64,000 nucleotides of DNA from Posidoniimonas polymericola (GTDB lineage Bacteria; Planctomycetota; Planctomycetia; Pirellulales; Lacipirellulaceae). The stretch covers positions 248,001 through 312,000 of the forward strand of contig NZ_SJPO01000008.1 of the NCBI RefSeq assembly GCF_007859935.1. Direction: 5' to 3'. Below, piece after piece: positions 1-64,000 of this stretch (position 1 is the stretch's first letter; each line of letters begins with the position of its first letter). Both the position numbers and the translations under genes were made by a program. The notes beneath the pieces are model-generated. The model was not told the origin of the DNA. It did no database searches and worked only from the letters and a program-made list of their open reading frames with translations.

Positions 1-287
1 CGGCCGATCAGCCGCTGGATCTCGGTGGTGCGCCCGTCGACTTTTTGGCGGTCGCGTGGCTTGCGGGGCGAGGTGCTGCCCGGCAGCATGTTGTACTCGG
101 CCGTGACCCAGCCCTTGCCGCGTCCGGCGAGCCACGGCGGCACGTCCGCCGCCACGCTGGCGGTGCACAGCACCATCGTCTGGCCGGCGTGGATCATCAC
201 GCTGCCGGCGGCGTTGGAGGCGAACGGGCGTTCTAGCCGGAGGGGGCGGAGCTCGTCGGCCGCCCGGGGTTTGTCTGGGGTGCTCAT
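1..287 (-). CDS. rph: Ribonuclease PH, N-terminal part (cut by window edge)
   Basis: Reading the minus strand from an ATG at 287 gives about 95 codons that run off the window start. The translation begins [20 protein letters not shown] and continues through motifs typical of RNase PH: a region like [18 protein letters not shown], then [16 protein letters not shown], and then [10 protein letters not shown] at the edge. RNase PH is a phosphorolytic 3'-5' exoribonuclease that trims tRNA 3' ends. The gene is divergent from valS across about 200 bp. The C-terminal part, with most of the catalytic core, lies outside the window, so completeness cannot be judged. Confidence 0.9.
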
Positions 288-490
288 GCCGGCAGCATAG
301 CTGCCGGCCGGGCCCAGTGGAACCGAGCCAGCAGCGGCAAAACCCGCGGCGCGAGCCAACTCGAGGGCCGTGGTGTCTGTGCCTCCACGGGCGGCGCCCT
401 CGCCCAATTCGACGCAATCCTGGTATCCTGTTGCTTTTCCCGAGCCACGCTGCCCGCAACCAAACTGCTCCCGCCCACAGTCCTAGTACT

Positions 491-3400
491 ATGCCTGCTT
501 TCGACCCGTCGAGTCTCCCCGCCCAGTACGACCACACGGCCGCCCAGGACAAGTGGTACGCGTTCTGGGAGGACCCAAAACCCAACTATCCAGGCGGTTA
601 TTTCCACGCCGACCCGAAGAGCGACAAGCCGCCGTTCTCGGTGGTGATCCCGCCGCCGAACGTCACCGGCGCCCTGCACCTGGGGCACGCGCTCAACAAC
701 ACGCTGCAGGACGTCCTCTGCCGCATGCGCCGCATGCAGGGCTACGAGGTGCTGTGGGTCCCCGGCACGGACCACGCCGGCATCGCCACCCAGGCGGTGG
801 TCGAGCGGCGTCTGCTGCAGGAGGAGGGCAAGAGCCGGCACGACCTGGGCACCGCAGAAAAAACAGCTCGCGAGGCCCTGGTCGACCGTATCTGGGAGTG
901 GAAGCACCAGTACGAGAAGCGGATCACCGGCCAGCTCAAGCAGCTCGGCGCGAGCTGCGACTGGGCCCGCCAGCGGTTCACGCTCGACGACCAGTGCGCC
1001 CGCGCCGTCCGTGAGACCTTCTTCAAGCTGTTCGCCGACAACAAGATCTACCGCGGCAAGCGGCTGGTCAACTGGGACACGTTCCTGCAGACCGCCGTCA
1101 GCGACGACGAGGTGTTCCACGAGGAAACCAAGGGCCACTTCTGGCACTTCAAGTACCCGGTTGTCGAGCCAAAGATTGGCGAGCCGACGCACGTCACGAT
1201 CGCCACCACCCGGCCCGAGACCATGCTCGGCGACACCGCGGTGGCGGTGCACCCCGACCCCGCCAAGCAGCTCGACAAGGTCGAGGCCGAGCTGAAAGAG
1301 AAGCTGGCCGCCGCGCCCGCCAAGGAAAAGCCGCCGATCGAGGCCCAGCTCGAGGCCCTCGCCGAGCGCCGGCAAACAATTCTGCCAGAGCTGATCAAGC
1401 TCCGCGGCATGGCCGCCCGCGGCGTGATGCTCGAGCTGCCGCTCACGGGCCGGCAGATCCCGCTGATCGCCGACCCCTGGGCCAAGCCCGAGCTCGGCTC
1501 CGGCTGCGTGAAGATCACCCCCGCGCACGACGCCAACGACTACGAGGTGTGGCAGCGCAGTATCTCTGGGGACGGGGAGTCGATCGGCGCGATCAACATC
1601 ATGACCACCGAGGGCAAGCTGAACGACAGCGTGCCCGAGAAGTACCGCGGCCTGACGATGAAGGACGCGCGGAAGGTCGTGGTCGAGGACCTGACCGAGC
1701 TCGGCCTGCACAACCCCGAGACCGACCGCGAGGACCGCGTCATCGACCTCGCCCACAGCGACCGCAGCAAGACGCCAATCGAGCCGTACCTGGCCGACCA
1801 GTGGTTCGTCAAAATGGACGACGAGTCTGATGGTCCCGGTTCTGGCAAACCGGGACTTGCCCAGTCCGCCATGGACGCCGTCACCGACGGCCGCGTCAGC
1901 ATCACGCCCGAGCGGTACGCCAAGGGCTACCTCGACTGGCTCGGCGAGAAGCGTGACTGGCCGGTTGGGCGGCAGCTTTGGTGGGGACATCAAATTGCGG
2001 TCTGGTCTGTAGGGCTGAATGGTAACCTTTATGAACCAGATCTCAAGCGAGCGGAGAGCATTGAACGCGTGTACCAAGAGTTTGAATCCGCCATTGATGA
2101 TCTCTCTGCGTCACTCGGTGTGGACGGTCGGGTGAGTTGCACTCGAACCGGAGACAACGCTTCGTCAGTGCTCCTTAGCTTCATGGACGACGAGGCATAT
2201 GACGCATTTGCAGCAGAGCTAGCTAGCAGCGCATCTGCCTTGCCCGCCGAACTCAAAGCGGCCCAGCCTCCGCGTTCAGACCAAGCGAGAGCGATCAGGC
2301 AACTTTGCTTTTGGGAGCCTAAGCGTGATGAAGAAGTCTTAGACACTTGGTTCTCCAGCGCCCTCTGGCCCTACTCCACCATGGGCTGGCCCGATGAGAC
2401 CGAGCTGCTGAAAAAGTTCTACCCGACCAGCGTGCTGATCACCTCGCGCGACATCCTCACGCTGTGGGTCGCGCGGATGGTGCTGACGGGGCTCTATAAC
2501 GTTGGTGAGGTCCCATTCCACCAGGTCTTTATCCACCCCAAGATCCTCGACGGCTTCGGCGAGACGATGTCCAAGTCGAAGGGCAACGGGGTCGATCCGC
2601 TGGACGTGATCGACAAGTTTGGGGCGGACGCGCTGCGGTTCGGCATCGCGTACCTCACCACCGAGACGCAAGACGTCCGCATGCCGGTGGAGTTTGTCTG
2701 CCCGCACTGCGACGCCAACATCAAGCAGACCAAGAAGAACCGGGTCGAGCCGCGGGTGAAGTGCGACAAGTGCGGCAAGGAGTTCCGCACGCAATGGGCC
2801 GAGAAGGAAGAGGACCTGGCCCTCGAACGCGGCGCCGTGACCAGCGAGAAGTTCGAGCTCGGCCGCAATTTCTGCAACAAGCTGTGGAATGCTTCGCGGT
2901 TTGCGCTCACGAACCTGCAGGGCTACGAGCCGGCCGCGGTCGCCGCGAGCGACCTCAAGATCGAGGACCGCTGGCTCTTGAGCCGCCTAGCCACGGTCAC
3001 CCAACAGGTCACCACGGCGCTCGATGAATTCCGCTACGCCGACGCGGCCCGCGAGCTGTACGAGTTCGCCTGGAACGAGTTCTGCAGCTTCTATGTGGAG
3101 ATGACCAAGGCCCGCTTTGCCGAGGATGGCCCTGACAAGCAGGTCGCCCAGCGGGTGCTGGCCCACGCGCTTGATCAGCTGCTGCGGCTGCTGCACCCGA
3201 TGACGCCGTTCCTGACCGAGGAGGTGTGGCAGCTGCTTGGCAAACTGGCGCCAAACCGGGGACTTCCTTCCCCGGCTGCTGTCGAGGAGTCGGTTTGTAT
3301 TGCCAAGTGGCCGGAGCCGCAAGCTTCTGACATCGACGCGACCATCGAGGAGCAGTTCGCCAAGTTCCAGGCGGTGCTCGGCGCCGTGCGTGAGGTCCGC

Positions 3401-3820
3401 CAGGGTCAGAACGTGCCGTGGAAGGAGCAGCTGGAGTTTGTCGTGAGGTGCGACGCCGCCACGGCCGAGTTGCTGGAGCCGATGCAGCCGTACTTCATCA
3501 AGCTCGCCAACGCCGCGCTCACCGACATCGGCCCCCAGCCGGCCGAGCCCGACATGACCGCCAGCAAGACGGTGCCCGGCATGGAGGTGCTGGTTGACGT
3601 CAGCCGGTTCATCGATGTCGAGGCCGAGATCGCGCGGCTCACGAAGGAGCAGGCCAACCTGAGCAAGTTCACCAACAGCCTCCAGGGCAAGCTTTCGAAC
3701 GAGAAGTTCGTCGGCAATGCGCCGGCCGAGGTTGTCGAGCAGGAACGCGGGAAGCTGGCCGATGCTCAGGGGCAACTGGAGATTGTAGAGAAAGCGCTCG
3801 CCAAGCTGAAGAAGAAGTAG
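491..3820 (+). CDS. valS: Valyl-tRNA synthetase
   Basis: Class I aminoacyl-tRNA synthetase of 1109 residues, charging tRNA-Val in the cytoplasm. Visible signatures are HLGHA (residues 63-67), the TMSKSKG loop (about 692-698), the ILV-type editing domain with SGCVKITPAHDANDYE, RQLWWGH, DTWFSSALWP, and a C-terminal coiled-coil arm rich in K/E ending AKLKKK. The start at 491 (MPAFDPSSLP) fits the family; the frame stays open upstream. The protein is longer than the usual 880-950 residues. There is extra sequence in the editing domain, a zinc ribbon with CPHC (737-740) and CDKC (758-761) after the KMSKS loop, and about 100 residues between RQLWWGH and DTWFSS. That last insert has visibly lower GC than its surroundings. 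Confidence 0.97.
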   Translation: MPAFDPSSLPAQYDHTAAQDKWYAFWEDPKPNYPGGYFHADPKSDKPPFSVVIPPPNVTGALHLGHALNNTLQDVLCRMRRMQGYEVLWVPGTDHAGIATQAVVERRLLQEEGKSRHDLGTAEKTAREALVDRIWEWKHQYEKRITGQLKQLGASCDWARQRFTLDDQCARAVRETFFKLFADNKIYRGKRLVNWDTFLQTAVSDDEVFHEETKGHFWHFKYPVVEPKIGEPTHVTIATTRPETMLGDTAVAVHPDPAKQLDKVEAELKEKLAAAPAKEKPPIEAQLEALAERRQTILPELIKLRGMAARGVMLELPLTGRQIPLIADPWAKPELGSGCVKITPAHDANDYEVWQRSISGDGESIGAINIMTTEGKLNDSVPEKYRGLTMKDARKVVVEDLTELGLHNPETDREDRVIDLAHSDRSKTPIEPYLADQWFVKMDDESDGPGSGKPGLAQSAMDAVTDGRVSITPERYAKGYLDWLGEKRDWPVGRQLWWGHQIAVWSVGLNGNLYEPDLKRAESIERVYQEFESAIDDLSASLGVDGRVSCTRTGDNASSVLLSFMDDEAYDAFAAELASSASALPAELKAAQPPRSDQARAIRQLCFWEPKRDEEVLDTWFSSALWPYSTMGWPDETELLKKFYPTSVLITSRDILTLWVARMVLTGLYNVGEVPFHQVFIHPKILDGFGETMSKSKGNGVDPLDVIDKFGADALRFGIAYLTTETQDVRMPVEFVCPHCDANIKQTKKNRVEPRVKCDKCGKEFRTQWAEKEEDLALERGAVTSEKFELGRNFCNKLWNASRFALTNLQGYEPAAVAASDLKIEDRWLLSRLATVTQQVTTALDEFRYADAARELYEFAWNEFCSFYVEMTKARFAEDGPDKQVAQRVLAHALDQLLRLLHPMTPFLTEEVWQLLGKLAPNRGLPSPAAVEESVCIAKWPEPQASDIDATIEEQFAKFQAVLGAVREVRQGQNVPWKEQLEFVVRCDAATAELLEPMQPYFIKLANAALTDIGPQPAEPDMTASKTVPGMEVLVDVSRFIDVEAEIARLTKEQANLSKFTNSLQGKLSNEKFVGNAPAEVVEQERGKLADAQGQLEIVEKALAKLKKK

Positions 3821-3946
3821 CGGCGCGTACGCAGAGCGCGCGCTGGCTGCGCTTCGAATTAAGCGCCGCGGCTCTGCCGCGCAGTTGCGCTGCGAGTTTG
3901 GCCGCCAACCGGGGCTAACCCCCTCCCCCCGACTCAACTAGTTCGG

Positions 3947-3965
3947 CCTCCCCCTGCCGGGGAGG
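3947..3965. terminator. GC-rich hairpin between convergent valS and sthA
   Basis: CCTCCCC (3947-3953) and GGGGAGG (3959-3965) form a 7-bp stem around CTGCC, followed on the plus strand by more G and a short T run (ATTTT to about 3973). It sits between two convergent genes and could end valS transcription. The same kind of C-run/G-run palindrome occurs near 33.3 kb and 60.0 kb, so it may instead be a copy of a dispersed repeat. Confidence 0.45.
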
Positions 3966-4027
3966 GGGATTTTGCGCAAATGCTTTGCAGAGAACTAGCG
4001 GCTAGCAGCGAACAGTCAGCAACCGCG

Positions 4028-5443
4028 TTACACGTGGTTCAGCTTGTTGAGCCCGTTGTACGCGGCGACCTTGTAGCACTCGGCCAGCGTCGGGAAGTTG
4101 AACACGTTGTCGACGAAGAACTCGGCCGTGCCGCCGAGGGCCATCACGGCCTGGCCGATGTGGACCAGCTCGGTGGCGCCGGTGCCGATGATGTGCACGC
4201 CCAGGAGCTTGTGGGTCTCCTGATGGATCAGCATCTTGAGCATGCCCTGCTCGTCGCCGAGGAGCTGGCAGCGGGCGATCTCGCGGTACTGGGCGATGCC
4301 GGCCTCGTAGGGGATGCCCTCGCGGGTGAGCTCCTCCTCGGTGTGGCCGACCATCGAGATCTCGGGCACGGCGTAGATGCCGAACGGGAACAGCTCGGTG
4401 TTGTAGTTCCGCACGTCGCAGACGCCGAAGGCGTGGCAGACGGCGCGGCGGCCCTGCTCCATGCTGGTCGAGGCCAGGGCCGGGAAGCCGATGACATCGC
4501 CGGCGGCGTAGACGTGCTCGACGTTGGTCTGGTAGTGCTCGTTGACGTGCAGGCGTTCGCGGTCGTCGTACTCGATGCCGACCTGATCGAGGCCCAGCGC
4601 GCCGCACACGCCCTGGCGGCCGACGGCGAACAGGAGGGTCTCGGCGCGGAGGGTCTTGCCGCTCTCGAGCTGCGCCTCGACGAGCCGCTGCTTCGACCCA
4701 GAGGCCGTGGAGTCGACCTCGGCGATGCTGTCGACCTTCTCGCCCAGGCGGAGGGTGATGCCCTTCTGCCGCATAAAGTACTGGAAGGCGCCGGTGATCT
4801 CGTGGTCGAGGAAGCCGAGCACGTCGCTGCGGCCCTCGACCAGGGTGACCCGCACGCCGAGCGTGGCGAGGATCGTGGCGTACTCGCTGCCGATCACGCC
4901 GCCGCCCACGACGATCATCGTCTTGGGGATCTTGTCGAGCTTGAGCAGCTCGTCGCTAGTGACGATCGAGTGGCCGTTGAACGGGATGTGGGGCGGCTTG
5001 GCGGGCCGCGTGCCGACGGCGACCAAGAACTTGTCGCCCTCGAGGCTCTGCATGCCGTCGGGGCTGTCGATCTCGACGGTGTTCGGCCCGGTAAACTTGG
5101 CCTTGCCCCAGATCAGTTCGACGCCGTTGCGGTCGAACTGGCTGCGGATGATGTCCCACTCCCGCCGCATCACCTGCTGCGACAGGCTAGCGAGGTCGCT
5201 CATCGCGACGTCCTGCTTGATGCGGTAGGACTGGCCAAACATCCCCTTGCGGTTGGCGCCGGTCAGGTGCAGCACGGCCTCGCGGAGGGCCTTGCTGGGG
5301 ATGGTGCCGGTGTTGACCTGCGCGCCGCCCAGAACGTTGTTCTTCTCGATAATCGCGACGCTCTTGCCGAGCTTGGCAGCCTGGATGGCCGCCTTCTGGC
5401 CGGCGGGGCCGGTCCCGATAACGATGCAGTCGTACTTTTTCAT
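4028..5443 (-). CDS. sthA: Soluble pyridine nucleotide transhydrogenase
   Basis: Flavoprotein of 471 residues that moves reducing equivalents between NADPH and NADH. The N-terminal FAD-binding motif is VIGTGPAGQKAAI (about 8-20). A second Rossmann motif VVGGGVIGSEYA binds NAD(P), and YAAGDVIGFPALASTSMEQG is the FAD-contacting GD motif. The redox-active region reads GGAQVNTGTIPSK (39-51), so the disulfide cysteines of lipoamide dehydrogenase and glutathione reductase are absent, as expected for a transhydrogenase. The start was placed at MKKYDC; the open frame continues 11 codons upstream. Convergent with valS. Mercuric reductase or lipoamide dehydrogenase is unlikely without the CxxxxC pair. 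Confidence 0.92.
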   Translation of the reverse strand: MKKYDCIVIGTGPAGQKAAIQAAKLGKSVAIIEKNNVLGGAQVNTGTIPSKALREAVLHLTGANRKGMFGQSYRIKQDVAMSDLASLSQQVMRREWDIIRSQFDRNGVELIWGKAKFTGPNTVEIDSPDGMQSLEGDKFLVAVGTRPAKPPHIPFNGHSIVTSDELLKLDKIPKTMIVVGGGVIGSEYATILATLGVRVTLVEGRSDVLGFLDHEITGAFQYFMRQKGITLRLGEKVDSIAEVDSTASGSKQRLVEAQLESGKTLRAETLLFAVGRQGVCGALGLDQVGIEYDDRERLHVNEHYQTNVEHVYAAGDVIGFPALASTSMEQGRRAVCHAFGVCDVRNYNTELFPFGIYAVPEISMVGHTEEELTREGIPYEAGIAQYREIARCQLLGDEQGMLKMLIHQETHKLLGVHIIGTGATELVHIGQAVMALGGTAEFFVDNVFNFPTLAECYKVAAYNGLNKLNHV

Positions 5444-5716
5444 GGCGGGGGCTCGGGTGGGGGCGGGCTTGAGCAATCGTCAGGGTAGCAAGCTAGCTAG
5501 ACGGGGCAAGGGTCAGGCGGGACCGGGTCGGGCGCCCGGTGGCAGAGAACTCGTGGCAGAGTACTCGTGGCAGGGAGACCGTCGCGGGCGACGCTCGACC
5601 TCGCATGCGGGGCGGGCCCCCGTGCTAGCATCGGACGATCTTGCTCGCCGGGTTGAAAGTTACCTAACATCGCATGGCAAACGGATCCCGCCCCCGTTCT
5701 CGAATTGTGTGCCCGC

Positions 5717-6397
5717 GTGTCTCAAAGCCACGATACCGATCGCTCTTCGCCGTTGTCGCTGCAGCGCCTGACCGCGGCGTTTGCGCAGATGCTGGGAGAT
5801 GCTCCGGCGGACGACGCCGATGCCCACGACCCGTCGACGGACCTGTCCGCCGGTTTCTCCGGCGCGGTCGACCCCGACGCCGTCTGCCCGAAGCGGATTG
5901 TCGAGGCGATCCTGTTTGTCGGTGCCGACGGGGGCCGACCTCGGACCGCCGAGGAACTCGCCGCCGCGATGCGCGACGTCACAACCGAGGACGTCCGCGA
6001 GGCGGTCGCGCAGCTCAACGCCGAGTACGAACGCGACGCCTCGGCGATGGTCGTCACCGACCGCGCCGAGGGCTACAAGCTGCAGCTCCGCGAGGAACTG
6101 GGCCGCGTGCGGGACAAGTTCTACGGACGCGTCAAGGAGGTGCGGTTGTCGCCCAAAGCGCTCGAGGTCTTGTCGGTGGTCGCCTACCGTCAGCCGACCA
6201 CTGCGGCCGCAATCGACAAGGCCCGCGGCGTGCCAAGCTCGACGCTGCTCGCGCAGCTGGTCCGCCGGGGTCTGGTCCGCTGCGACTGCGGCGGCGACGG
6301 GCAGCCAAGCCGCTACTCGACCACCGGCCGCTTCCTGCGATTCTTCGGTTTGGATAGCGTCGAGCAGCTGCCGCGTGCCGCAGAACTCGACGACTGA
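5717..6397 (+). CDS. scpB: Segregation and condensation protein ScpB
   Basis: Protein of about 226 residues. It has two winged-helix domains typical of ScpB: KRIVEAILFVGAD...RTAEELA, and KALEVLSVVAYRQPTTAAAIDKARGV followed by STLLAQLVRRGLVR. ScpB binds ScpA and the SMC ATPase in chromosome condensation and segregation. The N-terminal stretch SLQRLTAAFAQMLG plus an acidic linker precedes the folded part. No ATG fits. GTG at 5717 (MSQSHDT) is chosen, with TTG at 5705 as an alternative; neither has a clear Shine-Dalgarno site. Neither scpA nor smc is in the window. Confidence 0.85.
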   Translation: MSQSHDTDRSSPLSLQRLTAAFAQMLGDAPADDADAHDPSTDLSAGFSGAVDPDAVCPKRIVEAILFVGADGGRPRTAEELAAAMRDVTTEDVREAVAQLNAEYERDASAMVVTDRAEGYKLQLREELGRVRDKFYGRVKEVRLSPKALEVLSVVAYRQPTTAAAIDKARGVPSSTLLAQLVRRGLVRCDCGGDGQPSRYSTTGRFLRFFGLDSVEQLPRAAELDD

Positions 6398-6707
6398 CTG
6401 CCGTTGGCGGGCCGGGCTACGGTTCGGTCAGTGTCTGTAAGGCGTTTGGTGGCAGCAGGTTATGGGCGTCCTGCGGGCTCTGCAGTAGCGTCGGTTTCGG
6501 ACCCCGGCAGCTGGCGGGGCTTGATGCCGACTGGCGATCCTGCCACAACGGTTTGCTTGCGGCCGCTGACGCGGCCGGCTGGTGGGCGTTTTTTGCGTGC
6601 CCCACTTGCAAACGAAGTGCCCTGCACGACTCGTTGGGCGTCCCCTCGGCCGACTGCGCTGGGACCAACGCTGCCCGAACCGCGCTGTACGCCGCCCCAC
6701 CCCGTCT
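6398..6707 (+). other. Gene-free stretch between scpB and rpe
   Basis: About 310 bp without a convincing gene. A GGCCGC/GCGGCC hairpin lies at 6561-6576, with a T6 run 12 bp further on (6589-6594). It is a weak candidate terminator for scpB because the T run is not adjacent. The rpe reading frame stays open back to 6582, but that part has no family similarity. Confidence 0.4.
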
Positions 6708-7418
6708 ATGCCCTCCAGCCGCAGCCGCGAATCGATCGCCGCCCTGCTCCGCCAGCACGCCCCCGTGCTGCTGCCGTCGCTGCTGGCGTGCGATTTCGCC
6801 AACCTCGCCAGCGAGGTGAAGGCGATCGAGGCCGCCGGCGCCCACGCCCTGCACCTCGACGTGATGGACGGTCACTTCGTTCCGAACCTGTCGTTCGGAC
6901 TGCCGGTGGTCGAGGCGATCCGCGCGCTGACCGACCTGCCGCTGGACGTGCACCTAATGATCGACAATCCGGCCGAGTACGCCCAGCGCTACCGCGACGC
7001 CGGGGCCGACTGCATCACCGTGCACGCCGAGGTGCTCGACGACCCGCGGCCGCTGCTGGAGGAGATCCGCGCGTCGGGCGCATTGGCCGGGTTGTCGCTC
7101 AACCCGCCGACGCCGCTCGAGCAGATCCTGCCGGCCCTGCCGCACTGCGACCTGGTGCTCGTCATGAGCGTGATGCCGGGCTTCGGCGGGCAACAGTTCG
7201 ACCCGGTCGCCCTCGAGAAGCTGAGCCGCCTCCGCGACGACCCAGACTGCCGGGCCCTGCTCGAGGTCGACGGCGGCGTCAATCAATCCACGATCGCCCG
7301 CTGCACGGCGGCGGGCGCCGATTTGTTGGTCGCCGGCACCGCGGTGTTTGGCGCCGACGACTACTGTGAACGCGTCGACTCGCTGAACCGGCTTGCCCGC
7401 TCGGGCCGCGCAGGTTAG
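6708..7418 (+). CDS. rpe: Ribulose-phosphate 3-epimerase
   Basis: TIM-barrel enzyme of 236 residues interconverting ribulose 5-phosphate and xylulose 5-phosphate in the pentose phosphate pathway. Family motifs are in order: PSLLACDFANL, LHLDVMDGHFVPNLSFG (metal and catalytic residues), DVHLMIDNP, CITVHAE, LVLVMSVMPGFGGQQF, and LLEVDGGVN (phosphate binding). The ATG at 6708 was chosen because similarity begins shortly after it. The next gene starts 26 bp downstream of the stop, so the two are probably co-transcribed. Confidence 0.95.
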   Translation: MPSSRSRESIAALLRQHAPVLLPSLLACDFANLASEVKAIEAAGAHALHLDVMDGHFVPNLSFGLPVVEAIRALTDLPLDVHLMIDNPAEYAQRYRDAGADCITVHAEVLDDPRPLLEEIRASGALAGLSLNPPTPLEQILPALPHCDLVLVMSVMPGFGGQQFDPVALEKLSRLRDDPDCRALLEVDGGVNQSTIARCTAAGADLLVAGTAVFGADDYCERVDSLNRLARSGRAG

Positions 7419-7443
7419 CAGCCTCCTCAGGAAACCAACCGGG

Positions 7444-8022
7444 ATGCTCCGCATTCTCCTCGTCACCCCCGGCGCCACCGAGTACGACCAGCAGGGCCGT
7501 ATCCAGGGCAACCTGGACATCCCGCTGTGCGCGGACGGTCGCGAGCAGGTCGCCGACGTGATCGGCGAGCTGGGCGAATTCCATCCCGAGGCGGTGTACG
7601 CGTCGCCGTGCGAGTCGTGCGAGCAGACCGCCAAGGAATTGGGCGCCGCGTTTGACGTTCGGCCGAAGTCGGTGGAGAAGCTGGCCAACCTCGACCACGG
7701 CCTGTGGCAGGGGATGCTGATCGAGGACGTTAAGACCAAGCAGCCAAAGGTTTTTCGTCAATGGCGTGAGCAGCCAGAGACTGTCTGCCCGCCGCAGGGC
7801 GAGACCGTCCAGGCGGCCGAGGAGCGGGTTGGCGAGGTGCTCCGCAAGGTGCTCAAGAAGCACAAATCGCACGATTCCGTGGTGCTGGTCGTCCCCGAAC
7901 CGCTTGCCAGCCTGGTTCGCCACCTGCTGCGGAAGGACGCGTTGACCGACTTCTGGGGGCGGGAGCCGGGGCACGCCAGCTGGGAGGCGATCGAGACCCC
8001 CGCCGCCATCGGTGGTGCGTAA
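7444..8022 (+). CDS. Histidine-phosphatase-fold protein lacking catalytic histidines
   Basis: Protein of 192 residues laid out like a phosphoglycerate-mutase/histidine phosphatase. It has strand 1 LRILLVTPGATEY, then GNLDIPLCADGREQV, YASPCESCEQTAKEL, LANLDHGLWQGM, and a late strand VVLVVPEPLASLVRHLL. In active members the first strand carries RHG, whose His is phosphorylated, and the late strand carries SHG. Here those positions read TPG (residues 8-10) and PEP, so both active-site histidines and the partner Arg appear to be missing. The rest of the fold is well kept, which argues for a binding or regulatory role. The substrate is unknown. Start ATG 7444; the frame is open back into rpe. Confidence 0.75.
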   Translation: MLRILLVTPGATEYDQQGRIQGNLDIPLCADGREQVADVIGELGEFHPEAVYASPCESCEQTAKELGAAFDVRPKSVEKLANLDHGLWQGMLIEDVKTKQPKVFRQWREQPETVCPPQGETVQAAEERVGEVLRKVLKKHKSHDSVVLVVPEPLASLVRHLLRKDALTDFWGREPGHASWEAIETPAAIGGA

Positions 8023-8152
8023 TTCCGCGTGGGGTCGCTGGTCCAGCTGCCGGCCTCCGATGGCATGGCCGGGCCGCTGACTGATTGGTATCATGGGGGC
8101 TTCGTGGGGCGACCGGCCCCGCCCCTCGATATAGGCCCGCGTTCGACGACAG

Positions 8153-9007
8153 ATGCAACGGTCCCCCTCCATGGCGACAGGCGAATCGACTCCCACCGGC
8201 CCGCGTGAAAAGCGTGGCGTGCCCAGCGGGTTGTGGATCCGCTGCCAGGACTGCGGCGAGACCATCTTCCGCAAGACCGCCACCGAGCAGATGAACGTCT
8301 GCCCGATGTGCGGCCACCACATGTACCTTAGCGCGGTCGACCGCGTCAGGCACATGCTCGACGAGGGGACCTTCGAGGAGTGGGACGCGGACCTGATGCC
8401 GACCGACCCACTCGGCTTTGCCGACAAGAAGCCGTACGCCCAGCGGATCGTCGCCGAGCAGAAGCGGACCGGGCTGCGGGACGCGGCCCTGACCGGCTCG
8501 GGCATGATCCGCGCCCGGCGGGTGGCGTTCGGCGTCACGGACTCGGCCTTCATCATGGGCAGCATGGGCTCGGTGGTGGGCGAGCGGCTCACCCGCCTGG
8601 TGGAGCGTGCGACCGACCAGCACCTGCCGCTGATCATCACCAGCGGCTCGGGCGGCGGCGCCCGGATGCACGAGGGCATCTTGTCGCTGATGCAGATGGC
8701 GAAGGTCTCAGCGGCGTTGGCCCGCTACGACCAGGCCGGCGGCCTGTTCATCAGCGTGCTGACCAACCCGACGATGGGCGGCGTCGCGGCGAGCTTTGCC
8801 TCGCTGGGCGACTTGATCTTCGCCGAGCCGAAGGCGCTGATCGGTTTCGCCGGCCCCCGCACCATCAAGGCGACCCTGCGGACCGAGTTGCCCGAGGGCT
8901 TCCAGACGAGCGAGTTCCTGCTCGCTCACGGCTACATCGACCGCATCGTCCGCCGCGCCGACCTCAAGACCGAGATCGCCCGCGCGATCGACTACTGCGG
9001 CAAGTAA
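8153..9007 (+). CDS. accD: Acetyl-CoA carboxylase carboxyltransferase subunit beta
   Basis: Protein of 284 residues. The N-terminal zinc ribbon reads CQDC...CPMCGHH and is followed by a crotonase-like carboxyltransferase domain ([71 protein letters not shown]). With AccA, AccB and AccC it makes malonyl-CoA, the first committed step of fatty-acid synthesis. accA is not in the window. ATG 8153 is used; an in-frame ATG at 8171 (MATGES) is equally possible, and neither has a strong ribosome binding site. Confidence 0.95.
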
Positions 9008-9111
9008 CGGTGCGTCACGGTTCGCAGCTTCTTCTCAGCAACTGACGGCGGAAGCCGCCAGGATTCGGCGCACCACCAGTGAACTGTTAGCAGCACGCTG
9101 GCCGTCGGCTG

Positions 9112-9617
9112 TTAGATCGCCGGCGCCGGCTGCAGGATCGCGTCGCCAAAGACTTCGACCGCGCGGTCGGCGGGGAAGGGCGGGTAGGTCTTCTCCTGGT
9201 CGTAGTTTGAGTAAAACGCGCCGTCGACTGTGTCGTACACCAGCATGATCAGGTCGCCCGACGGGAGCTCGGCCTCGTCGGTCACGTAGTAGCGATCGCC
9301 GACGAGCGCCACGTAACGCGAATCGGGCGACCAGACAAAGTGCTCTCGCGTGCGATGGTGGGCGACTGGTCCGGGCAGAGCGGCCACCCGATTTTTCGCG
9401 TCTCACCGGATTGGCTATTACGCAGCAAGATATCGAAGTTGCGATCGATGTAGCACGCCCGCTCGTCGAGGACCGCCTCGTAGCGGCCATCAGGCGAGGT
9501 AGCAGAGGTCATCTTGCCGCGACCGCCGACGAGCAGGTAGGCGCCGAGCAGCACCAGCACCACGAGTCCAAGCACGCTCAGAATCGCTTTGTGCAAGTCA
9601 GAGAGTCGATTGAACAT
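9112..9617 (-). pseudogene. Small membrane-anchored protein gene with an apparent frameshift
   Basis: Two overlapping minus-strand frames look like halves of one gene. The 5' half starts at ATG 9617 with MFNRLSDLHKAILSVLGLVV, a membrane anchor, then a domain with SPDGRYEAVLDERACYIDRN. The 3' half, ending at 9112, continues with HFVWSPDSRYVALVGDRYYV, the SPDSRY motif of beta-propeller-like repeats. The frames can be joined near 9341-9350 by a one-base insertion or two-base deletion, giving a product of about 168 residues. Each half alone ends or starts in sequence without sense. It could be a decayed gene, a sequencing error or two short genes. Function is unknown. Confidence 0.6.
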
Positions 9618-9804
9618 TGGCGGATCGAGGCGGTGACAGGTTGGGAACTACGAAGACACGAAGTGCAGCGCGGCCATCCAGTTCCTGCAGCTGAGGGCGG
9701 AAGCCTTCAGTCTTCGGTGCACATTGTGGGTACGTTTGGCAGCGTGGAAACCGCCGGCTACCGCCGGCGGCTGCTCTTGACGGTGGTAGCCATGTCGGTG
9801 GCGT

Positions 9805-11382
9805 CTATGCGCGGCCTTCTTTGGCTAGCTTGTACTCGAAGCTGTCGACCAGGGCGTCCCAGCTGGCTTGGATGACGTTCTCGTTGACGCCGACCGTGCC
9901 CCAGGTCTCGCCGTCGGAGTCGCGGGTCTCGATGATGACGCGGACGCTGGCGGCGGTGGCGGCCTCGCTGTTGATGACGCGGACCTTGTAGTCGACCAGC
10001 TGCATCTGGGCGAGCGCCGGGAAGCGGCCCTTGAGCGCCTTGCGGAGTGCGCCGTCGAGGGCGTTGATCGGGCCGTCCCCCTCGGCGACGCGGTGCTCGA
10101 TCTCGTCGTCAATCGATAGCTTGACGGTCGCCTCGGTTACAGGGCCCTCATTCAAAGAAACGCCGCCGCGGCTCTCGGTCGAGACGTGGTACTTCACCAG
10201 CTCGAAGTGCGGCGCGAAGGTGCCGGCGATCCGCTGCACCAAGAGCGCGAACGACGCCTCGGCGGCCTCGAACTGGTAGCCCTGGTTCTCCAGCTCCACG
10301 ACCTCGTGGAGGATCCGGTCCATCAGCTCTTTGTCCTCCTGCAGGTTGAGCTTGGTCGCCATCGCCAGGATGTTCGACCGGCCCGAGAGCTCGCTCACCA
10401 GCACCCGACGCTCGTTTCCGACGCTCTCGGGCGGGATGTGCTCGTAGCTGTGCGCGACGCGGTTGACGGCGTGCACGTGCATGCCGCCCTTGTGGGCGAA
10501 CGCGCTGGCGCCGACGAACGGCTGGTTGATGCGGTAGCCCATGTTGGCGATCTCATACACGTAGCGGGAGAGCTCGGTGAGGTGCTCGGTCTGTTTCCCT
10601 CCCAGCACCTGATAGCCCTTCTTCTTGAGGCCCAGATTGGCCATCACGCTGATCAGGTCGGCGTTGCCGCACCGCTCGCCAAAGCCGTTGATGGTGCCCT
10701 GCACGTGCGTGGCGCCGGCGTCCACCGCGGCCAGGCTGTTGGCGATCGCCAGCTCGCAGTCGTTGTGCGTGTGGATGCCGACCGGCTTGTCGACCGCTTC
10801 TTGCACCAGCTTGACGTAGTGGGCGACCTCCTCCGGCATGGTTCCGCCGTTGGTGTCGCACATCACGATCCGCATCGCGCCGGCGTCGGCGGCCGCCGTG
10901 AGGGTCTGCAGGGCGTAGGCCTCGTTGATCTTGAGCCCGTCGAAGCAGTGCTCGGCGTCGTAGATCACCTCGCGCCCCTCGCCGACGAAGTAGGCGATGG
11001 TCTCGGCGATCATGTCGATGTTCTCTTGCTCGCTGACCCGCAGCACCTCGGCGACGTGGAAGTCGCTGGTCTTGCCGACGATGGTGACGACCGGCGCCTG
11101 GGAGTCCATCAGCGACTTCATGCCGGGGTCGTCGGCCGGCTTCATGCCGCGGCGGCGGGTCATGCCGAACGCGCACAACTTGCTGTGCTTGAGCGGGTCG
11201 GCGGCGATCCGCTGGAAAAACTCGGCGTCCTTGGGGTTAGAGAGCGGGTAGCCCCCCTCGACGAAATCGACGCCCACCTCGTCCAGCCGCCGGGCGATGA
11301 GCACCTTGTCGTCCAGAGAGAAGTTCACGCCCTCGCCCTGGGCGCCGTCGCGGAGGGTGGTGTCGTAGATTTCGATTTGCAT
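9805..11382 (-). CDS. cimA: (R)-citramalate synthase
   Basis: Protein of 525 residues of the HMGL/isopropylmalate synthase family. It starts IEIYDTTLRDGAQGEGVNFS (metal and substrate site). GIHTHNDCELAIANS carries the HxH metal ligands, GTINGFGERCGNADL follows, then a C-terminal regulatory LeuA-like dimer domain (about 395-525). The order and length fit the citramalate synthase subgroup, which condenses pyruvate and acetyl-CoA in the threonine-independent route to 2-oxobutyrate and isoleucine. LeuA is the alternative, but the DTTLRDGAQGEGV start and AEHCFDG favour CimA. Transcription probably starts near 11.63 kb and passes a leader peptide and terminator before the ATG at 11382, so expression is likely attenuated by isoleucine supply. 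Confidence 0.9.
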   Translation of the reverse strand: MQIEIYDTTLRDGAQGEGVNFSLDDKVLIARRLDEVGVDFVEGGYPLSNPKDAEFFQRIAADPLKHSKLCAFGMTRRRGMKPADDPGMKSLMDSQAPVVTIVGKTSDFHVAEVLRVSEQENIDMIAETIAYFVGEGREVIYDAEHCFDGLKINEAYALQTLTAAADAGAMRIVMCDTNGGTMPEEVAHYVKLVQEAVDKPVGIHTHNDCELAIANSLAAVDAGATHVQGTINGFGERCGNADLISVMANLGLKKKGYQVLGGKQTEHLTELSRYVYEIANMGYRINQPFVGASAFAHKGGMHVHAVNRVAHSYEHIPPESVGNERRVLVSELSGRSNILAMATKLNLQEDKELMDRILHEVVELENQGYQFEAAEASFALLVQRIAGTFAPHFELVKYHVSTESRGGVSLNEGPVTEATVKLSIDDEIEHRVAEGDGPINALDGALRKALKGRFPALAQMQLVDYKVRVINSEAATAASVRVIIETRDSDGETWGTVGVNENVIQASWDALVDSFEYKLAKEGRA

Positions 11383-11455
11383 GGCTGTCAGCTATTGGCT
11401 ATCGGCTGTCGGCTGGCCCTTCTGCCGACAGCGGATAGCTGATAGCCGAGAGCCA
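11383..11455. repeat. Heptamer-like repeat forming a hairpin just before cimA
   Basis: Directly abutting the cimA start codon are degenerate 7-bp units of the type GGCTRTY, in one orientation for about five units and in the opposite orientation for about four. Together they can fold into a hairpin whose core is GCTGTCGGC/GCCGACAGC. The units resemble the 22-copy heptamer tract at 59822-59975. It lies between the attenuator terminator and cimA, so it becomes part of the cimA 5' untranslated region. Confidence 0.55.
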
Positions 11456-11457
11456 AC

Positions 11458-11490
11458 AAAAAAACCCCAAGACCGTTTTCGGCCTCGGGG
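11458..11490 (-). terminator. Intrinsic terminator in the cimA leader (attenuator)
   Basis: On the minus strand, CCCCGAGGCCG (11490-11480) pairs with CGGTCTTGGGG (11475-11465) over 11 bp with two G-U pairs and an AAAA loop, followed at once by seven T (11464-11458). This is a textbook intrinsic terminator, yet it lies upstream of cimA in the direction of cimA transcription. Its 5' arm can alternatively pair with CGGCCTTAGGG (11531-11521) at the end of the leader peptide (10 of 11 positions, counting one G-U), which would prevent termination. Confidence 0.85.
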
Positions 11491-11522
11491 CTGTGGATTG
11501 TAACGTTTTCCGTCAAACCGCC

Positions 11523-11567
11523 CTAAGGCCGCTGCTCCCGGGTAATCGCAATAATCCCGACAACCAT
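11523..11567 (-). CDS. Putative cimA leader peptide (MVVGIIAITREQRP)
   Basis: Fourteen codons from ATG 11567 to TAG 11523. Of the first nine residues, two are Val, three Ile and one Thr, including an ATT-ATT-GCG-ATT run. This is the composition of leader peptides that sense branched-chain amino acids. The last codons and stop lie inside the antiterminator segment (11531-11521), so a ribosome reaching the stop would mask it, while one stalled at the Ile codons would leave it free. No Shine-Dalgarno site is visible before the ATG, which is common in this genome. Translation is inferred, not shown. Confidence 0.65.
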   Translation of the reverse strand: MVVGIIAITREQRP

Positions 11568-11639
11568 GCGTCGGCGGCGGCTAGCGGGGGCAGGGGACAC
11601 GTTTCGATAGACTCTCGGAGGGCTTGTGACGGTACTGCA

Positions 11640-11668
11640 AGGCTAATGCCCGGCGGCCGTGAAGTCAA
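11640..11668 (-). promoter_or_regulatory. Candidate sigma-70 promoter for the cimA leader
   Basis: On the minus strand TTGACT (11668-11663) and TAGCCT (11645-11640) are separated by 17 bp. The predicted start near 11633 would give about 65 nt of RNA before the leader peptide. It diverges from the first SPFH gene. Confidence 0.55.
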
Positions 11669-11862
11669 ACCGCGAACGGGGCGGCGGCGGTTGGTGGACA
11701 ATATCGGCCCCGGAGCGGCGAATACGCCCAAGCAAATACGCCCTGCTACCGGCGCGGCCGAGCCCGCGGTTTGCGGGAGCTACGCTATATTGCCAGACAC
11801 CCCGCCCCGGCCCGAGGTTCGGGGCGGCGGCGGACGAGCCAGGCTTTACCCAAGGCGATGCA

Positions 11863-13536
11863 ATGGATTCGGACTACGACGCGGAACCAGAATCGGAACT
11901 CGTAATCGTCGAACAAGCCAAGCGACGGGGGGCCTCGCTTGTTAGGTCGATCCTCAGCCGCGGGCCCTACGCGGTCGCGCTGCTGGTGTTTGGCGTGCTC
12001 GGCTTCGGCTGGTTCGTCTACACGAACTGCCGGATCAACGTGCCCGACCGGCACATTGCGGTGCTGACCCGCAAGACGGGCGAGGACCTGACCAACGATC
12101 AGGAGCTCGCGCCCAACGCCGAGCACAAGGGGATGCAGCTGCAGGTGCTTTCCGAAGGGAGGTACTTCTACAACCCCTACTTCTGGAACTGGAAGGTCTA
12201 CCCGATGGTAGAGATCCCGCGCGACAAGATGGGCGTGCGGGTCCGGCTGTACGGCGACGACCTGCCGTACGGCGACTTCATCGCCAAGAGTGAGAACAAG
12301 AACCAGAAGGGGATCATCGACGACGTGCTCAAGCCGGGCCGGTACGCGATCAACGCGATGGTGATCGACCGCGTCACGAAGCAAGAGGTTGGCGGCAACC
12401 GCAAAGGGCGGAGCGACTACGTCGAGGTGATCGAGCTGTGGGACCCCAAGATCATCCCGGCCGGCTACAAGGGGATCGTCACGAACCTGGCGGGTCCGAT
12501 GCCCGACGAGCCCAACACGCTGCTGGTCGAGGCGGGCCGCCGCGGTCCGCAGCAGGTTACCTACGAGCCCGGCACGTACTACAAGAACCCCTACCTGTAC
12601 CGGATCAACTCGATCGACACGCGGTCGCAGCGGTTCAACCTGTCCAAGGGCAAGGACATGACCTTCCCGTCCAAGGACGGGTTTGCGATCTCGCTCGACG
12701 GCATCATCGAGTTCCGCGTGATCCCCGAGACCGCCGCCCTGACCTACGTCACCTACAACGACGTCACCAACGACGCCGACGGCGCCAGCGACATCTCGCA
12801 GGAGATCATCAACAAGGTGATCATGCCTAACGCCCGTGCGTTCTGCCGCCTGCGGGGGTCGAACACGTCGGCCCGCGAGTTTATCGGCGGCGTCACCCGC
12901 ACCGCGTTCCAGACCGAGTTCCAACGCGCCATCACCGAGACCTGCAAGTCGCAGGGCATCGAGATCGTGCAGGCGCTGATCACGAAGATCAAGCCGCCGC
13001 AGGCGATCGCCGAGCCGCTCCGAGACCGCGAGGTAAACGCCCAAGAGCTCAAGCAGTACACGCAGCAGATTCTCCAGCAGCAGCAAGAGGCGAAGCTCGC
13101 CACCGAGAAGGCCTTGATCGAGCAGAAACGCGAGCTGATCGGCGCCGACCGGCAGGTGATCGAGGCCGTGACCCTCGCCAAGGAAGAGCAGCAGGTCGCG
13201 CTCGAGGCCGCCAACCGCGACAAGGCGGTCGCCGAGCAGAAGCTCGAGGCCGCCCGCGACGAGGCCGAGGCCATCATGTCCCGCTCCGAGGCCAAGGCCG
13301 CGGTGGTTGGCTACCAGAACGAGGCCGACGCGGCCGGCTGGCAGGCGGCGGTCGCGGCACTCGGCAACGACGGCGAGGCCTACGCCCGCTACGTGCTGTA
13401 CCAGAAGCTGGCGCCCGGCTACCGCAACATTATGACCAACACGGCCGACTCGCCGCTGATGGACGTGTTCCGGGCGTTCGCACCGCCGACCGCGGCGGCC
13501 GTGCCCGGCCCGAGCGACCCCGGTCCTGCCGAGTAG
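11863..13536 (+). CDS. SPFH/Band 7 domain membrane protein, first of a pair
   Basis: Protein of 557 residues. A cytoplasmic acidic/basic start is followed by one membrane segment (YAVALLVFGVLGFGWFVY, about 39-56), then an SPFH/prohibitin-like domain with two GYKGIVTNLAG-type segments, and a long Q/E/A-rich coiled coil (about 390-500, YTQQILQQQQEAKLATEKAL). The tail is Ala/Pro rich. SPFH proteins assemble into membrane-bound rings or scaffolds linked to microdomains and membrane proteases. A candidate -10 TATATT lies at 11786-11791. The next gene is a second SPFH protein 69 bp downstream, so a hetero-oligomer is likely. The exact role is unknown. Confidence 0.8.
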   Translation: MDSDYDAEPESELVIVEQAKRRGASLVRSILSRGPYAVALLVFGVLGFGWFVYTNCRINVPDRHIAVLTRKTGEDLTNDQELAPNAEHKGMQLQVLSEGRYFYNPYFWNWKVYPMVEIPRDKMGVRVRLYGDDLPYGDFIAKSENKNQKGIIDDVLKPGRYAINAMVIDRVTKQEVGGNRKGRSDYVEVIELWDPKIIPAGYKGIVTNLAGPMPDEPNTLLVEAGRRGPQQVTYEPGTYYKNPYLYRINSIDTRSQRFNLSKGKDMTFPSKDGFAISLDGIIEFRVIPETAALTYVTYNDVTNDADGASDISQEIINKVIMPNARAFCRLRGSNTSAREFIGGVTRTAFQTEFQRAITETCKSQGIEIVQALITKIKPPQAIAEPLRDREVNAQELKQYTQQILQQQQEAKLATEKALIEQKRELIGADRQVIEAVTLAKEEQQVALEAANRDKAVAEQKLEAARDEAEAIMSRSEAKAAVVGYQNEADAAGWQAAVAALGNDGEAYARYVLYQKLAPGYRNIMTNTADSPLMDVFRAFAPPTAAAVPGPSDPGPAE

Positions 13537-13605
13537 CGACCGCCGCAGCGTCTTCCGCACAACCGACTCTCAATGCCCGGCGCCGCCGGGCCAAGGAGAC
13601 CCGTC

Positions 13606-15222
13606 ATGAGTATTCGATCGATCGCCGCCGTCGCGTTCCTGCTGATTGTGGGCCTCGGCTCGTACGCCTGGGTCGAGTGGACCATCAACCGGGTCTACGT
13701 CGACGAGGGGCAGAGCCTGATGCTGCGGTACAAGGGCCCGCTCGTGTTCGGCTCGCGTGAAAACGCGGTGCCGGGCCACTGGGCCGAGGAGGGGCAGATC
13801 GGCGTGCTGGCCAAGCTGCGCGGGCCCGGCCGCCACTTCTACTGCCCCGTCTGGTGGGAGCGGACCCTGGTGGACGACGTCGTCGTGCTGCCGGGCGAGG
13901 TCGGCGTCGTGACCTGCAAGCTGGGCGACGACCTGCCCGGCGGCGAGTTCCTGGTCGACGGCGACATCGGCGAGACCCAGTTCAAGGGCATCCTCCGCAA
14001 GGTGCTGCACCCGGGCCGGTACCGCATCAACCCGTACGGCTACGAGGTCGAGACCGTCCGGCTGCAGACCTTCACCAGCGGCAACACCGAGAAGAAGTCG
14101 GGCTGGGTCGAGATCCCCACCGGCTACGTCGGCGTGGTGACCAACCTCGCGGCCAACAACCTCACCGGCGCCAAGGCGGGCATCTCCGAGGACGTGCTGC
14201 CGCCGGGAATCTACCTGATCAACGGCCGCGAGCAGAACATCGACATCGTCGAAGTCGGCTACCGGCACAACACGATCCAGGTGGCGATCAAACGCGACCG
14301 AGAAGGCAACGAGGTGTTCGACGAGAACGGCGAGCCGATCATCGCCGACGGCGACAGCGGCATCCAGTTCCCGTCGTCCGATGGCTTCTCGATGCACCTC
14401 GACTTCACCGCGATCTGGGGCCTGATGCCGGAGCAGGCTCCGCACGCCATCCGCACCATCGGCAACGTGGAATCGATCGAAGAGAAGATCGTGCTGCCGC
14501 AGATCGACTCGATCCTCCGCAACCGCGGCTCCGAGTACAAAGCGGTCGAGCTGCTGGTCGGCGACGACCGCGAGAAGTACCAGCAGGAGAGCCTCGAGGA
14601 GTTCCACAAGGTGCTCGACGCGAAGCAGATCTCATTGCTGTACGGGCTGGTGCGGCACGTCTACATTCCGGAGCAGGTCCGCAAGCCGATCCAGATGTCG
14701 TTTATCGCCGACGAGCTGACGCTGACCCGCGAGCAGGAGCAGCTCACCGCCAAGGAGGAGGCCAAGCTCCGCGAGGCGGAAGAGCAGGTGACGCTCGCCA
14801 GCCGCACGGTGGAGGTAGGTACCAAGAAGATGGTCGCGGGCCGCCACGCCGAGGGCGACCGCGAGGCCGAGACCATCCGTGCCGAGACCATCCGCAAGGT
14901 GGCCGCCATCGAGAAGGAGACCGCCGCCCTCGAGGCCGAGGCCGAACGGGTCCGAGGCGAGGCCGAGAACGGCGGCAAGAAGCTGGTTGAGCAGGCCACC
15001 GCCGACCGCTTCCGCCTGGCGGTGCAGGCGTTTGGCACCCCGGCTGCCTACAACAACTGGGTGTTCGCGTCGTCGCTGCCCGACGACGTCCGGCTGCAGC
15101 TGATGTACGCCGGGCCGGGCACGCTGTGGACCGACATGGCCAAGGGCGAGGGGGGCTTCGGCGTGCGGGCCAACTTCCCGCTCGAGAACCCCGCTCCGAA
15201 GACGCCGCCGGCGAAGCGGTAA
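13606..15222 (+). CDS. SPFH/Band 7 domain membrane protein, second of a pair
   Basis: Protein of 538 residues. It has an N-terminal signal anchor (SIAAVAFLLIVGLGSYAW, about 5-22), an SPFH-type domain with GEVGVVTCKLGDDLPGGEFL and GYVGVVTNLAANNLTGAKAG, and an E/A/R-rich coiled coil (about 365-460). AAGG-type pairing AAGGAG at 13593-13598 sits 7 bp before ATG 13606 and fixes the start. It shares architecture but little sequence with its neighbour, as expected for two subunits of one complex. The operon ends at a strong bidirectional terminator (15245-15281). Confidence 0.8.
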   Translation: MSIRSIAAVAFLLIVGLGSYAWVEWTINRVYVDEGQSLMLRYKGPLVFGSRENAVPGHWAEEGQIGVLAKLRGPGRHFYCPVWWERTLVDDVVVLPGEVGVVTCKLGDDLPGGEFLVDGDIGETQFKGILRKVLHPGRYRINPYGYEVETVRLQTFTSGNTEKKSGWVEIPTGYVGVVTNLAANNLTGAKAGISEDVLPPGIYLINGREQNIDIVEVGYRHNTIQVAIKRDREGNEVFDENGEPIIADGDSGIQFPSSDGFSMHLDFTAIWGLMPEQAPHAIRTIGNVESIEEKIVLPQIDSILRNRGSEYKAVELLVGDDREKYQQESLEEFHKVLDAKQISLLYGLVRHVYIPEQVRKPIQMSFIADELTLTREQEQLTAKEEAKLREAEEQVTLASRTVEVGTKKMVAGRHAEGDREAETIRAETIRKVAAIEKETAALEAEAERVRGEAENGGKKLVEQATADRFRLAVQAFGTPAAYNNWVFASSLPDDVRLQLMYAGPGTLWTDMAKGEGGFGVRANFPLENPAPKTPPAKR

Positions 15223-15244
15223 CGGCGGGGGTTCGGTGAACAAA

Positions 15245-15281
15245 AAAACGCTGGGGTGGCGGCACGCCACCCCAGCGTTTT
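15245..15281. terminator. Bidirectional intrinsic terminator
   Basis: A perfect 17-bp inverted repeat (15245-15261 with 15265-15281) has a 3-nt GCA loop and begins with AAAA and ends with TTTT. It works in both directions and separates the convergent SPFH operon and the Cys-rich gene. Confidence 0.9.
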
Positions 15282-15304
15282 ACTTTTCGTGCTAGGCGAG
15301 TCGC

Positions 15305-15817
15305 CTAGCGGTAGGTGACAATCACGCCGCCGTGTACGCGGAACGCGATGTTCGCCTCGAAGCCGCACGGCCACTTGTAGGTGACGTACCCGCGACCCAG
15401 CAGTCCGACGCGCGAGTCGCAGCAGACCGGCTCTCCGGTGCAGCAGGCCGGCACGCAGACGCACACCGAGTAGTACTTGCAGCAGCCGTCGGCCGGGTTG
15501 TCGACGCACAGAGTCTGTTGCGTCGGGCCGCCGTAGCAGCGATACATCTTCTTGGCCGACAGGGTGGCGACCTCACGGACCACGCTGATCGGGCAGCACT
15601 CGATGCCCGGGGCAGCGTATTCGACAGCATGCTGCTCGATCACCGGCGACTCGACCACGACCGGAGCCGATTCGGTGGGCGGCGCCGGCAGCGCCGGCGG
15701 CTGGTTCGGAGCGGGCTCAGCCGGGGTCGGTTGGGCCTGGGTGCTCGCCGCGACGCCGATCAGGCCGCCAGCGGCGAGGGTCAGCACGAGCATTTTGACA
15801 GTCATCTTGTTTGCCAT
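15305..15817 (-). CDS. Cysteine-rich secreted protein, unknown function
   Basis: About 170 residues. A signal peptide (TVKMLVLTLAAGGLIGVAAS) is followed by a Pro/Ala-rich linker (about 30-60) and a Cys-rich domain with pairs such as IECCPIS, DGCCKYY, VCVCVPACCTG and PVCCDSR, 12 or more cysteines in about 75 residues. The C-terminus looks like beta strands (RGYVTYKWPCGFEANIAFRV). The cysteines suggest a disulfide-bonded or metal-binding periplasmic or surface protein. I do not recognise the family. ATG 15817 is used; ATG 15805 (MTVKM) is also possible, with AAGGGG 12 bp upstream. Confidence 0.7.
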   Translation of the reverse strand: MANKMTVKMLVLTLAAGGLIGVAASTQAQPTPAEPAPNQPPALPAPPTESAPVVVESPVIEQHAVEYAAPGIECCPISVVREVATLSAKKMYRCYGGPTQQTLCVDNPADGCCKYYSVCVCVPACCTGEPVCCDSRVGLLGRGYVTYKWPCGFEANIAFRVHGGVIVTYR

Positions 15818-16005
15818 CCCCTTCGTAGAAACACACGAGTCGCGGGGCCCCAAACGCCTGAGGCCCTGAATCAAGCTTAGCTGCCGGGCCCAGAAGGCCC
15901 GTCGGTCAGCAATATTGATTGCAACGTTTGGTGGAACGCGGCCCGCAAAACCGGCGCCAGCGTCACAGCCGGAATCGCGACGTCTAGGGTCTAAGCTGAG
16001 GAAAC

Positions 16006-16344
16006 TCAGCCGCCCATCTGCAGCTGGCGGCTCCGCTCCATTGCCTCTTCGGCAAGCGCTATGTAGCTCATCTCGTCGGTGCCGGCGTACGCCCGCTGGT
16101 AGGTGACCGACAGGGCCGTGTAGCTGAAGGGGTCACTCGGCTCGAGCTCGCACACCTTCTTGGCGTGCTCGACCGCTTCGGCGTGCTTGCCGGCGCGCTG
16201 CAGCACCACCGCCAGGGCGGAGTGGCCAAGGGCGTAATTGGGGTCCTGGTCAAGAATCTCCTGCAGCTTGGCGGCGGCGCCGTCTAGGTCGCCGGCGTCC
16301 TTCAGCTCTTCGGCCTGGTCGTACAGTTCGTTGATGGTCGCCAT
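16006..16344 (-). CDS. Small tetratricopeptide-repeat protein
   Basis: Protein of 112 residues made of about three TPR units: LYDQAEELKDAGDLDGAAAKLQEILDQDPN-type, then ALGHSALAVVLQRAGKHAEAVEHAKKV, then DPFSYTALSVTYQRAY. It has no signal peptide or membrane segment, so it is probably a cytoplasmic adaptor. It stands alone, divergent from argB across about 265 bp, and its partner is unknown. Confidence 0.8.
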   Translation of the reverse strand: MATINELYDQAEELKDAGDLDGAAAKLQEILDQDPNYALGHSALAVVLQRAGKHAEAVEHAKKVCELEPSDPFSYTALSVTYQRAYAGTDEMSYIALAEEAMERSRQLQMGG

Positions 16345-16552
16345 GTTCGGGCCAGCGGGTAGGCCAGCAGATTAGGGTTCGCGGTTGGGGGGCGCAGTTG
16401 GGACTCTTACAGAGCGGGGCGGCGCAGCCGCGACCGCGTCTGCCCGAATTATATCCCTAGGCCGGTCGGGTTGACACCGGCGAGCGGCGAATGGCCTGTT
16501 GGCAGCCCAGCCGGCGTCCTGGCGCCTGCTGGACCACCGCCGGCAGGAGCCT

Positions 16553-16558
16553 TATATT
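16553..16558 (+). promoter_or_regulatory. Candidate -10 box for argB-argD-argF
   Basis: TATATT lies 52 bp before the argB ATG in otherwise GC-rich DNA. No good -35 box is seen at the right distance, so this is a weak call. Confidence 0.35.
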
Positions 16559-16610
16559 ACGGGATTCTCGCCCGTCCAACCCCATTGACCTACGCTTCCC
16601 CGCCATACCC

Positions 16611-17534
16611 ATGCAAGCAGCGATCGAAAAGGCAGAGCAGGCAGCGATCGAGAAGGCCGACACCCTGATCGAGGCGATGGGCTGGATCCGCGAGTTCCGC
16701 GACAAGGTCACCGTGATCAAGCTCGGCGGCAGCGTGATGGAGGACGAGGACGCCCTGCGGCACCTGCTGGTGGACATCGTCTTTATGGAGACCGTCGGCA
16801 TGCGGCCGATCGTCGTGCACGGCGGCGGAGCCGCGATCAGCCGCGCCATGGCCGAGGCCGGCATCGAGCCGAACTTCGTCCAGGGCCGGCGCTACACCGA
16901 CGACGCCACGCTGAGTATCGTCGAGAAGGTGCTGGCCGGTCAAATCAACGAGGGGATCGCCACCCAGATCGAGGCCTTCGGCGGCCGCGCGATGCCGCTC
17001 AACTTTGTCGGCGACACCGACAACAACGTGCTGTACGGTGAGCGGATCGCCCTGACCGGCGACGGCGGCGAGCAGCTCGACCTGGGCCACGTTGGCCAGG
17101 TGACCCGTGTCGACCGCGACATCATCGACAACCTCTGCTACGCCGGCCAGGTGCCGGTGATCCCCTCGATGTGCGTCGACGACGACGGGAACAAATACAA
17201 CGTCAACGCCGACACGGCCGCGATGGCGGTCGCCCAGGCGGTCGGGGCCGAGAAGCTGGTCTTCCTGAGCGACGTCAATGGCGTCCGACAGGACAAGGAC
17301 GACCCCAACTCGCTGATCCACACGCTGACCTCGTCGAAGGCGAAGGAGCTGATCGCCAGCGGCGTCATTGCCAGCGGCATGATCCCCAAGGTCGAGGCCT
17401 GTTTGGCCACCCTCGAGAAGGGCGTCCGCAAGATCCACATCATCGACGGACGCCTGCGTCACTCGCTGCTGCTCGAGGTTTACACCAACACCGGCGTGGG
17501 CACGGAGATCATTGGCGAACCCGCTGCGGGCTAG
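16611..17534 (+). CDS. argB: Acetylglutamate kinase
   Basis: Enzyme of 307 residues phosphorylating N-acetylglutamate, the second step of arginine synthesis. It is an amino-acid kinase fold with VIKLGGSVM (ATP phosphates), [12 protein letters not shown] (substrate), VPVIPSM and [13 protein letters not shown]. The N-terminal helix before the fold ([13 protein letters not shown]) resembles the extension found in arginine-inhibited hexameric enzymes, so feedback inhibition is likely. The first residues contain a near-exact repeat, [15 protein letters not shown], from a short tandem duplication in the DNA. argD follows 64 bp downstream on the same strand. Confidence 0.96.
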
Positions 17535-17598
17535 CGATGTCTCACGCAGTGGCCGCAGCGTCCTGGTCATATTGCCACAACTAGCTTCGAGGTAAGTG

Positions 17599-18816
17599 AT
17601 GGCGACAACCGCCCAATCGATGTCCGAGCAAACCGCCCAGCTATTCTCCGAGGCGGTCATCCCCAACTACGGCCGGTACCCGGTTTGCTTGGAGCGGGGC
17701 GAGGGGAGCCGCGTGTGGGACGATCAGGGGCGCTCGTACCTCGACCTGTTTCCCGGTTGGGGCTGCAACCTGCTGGGGCACTGCCCGCCGCGGGTGGTCA
17801 AGGCGATCCAGGACCAGGCGGCCAAGCTGATCCACGTCCCCAACACGTGGTACACCGAGGCCCAGGGCCGCTGGGCCAAGATGCTCAGCGAGCGGAGCTT
17901 CGGCGGCCAGGCGTTCTTCTGCAACTCTGGAGCCGAGGCCAACGAGGCCGCCATCAAGCTCATCCGGCTGCACACGCCGGCCGAGCGGTACAAGATCATC
18001 ACGTTCCAGGGCGGCTTCCACGGCCGCACCATCGGCGCGGTGACCGCCACGGCCCAGCCGAAGTACCACGAGGGCCTCGGCCCGCTGATGGCCGGCTTCA
18101 ACTACGCCCCCTTCGGCGACCTCGACGCCGTCCGCAACCTGATCGACGACGAGACCGCGGGCATCCTGATCGAGCCGATCCAGGGCGAGGGGGGTGTGCG
18201 GATCCCCCCCGCGGGATTCCTGCAGGGTCTCCGCGAGATCGCCGACGAGCACGACGTGCTCCTGGCCTTCGACGAGGTGCAGGCCGGCTGCGGGCGGACC
18301 GGCGAGTGGTTCGCCTACCAGCACGCTTCTCTGGGGGGAGGGGATGCCACGCCCGACATCATGACGCTCGCCAAGAGCCTGTGCGGCGGCGTCGCGGGCG
18401 GCGCGATGCTGACCACGCCCGAGATCGCCCCCAGCCTGCGGCCCGGCATGCACGCCTCGACGTTCGGCGGCAACCCGATCGCCGCGGCGGCCGGCATCGC
18501 CACGCTCGAGACTATCGAAGCAGAAAACCTGCTGGACCGCGCCAAGGAGATCAGCGCCGCCTTCGCCGCGCGGCTCGAGCCGTTGGTCGAGAAGCTCCCG
18601 TACGTCGAGGAGCTACGGGTGTGCGGCCTGATGATCGGCCTGGAGCTGTCGGTCGAGGGGACCAAGGTCGTGCAGCAGTGCATGGAACGCGGCCTGCTGA
18701 TCAACTGCACGCAGGGGACCGTCATCCGCCTGCTGCCCGCCATGAACCTCACCGACGCCGACGTCGAGGAGGGCTGCGACATCCTGATCAACATTATCGA
18801 AAACCTGGAGCTGTAG
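17599..18816 (+). CDS. argD: Acetylornithine aminotransferase
   Basis: Class III PLP aminotransferase of 405 residues converting N-acetylglutamate semialdehyde to N-acetylornithine. Motifs are [30 protein letters not shown] (phosphate binding), [38 protein letters not shown], and the PLP lysine in [10 protein letters not shown] (K259). The ATG at 17599 has GAGGT a few bases upstream; a GTG one codon earlier is in frame. Its position between argB and argF settles the pathway role over other ornithine or GABA aminotransferases. Confidence 0.94.
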
Positions 18817-18902
18817 CGTTCGCGGGCGTCCCACCCCTGGCGGGGTGGGCTGGGGATAAGAGCCAAACCGCCGCAAACAGCCGCTAGTCGAGAGCCAACA
18901 CC

Positions 18903-19820
18903 ATGCGCCATTTGGTTGCCCTGAGTGATCTGTCCAGCAACGAGATCGAGGCCATCCTCGCTATCGCTGCAGACCTGAAGTCGAAGTTCCAGCAGGGCGT
19001 GCGCGAGCCGCTGCTGCCCGGCCGGATGATGGCCCTAGTCTTCGAGAAGCAGTCGCTGCGGACCCGCGTCAGCTTCGAGACCTGCATGACCCACCTGGGC
19101 GGCGGCAGCCTGATGCTGGGCGACGACGCCGGCTTCGGCAAACGCGAGAGCATCGCCGACTTCACCCGCGTGCTCAGCGCGATGGTCGACGTGATCGTCG
19201 TGCGGTCAAAGGCCCACAGCACCGTAGAGCAGGTCGCCGAGCACGCCACCTGCCCGGTGGTGAACGGCCTGACCGACCTCGACCACCCGTGCCAGGCGCT
19301 GGCCGACCTGCTGACCGTGCGGGAAGAGTTCGGTGGCCTGGAGGGCAAGCGGATCACCTGGGTAGGCGACGGCAACAACGTCGCGCGCAGTTTGGCGGTC
19401 GGCTGTGCGAAGACCGGCGCCGAGTTCGCCATTGCCGCGCCCGAGGGCTACCAGTTCCCCAAGGAGTTTGTCGGCCAGCTCAAGGCCGACTGCCCCGAGG
19501 CCCTCATCAGCGAGACCGACGACCCGCACGCCGCGGTCAATGGGGCCGCCGCTATCTACACCGACGTCTGGGCCAGCATGGGTCAAGAGGCCGAGGAGGA
19601 GCAGCGCAAGCGAGACTTTGCCGACTACCAGGTCAACGGCAGGCTGATGGCCGCCGCCCCGTCCGACGCCATCTTCCTGCACTGCCTTCCGGCCAAACGC
19701 GGCCAAGAGGTGACCGACGAGGTGATCGACTCCCCGCAGAGCCGCGTCGTCGAGCAGGCCGCCAACCGGATGCACGCCCAGAAGGGCGTGCTCGCCTGGC
19801 TGCTGGGCGCGAAGAGCTAG
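18903..19820 (+). CDS. argF: Ornithine carbamoyltransferase
   Basis: Enzyme of 305 residues making citrulline from ornithine and carbamoyl phosphate. The carbamoyl phosphate loop reads KQSLRTRVSFE (the common variant of STRTR), then LDHPCQALADL, the WVGDGNNVARSL second domain, and FLHCLPAKRG, the ornithine-site HCLP motif. It is the third arg gene in the run, 86 bp after argD. carA, which with CarB supplies carbamoyl phosphate, lies 3.4 kb away. Confidence 0.96.
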   Translation: MRHLVALSDLSSNEIEAILAIAADLKSKFQQGVREPLLPGRMMALVFEKQSLRTRVSFETCMTHLGGGSLMLGDDAGFGKRESIADFTRVLSAMVDVIVVRSKAHSTVEQVAEHATCPVVNGLTDLDHPCQALADLLTVREEFGGLEGKRITWVGDGNNVARSLAVGCAKTGAEFAIAAPEGYQFPKEFVGQLKADCPEALISETDDPHAAVNGAAAIYTDVWASMGQEAEEEQRKRDFADYQVNGRLMAAAPSDAIFLHCLPAKRGQEVTDEVIDSPQSRVVEQAANRMHAQKGVLAWLLGAKS

Positions 19821-19956
19821 CGTTTCCGAGTAGTCGGCGAGCTACGCCTCGCCGGAGGCCCCGGTGCTCGCCGTCCTGTGGTTTGACCGCATCTCTAGGG
19901 CAGTCCGACGGATGTAATCCGTCGGCTGCTGGGGCGCGCCGCAAGCGAGGTCGACG

Positions 19957-21912
<1,956 letters not shown>

Positions 21913-22061
21913 CGAGGGCTCCGCGTAGAAAAAGAGAGGGGCGTGACTAGAGATTTGCGATTGTGTCCCAGTGCAATGCGCGTGTCAAACGAAGTGGCGC
22001 GGCGGGCCGCAGGCTGCGCAATCGAGATAGCCGACCGTTAGCGGGCGTGCGTTTTGGCGAG

Positions 22062-22090
22062 TTTACGCTCGCCGCCGCCGGCCCTATAAT
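22062..22090 (+). promoter_or_regulatory. Sigma-70 type promoter for trxB
   Basis: TTTACG (22062-22067) and a perfect TATAAT (22085-22090) are separated by 17 bp. The GTG start of trxB is 55 bp after the -10 box. Confidence 0.7.
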
Positions 22091-22145
22091 CTCGGGAATC
22101 GCTCAGCTCGAGCGGCCCCCGCCTAACTACACGGAAGCCCCCCAA

Positions 22146-23192
22146 GTGCCAGAACACGTCGTCATCGTTGGAAGCGGCCCCGCCGGTTGGACCGCGGCCA
22201 TTTACGCCGCCCGCGCCAATCTCAGCCCGGTCGTCTTTGAGGGCGCCGTGACCGAGGAGAACCGCCAGAACGGCACCATGCCGCTGGGCCAGCTCGCGCT
22301 CACGACCGAGGTCGAGAACTTCCCCGGCTTCCCCGCCGGCGACCTCAGCGCGTACTTCAAGACGTCGCTGGCCGAGGAGCACCACTACCTGGCCGACATG
22401 CACAAGAAGGAGGGCGTGTCGGGCCCGGAGCTGATGCACCTGATGCGGCAGCAGGCGACCAACTTCGGCACGAAGGTGATCACCGACGACATCGTCGAAG
22501 TCGACTTCTCTTCGCGCCCGTTCAAGCTGACCAGCTCGCAGGGTGAAACGGTTGAGGCCCACGCGGTGATCATCGCCACCGGAGCCAAGGCGAACTACCT
22601 CGGGCTCGACTCGGAAGAAATGTACAAGAACCGGGGCGTCAGCGCGTGCGCGGTGTGCGACGGCGCCCTGCCGCGGTTCCGCAACAAGCCGCTGATCGTG
22701 GTCGGCGGCGGCGACTCGGCGGTCGAGGAGGCCGACTACCTCTCAAAGTACGCCAGCATGGTCCACCTGATCCACCGCCGCGACACCCTCCGCGCCTCGA
22801 AGATCATGGCCGATCGGGCCGAGAAGAATCCCAAGATCACCATCGAGTGGAACAGCGAGGTCGAGGAGGTGCTCGGCACCGAGAACGACGGCGTCAACGG
22901 CGTGCGGCTTAAGAGCACGGTCGACGACTCGACCCGTGAGCTTGAGGCCGGCGGCATGTTCGTCGCGATCGGCCACACGCCCAACACGCGGTTCCTCGAG
23001 GGCAAGCTCGAGATGACCGACAAGAATTACCTCAAGTGGACCGTGCCGTTCCGCACCAACACGAGCGTCGAAGGCGTGTTCGCCGCCGGCGACGTGTCGG
23101 ACGACTACTACCGCCAGGCGATCACGGCCGCCGGCACCGGCTGCATGGCGGCGCTCGACGCCGAACGCTGGCTTGCCAAAGAAGGCCTGTAG
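22146..23192 (+). CDS. trxB: Thioredoxin reductase
   Basis: NADPH-dependent flavoprotein of 348 residues that reduces thioredoxin. The FAD motif [20 protein letters not shown] is followed by the redox-active CAVC (C168 and C171) in [11 protein letters not shown], the NADPH motif [23 protein letters not shown], and [23 protein letters not shown]. No ATG fits; the GTG at 22146 gives [11 protein letters not shown], right at the start of family similarity. A strong promoter lies just upstream. carA begins 64 bp after the stop. Confidence 0.95.
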
Positions 23193-23256
23193 TTTCCGCT
23201 CCCCCGAGTTGTCGCTCCCCCCGCACCGCGCGCGTCCCCACCACTGCCCTGTAACT

Positions 23257-24384
<1,128 letters not shown>

Positions 24385-24502
24385 CGCCCGGAGTCTGCCC
24401 TCCGCTGGGCAGGCGACGCTTTCCGGGCCCGGCCACTTCTCCGGCCCGCGTGGCCGCGCCCGCCGCGTTCTTCCCGCTGCGGCGGATTCTGCCGCCGGCC
24501 GT

Positions 24503-24576
24503 TTGCCTGCACCCGAAACGTGACCTACGTTTCAATTGGCAGAGCGTACAGACTCATCTTGGGCAGAGTCTGACGC
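24503..24576 (+). promoter_or_regulatory. Candidate promoter and leader hairpin before the four-gene module
   Basis: TTGCCT (24503-24508) and TACGTT (24526-24531) are 17 bp apart. Beyond them an 11-bp stem with one bulged A (GCGT-A-CAGACTC at 24544-24555 with GAGTCTGACGC at 24566-24576) closes a 10-nt loop. It could be part of a leader RNA for the gene at 24658. The rest of the 273-bp gap shows nothing else. Confidence 0.35.
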
Positions 24577-24657
24577 TAGGGCAGCCACCTTTTCGATGCG
24601 GGCGCCTTCTCGCCCGCTGGGCAACACTCTCAATCCACCCGAAGGGCGCAAACCCTT

Positions 24658-25281
24658 ATGGCTACCATTGCGCTAGATCCGACGCGCGAATGCCTGACTT
24701 CCTGGAGCGAGCAGCACCAGCGGTTCGAGGAAGACCTGCAAGAGTCGTTCGACGCGCTGGACGCGTACCAGCGGCAGCTCGACGCCTGGCAGCAGCGGCT
24801 CGCCGGTGAGCGTGAGCAGCTCGAGCATGAGCGCGAGCGTCTGAAGGAGCAGGCGGACGCCGCGATCGCCGCGGCCGAGCAGGGCGATCAGACCGCCGAG
24901 CTCGAGGCCGAGCTGATCGCGAGCCGGCAGCGCACCGAGGAGCTCGAGCAGCAGATCGCGTCGTCCGAAACCGCGAGCATCGGCCTGCAGGGCGAGAACG
25001 CCAAGCTGACTGGCGAGCTGCACCAGGCCCAGCGGGCCGCGCAGGAGCTGGGCGTCCAGCTCGAGGCGACCCGCGCCGAGATGGCCCAGCAGAACCAGCA
25101 CTGGTCGGGCGAGTTCAGCCGCGTGGTGAAGATGCTGGAGCAGCAGCAGGCCGCCCCGGCAGCCGACTTCGCGCCGGCCGCGGTCGCCGCCCCCGCGGGC
25201 GCCAGCGACCCGGTGCTCGGGTCGGTCGTCGCGCAGTTCAGCAAGCTGCGGCAGCAGCGGGCCGAGCGTGGGCTGAAGTAA
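24658..25281 (+). CDS. Coiled-coil protein, first gene of the GTPase module
   Basis: Protein of 207 residues, mostly heptad-rich coiled coil (about 15-170) high in Gln, Glu and Ala. It ends in a short linker and the tail DPVLGSVVAQFSKLRQQRAERG. It has no signal peptide, membrane segment or catalytic motif. The conserved-looking tail could be a docking site. The three following genes run in the same direction with gaps of 77, 74 and 39 bp, so it is probably a structural or scaffold part of that system. Function is not known. Confidence 0.8.
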   Translation: MATIALDPTRECLTSWSEQHQRFEEDLQESFDALDAYQRQLDAWQQRLAGEREQLEHERERLKEQADAAIAAAEQGDQTAELEAELIASRQRTEELEQQIASSETASIGLQGENAKLTGELHQAQRAAQELGVQLEATRAEMAQQNQHWSGEFSRVVKMLEQQQAAPAADFAPAAVAAPAGASDPVLGSVVAQFSKLRQQRAERGLK

Positions 25282-25358
25282 ACACGTCACGCACAAGTCT
25301 CGACTCAGCGTCCTGGCCTCCCCTCCTTCCGAATCACCACCTCCCACGAGGCTCACCC

Positions 25359-26594
25359 TTGTCTGCAGCCATCCTCTCACCCCTGCGGGGCTGTCTCCGC
25401 TGGCGGGAAGTCCTCGACAGCGAGGCCACCATCGGCGCCGCCGGTGGCGCGTTGCTGTTCATCGGCATCGCTTGCGGACAGCCTGTGCTGGCCGGGGCCG
25501 GCGGCGTTGGCGCCTGCATGGTCGCCCGCAACCTGATCAAGCGTGGGCTCGAGTCCCGCGGCGTCGGGTGGGGCGAGCAGCGGCCGGGCGGCGTCCGCGT
25601 CGCCGACGGTGGCGAGCCGCCGGAGGAGCCGACCCCGCCGCGGCCCCGCCGCAACAGCACCAACGAGAACGACCTCGTCGACGAGATGCTGGCCGACCGC
25701 CGGTACGCGCTGTTGCTCCGCCGCGAGACCGCCTGCCAGATCGAGCAGGACCAGTACCTGCGGGCGATCCGCGCGCTCGACGAGTCGATGGTGCTGACGC
25801 CGGCCGGCTCGGTGCTGGTGGGCGTCGCGGCCGAACGCGAGACCCTCGGCCACGAGGCGACCACCAGCCTGCTCGAGGCGGGCGCCGAGGCGATCGTCCG
25901 CGTCGAGCCGTGCTACCTCGACCGCTACACTGTCACCAACGCCGACTTCCAGAGCTTTGTCGACGCCGGCGGCTACGAGGCCCTCGAGTTCTGGCCCGAG
26001 GAGGCCCTGCCCGCGCTGTTCGACTTTGTCGACCGCGCCGGGGTCACCGCGCCGCGCTACTGGTCCGACGGGCGCCACCCGACCGGCGAGGGGCAGCTTC
26101 CGGTCGTCGGCGTCAGCTGGTACGAGGCGGTCGCCTATGCCCGCTGGGTCGGCAAGCGGCTGCCGACCGACGCCGAGTGGACCAAGAGCTGCGCGTGGCC
26201 GATCGAGTCGGCGCCGGGACGCGTGGCCCAGCGGCGCTACCCGTGGGGCGAGTCGTTCGACACCCGCAAGGCCAACCTGTGGTCGTCGGGCGCCGGCAAG
26301 CCGGTCTCGGTCGACACCTACCCAGACGGCGCTACGGTGGGCGGCGTCGAGCAGATGGTCGGCAACGTCTGGGAATGGACCAGCTCCACTCTGGACGAGA
26401 CCACGCCGCAGGCCGTCCGCTTTCCGTCGGCGCTGCGGACCATCCGCGGCGGGGCCTACAACACGTACTTCGAGAACCAGGCGACCTGCCACTTCCAGAG
26501 CGCCGAGCACCCGCTCTCGCGGCGGCCCAACATCGGCATCCGCCTGGCGATCAGCATGGACGTGCTCGCCTCGTCGACCGCGGCCCAAGGCTGA
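25359..26594 (+). CDS. Membrane protein with inactive sulfatase-modifying-factor (SUMF1/FGE-like) domain
   Basis: Protein of 411 residues. It has hydrophobic segments at about 24-55 (ATIGAAGGALLFIGIACG and a second), a Pro/Arg linker, a helical region, then an FGE/SUMF1 domain from about 165 to 400: YLDRYTVTNADFQSFVDAGG, VVGVSWYEAVAYARWVGKRLPTDAEW, EQMVGNVWEWTSS, RTIRGGAYNT, RRPNIGIRLAI. Active formylglycine-generating enzymes have a Cys pair near the C-terminus. Here only one Cys is in that region (ATCHF), so sulfatase activation is unlikely and a ligand-binding role is more probable. Start TTG 25359 with a CGAGG site 7 bp upstream. Co-directional with the GTPase gene. Confidence 0.8.
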   Translation: MSAAILSPLRGCLRWREVLDSEATIGAAGGALLFIGIACGQPVLAGAGGVGACMVARNLIKRGLESRGVGWGEQRPGGVRVADGGEPPEEPTPPRPRRNSTNENDLVDEMLADRRYALLLRRETACQIEQDQYLRAIRALDESMVLTPAGSVLVGVAAERETLGHEATTSLLEAGAEAIVRVEPCYLDRYTVTNADFQSFVDAGGYEALEFWPEEALPALFDFVDRAGVTAPRYWSDGRHPTGEGQLPVVGVSWYEAVAYARWVGKRLPTDAEWTKSCAWPIESAPGRVAQRRYPWGESFDTRKANLWSSGAGKPVSVDTYPDGATVGGVEQMVGNVWEWTSSTLDETTPQAVRFPSALRTIRGGAYNTYFENQATCHFQSAEHPLSRRPNIGIRLAISMDVLASSTAAQG

Positions 26595-26668
26595 TAGCCT
26601 GGCTCATCTAGGCGCCCGCACCGATTGGGCGCCTGCAACGCACACACTACTCCGGACCAGATTACCCT

Positions 26669-27583
26669 ATGTCTCAGCTCATCAACGTGCCGCTCGAGTC
26701 GTACCTGCTGGCTCAGCGGGCCGCGCCGATCAACTGCCTTATCTGTGACGAGGAGAACAGCTCCGCCACGGAACGGTGCTGCCGGTGCGCGACGCCGATG
26801 GCGATCTCCCGGGCCTGCGCCGGCTCGAAGAAGGCCCCGGCGCTGCTCGCCGTGCTGGGCGCGTCCGGCGTCGGCAAGACGGTCTACCTCGGGATGCTGA
26901 TGGACATGCTGGTCCGCCGTGTCGGCGGCATCAGCGCCGTCGTGTGCGGGCCCTATTCGATTGGGCTGCAGCAGGCCACGACCACGGCGCTCGCCTCGGG
27001 CTACTACCCGGACCGCACCTCGCTGAACCCCGAGGACTGGCACTGGGTCCACTGCCAGGTGGAGTGCAGCCGCGGCAAGAAACGCACGGAGTTGGTGCTG
27101 GCGGACGTGTCGGGCGAGGCCTGGCAGCAGGAGGCCGACCGCCCCGGCACGCACCCCGCCCTTGGGGCCCTGCTAAAGAAGTGCTCCGGGATGATGATTG
27201 TCGCCGACGCGCAGCAGCTGCACGCCGGCGACCACAACAGCGACTTTGTCGCGCTCAAGCTGCTCTCGCAGCTCGACGAGTCTCGCCGGCGGGAAAAACG
27301 CGCCAGCCGGCGCGTGAACCGGACGCCGCTGGCGATGGTCCTCACCAAGGCAGACCAACGCCAGAGCTGCCTGGACGACCCGACCGGGTTCGCCGAGGCC
27401 CACGCCGAATCGCTGCTGCGGGACTGCGAGAACCGCTTCCCCAACACCCGCGTGTTCGGCGCTTCGGTGGCCGGGGCCTCGGCCCTGCGGACCATCGGCG
27501 GGCACCGCCGCGAGACCCCGCTGCGGATCGAGCCGCAGGGCGTGGTCGAGCCGCTCGGGTGGCTGCTCACGCAGATGAGCTAG
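26669..27583 (+). CDS. Zinc-ribbon GTPase-like protein
   Basis: Protein of 304 residues. The N-terminal zinc ribbon has C23xxC26 and C37xxC40. A P-loop GASGVGKT (64-71) follows, then LVLADVSGEAW in the switch II/Walker B position and MVLTKADQ, matching the NKxD base-recognition motif with Thr first. The order is that of a TRAFAC-type GTPase domain related to predicted GTPases of bacterial signalling and conflict systems. That assignment is by motif only. No membrane segment is seen. It probably acts with the neighbouring FGE-like membrane protein and the coiled-coil protein. Confidence 0.8.
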   Translation: MSQLINVPLESYLLAQRAAPINCLICDEENSSATERCCRCATPMAISRACAGSKKAPALLAVLGASGVGKTVYLGMLMDMLVRRVGGISAVVCGPYSIGLQQATTTALASGYYPDRTSLNPEDWHWVHCQVECSRGKKRTELVLADVSGEAWQQEADRPGTHPALGALLKKCSGMMIVADAQQLHAGDHNSDFVALKLLSQLDESRRREKRASRRVNRTPLAMVLTKADQRQSCLDDPTGFAEAHAESLLRDCENRFPNTRVFGASVAGASALRTIGGHRRETPLRIEPQGVVEPLGWLLTQMS

Positions 27584-27622
27584 CCGGCGTAATCCTGACT
27601 TGCCTAGTTTCGCGTCTATCTA

Positions 27623-27991
27623 ATGAAATCGGAATCCTCCCTCGGCAGAATCCCGCAACCGGCGCCCGCCGCCGATCCGCTCCCGTTGTCGGCGGGGGTG
27701 AGGGTCCGCTGCGCGACCGGTGAGGAGCTGACCCCGCAGCAGCTGGAGCAGATCGAGGCCCTCGACGACGTCATCTTCGCCGCCCTCGACGGCAACCCCG
27801 CCGCGCTGGACGAGTCGGCCCGCCTGTACCGGCAGGCCGCCGCCCAGACGCACCCCGCCGCGCTCGACGAGTCGCGCGAGCAGTACCTCAAGAAGGCCGA
27901 GTCGATCGTGGCCGACTACCGCACGCAGGCGGGCGCATCGCTCGCCAAGACGTTCGCCGCGCTCGAGATCCTGACGCTCGTCGCCGAGTAG
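27623..27991 (+). CDS. Small helical protein, last gene of the GTPase module
   Basis: Protein of 122 residues, predicted helical and acidic, with segments TGEELTPQQLEQIEALDDVIFAAL-type and YLKKAESIVADYRTQAG. It has no recognised motif or signal. It starts 39 bp after the GTPase gene and ends before a long inverted repeat, so it is likely the last gene of that operon. Function unknown. Confidence 0.7.
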   Translation: MKSESSLGRIPQPAPAADPLPLSAGVRVRCATGEELTPQQLEQIEALDDVIFAALDGNPAALDESARLYRQAAAQTHPAALDESREQYLKKAESIVADYRTQAGASLAKTFAALEILTLVAE

Positions 27992-28072
27992 CCAAGCACA
28001 AGGCCACGGCGACAGCTTCGGAAGACTGGGTCCTACTCCCGTTCTTCTTCCGCTCGTGTTGTTGAACGTTGG

Positions 28073-28232
28073 ACCGCCAAGTCGCCAAGAGCACAAAGGA
28101 CGCCAAGTTCCCTGACTCCGGCATTGCCTTGGCAGCGAAGCTACCTGCGGCGACGCTGCACTTCTGCTTGTCGCCAGCGGCTCGGCCTGTCGGCGTCGCC
28201 CGCAGTCCTTGGCGTCTTGGCGACTTGGCGGT
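28073..28232. repeat. Long inverted repeat (ACCGCCAAGTCGCCAAG type)
   Basis: ACCGCCAAGTCGCCAAGA near 28073-28090 and a further GGACGCCAAG at 28099-28108 are matched on the other side by CCTTGGCGTCTTGGCGACTT and GGCGGT, ending at 28232. They enclose about 100 bp. It lies between the convergent small-protein gene and asnS, where it could act as a terminator or be a dispersed element. Confidence 0.7.
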
Positions 28233-28244
28233 TTCAAGCCCACC

Positions 28245-29639
<1,395 letters not shown>

Positions 29640-29841
29640 GAAAGGTTCTGTTCGGTGCGTTCACAGGGGATTCCAGACCGGTAGGTCCCGACGATTCTAA
29701 CGCTCAGGACCCCTTGGACTCATCCCCACTTTCTCCGCTCCAGGGTTGAACCGCGGCGCCAGGGCGGTCATAAACGTGGCTGGCCCGCCGCCGCTCTTGT
29801 CGGCGGGCGAGCCCTATTCGAGCATTCTCCTGGAAACGTTC

Positions 29842-31263
29842 ATGTCCAAGTCAAAGCAGCTCCCCTGGTACCGACAGCTCACTGGCTACCACTGGTTTGT
29901 GTTTATTGTGGCGTCGGCTGCTTGGACGTTTGACTGCCTGGACCAGCGGCTGTTCTCCCTGGCGCGGGTGCCGGCGATCGACGCCCTGACCACCGACGCG
30001 ACCGTTGCGCAGGTGCAGCAGTACGGCAAGTACGTGACGGCCATCTTCCTGATCGGCTGGGGCATCGGCGGCATGTTCTTCGGGGCCCTGGGCGACCGCT
30101 ACGGCCGCGCCAAGATGCTGACGGTCTCGGTCCTGATCTACTCGGTCTGCACCGGCGCCAACTTCTTCAGCCAATCGGTGTGGGACTTCGCCTTCTTCCG
30201 CTTCCTGACCGGCGTCGGGGTCGGCGGGGTGTTCGGCCTGGCCGTCGCGCTGATCGCCGAGACCGTGCCCGACGGCGCCCGGGCCGGCGCGCTCGGCATG
30301 CTGCAGATCCTCTCGGCCGGCGGCAACATCCTGGCCGTGTTCGTTAAGGAGACCGTCGACTCGCTCGAACGCTCCGGCACGATCGTTGCCGGCGAGGGCT
30401 GGCGGTACGTGTTCCTGGTCGGCATCCTGCCCGCCGCGCTGGTGATCTTCATCCAGGGCCGCCTGAAGGAGCCCGAGCCGTGGCTCCGCGCCAAGGAGGC
30501 CGGCACGCTGCCCAAGGGAGCCATCATCGCGCCGTACGCCGGGCTGGTCAGCGACGCCCGCTGGCGCCGCAACCTGATCGTCGGCGCGATCCTGGCCTCG
30601 ACCGGCGTGATCGGCCTGTGGGCGATCGGCGAGTACGCGGTCGACATCCAGAAGGTCGTGTTCCAGGGCCACTTCCAGAACGAGCAGCTCATCGCGTTCC
30701 AGGCCGAGGGCCTGACCGACGCCCAGGCCCAGGCCCGGCTGGCCGAGCCCGAGACCGCCGGCCTGATCGGCGAACAGGTCAAGCGTTCGAAGAACATCGC
30801 GTTCTTCCTGCAGATGGTCGGCGCGGCGATCGGCATGTGGATCTTCTCCAAGGTGGCGATCGCGATGGGCCGCCGGCCGGCGTTCGCGATCGCGTTCGTC
30901 ATGGCGCTGTTCTCTACCGCGGGGGCCTACTGGTTCATGGAGACCCCGACCCAGGCGTACTGGATGATGCCGCTGATGGCGGCCTCGCAGCTGGCCCTGT
31001 TCGCCGGCTACGCAATCTACCTGCCGGAGCTGTTCCCCAGCCGGCTGAGGAGCACCGGCACCTCGTTCTGCTACAACCTGGGCCGCTTCGCGGCGGCGGG
31101 CGGCAGCTTCGTTTCGGCCTGGATCGCGGCCACGTTGTTCGGCTTCGCCGAGTCGCCGCTCCGCGAGCGCTACGCCGCGGTGGCGATGTGCTCGATCTTC
31201 CTCGTCGGTCTCGTAACGCTGCTGTTCGCCCCGGAGACCAAGGATCAGCCGCTGCCGGAGTAG
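29842..31263 (+). CDS. MFS transporter
   Basis: Major facilitator of 473 residues with about 12 hydrophobic segments. The loop 2-3 signature is GDRYGRAKML (about 85-95) and the cytoplasmic loop of the second half carries PELFPSRLRSTGTSFCYNLGR, typical of the sugar and aromatic-acid transporter branches. A loop of about 60 residues between membrane segments 7 and 8 (QKVVFQGHFQNEQL onward) is longer than usual. The substrate cannot be told from sequence. It stands alone, divergent from asnS and convergent with the ABC operon. Confidence 0.85.
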   Translation: MSKSKQLPWYRQLTGYHWFVFIVASAAWTFDCLDQRLFSLARVPAIDALTTDATVAQVQQYGKYVTAIFLIGWGIGGMFFGALGDRYGRAKMLTVSVLIYSVCTGANFFSQSVWDFAFFRFLTGVGVGGVFGLAVALIAETVPDGARAGALGMLQILSAGGNILAVFVKETVDSLERSGTIVAGEGWRYVFLVGILPAALVIFIQGRLKEPEPWLRAKEAGTLPKGAIIAPYAGLVSDARWRRNLIVGAILASTGVIGLWAIGEYAVDIQKVVFQGHFQNEQLIAFQAEGLTDAQAQARLAEPETAGLIGEQVKRSKNIAFFLQMVGAAIGMWIFSKVAIAMGRRPAFAIAFVMALFSTAGAYWFMETPTQAYWMMPLMAASQLALFAGYAIYLPELFPSRLRSTGTSFCYNLGRFAAAGGSFVSAWIAATLFGFAESPLRERYAAVAMCSIFLVGLVTLLFAPETKDQPLPE

Positions 31264-31730
31264 GGCCGCCGGCGGCGAGGTTCTGTCCGCTCGGTTCTGT
31301 CCGCTGGACTTTGTCTGGGCCGTAAAGTCCGAAATATCGAGCGGAGGGGACAATACCCCGGCCGCATTCGGCCCCTGGTTTCGTTCCACGCTTGTATAGC
31401 AGGGTCTGTTGCTTACATGGTGGCAGGCATCGGCAGGGTTTTGTCCGCCAGCATTGGCGCCATCCCACCTAGGGGACAAAACGGCTTGTGCCGGCCATCG
31501 GCGGCGGCAAACCTCCAACCGCGCAGCAGTCACCCCGCGCACCCAACCCGCGACCAGCCTCCTGACAGCCCACGGCGCCAGCCGTAGGACTGCGCTACGA
31601 GAAGCTCCCTTCATCCGGAAGGGAACGCCTGCACGAACCCATTAGATCACGCGCGGCGGCCACTCTCTACAAAGAACTCGGCAGAAAGGCGGCCCGACGA
31701 TTGCGTCACCCGCCGGCCTTGGCCGACCGC
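31264..31730. other. Gene-free stretch with small palindromes
   Basis: About 467 bp between convergent genes with no convincing gene. It holds a GGACTTT/AAAGTCC hairpin (31307-31330), which may end MFS transcription, and GTTTTGTCC/GGACAAAAC (31438-31446 and 31474-31482). The second belongs to the TTTTGTCC/GGACAAAA family also found near 44.4, 44.5, 60.1 and 60.2 kb. Confidence 0.55.
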
Positions 31731-33269
31731 TCAACCCCGCACCGGCCAGTCGCTGCGGAACAGGACCCAGGCGGCGAGGATGGCCGTGAGGGCGATGCCT
31801 CCGAGCACGGCCATCACCTGCCACACTTCGGTGATTATGCCTTGGCGATCGAGAATTTCGCCGGTCCAGACCACCGGTACCAGCGAGATACCCAAGGAGA
31901 GGATCGCAGCCCGCACGGCGTCGCGTGTCGCGGCCGCGGCGCAGGCGCCAGCGGCGAAGAACAGCAGCAGCGCGGCGGCGCCGATGCCGATTAACTCCTG
32001 GCTCTTTGCTGCGTTGTTGCCGGACTCAAACACGCCACCGGCCCAGGTGACGAGACCCCACGCCGGAAGAGCGAAACAAATCATCAGCAACGCGCCCCCG
32101 GTCGCGACCGGGATCCAGAAGGCGTGGTCCGCAGGAATCGGCCGCGACCGCCAGAACGTGTTGAGCTGCGGGCTGAGGTCCCGCAGCGTGACGCCGATCC
32201 CCATGATCGCGGCCGCCAGCGGGCCGAGGTAGAGCAGGGGCGCCACAAGCATGGTCGCCAACTCACGGCGGTGGTGAGCTTGAAGGAGCCAGTCCGGGCT
32301 CTCGATGATCGCGGCCACCACAATCACGGATCCGATCATCAGGCTGGCGGCAACGGCGGCCCCGGCAATCGGCCCGCACTCGCGGAGTTCCTTCCAGGCC
32401 AGCGCCCGAGCCGTGCTGCGGAACGGGGGCGGCAGGTAACTCGGCGCCAGCTCGGGCAAGCTTGTTGTCGGCCGATTACGGGAAATGGCTGCGAAGATGG
32501 GGCGGCCGAAGAACCGCACGAAGGCGACCGCGACCACCAGGTGGACGACGCCCGAGATCCCCAACAGCCAGGGCACCTGCAAGTCGCGCGGATTGAGAAT
32601 CGCGGCTGGCCCGAGGGGGCCGAACATGGCGAGCAGACTCATGGCTCCTGTGCCGCGACCCGAGGGAACCGCAAGCTTCTGCATGGCAAACGCGATCGTC
32701 GCCAGAAAGGCGAGCCATACGGCGAAGAACCCGAGGGCCCAGACGGCGCCGCGGACCTCGTCCGACGAGTTGACCGCCAGGGCGGCGGTCCACAGGTAGA
32801 TGCTGAGTGTCGTGACGAGCGTGAGATAGAGGTAGAACGTCAGCGGATCGAGAAAGCCGGAACCTACCGGCTGGATCTGGTGGCGAAACCCGCCCGCCAG
32901 TTCCTGGCTGATCGTGCCGCCCCAGAAATCGAGTCCATAGAATGCGGCAATGATCAGCATCCCCGGCGTCACGCACGCGACGCCCCCCGCGAGCAATTTG
33001 GCGATGGCGAGCTTCCAGAGCGGCGCTGGTTGAGCGGTGGCGAAAGGCATCGTGCCGCGCGAGTTCTCGCCGGCTCCCACCGCGGCGCCGACGAACAGGC
33101 CGAACGGGATGCCGAGCATCCAGACAATCATCAGCGAGTCGGCCCAGTCACGCAGGTTGTCTGGCTTGGTGAGCAACATCAGACAGGCCAGGATGAACAG
33201 CAGCGCTAGGCACCTCCACTGGTGCTCGCGCCATTCTTTCCACAACAGGTTGAGCCAAGGGCTGTTCAT
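31731..33269 (-). CDS. ABC transporter permease (ABC-2 type)
   Basis: Membrane protein of 512 residues with about 12 hydrophobic segments in two halves. Each half starts with a short amphipathic stretch, WLNLLWKEWREHQWR and ARALAWKELRECGP, suggesting an internal duplication of a six-segment unit. It follows the ATPase gene in the same operon, which marks it as the membrane partner. The substrate is unknown; in GntR/YtrA-type operons such exporters often respond to cell-envelope stress. The start MNSPWLNLL (ATG 33269) was chosen because the preceding 37 codons overlap a palindromic repeat. Confidence 0.8.
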   Translation of the reverse strand: MNSPWLNLLWKEWREHQWRCLALLFILACLMLLTKPDNLRDWADSLMIVWMLGIPFGLFVGAAVGAGENSRGTMPFATAQPAPLWKLAIAKLLAGGVACVTPGMLIIAAFYGLDFWGGTISQELAGGFRHQIQPVGSGFLDPLTFYLYLTLVTTLSIYLWTAALAVNSSDEVRGAVWALGFFAVWLAFLATIAFAMQKLAVPSGRGTGAMSLLAMFGPLGPAAILNPRDLQVPWLLGISGVVHLVVAVAFVRFFGRPIFAAISRNRPTTSLPELAPSYLPPPFRSTARALAWKELRECGPIAGAAVAASLMIGSVIVVAAIIESPDWLLQAHHRRELATMLVAPLLYLGPLAAAIMGIGVTLRDLSPQLNTFWRSRPIPADHAFWIPVATGGALLMICFALPAWGLVTWAGGVFESGNNAAKSQELIGIGAAALLLFFAAGACAAAATRDAVRAAILSLGISLVPVVWTGEILDRQGIITEVWQVMAVLGGIALTAILAAWVLFRSDWPVRG

Positions 33270-33307
33270 GGGGGGGGCCTTTGGAAGGAAGTGCTGATGT
33301 GCCTCAC

Positions 33308-33404
33308 CTCCCCTTTGGGGGAGCCGTTTATCCAGTAGACGCCGGGGTGGGGGTGAAGTAGGTGCACGGGGCGCCCCCACCCCGGCCCTCCCCCAGAGGG
33401 GGAG
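33308..33404. repeat. Cluster of GC-rich palindromes between ABC genes
   Basis: Three inverted repeats follow each other: CTCCCC/GGGGAG (33308-33323), a 15-bp arm starting GCCGGGGTGG (33341-33355) with its partner at 33372-33386 (14 of 15 plus a G-U pair), and CTCCCCC/GGGGGAG near 33388-33404. It sits between the ATPase and permease genes of one operon, where it may lower or stabilise the downstream transcript. Confidence 0.65.
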
Positions 33405-33415
33405 AGAGTAGTGTG

Positions 33416-34339
33416 CTAGGCGGGCGTCGGTAGTGGGCTCTGGGCCGGCAGCGCATCGTCTGCCGGCTTCTTGCCAACCACGTACGCCTCAAAAATCTCA
33501 TCCAGGTTCAAATCGACTACCTTCCGCAGCTCGCCCCGCTCGGAGAGCTGCTGAGTCAGGGCCGCGGCGTTGTCGACCACCAGGGCGACCTCCTCGCCGT
33601 CGGGGCGTTGGTCGAGCACCCTGCGGGCGTCGATCTGCGTGGCGCCCTGCGGCGTGACGATCAGCTGCTTGACGTCGGCGCGGAGCTCCTCGGTGCCGCT
33701 CTGGCGGAGCACGCGGCCGTTGTCGAGGATCGCGACCTCGTCGGCGATCGGCTCGACCTCGTACAGCAGGTGCGAGCTGTAGAACACCGTGCGGCCCTCG
33801 CCCTGCAGGTGGGTGATCAGGTCGCGGTTGAACTGCTTGCGCATGATCGGGTCGAGCCCGAGCGCCGGGTCGTCGAGGATCACCAGCTCCGGCCGGTGGG
33901 CGAGCGCCAGCACCAGGCCGAGCCGCACATTCTGCCCCTTCGAGAGGTGCTTGATCTTGGTCCGCAGCGGCAGCTCGAACTCGCCCAGGTACATCCGCGC
34001 GAGGTCGTGGTCCCAGCTGGTGTAGAACGGCGCGATGTAGCGGACGATCTCCTCGACCCGCATCCAGCCGTACATGGTCTGGTCCTCGGCCAGGTAGCCG
34101 ACCCGGTCGCGGACCAAGAGCGGGTCGACCTCGGGGTCGAGCCCCAGCACCCGAACCGCGCCGTCCGAGCGGTGCAGCAGTCCCATCAGCAGCCGGATCG
34201 AGGTGGTCTTGCCGGCGCCGTTGCGGCCCAGGAAAGCAAACGTCTTGCCCCGCTCGACGTTGAGCGTCACGCCGCTTAGCACCACCTTGCGGCCGAACCA
34301 TTTGCTCACGCCGCTCATCTCAATCGCGTAGTCGCTCAT
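33416..34339 (-). CDS. ABC transporter ATP-binding protein
   Basis: ATPase of 307 residues. Walker A is GRNGAGKTTSIR (about 38-49), the signature reads LSKGQNVRLGL rather than LSGGQ, Walker B is LVILDDPALGLDP, and the switch His is in YSSHLLYEVE. In Walker B the usual catalytic Glu is Asp (DD instead of DE), seen in some YtrB-type ATPases, so hydrolysis may be slow. The C-terminal third is a family-specific accessory region. It is the middle gene of the gntR-ATPase-permease operon. Confidence 0.9.
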   Translation of the reverse strand: MSDYAIEMSGVSKWFGRKVVLSGVTLNVERGKTFAFLGRNGAGKTTSIRLLMGLLHRSDGAVRVLGLDPEVDPLLVRDRVGYLAEDQTMYGWMRVEEIVRYIAPFYTSWDHDLARMYLGEFELPLRTKIKHLSKGQNVRLGLVLALAHRPELVILDDPALGLDPIMRKQFNRDLITHLQGEGRTVFYSSHLLYEVEPIADEVAILDNGRVLRQSGTEELRADVKQLIVTPQGATQIDARRVLDQRPDGEEVALVVDNAAALTQQLSERGELRKVVDLNLDEIFEAYVVGKKPADDALPAQSPLPTPA

Positions 34340-34421
34340 GCTAATGGCCTCTCATGCAGTAACGCAGGGGGAGCTTGAATAGGGGACTGGCTCGTGATCG
34401 CCAGGCAGTTCAGCGCAATGC

Positions 34422-34503
34422 GGACAGGCAACCGGCGGTCGCGTGCCTGTCCCCTTTTCAAGCGTCGCCTACCGAAACCGTCGAAAAAGGGGGACAGGCA
34501 CGC
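34422..34503. repeat. REP-like palindrome (GTGCCTGTCCCC type)
   Basis: GCGTGCCTGTCCCC (34441-34454) is perfectly inverted at 34490-34503, and the flanks TTTTC/GAAAA extend the match with a one-base bulge. An alternative partner GGACAGGCA lies at 34422-34430, so two hairpins compete. This sequence type is commonly found beside REP-associated tyrosine transposases in planctomycetes. No such transposase is in the window. Confidence 0.75.
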
Positions 34504-34580
34504 CGCGGGCAAATTGTTTCGTGGGACCGAGTCCGCGCGCAGCGGCGATCCAGTCGCCGTTTCTCGACTCGCTCTAATCT

Positions 34581-34994
34581 TCATGACTGATTCGCCTCCT
34601 CTGCCTTGGCCGATTCGACCCCGAGCTGCTCCCACGCCTGGGCCAGCAGCCCGTGGAGCTCGTCGGAGGAAAGCCCGAGCCCCTGGGCCTGCCGCGCCAG
34701 CTGGCGGAGCTCTTCGATGAGCCGTTTCTCGTGCGCCGCCGCCGCCTTGCGGCCGGCGGTCTTGGCGACAAACGTCCCCTGGCCGTGGCGGCGTTCGAGC
34801 AGCCCCTCGCCGGTCAGGCGTTCGTAGACACGCAGCACCGTGTTCTGGTTGACCGCCAGCTCACGGGCCAGCTCGCGGACGGATGGCACGCGGTCGCCTG
34901 GCTGCAAGCGGCCGGCGGCGCAGAGGGTGGCGATCTGCTCGGCCAGCTGCTTGGAGATGGGGACGCTCGAGCCTTTTTCGATGCGGATTAGCAT
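34581..34994 (-). CDS. GntR-family (YtrA-type) transcriptional regulator
   Basis: Protein of 137 residues. The winged helix-turn-helix is typical of GntR proteins: PISKQLAEQIATLCAAGRLQPGDRVPSVRELARELAVNQNTVLRVYERLTGEGLLERRHGQGTFV. It has only a short C-terminal helical tail instead of a large effector domain, which is the YtrA subgroup. That subgroup usually sits at the head of ABC transporter operons, as here. A palindrome TTACAC-AA-GTGTAA in its own promoter is the likely operator, so it probably represses itself and the two ABC genes. Confidence 0.93.
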   Translation of the reverse strand: MLIRIEKGSSVPISKQLAEQIATLCAAGRLQPGDRVPSVRELARELAVNQNTVLRVYERLTGEGLLERRHGQGTFVAKTAGRKAAAAHEKRLIEELRQLARQAQGLGLSSDELHGLLAQAWEQLGVESAKAEEANQS

Positions 34995-35021
34995 CGTGGG
35001 GCCTCGCAGGGGGACTAGTGA

Positions 35022-35056
35022 TTACACAAGTGTAACAGTGGTCACCGGCCGGTCAA
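35022..35056 (-). promoter_or_regulatory. gntR promoter with overlapping operator
   Basis: On the minus strand TTGACC (35056-35051) and TACACT (35034-35029) are 16 bp apart. The perfect palindrome TTACAC-AA-GTGTAA (plus strand 35022-35035) covers the -10 box, so a bound dimer would block polymerase. The gntR start is about 28 bp beyond. Confidence 0.65.
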
Positions 35057-35168
35057 GAGGGATTTAAAGAAGATTCTCGTCCGGCGATGCATTAGGTTGA
35101 TAGGAGTGAATTGCTTGTCAGCCGCTGGCTTTTGGCGGCAGCGCGGTGCATCGATAGAGGAGGCGAAG

Positions 35169-36701
35169 ATGCGACTACCGACCCTGTTTGCCCTGTCGAT
35201 CGTGGCCGCGCTGGCCCTGCCCGCGCTGGCCTGCCCCGCGGTGGCAGAGCCCGCCCCGCGGCCGAACTTCTTGTTCGCGATCGCCGACGACTGGGGCTGG
35301 CCCCACGCCGGCGTGTACGGCGACCCGGTGGTCCAGACGCCCAACTTTGATCGGCTCGCGAGCGAGGGGCTGCTGCTGCACCACGCTTACGTCAGCGCGC
35401 CGTCGTGCACGCCGTCGCGCAACGCGATCCTGACCGGGCAGTGGCACTGGCGGCTCGGCCCGGGCGCCAATCTGTGGTCGGAATTCCCCGCCCGGTTCAC
35501 GACCTACCCCGAGATCCTCAAGCAGGCCGGCTACCGCGTTGGCCACACCGGCAAGGCTTACGGCCCGGGCAGCCTCGATCCGGCCGACCGCGAAGTCGCT
35601 GGCCGGCGCTACAAGAGCTTTGCCGCCTTCCTTAAGCAGCGTGAGGGGCAGGGGCCAGAAGCCCAGCAGCCGTTCTGCTTCTGGCTCGGCAGCAGCGACC
35701 CGCACCGGCCGTACACGGCAGGCTCGGGCGTCGAGAGCGGCATGGACCTCGCCAAGATCGAGCTGCCGGCCTCGTTCCCCGACAACGACACCGTGCGGAG
35801 CGACGTCGCGGACTACTACTGGGAGGTGCAGCGTTTCGACCGCCTGGTCGGCGCGGCGATCGAGCAGCTCAAAGAGCGCGGCCTGTGGGAGAACACGGTG
35901 GTAGTCGTGACCGGCGACCACGGCATGCCGTTCCCGCGCGGCAAGGCCAACCTGTACGACCTCGGCACGCGGGTGCCGCTGGCGGTGAGCTGGCCCGCCG
36001 GACGGCTGAAGGCAGGCAGCGAGTCCGAAGACTTCATCAACCTGATCGACCTCGCGCCGACATTCCTCGAGCTGGCCGGCGTGCCGGTTCCCGATGACAT
36101 GACCGGCCGCAGCTTCGCCCCGCTGCTGACCGGCGAAGGCGAGTACCAACCCGCCGACTACACGCTGTTCGGCAAGGAGCGGCACACGCCGATCCAGGAG
36201 GCGCCCGACCGTGGCGGCTACCCATCGCGCGGGATCCGCACGCACGATTTCCTCTACATCCGCAACTTCTCGCCCAACCGTTGGCCGAACGGCACTCCCA
36301 ATTTTCGCCTGGCGTTCAACCCGGGCGCGTGGTATTCCGACTGCGACAACGGCCCGACCAAGTTCAACATCGTCGAGCACCAAGACGCCAGCGACGAGCA
36401 CCGCCGGGCGTACGAGCTGGCGTTCGCCAAGCGGCCCGCCGAGGAGCTGTACGACCTGCGCAGCGACCCCGACCAACTGCACAACGTGGCGGGCAAGCTG
36501 GGCTACGCGGTCAGGAAAGCCGAGCTCGCCGAGCGGCTGTGGGGCGAGCTCGTAGCGACCGGAGACCCCCGTGTCGAGGGACGCGGCGCCGAGCTTGAGA
36601 GGCACCACTATCAGGGTGGCGGAGTGAGGCACCCCGACTGGAATCAGATCGAGAAGGCGGCGCGTGAGTCGCGCGGCAGCGAGTTGTCGGCCGCCCAGTA
36701 G
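35169..36701 (+). CDS. Secreted sulfatase
   Basis: Protein of 510 residues. A signal peptide (LPTLFALSIVAALALPALAC) leads to a type I sulfatase. The PNFLFAIADDWGW metal site is followed by the formylglycine motif C80-T-P-S-R in SAPSCTPSRNAILTGQ, then HTGKAYGPG, SSDPHRPY, TGDHGMPFPRGKANLYDLGTRVPL with metal ligands DH, and a C-terminal subdomain with ELYDLRSDPDQLHN. It likely desulfates algal or other polysaccharides in the periplasm after Cys80 is oxidised by an FGE encoded elsewhere. AGGAGG just before ATG 35169 fixes the start. Confidence 0.93.
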   Translation: MRLPTLFALSIVAALALPALACPAVAEPAPRPNFLFAIADDWGWPHAGVYGDPVVQTPNFDRLASEGLLLHHAYVSAPSCTPSRNAILTGQWHWRLGPGANLWSEFPARFTTYPEILKQAGYRVGHTGKAYGPGSLDPADREVAGRRYKSFAAFLKQREGQGPEAQQPFCFWLGSSDPHRPYTAGSGVESGMDLAKIELPASFPDNDTVRSDVADYYWEVQRFDRLVGAAIEQLKERGLWENTVVVVTGDHGMPFPRGKANLYDLGTRVPLAVSWPAGRLKAGSESEDFINLIDLAPTFLELAGVPVPDDMTGRSFAPLLTGEGEYQPADYTLFGKERHTPIQEAPDRGGYPSRGIRTHDFLYIRNFSPNRWPNGTPNFRLAFNPGAWYSDCDNGPTKFNIVEHQDASDEHRRAYELAFAKRPAEELYDLRSDPDQLHNVAGKLGYAVRKAELAERLWGELVATGDPRVEGRGAELERHHYQGGGVRHPDWNQIEKAARESRGSELSAAQ

Positions 36702-36830
36702 AGGGTCGACGTCGGCGCGCCGCCCGCTGCTCGCACGCGGCGTGCGTGGAACTAAGAAGGCACGGGCAGGGCGGCAAGCAGCGGGCGCCGCGTCGAGCGT
36801 CGCTCCGCGACGGGCGAGCGATGTTCCTCG

Positions 36831-37856
36831 CTATTCGCTCAGCACCTCTTCCCCGGCGCGGGTCGCGTAGGCCCGCCACACCGCCAGGTCGAGGCTCTCC
36901 TGGAACAACCGCACGGAGCCATCGGCCATCGCGGCCTGCACGCCGCCCGGGTGGTAGCTGCGGGAGGTGATCATGGCGTAGGTCGGCGGCGATGAGCTGC
37001 CGGACGACTTGCCCTCCTGCCAGGAGTTGTAGTCGGCGTCATAGGTGACGCCGCCGTCCTCGTGCAAGGTTTCGGTGTTGGGCCGCATCGTGGCGGTGAA
37101 GCCGGTGTGGTGCACCCGCCCGTCGGGCCACTCGGTGTGCCCGGTGGCGGGGTCGAGCTTCGACTGCCCGGCCGAGCCGATCGCGGCGATCCCTTCGGCG
37201 ACGGTGTTCGGGATGTCGGTCGAGCTGGGGCCGCCGTTGCGGCGGTAAGGGGTCCACGCCTTGACCTCGGCGGCCAGCAGGGTCTTGCTTGTGCCGTCGG
37301 TCACCTTGGCGAGCCGCAGGTGGCTGTTGGGGAAGAACAGCCCGTTGCCCCCCTTGTTGGTCGCCGGGTCGTAGACGAACCACGTGCCGAAGTTGAAGCC
37401 GTAGGTCGTGGAGTAGAGCAGGGCCTTGCCGCCGCCCGGGTCGCGGACCTCGCCCGCCTGCTGATCGCTGGGGCACTGGAAGACCGGGATCCGCACGCCG
37501 CTGATGGAGAGCTGGTTGTCCCAGGCGGTCTCGAGGTCGACCAGGTCACGCAGGTTGCCCTCCTCGAGGTACGGCATGATCCGCCCGTGCACGCCCCACG
37601 AGCCGTTGTTGCTGCTCGACAGGTCCTGCGGGTCGACGATGGCGCTGGGGGGCAGGTGCTTGCGGGCGCTCTCGTAGTTGAGGATGCCCAGCCCGAGCTG
37701 CTTGAGGTTGTTGGCGCACTGCGACCGCCGGGCCGCCTCCCGCGCGGCCTGCACGGCCGGCAGCAACAGCGCGATCAGCACGCCAATAATGGCGATCACG
37801 ACCAGCAGTTCGACGAGGGTAAACGCGCGACGGGCGGGGCGGGGCAGGGGGGGCAA
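36831..37856 (-). CDS. DUF1559 protein with prepilin-type N-terminus
   Basis: Protein of about 341 residues of the large planctomycete DUF1559 family. It has a type IV pilin-like N-terminus, RRAFTLVELLVVIAIIGVL, then PAVQAAREAARRSQCANNLKQLGL, and the C-terminal motif YHPGGVQAAMADGSVRLF. Such proteins are processed by a prepilin peptidase and are thought to be surface or pseudopilus components. The start is TTG 37856, with AGAGGA just upstream. A nearby ATG is out of frame by one base beside a run of seven C, so an indel there would change the start. Divergent from the kinase gene. Confidence 0.88.
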   Translation of the reverse strand: MPPLPRPARRAFTLVELLVVIAIIGVLIALLLPAVQAAREAARRSQCANNLKQLGLGILNYESARKHLPPSAIVDPQDLSSSNNGSWGVHGRIMPYLEEGNLRDLVDLETAWDNQLSISGVRIPVFQCPSDQQAGEVRDPGGGKALLYSTTYGFNFGTWFVYDPATNKGGNGLFFPNSHLRLAKVTDGTSKTLLAAEVKAWTPYRRNGGPSSTDIPNTVAEGIAAIGSAGQSKLDPATGHTEWPDGRVHHTGFTATMRPNTETLHEDGGVTYDADYNSWQEGKSSGSSSPPTYAMITSRSYHPGGVQAAMADGSVRLFQESLDLAVWRAYATRAGEEVLSE

Positions 37857-38078
37857 GGCATTCCTCTGGCGTCGGTGGGAGCGGTGGGGCCGGGAAGGAT
37901 TGCAATTGGTATGCCGGCGAGTGCGAATGCTCCGCCCGGGCGCGGCAAGCAGGAAAAGGCGGGGTTGGGCGTGATTGGCGGGGCACGGTGTGGCAGCCGG
38001 CTGTCGCATCGTTCGACACTTAGTCGAGCCGCGCGACAGCCCCCGGCGCCACGCGAGCCGCAGGGCTAGAATCATGGT

Positions 38079-39479
38079 ATGCGTTGGCCCCTGCGAAACC
38101 AGATCCTGCTGCCGGTGCTGGCGGTGTCGTTCGCCAGCGTGGTGGTGATTGGCGGCGCCAACGCCTGGCTGGCCTACGCCGCCGCCCGCGACGCCGTGGT
38201 CGCAAGAGTACAAGGGGTCGCCGACGTGCTGGCGACTTCGGGTTTCCCACTCACGCCGGCGGTGCTGCGGCAGATGAGCGGGCTGACCGGCGCCCAGCTC
38301 GTGCTGACCGACGCCCGCGGCGCCCCGCGGGCCGCCAGCCTGGCCGACCCGCCCGAGCAACTGCCGGTCGACAAGCTGGTCGACACGGCCAACTCGATCA
38401 CGTTGAGTCAGACCGTGGAGGTCGCCGGCGAGTGGCGGCTGCACGCGGCGATGCGGATGCCGCAGCGGGCCGGCCGGGCGCCGGGCGAGCTGCTGCACGT
38501 GCTAATCCCGCTGGCCGAGTACCGCCGGTCGCTGTGGGCGGCGGTCGCGCCGCCGCTGATCGTTGGCGCGTTGTCGCTGGCGGCGGTGGCGATCGCGGTC
38601 AACCAAATCGCGAAGCGGATCGCCCGCACCACGGCGCGGCTCGGCGCCGAGGTCGGCCGCCTGGCCGAGGGCGACCACCGCCCGCTCGCCCTGCCGCCGC
38701 GCGACGACGAGCTGGCCGAGCTCTGCCGGGCGATCAACCGCACGGCGGAGCGGCTCGGCGTGTACGAGGAGGAGATCCGCGGCGCCGAACGGGCCAAGAC
38801 GCTCGCCATGCTCGGCGCCGGACTAGCCCACGAGATCCGCAACGCGGCGACCGGCGCCCGGATGGCGATCGACCTGCACGCCGAGCAGTGCCCCGCTCGG
38901 AACGACGACGCGATCGCGGTGGCGCGACGGCAGCTGCGGCTGATCGAGAGCCAGCTGCAGCGGTACCTGCGGCTCGGCGTCGAGGAGGGCGAGTCACGCC
39001 GCCAGCCGACCCGGCTCGACGACCTTGTGGCCGAGGCGCTCCCGCTAGTGACGCCGTCGGCCGAGCACGCCGCCGCGTGTGTCGAGTGGACGCCTGGCGC
39101 CCCCGAAGCAGTCGTTGCAGTCGACCGCGAGGCGATCACGCAGGTCGTGATTAACCTGCTGCAGAACGCGTTGGAAGCCGCCACCCAGGCCGCGGTCGGC
39201 AGCCCGGGCGCCGCGCCGGCCGTGGTCCGGATCGCCACCGACGCCGACCACGACCGATGGCGGCTGTGCGTTACGGACAACGGCGCCGGGCCAAGCGACG
39301 AGCTGGCTGCTAGAATGTTCGAACCGTTTGTCACCAGCAAGCCGGAAGGCGTCGGGCTCGGCCTGGCCCTCAGCCAGCAGGCGACCCGGCGTCACCGCGG
39401 CCAGCTTTGCTGGCGCCGCGACGCCGATCTCACCCGCTTCGAGCTCACCCTGCCGCTCGCTCCAACGGACAAACCCTAA
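38079..39479 (+). CDS. Sensor histidine kinase
   Basis: Protein of 466 residues. Membrane segments at about 8-30 and about 165-183 enclose a periplasmic sensor of about 130 residues. A HAMP-like linker (IAKRIARTTARLGAEVGRLAEGD) and the dimerisation helix with the phosphate-accepting His in LAHEIRNAATG follow. The ATPase domain has NLLQNALEAA (N box), VTDNGAGPSDE (G1), FEPFVTSK and GVGLGLALSQQ (G2). The stop is 8 bp before the regulator start, so the two form a two-component pair. The signal is unknown. Confidence 0.93.
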   Translation: MRWPLRNQILLPVLAVSFASVVVIGGANAWLAYAAARDAVVARVQGVADVLATSGFPLTPAVLRQMSGLTGAQLVLTDARGAPRAASLADPPEQLPVDKLVDTANSITLSQTVEVAGEWRLHAAMRMPQRAGRAPGELLHVLIPLAEYRRSLWAAVAPPLIVGALSLAAVAIAVNQIAKRIARTTARLGAEVGRLAEGDHRPLALPPRDDELAELCRAINRTAERLGVYEEEIRGAERAKTLAMLGAGLAHEIRNAATGARMAIDLHAEQCPARNDDAIAVARRQLRLIESQLQRYLRLGVEEGESRRQPTRLDDLVAEALPLVTPSAEHAAACVEWTPGAPEAVVAVDREAITQVVINLLQNALEAATQAAVGSPGAAPAVVRIATDADHDRWRLCVTDNGAGPSDELAARMFEPFVTSKPEGVGLGLALSQQATRRHRGQLCWRRDADLTRFELTLPLAPTDKP

Positions 39480-39487
39480 CGACCCAC

Positions 39488-40870
39488 ATGGCCAACCTGC
39501 TAGTCATCGACGACGAGAGCTCCATCTGCTGGGGCATCACCCGGCTGGGCGAGGGCATGGGTCACCGGGTCACCTCTGCGAGTTCGGTCGAGCAGGGGCT
39601 CGACGCCGCCGCGGCCGAACCGCCGGCCCTGATCATCCTCGACGTCCGCCTGCCAGGTCAGGACGGGCTGTCCGCGATGCGGTCGTTCCGCGAGCTCTGC
39701 GGCGACGTGCCGATCGTCATCATCACCGCCTTTGGCGACCTGCAGACCGCGGTCCGCGCGGTGAGCCAGGGGGCGTTCGAGTACGTGCTCAAGCCGTTCG
39801 ACCTCGCGCAGATCCGGTCGGTCATCGAGCGGGCGTTGCGGCCCGCGCCGCAGCCAGCGAGCCCGAAGGAGGAAGAGTCGGCGGTCGCCGGCGTGATCGG
39901 CCGCTCGCCCCGCATGCAGGCCGTGTTCCACAAGATCGCGCTCGCCGCCCACGCCGATGCGCCCGTGCTGCTCCGCGGCGAGACCGGCGTCGGCAAGGAG
40001 GTCGCCGCCCAGGCGATCCACCACAATGGCCCCCGGCCCGACGCGCCGTTTGTCGCGGTGAGCGTCGCCGCGCTCAGCCCCACGGTCGCCGAGGCCGAGC
40101 TGTTCGGCCACGTCGAGGGCGCGTTCACCGGCGCCCAGCGGACCCGCCGCGGGCTGCTCGCCCAGGCCGACGGCGGCACGCTGTTCCTCGACGAGGTCGC
40201 CGAGATCCCGCTCGCCATCCAGGCCAAGCTGCTCCGCGCCCTCGACCAGGGCGAGGTCCTGCCGGTGGGCGCCGATCAGCCGGTCAAGACCAGCTTCCGC
40301 ACCATCGCCGCCACGCACCGCGACCTCCGCGCAATGGTCCACGCCGGCGACTTCCGCCAGGACCTGTTCTACCGGCTGTGCGCGTACGAGATCGAGCTGC
40401 CCCCGTTGCGGGATCGCCGCGAGGACATCGCCCTGCTGGCGGCGCACTTCGCGCGGACGCGGCGGCCGGACGCGTCGCTCTCGGCCGAGGCGATCGCCGA
40501 GCTCGAGTCCCGCGACTGGCCCGGCAACGTCCGCGAGCTCCGCAACGCGATCGAGCACGCGCTGCTGGTGTCGCCGGCCGGCGACATCTTCCCGGAGCAC
40601 CTCCCCCCGATCGAGCCCAAGGCGGCCGACCCGGCCGCGTCGCGCAACTTAGAGTCCGCCCTGGCCGACCGCGCCCGCGAGCTGATCGCCGACCCGGAGG
40701 CCGCCGGCCAGGTCTACAACCGCTACCTGGAGCAGGTCGAGCCGCCGCTGCTGCAGGCCGCACTCGACCAGCACGCCCGGCAGTGCGCCCCCGCCGCCCG
40801 GGCGTTGGGGCTGCACCGCACGACCCTCCGCCGCAAGCTCGACCAGCTGGGGGTCGACGCCGACCCGTAG
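39488..40870 (+). CDS. NtrC-family sigma-54 response regulator
   Basis: Protein of 460 residues. The receiver domain shows LLVIDDESS and the phosphorylation site Asp in IILDVRLPGQDG. The AAA+ domain has GETGVGKE (Walker A), the sigma-54 loop EGAFTGAQ, GGTLFLDEVAEIP (Walker B) and an arginine finger region. A Fis-type helix-turn-helix ARALGLHRTTLRRKLDQLG ends the protein. It should activate sigma-54 promoters when phosphorylated by the kinase encoded just upstream. The target genes cannot be told. Confidence 0.95.
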   Translation: MANLLVIDDESSICWGITRLGEGMGHRVTSASSVEQGLDAAAAEPPALIILDVRLPGQDGLSAMRSFRELCGDVPIVIITAFGDLQTAVRAVSQGAFEYVLKPFDLAQIRSVIERALRPAPQPASPKEEESAVAGVIGRSPRMQAVFHKIALAAHADAPVLLRGETGVGKEVAAQAIHHNGPRPDAPFVAVSVAALSPTVAEAELFGHVEGAFTGAQRTRRGLLAQADGGTLFLDEVAEIPLAIQAKLLRALDQGEVLPVGADQPVKTSFRTIAATHRDLRAMVHAGDFRQDLFYRLCAYEIELPPLRDRREDIALLAAHFARTRRPDASLSAEAIAELESRDWPGNVRELRNAIEHALLVSPAGDIFPEHLPPIEPKAADPAASRNLESALADRARELIADPEAAGQVYNRYLEQVEPPLLQAALDQHARQCAPAARALGLHRTTLRRKLDQLGVDADP

Positions 40871-41019
40871 CGGTCGGGGCGACTTTGCCAAGATGGCCCT
40901 GTTTGCGAAGAAAGGTCTTGCCGCCCACCGGGCAGGTCGACAATATTTAGCTGAGCCGCGGGACAGACGGATGACGCCCGCCGGCGCCGTTTCCTCGAGC
41001 CCTTTTGGAGTCGGTTAGG

Positions 41020-41571
41020 ATGAGCTATGTCTTGACGGCCTACGTCGTCGACATCGACGCTTTGAGCAAGGCAGTCGGTTCTGGTGACGAGCAACTCGTC
41101 ACGCGGGTCATCGAGAGCGCCCCCGAGGAGTTCGACGAGGACGACCTCGACGACGACGAGCTGAGCCTCGCCGCCGCGCTCCGCGAGCTGGTGATGGCCG
41201 GGACGCAGAGCGCGCCAGAGAGCGAGGACGACGCCCACCAGTACGGCTACGCCCTGCAGTCGCTCTGCCGCTGCCTGGGCGACGAGCTGCTGCCCGAGAT
41301 GTGGGCCGGCGTGCGGTGGGAGGCCGTCGAGGACTGCGGCCTCGAGGAGCTGCTCACCGAGTCCGGCCCGCCGGTCCCGCTGCCCGAGAACGACGACTTC
41401 CCGTCGATCGGGCACCTCAAGCGGGGCGAGATCGACAAGGCGATCGCCGCCGCGCGCAAACGCCTTACCAAGACCGTCGACGAGGACATCGAAGACCTGC
41501 TCGACGAGTACATCGACTGGCTCGAAGCGGGCCGCACGGCGCACCTGGATATGGTGTTCTTTTATGCGTAG
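41020..41571 (+). CDS. Small acidic protein resembling the DUF7691 group
   Basis: Protein of 183 residues with low pI. It starts MSYVLTAYVVDIDALSKAVGS, a pattern I associate with the planctomycete DUF7691 family (from memory, not searched). It has acidic stretches DEDDLDDDE and a C-terminal helix with VDEDIEDLLDEYIDWLEAG. No signal peptide or catalytic motif is visible. It is 149 bp after the response regulator and convergent with the ankyrin gene. ATG 41020 is preferred to TTG 41005. Confidence 0.75.
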   Translation: MSYVLTAYVVDIDALSKAVGSGDEQLVTRVIESAPEEFDEDDLDDDELSLAAALRELVMAGTQSAPESEDDAHQYGYALQSLCRCLGDELLPEMWAGVRWEAVEDCGLEELLTESGPPVPLPENDDFPSIGHLKRGEIDKAIAAARKRLTKTVDEDIEDLLDEYIDWLEAGRTAHLDMVFFYA

Positions 41572-41667
41572 GGGTCGCGGCAGACGCACAGCTTCGTTGA
41601 GGCCGGCCCGCCGGCCTTACGCTGCAGTGAATCGCTGCGTACCCGTGGAGCAATGCCTGACCGCGAG

Positions 41668-44181
41668 TCAATCTTTCGGCGGATGGAGCTGGCCGGACGC
41701 GATCAGTTCGTCATCTGTAGGCAGCGAAGCCGGGTCGAGATCGCCACGCTCGACCGCCGCTAGCAGGTCGACGGTTTCCCTGGCGCGGATTTCATCGGCG
41801 GCCGTGGTGAAACTCGGCTCTTGCCTTAACAGGTCTTTCCTTACGTGCTTGAGCCTTGACCGCGCAAGCTGGAGGGCGGTCTGATCATAGGAGTCTCTGA
41901 GACTCGGGTCGGCGCCGCTGCGTAGCAAAAGTTTCACGACAATTGGGTCGCCCGCGCGGGCGGCCACATGGAGCGCTGTGTGGGCGTAGGGCACGAACTC
42001 GTCCCCGGGCGTCTTCGGTACTGCCTTGTTGATGTCGGCGCCTGCCGCTACCAGTTTTGACGTGAGAGTTACTTGGTCATCCAGGCGACCGCCCCGATCG
42101 GTTAGGTAGACCAGCGGTGGCTCATGCCCGCCGAAGTTTGGATCCGCCCCGGCCGATAGCAACAGGTCGACAATACTATGATCGTGGAGGTGCAGGGCGC
42201 CGCCCAACGCGAGCGTTAGGTACGCGTGCTTGTGTCGCGGCGGAAGCTGATTCAGCTCGGCCCCTGCGGCCAAGGCCGCTCGCGTCTGTTCGACGTCGGC
42301 CCCACGAATCGCTTCGTAGAGATTGTCCGTTTTCGGCGCCTTTGCCGCCCGCTGTTGGTATTCGTCCGGCTTGTAGTAGGCAAAGTCGACTCGCTCGATT
42401 TGCTCGGCGGTGACCTCGTCCGGGTGGTAGCCGCAGACAATAGCCGGCTGGGTTTCGTCGCTGGGAAGAGTCGCTTGGACAAATGTCAGGTACGCGTCCT
42501 GGCTGCGCAGGAACTGCTCGACAAATTCCCACTCGGACTCATACAGCGACCAATCCATCTCCTCGGGGTCGCGCAGCTGCGAGCGGAAGTCCGTGCCCTG
42601 CATTCGTTCGGAATCGTCGTGTACGTCCGGATCAATTTCGACCCCGCCGCGGAACCACTGGCCGTCCGATTCGAAAGCTTCCTGGCACTCGCCTCGGTCG
42701 TACAACGCGTAGGAGAGCGTGCCCGATACGCTTTCCTCCCGTACGAGGAGGACGGGCAGGCGGGCCTTCTTGCTCCACGCCTGCATCGGGCTGTCGTGAT
42801 GAGGGCGGCAGCCGCTGACGTACAGCCACGGTTGGCCCTTGAGCTTGACGATGGAAAGCAAATCGCCGATCGGCCGCTGCAGCGTGCCCATGCGGGAGTA
42901 GGCGTCCCGCTCGACGCTGTCGATCTTTTTGTCCTTCTGCAGCATACTCGTGAAGGCGTCGATCTCTCCCTTGACCATAATCTGGTAGGCTTTTGAGAAT
43001 CCAATCTCGCAAATGCCCCTCCGCTCGCTAGGCGGCAGGTCCAAAACGGGGTTGTCGTCGGGACGCTCGACTCGCTGCCTGCCTTTGCGTCCGCCGGCTG
43101 CTTCGAGTATTTCACGCAGCTCTTGTAGCTTGGCTTCCGCCCCTGCCCGCTTTGCCCACCTTAGTTCCTCCTCGACGAGATCGAGCGGCGTTTGATTGCC
43201 GTCGAAGAGCGGGCTTGGCTTCGCGCCCTTGGAGATTAGCCAGGCAGCGAACCCGGGGTTCGCCGCACGCACACTGGCGTGCAGCGGGGTGAATCCGCGG
43301 CCGTCGGAGTGGTTCGGGTTCGCGCCCTCAGCAAGCAGAACCTCGGCGCACTCGAAGATGACGGTTGGATCCGCAGACGACATTGCGCCGTACCCAAGCA
43401 CCCCCCAGTCGCTCTTGCGTTCAACGACCTTGGCTCCGCACCTCAACAAGAGTCGCAGCGAATCGAGGTCGCCGCGCTGGAACGCGTGCAGCAGGGGATC
43501 GCCGTACGACGTCTTGCTTTGAAGCTTTGCACCCGAGTCGCACAGTCTTTTAACAACCGTCGGAGAGTGCTTGTCGATCGCGTTGGCCAGGATCGCCGGG
43601 GCGTCAGGCTTCACCCCCATCTCGAGCAAGCGCAGAAAGAGCTTCTCGGCGACTGGTCCCTCTTGTTCGGAGGCCGCGTGCATCGGGCTGCTTCCCGCGA
43701 TACCTTTGGGCGCCGGATTTGCGCCAGCGTCGAGCAACGCATGGGCGACGCCCCACAGTTGTGCGCGGATTGCCTGGGTAAGCAGGGTGTCGCCATCGGA
43801 GTCCTTGCCGTTCACCGCCACGCCCATCGAGACTAGGCGTTCGGCCAGCCCGCCGTTCTTCCAGCCGATAGCAAGCGAAAGCGGCGTCCGCCCAAGGCTG
43901 TCGTCAGCGTCCGGGGCGGCGCCGGCGTCAAGCAACATGGCGGCGACTTCAAAGTGCCCTTCACTCACCGCGGCTATTAGCGGCGTGTAGTCGAAGTGGC
44001 GGCGGATCAAGTCCATCGCGACGTCCAGCCCGCCAAGTTCGGCCGCGGCCTTGGCCCGCTCTAGCTCTGCCTTCGAAAGCGGTGTTCCGCGCTGATCGAC
44101 GTCGTGACCGGCAGCCAAGAGGCACTTCACGGTCTTCAGGTCGCCGGCAGATGCGGCGTCTAAGAGTGAGTGGCTAGTCAT
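41668..44181 (-). CDS. Large ankyrin-repeat protein
   Basis: Protein of about 837 residues. Ankyrin repeats cover about 5-350 (LLDAASAGDLKTVKCLLAAGHDVD, TPLSLAIGWKNGGLAERLVSMG, PLLHAFQRGDLDSLRLLLRCGA, FTPLHASVRAANPGFAAWLISKG) and about 625-800 (ALHVAARAGDPIVVKLLLRSGADPSLRD). A central region of about 260 residues between them, with no recognised motif, has WLYVSGCRPHHDSP and WSLYESEWEFVEQFLRSQ. There is no signal peptide. Its codon use is less GC-rich than that of its neighbours, which hints at a recent gain. ATG 44181 is used; an in-frame TTG lies at 44205. Function unknown, probably protein binding. Confidence 0.82.
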   Translation of the reverse strand: MTSHSLLDAASAGDLKTVKCLLAAGHDVDQRGTPLSKAELERAKAAAELGGLDVAMDLIRRHFDYTPLIAAVSEGHFEVAAMLLDAGAAPDADDSLGRTPLSLAIGWKNGGLAERLVSMGVAVNGKDSDGDTLLTQAIRAQLWGVAHALLDAGANPAPKGIAGSSPMHAASEQEGPVAEKLFLRLLEMGVKPDAPAILANAIDKHSPTVVKRLCDSGAKLQSKTSYGDPLLHAFQRGDLDSLRLLLRCGAKVVERKSDWGVLGYGAMSSADPTVIFECAEVLLAEGANPNHSDGRGFTPLHASVRAANPGFAAWLISKGAKPSPLFDGNQTPLDLVEEELRWAKRAGAEAKLQELREILEAAGGRKGRQRVERPDDNPVLDLPPSERRGICEIGFSKAYQIMVKGEIDAFTSMLQKDKKIDSVERDAYSRMGTLQRPIGDLLSIVKLKGQPWLYVSGCRPHHDSPMQAWSKKARLPVLLVREESVSGTLSYALYDRGECQEAFESDGQWFRGGVEIDPDVHDDSERMQGTDFRSQLRDPEEMDWSLYESEWEFVEQFLRSQDAYLTFVQATLPSDETQPAIVCGYHPDEVTAEQIERVDFAYYKPDEYQQRAAKAPKTDNLYEAIRGADVEQTRAALAAGAELNQLPPRHKHAYLTLALGGALHLHDHSIVDLLLSAGADPNFGGHEPPLVYLTDRGGRLDDQVTLTSKLVAAGADINKAVPKTPGDEFVPYAHTALHVAARAGDPIVVKLLLRSGADPSLRDSYDQTALQLARSRLKHVRKDLLRQEPSFTTAADEIRARETVDLLAAVERGDLDPASLPTDDELIASGQLHPPKD

Positions 44182-44421
44182 GGGGCGCACTAAGATTGGA
44201 GACAACAGATGAGGCGGATCATTGTAGCAGGTTACGATATCTCCGCTTCTAGGCGACCTCGCGATTCCCTGCCTTCAATCACGGTAGATAATCACCGCTC
44301 CACAATCACAGGCTGCATGGCATTTCGTTGTAGAAATCGCCGTCTCAGCGCGGTCCAATAAAAGGCTGCTGGCGATCCGCAATCCCGCCGGCAGTCACTG
44401 ACGGGTCGCCGGGCCTAGGTG

Positions 44422-44463
44422 CGACTTTTGTCCGCGCTGGCGGGCGCGAACGGACAAAAGTCG
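44422..44463. repeat. TTTTGTCC/GGACAAAA palindrome, copy 2
   Basis: CGACTTTTGTCCG (44422-44434) and CGGACAAAAGTCG (44451-44463) are perfect inverted copies around a 16-bp spacer. It lies in the 610-bp gap between the divergent ankyrin and metallohydrolase genes. Apart from this and the next copy, the gap shows nothing recognisable. Confidence 0.8.
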
Positions 44464-44541
44464 TGGGGCAAACGCGGAGGTTGGATCTCGCAGAGGCTGC
44501 TATTGCAGAGGTAGCGTAGGGCGATGGGAGAGATCGTCCCC

Positions 44542-44586
44542 GACTTTTGTCCTTAGGAACCGATGTCGGAATTAGGGACAAAAGTC
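44542..44586. repeat. TTTTGTCC/GGACAAAA palindrome, copy 3
   Basis: GACTTTTGTCC (44542-44552) and GGACAAAAGTC (44576-44586) are perfect 11-bp inverted copies with a 23-bp spacer, 78 bp after copy 2. Confidence 0.78.
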
Positions 44587-44791
44587 ACCGGGTACGTTCA
44601 AGAGGCGCGCGGTTGCGGTGCGCGTTTGTGGGGTTGTTCATCAAATCTTCACGCGGCCCGCGGCGGCTTTCCCGATACCGCGGGGAAGATCGTTTCCAAC
44701 GCGTCGGGAGGCGGGTAGAGTGGGCGCGGCGACCCGGTTAAGGTTGACCGGTGCATCCCTACCTAAATCACTCCTACCTGGGGTACTCCCA

Positions 44792-47359
44792 ATGACCCGT
44801 TGGCGGATCTTGGTTGCGTTGTTGATTGGTCTGACGTTGGCGCCGTGTTCGTTTGCGGCTGAACAGGCCCGGCTCACCGAGCAGAACTGGGACGCGTTCG
44901 TTCCGGCCGGCAAGGAGGTCGACGCCATCTACGGCGACTACGCGTTGAAGAGCGACCGGCTGGTGGCCGTCATCGCCGACGCGGTCGCGACCCGCAACGC
45001 GAACCTCACCGTCAAGCAGGTCGGCGGCGCGCTGATCGATCTGACGCGGGTCGACGAGCCGAGCGATCAGCTCAGCTGCCTGTACCCCCACGCCCGGGGC
45101 TGGAGGTGCAGCAAGGCGGCGAAATGGCCCGCGGAGTTGGAGCCGGTCGACGGCGCCGCGCGGCAGGCGTTCCGGCTGAAGCCGGGCAAGAACGCCGTGG
45201 CCAAGGGGATCAAGGCAGTGGTCGGCTACGAGCTGGCCGACGGCGTGGACTACCTCTCGGTGCGGACCGTGTTCAAGAACAAGGGCGACCAGCCGTTCAA
45301 GCTCGTCCCCGAGGACGGCGTCCGGGCGGACAACGAGTTCTCGTTCGGCCTGAACAAGGCCGCCAACCTGTGGTGGTGCCACGACGACTACTGGCGCCAA
45401 GCCTACGGCGTCACGGTGGCCACGCCCGGTTGGAAGATCGCGGCCAAAGAGGGCGAGCGGCGTCGGCCGTACGAGTTAACCTACCGGCCCGAGAGCGGCG
45501 ACGCGGTGATCCAGCCCGGCGAGTCGCTGGTGGTCGAACGCCGCGTCTACCCGGCGAAGGACACCCTAGAGCTGCTCGCCCGCGTAGCGGCCGACCAAGG
45601 CGCGTCGACTACCCAAGTGAAGGTGACCGTCAACGACGGGCGTGAGCCGATCGACGGAACGCCGGTCGACGGGGCGCTGGTCAAAGCAGTGGCCAACGGT
45701 GCAGTCGTGGCGAGCGGCCGCACCAACGCCGAAGGCGTGGTTGAGGCCGCGCTGCCGCCCGGCGAGTACCGCTGGGTGGTCGAATCGCTCGGCCGCAAGG
45801 ACCAGGATCACGTGATGCAGCTCGGCGAGGCGGCCGAGAGCCTAGTCGTGACGCTGCCGCCAGTCGGTCGGATCACGGGCAAGATCACCGACGACACCGG
45901 CGAGGGCGTCCCGTGCCGGCTGGCGTTCTTCGGCCAGGGTGTGGCCGACCCGAGCTGGGGCCCCGACAGCGCCGTGCACGGCGTCCGCAACCTGTGGCAC
46001 ACGGCCAACGGGCGGTTCGACGTTCAGCTGCTGCCGGGCGAGTACAAGGTGGTCGTGAGTCGCGGCCCGGAGTTCGACGCGGTGATCAAGGAGTTGAGCG
46101 TCGCCGCCAACGAGACGACCAAACTCAACGAGCGACTCACCCGCTCGGTCGACACCACCGGCTGGATCAGCGCCGAGCTGCACAGCCACTCGTCCCCCTC
46201 GGGCGACAACACGGCGAGCCAGCAAGGCCGGGTGCTGAACCTGCTGGCCGATCACCTCGAGTTCATCCCCTGCACGGAGCACCAGCGGGTCGACTCCTAC
46301 GACGCCGACCTGCGGTACTTCGACGCCGAAGACCGTGTGCTGACCTGCACCGGCATGGAGCTGACCGGGGCGCCGCTGCCGCTGAACCACCAGAACGCGT
46401 TCCCCCTGGTCCACAAGCCGCGGACCCAGAACGGCGGCGGTCCGACGACCCACCCCGACCCGGAGGTGCAGATTGAGCGGCTGGCGATGTGGGACAGCGG
46501 CAGCGACAAGGTCGTGCAGATCAACCACCCGAACGTCGCCCAGATGCTCGGCGACCGCGACGAGGACGGCCAGTCCGACCGCGGCTTCCGCCAGATGTTC
46601 CACTTTGCCGACGTGATGGAGGTGCACCCGCTCGACACGATCTTCGCCGGGCCCGAGGAGGGCCGTGGCGGCCGGGGCAACGCCATGCTCCGCTGGATGC
46701 AGATGCTCAATCTTGGCTACCGCGTGCCGGGCCTGGTCAACACCGACGCCCACTACAACTACTACGGCAGCGGCTGGCTGCGGAACTTCGTGCGGTGCTC
46801 GACCGACAACCCGGCCGAGGCCAGCGTCCAGGAGGTGTGCCACGCGCTCGAGCACGGCCAGGTGGTGATGACCAACGGTCCGTACCTCGAGGTCGAGGCG
46901 ACCGCCGCCGGCAAGACCACCGGACCCGGCGACGACCTGGTGAGCGTCGACGCGAAGCCGACGCTGCATGTCCGTGTGCAGTGCCCCAACTGGCTCGACA
47001 TCAACCGCGTGCAGGTGATCCTGAACGGCCGGGCGGTCCCCGAGCTGAACTTCCTGAGGACGGCCGACGCCGACAAGTTCCGCGGCGAGGGGGCCGTGCG
47101 GTTCGAGTGTGAGCTCGAACTGCCGCTCGAGCAGGACGCGCACGTGATCGTCGTCGCGCTGGGCGAGGGGAACCGGCTGGGCGTTGTCTACGGCGAGGCG
47201 GAGGGAGCCGCGATGCCGATCGCGGTCAGCAACCCGATCTTCATCGACGTCGACGGCGGCGGCTTCCAGGCCAACGGCGACCTGCTCGACGCCCCGCTGC
47301 CGGTCGAAGCCGACCACGCGCCGACGCACGGGCACGATCACGTGAATCACCACCACTAA
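44792..47359 (+). CDS. Secreted CehA/McbA-type PHP metallohydrolase
   Basis: Protein of 855 residues. A signal peptide (WRILVALLIGLTLAPCSFAA) leads to an N-terminal beta-rich part with a carboxypeptidase-like domain (GRITGKITDDTGEGVPCRL) and then a PHP phosphoesterase-like domain. Metal ligands are visible in ELHSHSSPSGDN (H464, H466), PCTEHQRVD, QINHPNV and NTDAHYNYY. The extreme C-terminus is His rich (HAPTHGHDHVNHHH). Family members hydrolyse carbamate or phosphate esters, but the substrate here is unknown. The C-terminal His cluster suggests metal binding. ATG 44792 was chosen for the signal peptide. Confidence 0.85.
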   Translation: MTRWRILVALLIGLTLAPCSFAAEQARLTEQNWDAFVPAGKEVDAIYGDYALKSDRLVAVIADAVATRNANLTVKQVGGALIDLTRVDEPSDQLSCLYPHARGWRCSKAAKWPAELEPVDGAARQAFRLKPGKNAVAKGIKAVVGYELADGVDYLSVRTVFKNKGDQPFKLVPEDGVRADNEFSFGLNKAANLWWCHDDYWRQAYGVTVATPGWKIAAKEGERRRPYELTYRPESGDAVIQPGESLVVERRVYPAKDTLELLARVAADQGASTTQVKVTVNDGREPIDGTPVDGALVKAVANGAVVASGRTNAEGVVEAALPPGEYRWVVESLGRKDQDHVMQLGEAAESLVVTLPPVGRITGKITDDTGEGVPCRLAFFGQGVADPSWGPDSAVHGVRNLWHTANGRFDVQLLPGEYKVVVSRGPEFDAVIKELSVAANETTKLNERLTRSVDTTGWISAELHSHSSPSGDNTASQQGRVLNLLADHLEFIPCTEHQRVDSYDADLRYFDAEDRVLTCTGMELTGAPLPLNHQNAFPLVHKPRTQNGGGPTTHPDPEVQIERLAMWDSGSDKVVQINHPNVAQMLGDRDEDGQSDRGFRQMFHFADVMEVHPLDTIFAGPEEGRGGRGNAMLRWMQMLNLGYRVPGLVNTDAHYNYYGSGWLRNFVRCSTDNPAEASVQEVCHALEHGQVVMTNGPYLEVEATAAGKTTGPGDDLVSVDAKPTLHVRVQCPNWLDINRVQVILNGRAVPELNFLRTADADKFRGEGAVRFECELELPLEQDAHVIVVALGEGNRLGVVYGEAEGAAMPIAVSNPIFIDVDGGGFQANGDLLDAPLPVEADHAPTHGHDHVNHHH

Positions 47360-47379
47360 GCGAATGGCAGGGGCGTTGG

Positions 47380-48621
47380 CTAGTATCGCGTCTCGGCTTC
47401 CTTGAGGCAGGCCTTGATCTGGCGGACCGCCTGGCGGAGGCGTTCCTCGTTCTCTACCAGGCTCATCCGCAGGAAACCCTCTCCGGCGGGGCCGAAGCCG
47501 CTGCCGGGGCTCACCGCGACGTTGCCCTCCTCGAGCAGCATCATGGCGAAGTCCATGGTGCTCATGCGGCTACGCCACGGCTCGGGGATCGGCTGCCAGA
47601 CGAACATGCCGGCCTTGGGGCGGGAGTCCTCCCAGCCGAGGCGGGCCAGGCCGTCGCACAATGCGTCGCGGCGGGACTGGTAGATGACGCTCTGGGCCTC
47701 GACCGCGGCGTCGGTGTGGCGGAGGGCCATAATCGCGGCGACCTGGATCGCCTGGAACATGCCGTAGTCGTAGTAGCCTTTGATGGTGGCCAGTGCGGAG
47801 ACCATCTCGCGGTTGCCGCAGCAGAAGCCGACCCGCCAGCCGGCCATGTTGTAGCCCTTGCTCATGGTGGTGAACTCGACGCCGACGTCGATCGCCCCCT
47901 TCGAGGCGAGGAAGCTGGGCGGCTTGTAGCCGTCGAACGCGACGTCAGCGTAGGCGAAGTCGCTGATTACCATGAAGCCGTACTTCTTGGCGAGCTTGAC
48001 CACCTCGTCGAAGAACGCCTGTTCGACCACCACGCTCGACGGGTTGTGGGGGTAGCACAGGCAGAGCAGCTTCGGCTTCGGGTAGAGGGTCTCGCAGGTG
48101 TAGGCGATGTTCTTGAGGAAGCGGTCGTGGTCGGTGACGTCGAGCTGGATGACGTTGCCGCTGGCCAGCGCGATGGCGTAGACGTGCACCGGGAAGTACG
48201 GGGCGGGGACGATGGCCGTGTCGCCGGGGCCCATCATCGCCAGGCACATGTGGCTGAAGCCCTCCTTGGAGCCCAGGCAGACGATCACCTCCTCGTCGGT
48301 GTCGAGGCGCACCCCGTACTTCTTGAAGTACTTGGCGCCGACCTCCTTGCGGAGGTTGCCGATGCCGTTGGACTTGCTGTAGCGGTGGTTGCGGGGGTCG
48401 CGGGCGGCCTCGACCAGCTTCTCGATGACCAGCTCCTCGGGCGGGTCGGTCGGGTTGCCCATGCCGAGCTCGATGACGTCGTCGCCGGCGGTCCGCTTCT
48501 GGTGGATCCGCTTGTTGATGCGTCCGAACAGGTACGGCGGCAGCCGGGTCACCCGCTGGGCGACCTGGATCTGGAAGTCGTTCTTCGGCTCGTAGCTGGA
48601 GGGGCGGTTTTCGTCGGTCAT
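47380..48621 (-). CDS. alaC: Alanine-type PLP aminotransferase (AlaC-like)
   Basis: Class I aminotransferase of 413 residues. Motifs are [58 protein letters not shown] and the PLP lysine K255 in [16 protein letters not shown]. The sequence is closest to the AlaC/YfdZ branch that interconverts pyruvate and alanine with glutamate. Substrate assignment is by family resemblance. It lies downstream of lpxA on the same strand with a 155-bp gap and is convergent with the PHP hydrolase gene. Confidence 0.85.
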
Positions 48622-48776
48622 GGGTGGTAGGCCTGGCAGAAACAGTGGCGTGGCCGGCAGTCGCCGGTCGGCGCAAGGCCCATTAGTCTACGCCCCAGGG
48701 CAGACCCCTTGTAGAGCCGCCCCGTTGGCGATCCTCAATATTGCCGGCGGGGCGGACCCCGCGATGCAGGCGGTGG

Positions 48777-49640
48777 TTAGCCGGCCCGCTTGATCGCGGG
48801 GGCGGGGGCTTCCCGCCGCTCGACCACGGCCTCGTGCATCGGGCGGATTGCCACGTTGGGCGGCGAGCGGCGTTCGCGGACGAACCCCCGTGAGCCGCCG
48901 CGGAAGAACTCACTGAACTCGCCGGCCGCCCCGCCGGCGAAGTGTTCCGCCAGCAGCTCGAGCCGCTCGTTGAAGCTCAGGCCGCTGCGGTAGTACAGGC
49001 GGTAGGCTTCCTTGATGAGGTTGATCTCGTCGGCGGAGAAACCGGCCCGCTTCAGCCCGACCCGGTTCAGGCCGACCAGCAGCGAGCTGTCGCCGTCGAT
49101 CATCACAAAAGGAGGAACATCCTGGGCCACGCGGGCCAGGCCTCCCACCATCGCGACGCGGCCGATCCGGCAGTGCTGGTGCACCGCGGAGCCGCCACCC
49201 AGGTATGCCCGGTCGCCGACCTGCACGTGACCGGCCAGCAGCACGTTGTTGGTCAGCACCACATTGTCGCCGATCTGGCAGTCGTGCGCCACGTGCGAGC
49301 CGACCATCAGCAGGCACTCGCTGCCGATGCGGGTCTGCCCGTCGGCGTGCATCGCCTGGTGGACCGTGACGTGCTCGCGGATCACATTGCGGTCGCCGAT
49401 GATCACCGGGCCAGGGTGCGGGATGCGGTTGAGGTGCTGCGGGGCTCCGCCCAGCACGGCGCCCTCTTCGATGGCGTTGTCGTCGCCGAGGGTCACGCCG
49501 GTTTTCACCGTGACGTGGGCCGCTATCCGGCAGCGGTCGCCGATGCGGACGCCGGCCTCGATAACGGAGAAGGGGCCAATGGAAACTTGCTCGCCAATGC
49601 TGGCTTGGCGGCTGATACGGGCCAATGGGTCGTGGGCCAC
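48777..49640 (-). CDS. lpxA: UDP-N-acetylglucosamine acyltransferase
   Basis: Left-handed beta-helix acyltransferase of 287 residues, first step of lipid A synthesis. Hexapeptide repeats run from about 10 to 190. The catalytic His is in GSHVAHDCQIGDNVVL, with GGGSAVHQHCRIG, RVAQDVPPFVMI and the C-terminal GLKRAGFSADEINLIKEAYRLYYRSG helices as in the E. coli enzyme. The start is GTG 49640, with GGAGGA 6 bp upstream. Its presence supports a lipopolysaccharide-type outer membrane. It is divergent from prs across about 290 bp. Confidence 0.93.
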   Translation of the reverse strand: MAHDPLARISRQASIGEQVSIGPFSVIEAGVRIGDRCRIAAHVTVKTGVTLGDDNAIEEGAVLGGAPQHLNRIPHPGPVIIGDRNVIREHVTVHQAMHADGQTRIGSECLLMVGSHVAHDCQIGDNVVLTNNVLLAGHVQVGDRAYLGGGSAVHQHCRIGRVAMVGGLARVAQDVPPFVMIDGDSSLLVGLNRVGLKRAGFSADEINLIKEAYRLYYRSGLSFNERLELLAEHFAGGAAGEFSEFFRGGSRGFVRERRSPPNVAIRPMHEAVVERREAPAPAIKRAG

Positions 49641-49928
49641 AGCAGTTCCTCCAGTATGCGGTTCGAGCGCCTGGTCGCCTGGCCCTTGCGGAAGGGGCCC
49701 CGTGCGTTGGGCGTCTCGGGCGGTGGTCGCCAGCTCTGGGTATCGGACGCACAGGTCGTGCGGGCTTAACCAACCAGAGCGGTTTTGCCTCCGTTGTGCC
49801 CATCGCGGCCGCGGGGCCTTGCTAGCACCACCCATGTGGAGGAGGTCCGCGGGCCGCCACTGGAACCCGGTCGCGATTCTTGCAATGATGCTGGGCCCGC
49901 CTTCTTTCGCTACCCGAACGCCCCTCCC

Positions 49929-50873
49929 ATGCACGATCTGAAGCTCCTCAGCGGCCGCGCCAACCAGAAGCTGAGCCGCGAAATCGCCGAATACCTGGGG
50001 GTGCCGCTCGGCAAGATCTCACTGGGGACATTTCCGGACGGGGAGATCTCTTGCAAGGTGGACGAAGACGTCCGCGGCCGCGACGTCTTCCTTATCCAGC
50101 CGACCTGCCCGCCGGTCAACGACAACCTGATCGAGCTGCTGGTGATGATCGACAGTTGCCTGCGGGCCAGCGCCGAGCGGATCACCGCGGTCATCCCGTA
50201 CTACGGCTACGCGCGGCAGGACCGCAAGGACGAGGGCCGGGTGCCGATCACCGCCAAGCTGGTGGCGAACATGATTGCCCGGGCGGGCGCCGACCGGGTG
50301 CTGACAATGGACCTGCACGCCCCGCAGATCCAGGGCTTCTTCGACGTGCCGGTCGACCACCTGTACGCGGCCCCGGTGCTGAATGAGTACTTCCTGCAGT
50401 CCGACATCAACCTCGAAGAGGTGGTGATCGTCAGCCCGGACGAGGGGAGCATCAAGCGGGCGCTGGGCCACGCCAAGCGGCTCGGCGGCTCGGTGGCGAT
50501 CATCGACAAACGCCGGGTCAGCGCCACGCAGACAGTGCAGGCGAATATCCTGGGCGGCGAGGTTAAGGGCAAGGTCGCCCTGATGTTCGACGACATGATC
50601 AGCACCGCGGGCTCGATCCGAGGCGCCGCCAAGGTGCTGCACGACCACGGGGTGAAGGAGATCCACGTCGCGTGCTCGCACGCCGTGCTGTGCGGCTCCG
50701 CCATCGACAACCTCCGCGAGGCCGAACTCGCCAGCCTGGTCTGCACCAACTCGATCCCGCTGAAGCCGGAGCAGATCCTGCCCCAGACCAAGATCCTCAG
50801 CGCGGCCCCGCTGCTGGGCGAGGCGATCAAGGCGATCCACCGCAACGAGTCGGTCAGCAAGCTGTTCCGCTAA
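49929..50873 (+). CDS. prs: Ribose-phosphate pyrophosphokinase
   Basis: Enzyme of 314 residues making PRPP from ribose 5-phosphate and ATP for nucleotide, His and Trp synthesis. Motifs are FPDGEISCKV, YYGYARQDRKDEGRVPITAK (ATP), MDLHAPQIQGFFD (metal), IDKRRVS (flexible loop) and the PRPP loop LMFDDMISTAGSI. ATG 49929 matches the family start MHDLKLLSGRAN. It heads the run prs-rplY-pth, a gene order found in many bacteria. Confidence 0.97.
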   Translation: MHDLKLLSGRANQKLSREIAEYLGVPLGKISLGTFPDGEISCKVDEDVRGRDVFLIQPTCPPVNDNLIELLVMIDSCLRASAERITAVIPYYGYARQDRKDEGRVPITAKLVANMIARAGADRVLTMDLHAPQIQGFFDVPVDHLYAAPVLNEYFLQSDINLEEVVIVSPDEGSIKRALGHAKRLGGSVAIIDKRRVSATQTVQANILGGEVKGKVALMFDDMISTAGSIRGAAKVLHDHGVKEIHVACSHAVLCGSAIDNLREAELASLVCTNSIPLKPEQILPQTKILSAAPLLGEAIKAIHRNESVSKLFR

Positions 50874-51003
50874 CAGGTTTTCCACCGGGCAGGAGCAGGC
50901 GCCGGAACGGCCGCAAGGTTTGCGCACGCCAATCCGGCCCCGGAATCCGCGGATCTGGGCCAGTCGCAGGGGTGAACCCTACGCTTGCGGCGCCAAATAC
51001 CCC

Positions 51004-51031
51004 TTGATCTCGGCCAGAATCCTGTCACAAT
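51004..51031 (+). promoter_or_regulatory. Candidate promoter for rplY
   Basis: TTGATC (51004-51009) and CACAAT (51026-51031) are 16 bp apart, about 140 bp before the rplY start. The remaining part of the 298-bp gap after prs shows nothing else. Confidence 0.4.
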
Positions 51032-51171
51032 CTGGGATTCCCAGCCGCCCGCTTGCGGCCGCTGGGGCACGCGTCGCCGAAAAGCGTCAACACCACCGGA
51101 GCCGTCACGCGGGACCGTTGTCCTAGCGGGCGTGAGGCCGGTTTCTTTTATTGACTCGGAGTCACATCGTC

Positions 51172-51807
51172 ATGTCGGACATCCTGAAGGCAGAGCCGCG
51201 CGACAAGGTCGGCAAACTACACAACCGTCGCTTGCGGGCGACCGGCAAGATCCCAGCCGTGCTGTACGGCCACGGCGAGGGCTCGGTTAGCCTGACGCTT
51301 GCCAAGGAGCAGCTGCGGACCGTGCTGCGGCACGGCGGCAAGCTGGTTGAGCTGCAGGGCGCCGCCAGCGGCCAGGCCCTGCTGCAGGACCTGCAGTGGG
51401 ACGCCTTCGGCAAACGGCTGCTGCACGTCGACCTGCTCCGCGTGCAGGCGGGCGACCGCGTCACGGTTGAGATCCCGGTCGAGCTCAAGGGCGAAGCCCC
51501 GGGCGAGAACGAGGGCGGGGTGCTCGAATTCATTCACCACACCGTCAGCATCGAGGTTTCGCCTTCGCAGATCCCCGAGAAGCTGCACATCGACGCTTCG
51601 GGGCTGCACCTGGGCGAAAGCCTGCACGCCGACAAAATCATCGACCTGCCGAAGGACGCCAAGGTGCTGCTGGACGAGCAGGAAGTGATCGTCCACTGCG
51701 TACCGCCGGCCGGCGAGCCGGCTGACGATGAAGAGGGCGCCGTGGGCGGCGGCTCGGAGCCCGAGGTAATCGGGAAGAAGGAAGAGGACGAAGAGTCGGA
51801 TTCGTAA
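51172..51807 (+). CDS. rplY: Ribosomal protein bL25 (Ctc/TL5 long form)
   Basis: Protein of 211 residues. The N-terminal domain binds 5S rRNA (LKAEPRDKVGKLHNRRLRATGKIPAVLYGHG), and a C-terminal beta domain of the TL5/Ctc type follows (VEIPVELKGEAPG, LEFIHHTVSIEVSPSQIPEKLHID). The end is strongly acidic (KKEEDEESD). The start MSDILKAEPR (ATG 51172) has a GGAG site about 11 bp upstream. pth begins 81 bp later. Confidence 0.94.
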   Translation: MSDILKAEPRDKVGKLHNRRLRATGKIPAVLYGHGEGSVSLTLAKEQLRTVLRHGGKLVELQGAASGQALLQDLQWDAFGKRLLHVDLLRVQAGDRVTVEIPVELKGEAPGENEGGVLEFIHHTVSIEVSPSQIPEKLHIDASGLHLGESLHADKIIDLPKDAKVLLDEQEVIVHCVPPAGEPADDEEGAVGGGSEPEVIGKKEEDEESDS

Positions 51808-51888
51808 CGCCCGTTGGTCGGTCTGGGCCGGGAACGGTTTGGACCGGAGGCCGGAGGGCCTGCCTCTGGCGGCGGGAACGTCGAAGCC

Positions 51889-52446
51889 ATGAAGTTGATT
51901 GTTGGGCTGGGTAATCCTGGCAAGAAGTACGGCAAAACGCGGCACAATGTCGGGTTCGAGGCGCTGGATCTGCTCTTCGAGCGGTGGTCCGGCGAGGTCC
52001 CTCGGGCCAAGTTCGACAGCCGGGTCGCGGAGTGCCGGATTGGGAGCGAGAAATCGCTGCTGATATGGCCGCAAACCTACATGAACCGCAGCGGATTTGC
52101 CGTGCAGCAGGCGGTTGCCTTCTACAAGGCGCCTCTGGAAAACGTGCTGATCATCTGCGACGATTTCAATCTGCCTCTGGGCCGCTTGCGGTACCGGGCG
52201 GGCGGCTCCTCCGGGGGCCAAAACGGGCTGAAGGATATTATCCGGGCGGTTGGCTCCGAAGAGGCGCCGCGGCTCCGGATAGGCGTCGGCCCGGTGCCGG
52301 AGCGTTGGGACGCGGCCGACTTCGTGCTGGGGCGTTTCACCGCCGAGGAGGCGGACGAGGCTCAGGCGGCGGTAGGTCGGGCAGCCGACTCGGTCGCCCT
52401 GTGGGCCCAGAGCGGGATCGCCGACGCGATGAATCAATACAACTAG
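51889..52446 (+). CDS. pth: Peptidyl-tRNA hydrolase
   Basis: Enzyme of 185 residues that recycles peptidyl-tRNA released from ribosomes. Motifs are LIVGLGNPGKKYGKTRHNVGF, with the catalytic His after Arg, PQTYMNRSG, IICDDFNLPLGRLRYRAGGSSGGQNGLKDI-type active-site loops and RLRIGVG. ATG 51889 matches the family start. It is part of the prs-rplY-pth run, and rpsF follows after 136 bp. Confidence 0.96.
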   Translation: MKLIVGLGNPGKKYGKTRHNVGFEALDLLFERWSGEVPRAKFDSRVAECRIGSEKSLLIWPQTYMNRSGFAVQQAVAFYKAPLENVLIICDDFNLPLGRLRYRAGGSSGGQNGLKDIIRAVGSEEAPRLRIGVGPVPERWDAADFVLGRFTAEEADEAQAAVGRAADSVALWAQSGIADAMNQYN

Positions 52447-52582
52447 CTGACCGGGCGGCAGGCCAAGTGCGGCAGGCCAGGGCGGCGACTAAACGCGAGT
52501 GACGCACCCCAACGGGTAGCGTGGAACGAATTTCAAGCGGCGCTCCGGCGCCGCATTAACGGGTGATTTCGGAGGTGGCGGC

Positions 52583-52972
52583 ATGGCCGGCAACGTCTAC
52601 GAAGGGTTGTTTATCTTTGACGCCAACAAGTTTGCGCGCGACCAGTCGGCTGCCTCGGCCAGCGTCGAGCAGCACATCAGCGAGCTCGGCGGCGACGTGC
52701 TGGTGAGCCGCTTGTGGGAAGAACGCCGCTTGGCCTACCCGATCAACGGGCAGCGCAAGGGCGCCTACTGGCTGATGTACTTCAAGCTCCCCGGAACCGA
52801 GGTTGGGGCGCTCAACCGCTTGTGCGATCTCAACGACCAGGTGCTGCGTCAGCTGGTCCTGAAGATCCACCCGCGTCTGGTTGAGCCGATCCTGGCCCAC
52901 GCCACCGCGTCGCCCGAGGAGGAAGAGGAGTCCGCCGAGGAGTCCGGCGAGCCCGCCGCCACCGGCGCCTAG
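52583..52972 (+). CDS. rpsF: Ribosomal protein bS6
   Basis: Protein of 129 residues of the small subunit. It shows YEGLFIFDANKFARD, RRLAYPINGQRKGAYWLMYF and LNDQVLRQLVLKIH, then an acidic Glu-rich tail (EEEEESAEESGE). GGAGG sits 7 bp before ATG 52583. It is followed by ssb and rplI. Confidence 0.94.
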   Translation: MAGNVYEGLFIFDANKFARDQSAASASVEQHISELGGDVLVSRLWEERRLAYPINGQRKGAYWLMYFKLPGTEVGALNRLCDLNDQVLRQLVLKIHPRLVEPILAHATASPEEEEESAEESGEPAATGA

Positions 52973-53086
52973 GCGTATTGGCAGGACCGGCTTCGCCTCG
53001 CTTGCTTCGTCGCGGGCTTTAGGCTAGCCTGACTGGCGTACTGGACGCTTGTTCAGTAGGCCCTCGCCACTCCAAGGATCAGCATA

Positions 53087-53530
53087 ATGGCCAGCTACAA
53101 CCGAGTTATCCTCGTCGGCAACCTGACCCGCGACCCTGAGTTGCGGTACATCCCGAGCGGCACCGCGGTCGCTGAGATCGGGCTGGCGGTCAACGACCGC
53201 GTCAAGAAGGGCGACCAGTGGGTCGATGAAACCACCTTCGTCGACGTGACGCTTTGGTCGCGGACCGCGGAGGTCGCCAACGAGTACCTGAGCAAGGGCG
53301 CCCCGGTGCTGATCGAAGGGCGGCTGAAGCTCGACACCTGGGAAAAAGACGGTCAGAAGCGTTCCAAGTTGAAGGTGATCGCCGACAAGATGCAGATGCT
53401 CGGCGGCCGCACCGGCGGTGGCTCTGGCGGCGGGGGCCCGCGTGGCGGATCCGACGCCTACAGCCAACCCGCCCCGGCGTCGTCGTCCGCGGGCGCCAAC
53501 ATCCCGCCCGAAGACGACATCCCGTTCTGA
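53087..53530 (+). CDS. ssb: Single-stranded DNA-binding protein
   Basis: Protein of 147 residues. The OB fold starts [22 protein letters not shown] and has [19 protein letters not shown] and [13 protein letters not shown] Gly/Ser/Pro-rich linker follows. The C-terminal tip EDDIPF is the conserved site that recruits replication and repair partners. It lies between rpsF and rplI, with dnaB further on. Confidence 0.97.
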
Positions 53531-53680
53531 TCGCAGCACACACAGAGTTTCAATACTCAGAGTTCGATTCCTGCCGGCAGGCGGTCCCACGTGGCCGCGG
53601 CCCGGTGACAAATCAACCGCCGGCCCTGCCGGCCGACCGGTTCCATCAGTCCAGCGGCCCTTTTTCAAGCGAATCGTTCC

Positions 53681-54211
53681 ATGCCGACCAAGCAGAAGAA
53701 GATCAAGCGTAAGTCCAGCAACAACAAGCGCCTGCCGAAGGGCCCGCACGGCGGGTACCAGGTTCTGCTGATCCAGTCGGTCGAGCACCTTGGTTCGCAG
53801 GGCGAGGTGGTTGAGGTGAAGCCGGGCTACGCACTCAACTACCTGGTGCCGCAGGGCCTCGCGACGGTCGCCTCGGACCACCACCAGCGGATGGTCGAGA
53901 AGCACAAGGCCAAGCTGCAGCAGCTCGCCCTGCAGCGTCAGGCCGACCTCCGCAGCCGCGCCGCAGAGATCAGCAAGCAGAGCGTCACGATCGAGGCCCA
54001 GGCCACCGAAGAGGGGCACCTCTACGGCAGCGTCGGCGCCGCCGAGATCGTCGCCGCGCTCAAGAAGAGCGGCGTCACCCTGGCCGCCGACCAGGTCCGC
54101 CTGGAGGGCGTGCTCAAGGAGCTCGGCCTGTACACCGTCAAGTTCCGCCTGTCGGCCGACGTCGAGGGCGAGCTGAAGGTCTGGGTCGTCCCGGCTGTCG
54201 GCGCCGAGTAG
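53681..54211 (+). CDS. rplI: Ribosomal protein bL9
   Basis: Protein of 176 residues. The N-terminal domain shows VLLIQSVEHLGSQGEVVEVKPGYALNYLVPQGLA, a long connecting helix and a C-terminal domain with LYGSVGAAEIVAALKKSG. It has an additional basic N-terminal stretch of about 25 residues (TKQKKIKRKSSNNKRLPKG) before the family start, which may aid rRNA binding. Such a long lead is unusual. The start ATG 53681 is the only one that fits. No rpsR is found between ssb and this gene, unlike many bacteria. Confidence 0.94.
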   Translation: MPTKQKKIKRKSSNNKRLPKGPHGGYQVLLIQSVEHLGSQGEVVEVKPGYALNYLVPQGLATVASDHHQRMVEKHKAKLQQLALQRQADLRSRAAEISKQSVTIEAQATEEGHLYGSVGAAEIVAALKKSGVTLAADQVRLEGVLKELGLYTVKFRLSADVEGELKVWVVPAVGAE

Positions 54212-54263
54212 GCAGCCGACTGCTGGCCACGCCAGCCTCCCATCTGCAAAACGCTTATTCGAA

Positions 54264-54298
54264 TCGCCGCGCAGCTCCACCCTGGGGCTGCGCGGCGA
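54264..54298. terminator. Hairpin after rplI
   Basis: A 15-bp stem (54264-54278 with 54284-54298, core TCGCCGCGCAGC/GCTGCGCGGCGA, one G-U pair) has a 5-nt loop. No T run follows, so it is either a poor intrinsic terminator or a transcript-stabilising hairpin before dnaB. Confidence 0.5.
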
Positions 54299-54420
54299 AT
54301 CGCTATGCCCGTCCCCACCCAGCTTTCGGGGGGGGCGGCGGGTTGTCTCTCATCGCGCTGTTGTTGGGGCCCACGTGCGGGCGGCGGCGCAGCTAGTTTC
54401 TGGTTGACGGAGCAACAGCC

Positions 54421-55875
54421 ATGGCGTCAGGGAGAGAAAACGGCCGCAACGGCAAGGGACGCGGCGCCCGCGACTCGCAGTCGAACGGGCTCGCCCAGGA
54501 CTTCTTGGGCCGCACCCCGCCGCAGAGTCCCGAGGCGGAACGCGCCGTGCTGGGCAGCCTGCTGCTGCTCCCCGAGGTCTTCGACGACGTGGCCCTCTTG
54601 GTGTCGGCCGAGGACTTCAGTGGCGACGCCAACGCGCGGCTGTACCGCCACATCCAGAACATGCACTCCGAGGGCGTGTCGATCGACGTCGTGCTGCTGG
54701 TGCAGCGTCTGAAGGACGCCGGCGAGTACGAATCGATCGGCGGCGGCGCCTACCTGGCCGAGATCGGCGAGGCGGTGCCGACCGCCGCGCACGCCGAGTA
54801 CTACGCCAAGATCGTCCGGGAGAAGTCGATCCTCCGCTCGCTGATCCACGCGGGCGCCGACATCCTGACCGACGCCTTCGACGCCGGCATGGACCCCCGC
54901 AGCGTGCTGAGCCGCGCGGAGGAACGGGTCTTCAGCATCCTCGAGGAGAAGGGGCAGGGTCAGGTCAACTCCATCCGCGACGTGCTGCAGGCGTCGCTCG
55001 CGCGGATGAACGACCGCATGCAGGAAGGCCACGACGCGGGCGGCGTCGAGTCCGGCTTCGACGACTTCGACGAGATGACCGGCGGCATGCACGGCTCGGA
55101 ATTGATCATCCTCGCCGCCCGACCTTCGATGGGCAAAACAGCGTTGGCGATGAACATCGTTGAGCACGTGGCGGTCGACTGCGGCCAGCCCGTGCTGTTT
55201 GTCAGCCTCGAAATGTCGGCGATCGAGCTGGCCGACCGGCTGCTCTGCTCCCGCGCCCGGGTGAGTGGCCACCGCCTGCGGAACGGTCAGATCACGGGTG
55301 AGGAGAGCAGCAAGCTGATCCAGGTCGCCGGCGAGATCAGCTCGGCGCCGCTGTTCATCGACGACTCGCCGAGCCGCACGATGACCGAGATCTCGGCCGT
55401 GGCGCGGCGGATCAAGCGGCGCGACGGCCTCGGACTGATCGCCATCGACTACCTGCAGTTGATCGACCCGGACCAGCCGAGCGACCCGCGGCAGGAGCAG
55501 GTCGCCAAGATCGCCCGCCGCCTGAAGGGCCTGGCGCGCGAGCTCGACGTGCCGGTGCTGTGCCTCGGCCAGCTCAACCGGCAGGTAGAGAACTCTCGTG
55601 ACAACAAGCCGCAGCTCAGCAACCTGCGTGAGTCCGGCGCCATCGAGCAGGACGCCGACGTCGTCATGTTTGTGCACCGCGAGGAGTACTACCAGACCAA
55701 CGAGGAAGACCGCGAACGCTGCCGCGGCGAGGCGGAGCTGCTGATCCGCAAGCAGCGTAACGGCCCGGTCGGCGACGTGAAGCTCACCTGGCTGCACGAC
55801 TACACCCGGTTCGTGAACGCGGCTCCGCAGCGGTACGACGACCTGCCGAGCTACGGCGGGGACGATTCGTTCTAG
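54421..55875 (+). CDS. dnaB: Replicative DNA helicase
   Basis: Hexameric helicase of 484 residues. The N-terminal domain has AERAVLGSLLLLPEVFDDVALLV. The RecA-like domain has ILAARPSMGKTALAMN (Walker A), LFVSLEMSAIELADRLL, LIAIDYLQLI (Walker B), QLNRQVENSRDNKPQLSNLRESGAIEQDAD and FVHREEYY. No intein is present. The first 30 residues form a basic, low-complexity extension. It follows rplI and precedes the MMPL transporter gene. Confidence 0.97.
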   Translation: MASGRENGRNGKGRGARDSQSNGLAQDFLGRTPPQSPEAERAVLGSLLLLPEVFDDVALLVSAEDFSGDANARLYRHIQNMHSEGVSIDVVLLVQRLKDAGEYESIGGGAYLAEIGEAVPTAAHAEYYAKIVREKSILRSLIHAGADILTDAFDAGMDPRSVLSRAEERVFSILEEKGQGQVNSIRDVLQASLARMNDRMQEGHDAGGVESGFDDFDEMTGGMHGSELIILAARPSMGKTALAMNIVEHVAVDCGQPVLFVSLEMSAIELADRLLCSRARVSGHRLRNGQITGEESSKLIQVAGEISSAPLFIDDSPSRTMTEISAVARRIKRRDGLGLIAIDYLQLIDPDQPSDPRQEQVAKIARRLKGLARELDVPVLCLGQLNRQVENSRDNKPQLSNLRESGAIEQDADVVMFVHREEYYQTNEEDRERCRGEAELLIRKQRNGPVGDVKLTWLHDYTRFVNAAPQRYDDLPSYGGDDSF

Positions 55876-55995
55876 CGGGGTGCGGCCGGCCGCCGGGCAG
55901 GACCGACGACTCGCTCCTTGGCCGCCGGCCTTCCAACGGCTACGCTGCAGGACTAGCCAGTCGGTTTTCCGCCCTCTCGCCCGGCCCGCGTTCGC

Positions 55996-58314
55996 ATGCC
56001 CGCCCGAATCCTGCGCCAACTCGCCAATAAGCACTGGGTGATCGTGCTGCTGGCGTGGGTGGCGCTGGCGGTGTCGCTGCGGCTGGTTGCCCCCGACTGG
56101 GAGACCGTCGCCCACGAGGGCGACCTCGAGCACCTGCCGCGGACCGCCGCCAGCGTGGCGGCCGACGAGCTCCTGCGGGAAGCGTTCCCCGAGGAGTCGA
56201 GCCACAGCGAGGTCGTGCTGCTGTTCGACCGCGACGGCGACCCGCTCACGGTCGCCGACCGCCAGTTCGCGCTCGACGTCGCTCTGCTGCTGGAAGGGGA
56301 GGGGGGCGAGCTGCCGATCGTTGGCGTCTGGCACGCCAAACGCCCGCTGGTGAGCCGCATGCTGCTCGCCCCCGGTGGCGCGGCCGAGATGGTGATCCTC
56401 CGCCTCAGCAACCCGCTGATGTCGGTCGACAATATCCGGGTGCTCAAGAGCATCGAAGACCAGATCGGCGCCCGCATGGTGAACGCCCCCGTGGGGCTTC
56501 GGTTCTCGCTTACGGGCTCGGCCGCCATCGGCGCGGAGACGCTCGCCGCCGCCCGCGAGAGCCTGCAGGCGACCCACCAAGCGACGCTGCTGCTGGTGCT
56601 GGCCTGCCTGGTGCTGATCTACCGGGCGCCGCTGTTGGTGCTGGTGCCGCTGGCGACCATCGGCTTGTCGGTGTCGGTGGCGATGAGCCTGATCGTGCTG
56701 CTCGCCAACGTCCTCGGGCCGGGCGGCGCGCTGGACGTGGGGCTGAAGGTCTTCACGACCACGCGGGTGTTTGTCATTGTGATCCTGTTTGGCGCGGGGA
56801 CCGACTACTGCCTGTTCCTGATCGCCCGCTACCGGGAAGAGCTCGGCCGCGGGGTGACGCCCCACCGGGCGCCCGGCATCGCACTGCGCAACGTGAGCGG
56901 CGCCCTGGCGGGCAGCGCGCTGACGACGATCCTGGGCCTCGGGGTCATGGCGTTCGCGGAGTACGGCAAGTTCGCCTCGAGCGGGCCGATCATCGCGCTC
57001 TGCCTGGCGGTCGCGTTGGCGGCCTGCGTCAGCTTCGCGCCGTCGCTCCTGAGGGCGCTCGGCCCGCGGGTATTCTGGCCCGGCGGCGCGCCGACCGAGG
57101 ACCCGGTCGACGACACGTGGGGCGTCTGGGCGACCGTGGCCGACACGGTCCTCGCCCGCCCGGCCGCCGTGCTGTTCGTCTGCGTCGCCGTGATGTCGCC
57201 GCTGGTGTGGTTCGGCTGGCACGCGCCGACCGAGCACAACCTGCTGGCGAGCCTGCCGCAGCAGAGCCGGTCGCTGGAGGGCGCGAAGCTCGTGGGCCGG
57301 TACTTCGGCGATGGCTGGCTCGCGCCCATGAAGCTCGTCGTGCGGTTGCCGGGCGCCGACCTCAGCGTCCCCGACGCACGGTATGACGTCGCTCTGCTGC
57401 ACAACGCGCTGTACGACCTGCCGGGCGTGCAGGACGTCCGCAGCCCCTACCTGCCGACCGGCGGGGACCCCAAGCAGCAGCGGCGGTTCTCGTTTGCGGC
57501 GCTGTACAGCTCCGCGGCGGCCGGCAGCCCGCTGTCGATCAACTCTTTCGTCTCCAGCGCGCGGGGCTACAGCGGCGAGGTGCTGCAGATGTCGCTGATC
57601 CTGGCGGGCGACCCGTTTGGCCAGGCGGGTCGCGACATGGTCCCGGCGATCCGGGAGTCGCTGCGGCAAATCAACAACCTCCCCAAGCTGCGCGGCGAGC
57701 CCAACCCGTGGCGCGACGCCGAGTTCCGCCTGGCCGGCGCCACGCCCGGCCTGGTCGACCTCGAGCGGGTCGCGGCGACCGATCAGCGGACGATCCAGCT
57801 CTACAGCGTGCTCGCCGTCCTGGCGGTGCTGCTCGTGCTGACCCGCCGCCCGCTGGCGTGCCTGTACTTGGTGGCGACCGTCCTGCTGAGCTACTGGGTC
57901 ACCCTCGGCGCGACCGACCTGTTCTTCGGCTGGCTGTGGGGCCCGACCTACCACGGCCTCGACTGGAAGGCGCCGATCTTCCTGTTCGTGATCCTCGTCG
58001 CGGTGGGGCAGGACTACAACATCTACCTCACCACCCGCGTGCTGGAAGAGCAGCGGCGGCTCGGGCCGCGCGAGGGCCTCCGCCGGGCGATCATCCAGAC
58101 CGGCGGCATCATCACCAGCTGCGGCGTGATCATGGCCGGCACGTTCGTGTCGATGATGGCGGGCAGCCTGCGGGGCATGATCGAGCTCGGCTTCGCGCTC
58201 TCGCTCGGCGTCGTGCTCGACACGTTCGTCGTGCGGACGCTGCTGGTGCCGTGCTACTTTTCCCTAGTTTTAAGTTGGCAGGAGCGGGGTTTTCGCGTGA
58301 AGGGAAAAGTTTGA
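55996..58314 (+). CDS. MMPL/RND-superfamily transporter
   Basis: Membrane protein of 772 residues with about 12 hydrophobic segments in two halves. Each half has a large periplasmic loop after the first segment. The MMPL signature occurs twice: FGAGTDYCLFLIARYREEL and AVGQDYNIYLTTRVLEEQRR, both with the GxDY-type residues used in proton coupling. An unusual feature is an opening in which periplasmic loop 1 holds only a short domain. Substrates of such proteins are lipids, hopanoids or drugs; this one is not known. It follows dnaB after 120 bp. Confidence 0.88.
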   Translation: MPARILRQLANKHWVIVLLAWVALAVSLRLVAPDWETVAHEGDLEHLPRTAASVAADELLREAFPEESSHSEVVLLFDRDGDPLTVADRQFALDVALLLEGEGGELPIVGVWHAKRPLVSRMLLAPGGAAEMVILRLSNPLMSVDNIRVLKSIEDQIGARMVNAPVGLRFSLTGSAAIGAETLAAARESLQATHQATLLLVLACLVLIYRAPLLVLVPLATIGLSVSVAMSLIVLLANVLGPGGALDVGLKVFTTTRVFVIVILFGAGTDYCLFLIARYREELGRGVTPHRAPGIALRNVSGALAGSALTTILGLGVMAFAEYGKFASSGPIIALCLAVALAACVSFAPSLLRALGPRVFWPGGAPTEDPVDDTWGVWATVADTVLARPAAVLFVCVAVMSPLVWFGWHAPTEHNLLASLPQQSRSLEGAKLVGRYFGDGWLAPMKLVVRLPGADLSVPDARYDVALLHNALYDLPGVQDVRSPYLPTGGDPKQQRRFSFAALYSSAAAGSPLSINSFVSSARGYSGEVLQMSLILAGDPFGQAGRDMVPAIRESLRQINNLPKLRGEPNPWRDAEFRLAGATPGLVDLERVAATDQRTIQLYSVLAVLAVLLVLTRRPLACLYLVATVLLSYWVTLGATDLFFGWLWGPTYHGLDWKAPIFLFVILVAVGQDYNIYLTTRVLEEQRRLGPREGLRRAIIQTGGIITSCGVIMAGTFVSMMAGSLRGMIELGFALSLGVVLDTFVVRTLLVPCYFSLVLSWQERGFRVKGKV

Positions 58315-58408
58315 ACCCGGCGCGCCAATCGTCCATAATCCTACTTCGGTAAGCGGCGCCCCTGGCTCGGCGACGCGGCGGTCACTTCTCTTTTTTTAAG
58401 GTCGATTG

Positions 58409-59821
58409 ATGAAGCACACGAACCTGGACCGGCGGGGATTCATAAAGGCGGGCGCCCTCACGGCGGGGGCCGGCGGGCTGCTGTCCGGCGGTCTGCTGCC
58501 CGGCGTCGCGAGCGCCGAGGACACCCCCCCCGCGCCCAACGACAAGATCCGCTTCGGCTTCGTCGGCACCGGCGACCGATTCATGGGCATCTTCCGCGGC
58601 GCGTGCCAGTTCGGACCGGCCATCGCCCTGGCCGACGTCGACGCCGTGCACCGGGGCCGCGCCTACGAGGCGGTACGCGACCAGAACAACCGCAACGGGC
58701 ACGGCGGCGACCTGCTGCACTTCGAAGACTACCGCCGCGTGCTCGACCGTGACGACATCGACGCCGTGATGGTTGTCACGCCCGACCACTGGCACTCGAA
58801 GATCGTCATCGAGGCCATGCAGTCCGGCAAGGACGTCTACTGCGAGAAGCCCCTCACGCTGACCATCCGCGAGGGCCAGCAGATCCTCGAGACCATCGAC
58901 AAGACCGGCCGCGTCCTGCAGGTCGGCACCCAGCAGCGGACCGAGATGGGCCAGATGTTTGCCAAGGCCACGGCCCTGGTGCACCACGGCCGGGTCGGCA
59001 AGCTGCAGCACCTGACCTGCGCGATCGGCGGCTCGCTCCCCGCACGGCCGATCCCCGTGATCGACGTCCCCGCCCAGCTCAACTGGGAGAGGTGGCAGGG
59101 CCAGACCCCGCTGACCGACTTCCGCGCCGACGCGGCGTACGGCTCGGTGCCGTACAACCCCAACGGCCGCGCCCACTACACCTTCCGCTGGTTCTACGAG
59201 TACTCCGGCGGCAAGCTGACCGACTGGGGAGCCCACCACGTCGACATCGCGATGTGGGCCGCCCAGAAGAGCGGCGGCCCGGTCGGCCGGATCGAGATCG
59301 ACCCGCTCGAGGTCAACCACCCCGTGCCGTTCAAGGACGGCTACCCCACCCAGGACGACCGCTTCAACTGCGCCACCAGCTTCAAGGTGCGGTGCACCTT
59401 CGAGGACGGCCTGGTGATGGACATCCGCGACCGCGCCGACGATCTTGGTTTCGACAACGGCATCCTGTTCGAGGGCGACAAGCAGCGGCTGTTCGTCAAC
59501 CGCGGCAAGCTGACCGGCGCCCCGGTCGAGGAGCTCAAGGACAACCCGCTGCCGGACGACTACTTCGAGCAGCTCTACGGCCGCCCGGCGCCCAAGTCGC
59601 ACATGGGCGACTTTGTCGACAGCATCCGCAGCCGCCGCCAGCCGATCTCCGACGCCGCCTCGCACCACCGGGCGCTGTCGGTCTGCCACGCGACCAACAT
59701 CGCGATGCGGCTCGGCCGCAAGCTGGTCTACGACACCGACCGCGAGCAGTTCGTCGACGACCCCCAGGCCGACTCGTTCATCGCCCGCGAGCAGCGCGAA
59801 GGGTACGAGATCAACGTGTAG
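58409..59821 (+). CDS. Tat-exported Gfo/Idh/MocA oxidoreductase
   Basis: Protein of 470 residues. The twin-arginine signal NLDRRGFIKAGALTAGAGGLL (about 5-25) directs the folded, cofactor-loaded enzyme to the periplasm. The Rossmann motif IRFGFVGTGDRFMG, VMVVTPDHWHSK and VYCEKPLTL (EKP motif) follow, then a C-terminal alpha/beta domain with YSGGKLTDWGAHHVDIAMWA and SHMGDFVDSIRSRRQPISDA. The substrate is probably a sugar or inositol derivative, but is not determinable. AAGG is 7 bp before ATG 58409. The stop codon directly abuts a heptamer repeat tract. Confidence 0.9.
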   Translation: MKHTNLDRRGFIKAGALTAGAGGLLSGGLLPGVASAEDTPPAPNDKIRFGFVGTGDRFMGIFRGACQFGPAIALADVDAVHRGRAYEAVRDQNNRNGHGGDLLHFEDYRRVLDRDDIDAVMVVTPDHWHSKIVIEAMQSGKDVYCEKPLTLTIREGQQILETIDKTGRVLQVGTQQRTEMGQMFAKATALVHHGRVGKLQHLTCAIGGSLPARPIPVIDVPAQLNWERWQGQTPLTDFRADAAYGSVPYNPNGRAHYTFRWFYEYSGGKLTDWGAHHVDIAMWAAQKSGGPVGRIEIDPLEVNHPVPFKDGYPTQDDRFNCATSFKVRCTFEDGLVMDIRDRADDLGFDNGILFEGDKQRLFVNRGKLTGAPVEELKDNPLPDDYFEQLYGRPAPKSHMGDFVDSIRSRRQPISDAASHHRALSVCHATNIAMRLGRKLVYDTDREQFVDDPQADSFIAREQREGYEINV

Positions 59822-59975
59822 CAGTGGTCAGTGGTCAGTGGTCAGTGGTCAGTGGTCAGTGGTCTGTGGTCTGTGGTCTGTGGTCTGTGGTCTGTTGGCT
59901 GTTGGCTGTTGGCTGTTGGCTGTTGGCTGTTGGCTGTTGGCTGTTGGCTGTTGGCTGTTGGCTGTTGGCTGTTGG
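59822..59975. repeat. Heptamer tandem repeat, 22 units
   Basis: Starting at the base after the stop codon of the preceding gene are six copies of CAGTGGT (59822-59863), four of CTGTGGT (59864-59891) and twelve of CTGTTGG (59892-59975). Each block is exact, and the blocks differ from each other by one base or a shift. The 7-bp period, which is not a multiple of 3, and the position outside any gene point to a minisatellite formed by replication slippage. Confidence 0.95.
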
Positions 59976-60005
59976 CAGCAATGCCGCGCAGCGGCGAGCA
60001 CAATC

Positions 60006-60028
60006 CCTCTCCCCAAAGGGGGGAGAGG
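60006..60028. repeat. C-run/G-run palindrome
   Basis: CCTCTCCCC (60006-60014) and GGGGAGAGG (60020-60028) make a 9-bp stem. It is a further member of the GC-rich hairpins near 3.95 and 33.3 kb. The whole gene-free stretch 59822-60393 otherwise holds the heptamer tract and the two palindromes that follow. Confidence 0.7.
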
Positions 60029-60086
60029 CTAGGAGAGGGGGCCAAGAAACAGTGGAGCGTAGCTCCTCCATCTCTTACTCCCCACG

Positions 60087-60135
60087 CGACTTTTGTCCCC
60101 AATTCCGACCCGCAATTATAGGGACAAAAGTCGCC
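60087..60135. repeat. TTTTGTCC/GGACAAAA palindrome, copy 4
   Basis: GCGACTTTTGTCCC (60087-60100) and GGGACAAAAGTCGC (60122-60135) are perfect 14-bp inverted copies with a 21-bp spacer, the best-conserved copy of the family in the window. Confidence 0.85.
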
Positions 60136-60213
60136 GCCCACCGCACGCCCCGAGGCCCATTTCACCCTGCTATAGCAGCCTCGACGCGATTGGCCCCCAT
60201 TCTTGAGTTCCGA

Positions 60214-60249
60214 CTTTTGTCCCTTTCTGCACGTCAGCAGGGACAAAAG
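60214..60249. repeat. TTTTGTCC/GGACAAAA palindrome, copy 5
   Basis: CTTTTGTCCC (60214-60223) and GGGACAAAAG (60240-60249) are perfect inverted copies with a 16-bp spacer. Confidence 0.78.
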
Positions 60250-60393
60250 CCTCCGGTCATCCCAGCCGCCGTTGGCTCCCGGCGTCTACCAACCAGCGCT
60301 ACTATTGGACCGCGCTCAGTGGCCCGTCGCCACAAGAAAACGGCGGGGCGATCGATTTCTCGAATGCCACCCTAGAACGCTGCACTCGGCGGC

Positions 60394-61452
60394 TCACGTC
60401 TCCTCGCGCCGCCGCCGGTGGTCCTTCAGCACCGACTTGATGTACCGCCCCCGCTGCCGGTCCTGCTCGCGGCGCTCGACCAGCGTCCGTGCGTTGTGCG
60501 CCTGCTCAGCCAGCAGCTTCAGGTAGTTGGCGTACCGCCGCTGGTCGAGCTCGCCCGACTCCACCGCGGCGATTACCGCGCAGCCGGCGTCGCCCTCGTG
60601 GCGGCAGTTGCGGAACCGGCACCCTTCGGCGATCCGGACGACGTCCTCGAACACGCTCTCGACGCCCGCCACGCAGGCCGGCAGCTGCAGCTCGCGGATG
60701 CCTGGGTTGTCGACCAGCACGCCGCCGCCCGGCATGAGGTATAGCGAGCGGGCGGTGGTGGTGTGGCGGCCCTTGGCGTCGTCCTCGCGGATGGCGGCGG
60801 TCGCCAGGTCGCCCACGCCGAGCGCCATCGCCAGCGTCGACTTCCCCACGCCCGAAGAGCCGAGCAGCGCGACCGTCTGCCCCGGCCCGCACCAGGTCCG
60901 CAGCACATTGGCCTGCTCCGGGTCGCGGGCGTCGAGGGTCTCGACGATGAGGCCGGGGCGGAGCCGCTCGACCTGCCGGCGCAAGTGGGCCGGATCGTTG
61001 GCTGGGTCCTCGCACAGGTCGGCCTTGGTCAGCACCACGACCGGCTCGGCGCCCGCCTCGATGGCGAGGGCCAGGTACCGCTCGGTCCGCGACAGGTTGA
61101 AGTCCGCGTTGCACGAGCTGACGATGAAGAGGGTGTCGATGTTGGCCGCGATGAGCTGCGGCCGCGCCTGCTCGCCGGCCGCCTTGCGGTAGAGCAGCGT
61201 CTGCCGCTCGAGCCGCTGCACCGCCCGGCCGTCGGCGGCGGTGACAATCAGCCAGTCGCCAACCGCGAGTTCCCCGGCCGCCTCAGCGAGCTGCGCTGGT
61301 GCCCGCCGATCGCCCGCCTCACCGAGCAGCAGCACCTGACTCCCGTAGTGCGCCGACACCCGCGCCACCACGAGCCCGTCTCCCACATCGGCGGGCAGCT
61401 GCCGCTCGAAGCAGGGCTTCCAACCAATCGCAGTAAGTCGCTCGGTGTCCAT
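60394..61452 (-). CDS. rsgA: Ribosome small subunit-dependent GTPase RsgA
   Basis: Circularly permuted GTPase of 352 residues that helps mature the 30S subunit. An N-terminal OB fold is followed by G motifs in the permuted order: LTKAD (G4), then LLGSSGVGKSTL (G1), GRHTTTAR (G2) and LVDNPGIRELQ (G3). The zinc site CRFRNCRHEGDAGC comes next. The C-terminus is basic (RRRREET). The DNPG form of G3 is normal for this family. Start ATG 61452. It stands alone on the minus strand. Confidence 0.94.
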   Translation of the reverse strand: MDTERLTAIGWKPCFERQLPADVGDGLVVARVSAHYGSQVLLLGEAGDRRAPAQLAEAAGELAVGDWLIVTAADGRAVQRLERQTLLYRKAAGEQARPQLIAANIDTLFIVSSCNADFNLSRTERYLALAIEAGAEPVVVLTKADLCEDPANDPAHLRRQVERLRPGLIVETLDARDPEQANVLRTWCGPGQTVALLGSSGVGKSTLAMALGVGDLATAAIREDDAKGRHTTTARSLYLMPGGGVLVDNPGIRELQLPACVAGVESVFEDVVRIAEGCRFRNCRHEGDAGCAVIAAVESGELDQRRYANYLKLLAEQAHNARTLVERREQDRQRGRYIKSVLKDHRRRREET

Positions 61453-61569
61453 GACTCTGGGCCCTGTGGGTTCAGGGCCGTAGACACAGGAGCGCGGGAA
61501 GAGGTTCGCGGTGATCGACCGATCGAATGCGGGAGGGGTCGCTCAGCCCGATGAGGCAGCCGGTGCCCT

Positions 61570-61615
61570 TGCCCTGAAGGGGCAATTTACAATAGCCCAG
61601 GGCATTGCCTTGGGG
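61570..61615. repeat. Two nested palindromes upstream of rsgA
   Basis: TGCCC/GGGCA (61570-61584) and CCCAGGGC/GCCTTGGG (about 61597-61615) follow one another. They resemble short dispersed elements of planctomycete genomes. They lie in the 294-bp gap before rsgA, which shows no promoter I would rely on. Confidence 0.45.
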
Positions 61616-61746
61616 CATCGGCACCCGTAACAAACTTAAGCCTCAAGGGCCGCGCTAACGCCTGTAATACGCCCGGTCGGGGCCAATTGTGAAAGAGGTG
61701 TTCTGCCCGCCTAGCGGCAGGCGTCCTGGGGTGGCATCACAGGTTA

Positions 61747-62432
61747 CTAACCGCTTCCTGGCTTGGAATCAACCTGCAATATGTGCGTAGCGAAACGGGC
61801 ACCGATCGGAGGGAGCTCAAGTGGATAGTTCCCATAGCTTTCTGTTCGAACACTCGGGGAGCCGGTTAGGTGGACCAGATGAAGGGAGTTTAGTTCTTCT
61901 AGCAGGCTCATCAGCAGATCAGCAGCCATTCCATTGGATTTGGCGTGAATACTCTCGAAGGTAAGGCGAACATTTTCCCGACCGAACCTGCAACTTTCGT
62001 GGACTCTTGCAATACTGACAACGCGCCCTAGTGTCTCCACAGCACCGATTGAAAGAGAATCAACGCAGCGAGCGAAATGATCTAACTCCGTGTAGCTCAA
62101 TTTGTCGTCGTCCCCAGACTTCAACAATATGTTCGCGATCAGTGCCGCCGCTGCTCTTAGCTTGGATTCTTGATGCGTGCGTGCGATTGTCAGGTAGCAC
62201 GACTTGAACAGCTCGGAGAATTCGTCCTTGTTTACCGCTTCGGGGTCAATCCGTTTTCCCAAATCAGCGACACGTATCCGGAGTAGCTCCATAGCTCTCT
62301 CTCTCGAGAACGCTCAGTAGCCGTTGGAATGTAGTCGCCGATCAAGCTTGCGATAGAACCTCCGACTAGCGGAATTCCAGCGATACCGGCCTTGAGAATC
62401 GCGAGAGTATGGTCGCCAGAATTCTTTGTCAT
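61747..62432 (-). pseudogene. Conserved hypothetical gene broken at a CT dinucleotide run
   Basis: The N-terminal part from ATG 62432 reads MTKNSGDHTLAILKAGIAGI then PLVGGSIASLIGDYIPTATERSRER, a hydrophobic Gly-rich start. It then goes out of frame and stops. A second frame from about 62292 to 61747 carries on with MELLRIRVADLGKRIDPEAV, EFSELFKSCYLTIARTH, LRAAAALIANILL and ELDHFARCVDSLSIGAVETL. The two frames join if two bases are removed from the (CT)5 run at 62295-62304, giving about 227 residues. I know similar continuous proteins only as a hypothetical family, from memory. The gene is less GC-rich than its neighbours. It may be decayed, phase-variable or affected by a sequencing error. 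Confidence 0.7.
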
Positions 62433-62559
62433 CAGCTTCCAAGGACTGCGTGGGGGGGCGTTTCGACGTAAGTCATGCGAACCTGGCCTGGTAGCCGGGC
62501 CGTGTACATATTGGCAAACGGGAGCGCCGAGGCGGTTCCGGCTCGGACCGCCCGCCAGC

Positions 62560-63708
62560 CTAGTACGCCACGTCGACCCACTGCTTCTGTTCATTACTCG
62601 CCAGCACGGCGTCGCAGATGGCGATCTCGTTGTGGCCGTCGATGAAGGTGGCGAAGTCGCCGCCGGCGCGCTGGCCGGCGATGAAGCCGTAGACGTTGCG
62701 GAACAGGTTCTTGCCGGCGTCGGGCCAGGCCTCGCCGTGGCCGCCCGGGTAGTGGGCGTACTCCTGGGCGCCGGGCAGCATCAGGCTGGCGTCCTTCGGC
62801 ATGATCTGGTTGGGCTCGCCGCGGCGGCCGATCCAGAGCTCGTTGGGGCGTTCCTGGTCCCAGGCGAGGGCGCACTTGGCGCCGTCGATCTCGTAGAACA
62901 AGCGGTTCTTGCGGCCCGCGGCGCACTGGTTGACCGTCAGCACGCCGTGCGCGCCAGAGTCGAACTCGACCAGGATGGAGCCGTAGTCCTCGGTGTTGAT
63001 CGGCACGTCCTCCAGGTCCTCGGGCTTCAGCTCCTGGCCGGAGTACGTGGCGACTTCCTGCTTCGGCTTCTTGCGGGTCGGGTGGAGGGTCTGCAGGTCG
63101 GCCATCAGGCGGACGATCTTCAGCCCGGTGACGAACTGCACGATGTCGCACAGGTGCGAGCCGATGTCGGCCACCGCGCGGCTCTTGCCCGACATCTCCG
63201 GCACGAGCCGCCAGTTCCAGTCGGTCTCCTCGAGCAGCCAGTCCTGCAGGTAGTTGCCCTGCACGGCCAGCACGCGACCGACCTGGTCGCCGGCGCACAT
63301 CAACCTGGCCTGCTGCACCAGCGGGTTGTAGCGGTAGTTGAAGTTGATGGCGTTCACGACGCCCGACTCTTTGGCGAGCTTCACCAGCTCGCGCGACTCG
63401 GCAGAGTCCATGGCGAGCGGTTTCTCGCTCACCACGTGCTTGCCGGCGGCCATGATGTCCTTGTTGACCTGGAAGTGCAGGTGGTTGGGCGTGCAGTTGT
63501 GCACGACCTGCACATCGGGGTCGGCGAGCAGCTCGTGGTAGTCGCCGTACGCCTTGGGGATCGAGAGCTCGTCGGCCTTGGCCTGGGCGAGCTCGGCGCC
63601 GCGCTCGGCGACCGCGATCACCTCGACGAAGCCGAGCCGCCGCAGCGCCTCGACGTGCGCGGGGCCAATGAAACCGGTGCCGATTACGCCTGCCTTGATC
63701 GTCTTCAT
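62560..63708 (-). CDS. Cytoplasmic Gfo/Idh/MocA oxidoreductase
   Basis: Protein of 382 residues without a signal peptide. The NAD(P) Rossmann motif is KAGVIGTGFIGPAHVEALRRLG (about 4-25). VVHNCTPNHLHF, VVSEKPLAM (EKP motif) and NAINFNYRYNPLVQQAR follow. The second domain shows VADIGSHLCDIVQFVTG, where the catalytic His is expected. GHGEAWPDAGKNLFRNVY near the end resembles the sugar dehydrogenases of this family. The substrate is unknown. ATG 63708 (MKTIKAGVIG) is used although the frame is open for 30 codons upstream. It is not adjacent to the Tat-exported relative at 58.4 kb. Confidence 0.9.
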   Translation of the reverse strand: MKTIKAGVIGTGFIGPAHVEALRRLGFVEVIAVAERGAELAQAKADELSIPKAYGDYHELLADPDVQVVHNCTPNHLHFQVNKDIMAAGKHVVSEKPLAMDSAESRELVKLAKESGVVNAINFNYRYNPLVQQARLMCAGDQVGRVLAVQGNYLQDWLLEETDWNWRLVPEMSGKSRAVADIGSHLCDIVQFVTGLKIVRLMADLQTLHPTRKKPKQEVATYSGQELKPEDLEDVPINTEDYGSILVEFDSGAHGVLTVNQCAAGRKNRLFYEIDGAKCALAWDQERPNELWIGRRGEPNQIMPKDASLMLPGAQEYAHYPGGHGEAWPDAGKNLFRNVYGFIAGQRAGGDFATFIDGHNEIAICDAVLASNEQKQWVDVAY

Positions 63709-63835
63709 AGCTCGAGCCGCTGTCCTCCGGGGGAATGAATTCCCCCGCATTCTAGCGGCTCGGCGATGGCTACGGCTAGCTGCCCGTGGATAGCTCACGC
63801 GGGCTTAGAGACTTGGCGGGGTAACACCAGAGAGC

Positions 63836-63935
63836 GGGTGCCGGGGGCGCTCCGCGCTAGCGGAAGCCCCCGACTGTCCTCGAGGTCCGGTTGGCGCGTC
63901 TCGGGGGCTTCCCTACGGGAGCGCCCCCGGCACCC
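63836..63935. repeat. Long stem-loop of 100 bp
   Basis: An outer 18-bp perfect inverted repeat (63836-63853 with 63918-63935) and an inner 12-bp one (GGAAGCCCCCGA at 63862-63873 with TCGGGGGCTTCC at 63901-63912) enclose about 27 bp. No gene overlaps it. It looks like a small palindromic or MITE-type element; no target-site duplication is clear. Confidence 0.75.
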
Positions 63936-63961
63936 ATCAACCGCGGCTCCCCTGCGACGAA

Positions 63962-64000
63962 CTACGAGCCGTCGGCCCGGGTAAGCGTCCAGGCCGTCTG
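63962..64000 (-). CDS. Possible C-terminal end of a gene entering from the right
   Basis: The minus strand reads twelve codons, QTAWTLTRADGS, and a TAG stop at 63962. It is too short to identify and could be chance. Confidence 0.25.
   Translation of the reverse strand, partial: QTAWTLTRADGS

Follow-up and report, generated by a model that had tools for sequence, protein, structure and literature searches.

Leader-peptide attenuation is a long-known mechanism. In the ilv and leu attenuators of enterobacteria, a short leader contains codons for the end product, an antiterminator and a terminator exclude each other, and a T tract lies before the first gene. According to excerpts of a 2010 survey, leader-peptide attenuation was undemonstrated outside the Proteobacteria and Actinobacteria, to which the survey adds the Firmicutes (PMC2965389). 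For the leaders of ilvB and leuA in Actinobacteria, the available part of one source gives mutation data that do not fit classic attenuation (PMC1262725). The original prediction placed an isoleucine attenuator upstream of a citramalate synthase gene, cimA, and knew of no description of such control for this gene or for planctomycetes. A search of open-licence PubMed Central agrees with this view, as no report of attenuation at cimA or in planctomycetes was found. The sole paper found that combines citramalate synthase with a leader peptide deals with an archaeon and, in the portion available, cites ilvBNC attenuation (PMC13158618).

The window analysed here is a 64,000-nucleotide stretch of Posidoniimonas polymericola DNA (positions 248001–312000 of its contig; genome size 6.26 Mb). 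The gene proposed as regulated is indeed cimA: its product scored 641.7 bits with TIGR00977 (cut-off 450), and all remaining listed models having a cut-off scored below theirs in the profile comparison. The best CimA matches among named records were planctomycetes, including Bythopirellula polymerisocia and Adhaeretor mobilis. The promoter, leader frame, pairing arms, AAAA loop and T7 tract were all located on the minus strand at the coordinates originally assigned to them. The features, all on this strand, are:

11640–11668, minus strand: predicted promoter, TTGACT (11668–11663), 17 bp spacer and TAGCCT (11645–11640); from sequence and conservation.
11523–11600, minus strand: predicted leader frame of 25 codons from GTG, MSPAPASRRRRMVVGIIAITREQRP, stop TAG; start codon inferred from the relative L003, translation predicted.
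11523–11567, minus strand: shorter frame of 14 codons from ATG 11567 to TAG 11525–11523, MVVGIIAITREQRP, the 3' part of the 25-codon frame; from sequence.
11521–11531, minus strand: arm A, CGGCCTTAGGG, putative 5' strand of the antiterminator, including the leader stop; from conservation, swap test and folding.
11491–11520, minus strand: linker joining A to B, with a small hairpin of its own predicted by folding.
11480–11490, minus strand: arm B, CCCCGAGGCCG, common to the antiterminator (A:B) and the terminator (B:C); from covariation, swap test and folding.
Between 11480 and 11475, minus strand: terminator loop, AAAA; from sequence.
11465–11475, minus strand: arm C, CGGTCTTGGGG, 3' strand of the terminator; from terminator scan, covariation and folding.
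11458–11464, minus strand: T7 tract; from sequence and terminator scan.
9805–11382, minus strand: cimA, citramalate synthase (TIGR00977).

Pairing of CGGCCTTAGGG with the 5' arm of the terminator had been described as covering 10 of 11 positions with one G-U, and the same count was obtained here, together with one A·C mismatch. In the window, the stretch from A to B folds with –25.6 kcal/mol (z –4.9), the linker contributing extra pairs, and the B:C terminator folds with –19.9 kcal/mol (z –5.2). Folded as one piece, the RNA spanning arm A through the T tract favours the terminator. A scan of 1.5 kb gave five terminator-like sites where 1.0 would be expected, and this terminator has the most pairs among them. 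The upstream neighbour's frame in the window is oriented opposite to cimA, which rules out an assignment of the terminator to that gene. A 32-nt inverted repeat with 84% complementarity lies at positions 11382–11455, downstream of the T tract and ahead of cimA.

The leader stop precedes cimA by 140 nt, with the terminator and its T tract in between. This distance bears on the reading that the leader controls how cimA is translated, through reinitiation for instance, rather than its transcription. Leader genes near start codons, planctomycetes included, have been interpreted in this way in excerpts of one study, but the distances given there are about 10–11 bp (PMC4833913). For the cimA leader we consider an effect on translation highly improbable.

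Terminators upstream of amino-acid genes can also be under the control of T-boxes and riboswitches. The window gave no match at gathering score in Rfam release 15, T-box and amino-acid leader families included, and 11 cimA loci searched with E up to 1 returned irrelevant weak matches only. T-box and other Rfam families were rejected because no covariance-model match was obtained in the window or in these 11 loci. In the accessible part of a T-box survey, the single planctomycete genome covered had none (PMC2494555). The probability that the element is a T-box, a riboswitch or a member of another known RNA family is thus negligible.

The leader frame of the original prediction is present, rich in Ile and Val, and ends within arm A; its start is the part that needs revision. 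The closest relative, L003, belongs to the same genus (CimA 90–91% identical) and has ACG at the position of ATG 11567. Both organisms possess an in-frame upstream GTG; the resulting frame has 22 codons in L003 and 25 in the window, where it starts at GTG 11600. For these two reasons, GTG 11600 is the likely start codon rather than ATG 11567, from which 14 codons had been counted.

Beyond the own locus, cimA regions were obtained from 29 relatives and 80 contigs. The 109 usable regions include near-identical pairs and comprise 103 distinct ones; L040, where the gene start lies beyond the contig, and L002, which is leuA, were dropped from the cimA counts. A second collection of 21 cimA and 19 leuA-like (L194–L212) upstream regions was drawn from 30 genomes; the two cimA sets share organisms (L179 equals L052 and L189 equals L059 in the leader). 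A terminator score of at least 28 was found upstream of cimA in 71 of the 109 regions, whereas three dinucleotide-shuffled versions of the set gave 1, 0 and 0. In one form that is common among Pirellulales, the leader ends with GGCCTTAGGG and is followed by CCCTGAGGCC, a loop, GGCCTCAGGG and T. At several loci, L060, L062, L072 and L082 among them, the middle base of all three arms is altered in step, giving CCTGAGG, CCTCAGG, CCTGAGG or CCTGGGG. Judged from sequence, the architecture is one that recurs across the class Planctomycetia. Alignment with relatives had been set beforehand as a check of the prediction, and the leader codons and pairings were found to be kept in close and distant relatives alike.

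Many relatives lack the element. A strong terminator is missing at 31 of 103 and 5 of 21 cimA loci, same-family members included, and at 2 of 20 leuA-like loci; no frame was found at 7, 1 and 1 loci of these sets, respectively. Outside the class Planctomycetia, 4 of 20 cimA loci (L252, L254, L257 and L269) display a short Ile-rich frame followed by a terminator with unrelated arm sequences; a strong terminator is missing from 15 of these 20 loci.

A separate search covered 40 loci chosen for having no clear element adjoining cimA. In L008, L010, L014, L034 and L035, of which L014 and L035 are alike, the element is located 497–571 bp upstream of cimA; two weaker matches, L012 and L090, are doubtful. 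The gene between the displaced element and cimA belongs to Pfam family PF05635 (23S_rRNA_IVP) in two tested loci, and the intervening genes of L008 and L014 carry the same motif. A 23S_rRNA_IVP-family gene positioned between the attenuator and cimA would fall under isoleucine control.

Covariation, codon usage, arm swaps, folding and the promoter were examined in 57 distinct loci preselected for a terminator score of at least 26 and at least two Ile in the frame that ends at A; the resulting numbers therefore describe loci already picked as positive. The doubtful-looking loci L012, L031, L044, L051 and L090 were retained among them; the folding test used 55 and the promoter test 54 of the 57. 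The pattern TTGAC-N16-18-TAnnnT was present 5' of the leader at 43 of the 54 selected loci, with 0.29 loci expected from shuffles, and the spacer is 17 bp long in 40 of these 43. A stricter promoter scan found no site upstream of cimA in the window, because TAGCCT shares no more than 3 of 6 positions with TATAAT. Its assignment as a promoter is based on conservation in relatives, and this consensus suggests that transcription starts upstream of the leader, as had been predicted.

Covariation of both pairings had been named as a check. For B:C it was evident, with 54 two-sided changed cells in the 57 selected loci versus at most 30 in 500 shuffles; such changes occur at 5 of 9 consensus pairs (22 sequences). 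For A:B, the column-wise comparison in a MAFFT alignment was not significant: 0.746 of cells were paired (shuffle mean 0.731, maximum 0.755), and 22 cells were changed on both sides (shuffle maximum 28). We take this weak signal to reflect a displacement of arm A by one column in a single lineage, and an alignment-free swap test was therefore substituted. Here, each locus's own A paired with its own B scored 19.27, compared to 16.92 (sd 0.42) with the B arms of other loci, and none of 20,000 permutations of the 57 selected loci reached the observed value. The second pairing is thus supported by the swap test and not by alignment columns. Measured locus by locus against shuffled upstream sequence, A:B reached the 0.05 level in 37 and the 0.01 level in 18 of 69 cases. 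The antiterminator fold was better than –5 kcal/mol in all 55 loci folded, and the terminator was the more stable structure in 43. Taken together, the sequences of the putative arms A and B indicate that they coevolve.

The Ile codons of the leaders differ from those of the genes. In the 57 selected loci, ATT accounts for 171 of 225 leader Ile codons and for 359 of the 1548 Ile codons of cimA, an odds ratio of 10.5; its share exceeds that of cimA in 53 of 57 leaders. Such a bias to the less-used Ile codon fits what a sensitive leader would be expected to show. The last Ile codon begins a median of 15 nt 5' of arm A in the 57 loci, and exactly 15 nt in the window. In 8 of the 57 it begins 10 nt or less from A, a spacing at which a stalled ribosome might hardly leave A exposed; this was counted against an attenuator. 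Overall, the ATT bias and the spacing are consistent with leader translation and stalling on scarce tRNA.

A sister element is associated with leucine synthesis. The own-genome paralogue of cimA (G000:C13:113942-115417) was identified as leuA (TIGR00973, 717.2 bits, cut-off 598.7), and a Leu-rich leader, MNSRTLLSLLLLELAPVLHHRGS, with arms of the same kind is present upstream of it (L002 and L114). The other leuA-like genes are second matches in each genome at about 30% identity, the NCBIfam identification applying to the own-genome leuA alone. For the specificity comparison, the frame richest in I+L+V was chosen in each region, a rule that favours neither Ile nor Leu. Ile exceeded Leu in 67 of 80 cimA frames and Leu exceeded Ile in 8; among 17 leuA-like frames, the corresponding numbers were 0 and 16. 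The Fisher p value for leader residue versus gene, 2.8e-12, is optimistic given shared ancestry and the repetition of some organisms. The predicted leader amino acid appears to track the gene, namely Ile for cimA and Leu for leuA-like genes.

A covariance model of the element gave at least 33 matches in the own genome, with cimA first and leuA second, in a scan whose first pass scored 150 of 1941 candidates; with this limit, attenuators of other sequence may exist there. Among 30 matched loci on both strands, a frame with at least three Ile or at least five Leu ending at the A arm occurs in the cimA and leuA places only. Repeats of the form GCYGAYAGC, similar to the inverted repeat ahead of cimA, are present elsewhere in the genome, with 26 matches at no more than one mismatch, several of them overlapping; the reversed pattern has 11. 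A further frame rich in Leu, VYLLLWLLLRSQGPGGRA, is present in L160 and L170 (G018:C1 near 4655669), at a place other than leuA; its end falls at an A-like arm, and a terminator follows.

These comparisons also bear on the idea that the terminator alone imposes a fixed lowering of cimA transcription, the leader frame being there by chance. In favour of this idea, no other part of the element is as strongly conserved as the terminator, and the own genome has many similar ordinary terminators without leaders. Such a reading leaves the Ile frames at cimA and the Leu frames at leuA-like genes, the codon bias and the coevolution of A with B without a reason, and is very unlikely.

The case for an attenuator at cimA is made up of its anatomy, its conservation, the coevolution of alternative partners and a leader residue matched to the gene. 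From these we infer leader translation, stalling, termination and a response to isoleucine. The element is very probably a ribosome-mediated transcription attenuator; the interpretation proposed for it at the outset is supported by the conservation of leader codons, pairings and promoter and by the division between Ile (cimA) and Leu (leuA-like) leaders. RNA polymerase would start at 11640–11668, followed by a ribosome translating the leader. With ample isoleucyl-tRNA, the ribosome would reach the stop within arm A and cover A; B would then pair with C, and transcription would stop at the T tract ahead of cimA. With scarce isoleucyl-tRNA, the ribosome would stall at the ATT codons; the final one begins 15 nt before A. 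Arm A would then be free to pair with B, leaving C unpaired, and cimA would be transcribed.

A class-wide search with the CimA of Zavarzinella formosa, a member of the Gemmataceae, yielded 30 loci. Twenty-five came from the family holding a genome with an identical CimA. A terminator score of at least 24 was found in 21 of these 25, all 21 having at least two Ile in the chosen frame. I+V exceeded L in 20 of the 21 leaders, and the swap test in these 21 loci gave 0 of 20,000 permutations. The GC-rich hairpin and the leader are retained without a strong T tract after them in L215 and L235, which may terminate by another route.

Within their last 24 codons, the 21 Zavarzinella-family leaders have means of 4.1 for Ile, 4.3 for Val and 0.6 for Leu, and the leader in the window contains Val besides Ile. 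The pathways to isoleucine and valine have the later ilv enzymes in common. The same mechanism might hence respond to a joint isoleucine and valine signal, at least in some lineages. Elsewhere, however, Ile is the richer and ATT-biased residue, and leader Val codons, judged by eye, are not enriched in a rare codon. We regard a joint signal as possible though unlikely.

Inspection of 20 hand-picked loci revealed a hairpin, GCGC[A/G]-GGGAG-[T/C]GCGC, inside the leader directly 3' of the Ile codons in 15 distinct contexts (L091, L100, L101, L102, L107, L214, L215, L219, L220, L223, L226, L228, L232, L233 and L236). It occurs as a single copy, upstream of cimA, in 9 of 10 genomes searched, which were mostly chosen for having it. 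Two loci, L223 and L233, show a compensatory change of the closing pair, with G-C in place of A-T, and encode ARGAR in place of AQGVR; this points to a role at the RNA level. A typed composite of the hairpin was no more stable than shuffles (z 0.09). The GGA loop is reminiscent of a CsrA site or a pause hairpin.

Separate transcription and translation have been proposed for Gemmata obscuriglobus (Gottshall et al. 2014, as cited in the available parts of PMC5287468, PMC6212462 and PMC5394234). Excerpts of another paper set this proposal against a Gram-negative cell plan (PMC6554331). Attenuation needs a ribosome close behind the polymerase, so that the element in Gemmataceae makes the disputed separation testable. 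A broader proposal combines attenuation across Planctomycetia including Gemmataceae, a ribosome within tens of nucleotides of the polymerase at cimA, and the leader hairpin of Gemmatales and related planctomycetes as a second input; we give this combination about an even chance. If true, coupling takes place at cimA even in bacteria claimed to separate transcription from translation.

If the attenuator reading is true, leader-peptide attenuation extends to the Planctomycetota and to cimA, and provides a means by which isoleucine would control the citramalate route, with a sister one for leucine and leuA. A candidate RNA, the Rhodopirellula-1 motif, has been listed for Planctomycetes and Proteobacteria with a 'y' in one yes/no column of a table in the accessible text (PMC2864571); the present element is absent at the Rhodopirellula cimA loci L088, L095, L096 and L098. 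Judged from the available parts of the respective papers, the closest counterparts elsewhere are of three kinds. The histidine leader peptides of hisS/hisZ in bacilli likewise represent attenuation outside the Proteobacteria and Actinobacteria, but concern histidine, the Firmicutes and a tRNA-synthetase gene (PMC2965389). The Leu-rich attenuator peptide of the Staphylococcus aureus ilv operon is also a branched-chain leader outside the Proteobacteria; it differs in its leucine signal, in its host phylum, Firmicutes, and in its target, the ilv operon (PMC5794164). Candidate leaders ahead of actinobacterial ilvB and leuA resemble the present one in being Ile/Val/Leu-rich and located before branched-chain genes; in Actinobacteria, however, the leader either shares sequence with the terminator or forms a pseudoknot (LEU element), whereas A, B and C are separate here (PMC1262725).

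With the enterobacterial ilv and leu operons the cimA element shares a short leader of end-product codons, a predicted mutually exclusive antiterminator and terminator, and a T tract before the first gene. It differs from them in its target, cimA of the citramalate route to isoleucine, and in its host phylum, the Planctomycetota. Also, it consists of three arms with the leader stop within arm A, and the Pirellulales alignment contains no conserved separate upstream 1:2 hairpin. The mechanism is old; the gene cimA and the phylum Planctomycetota seem to be new for it.
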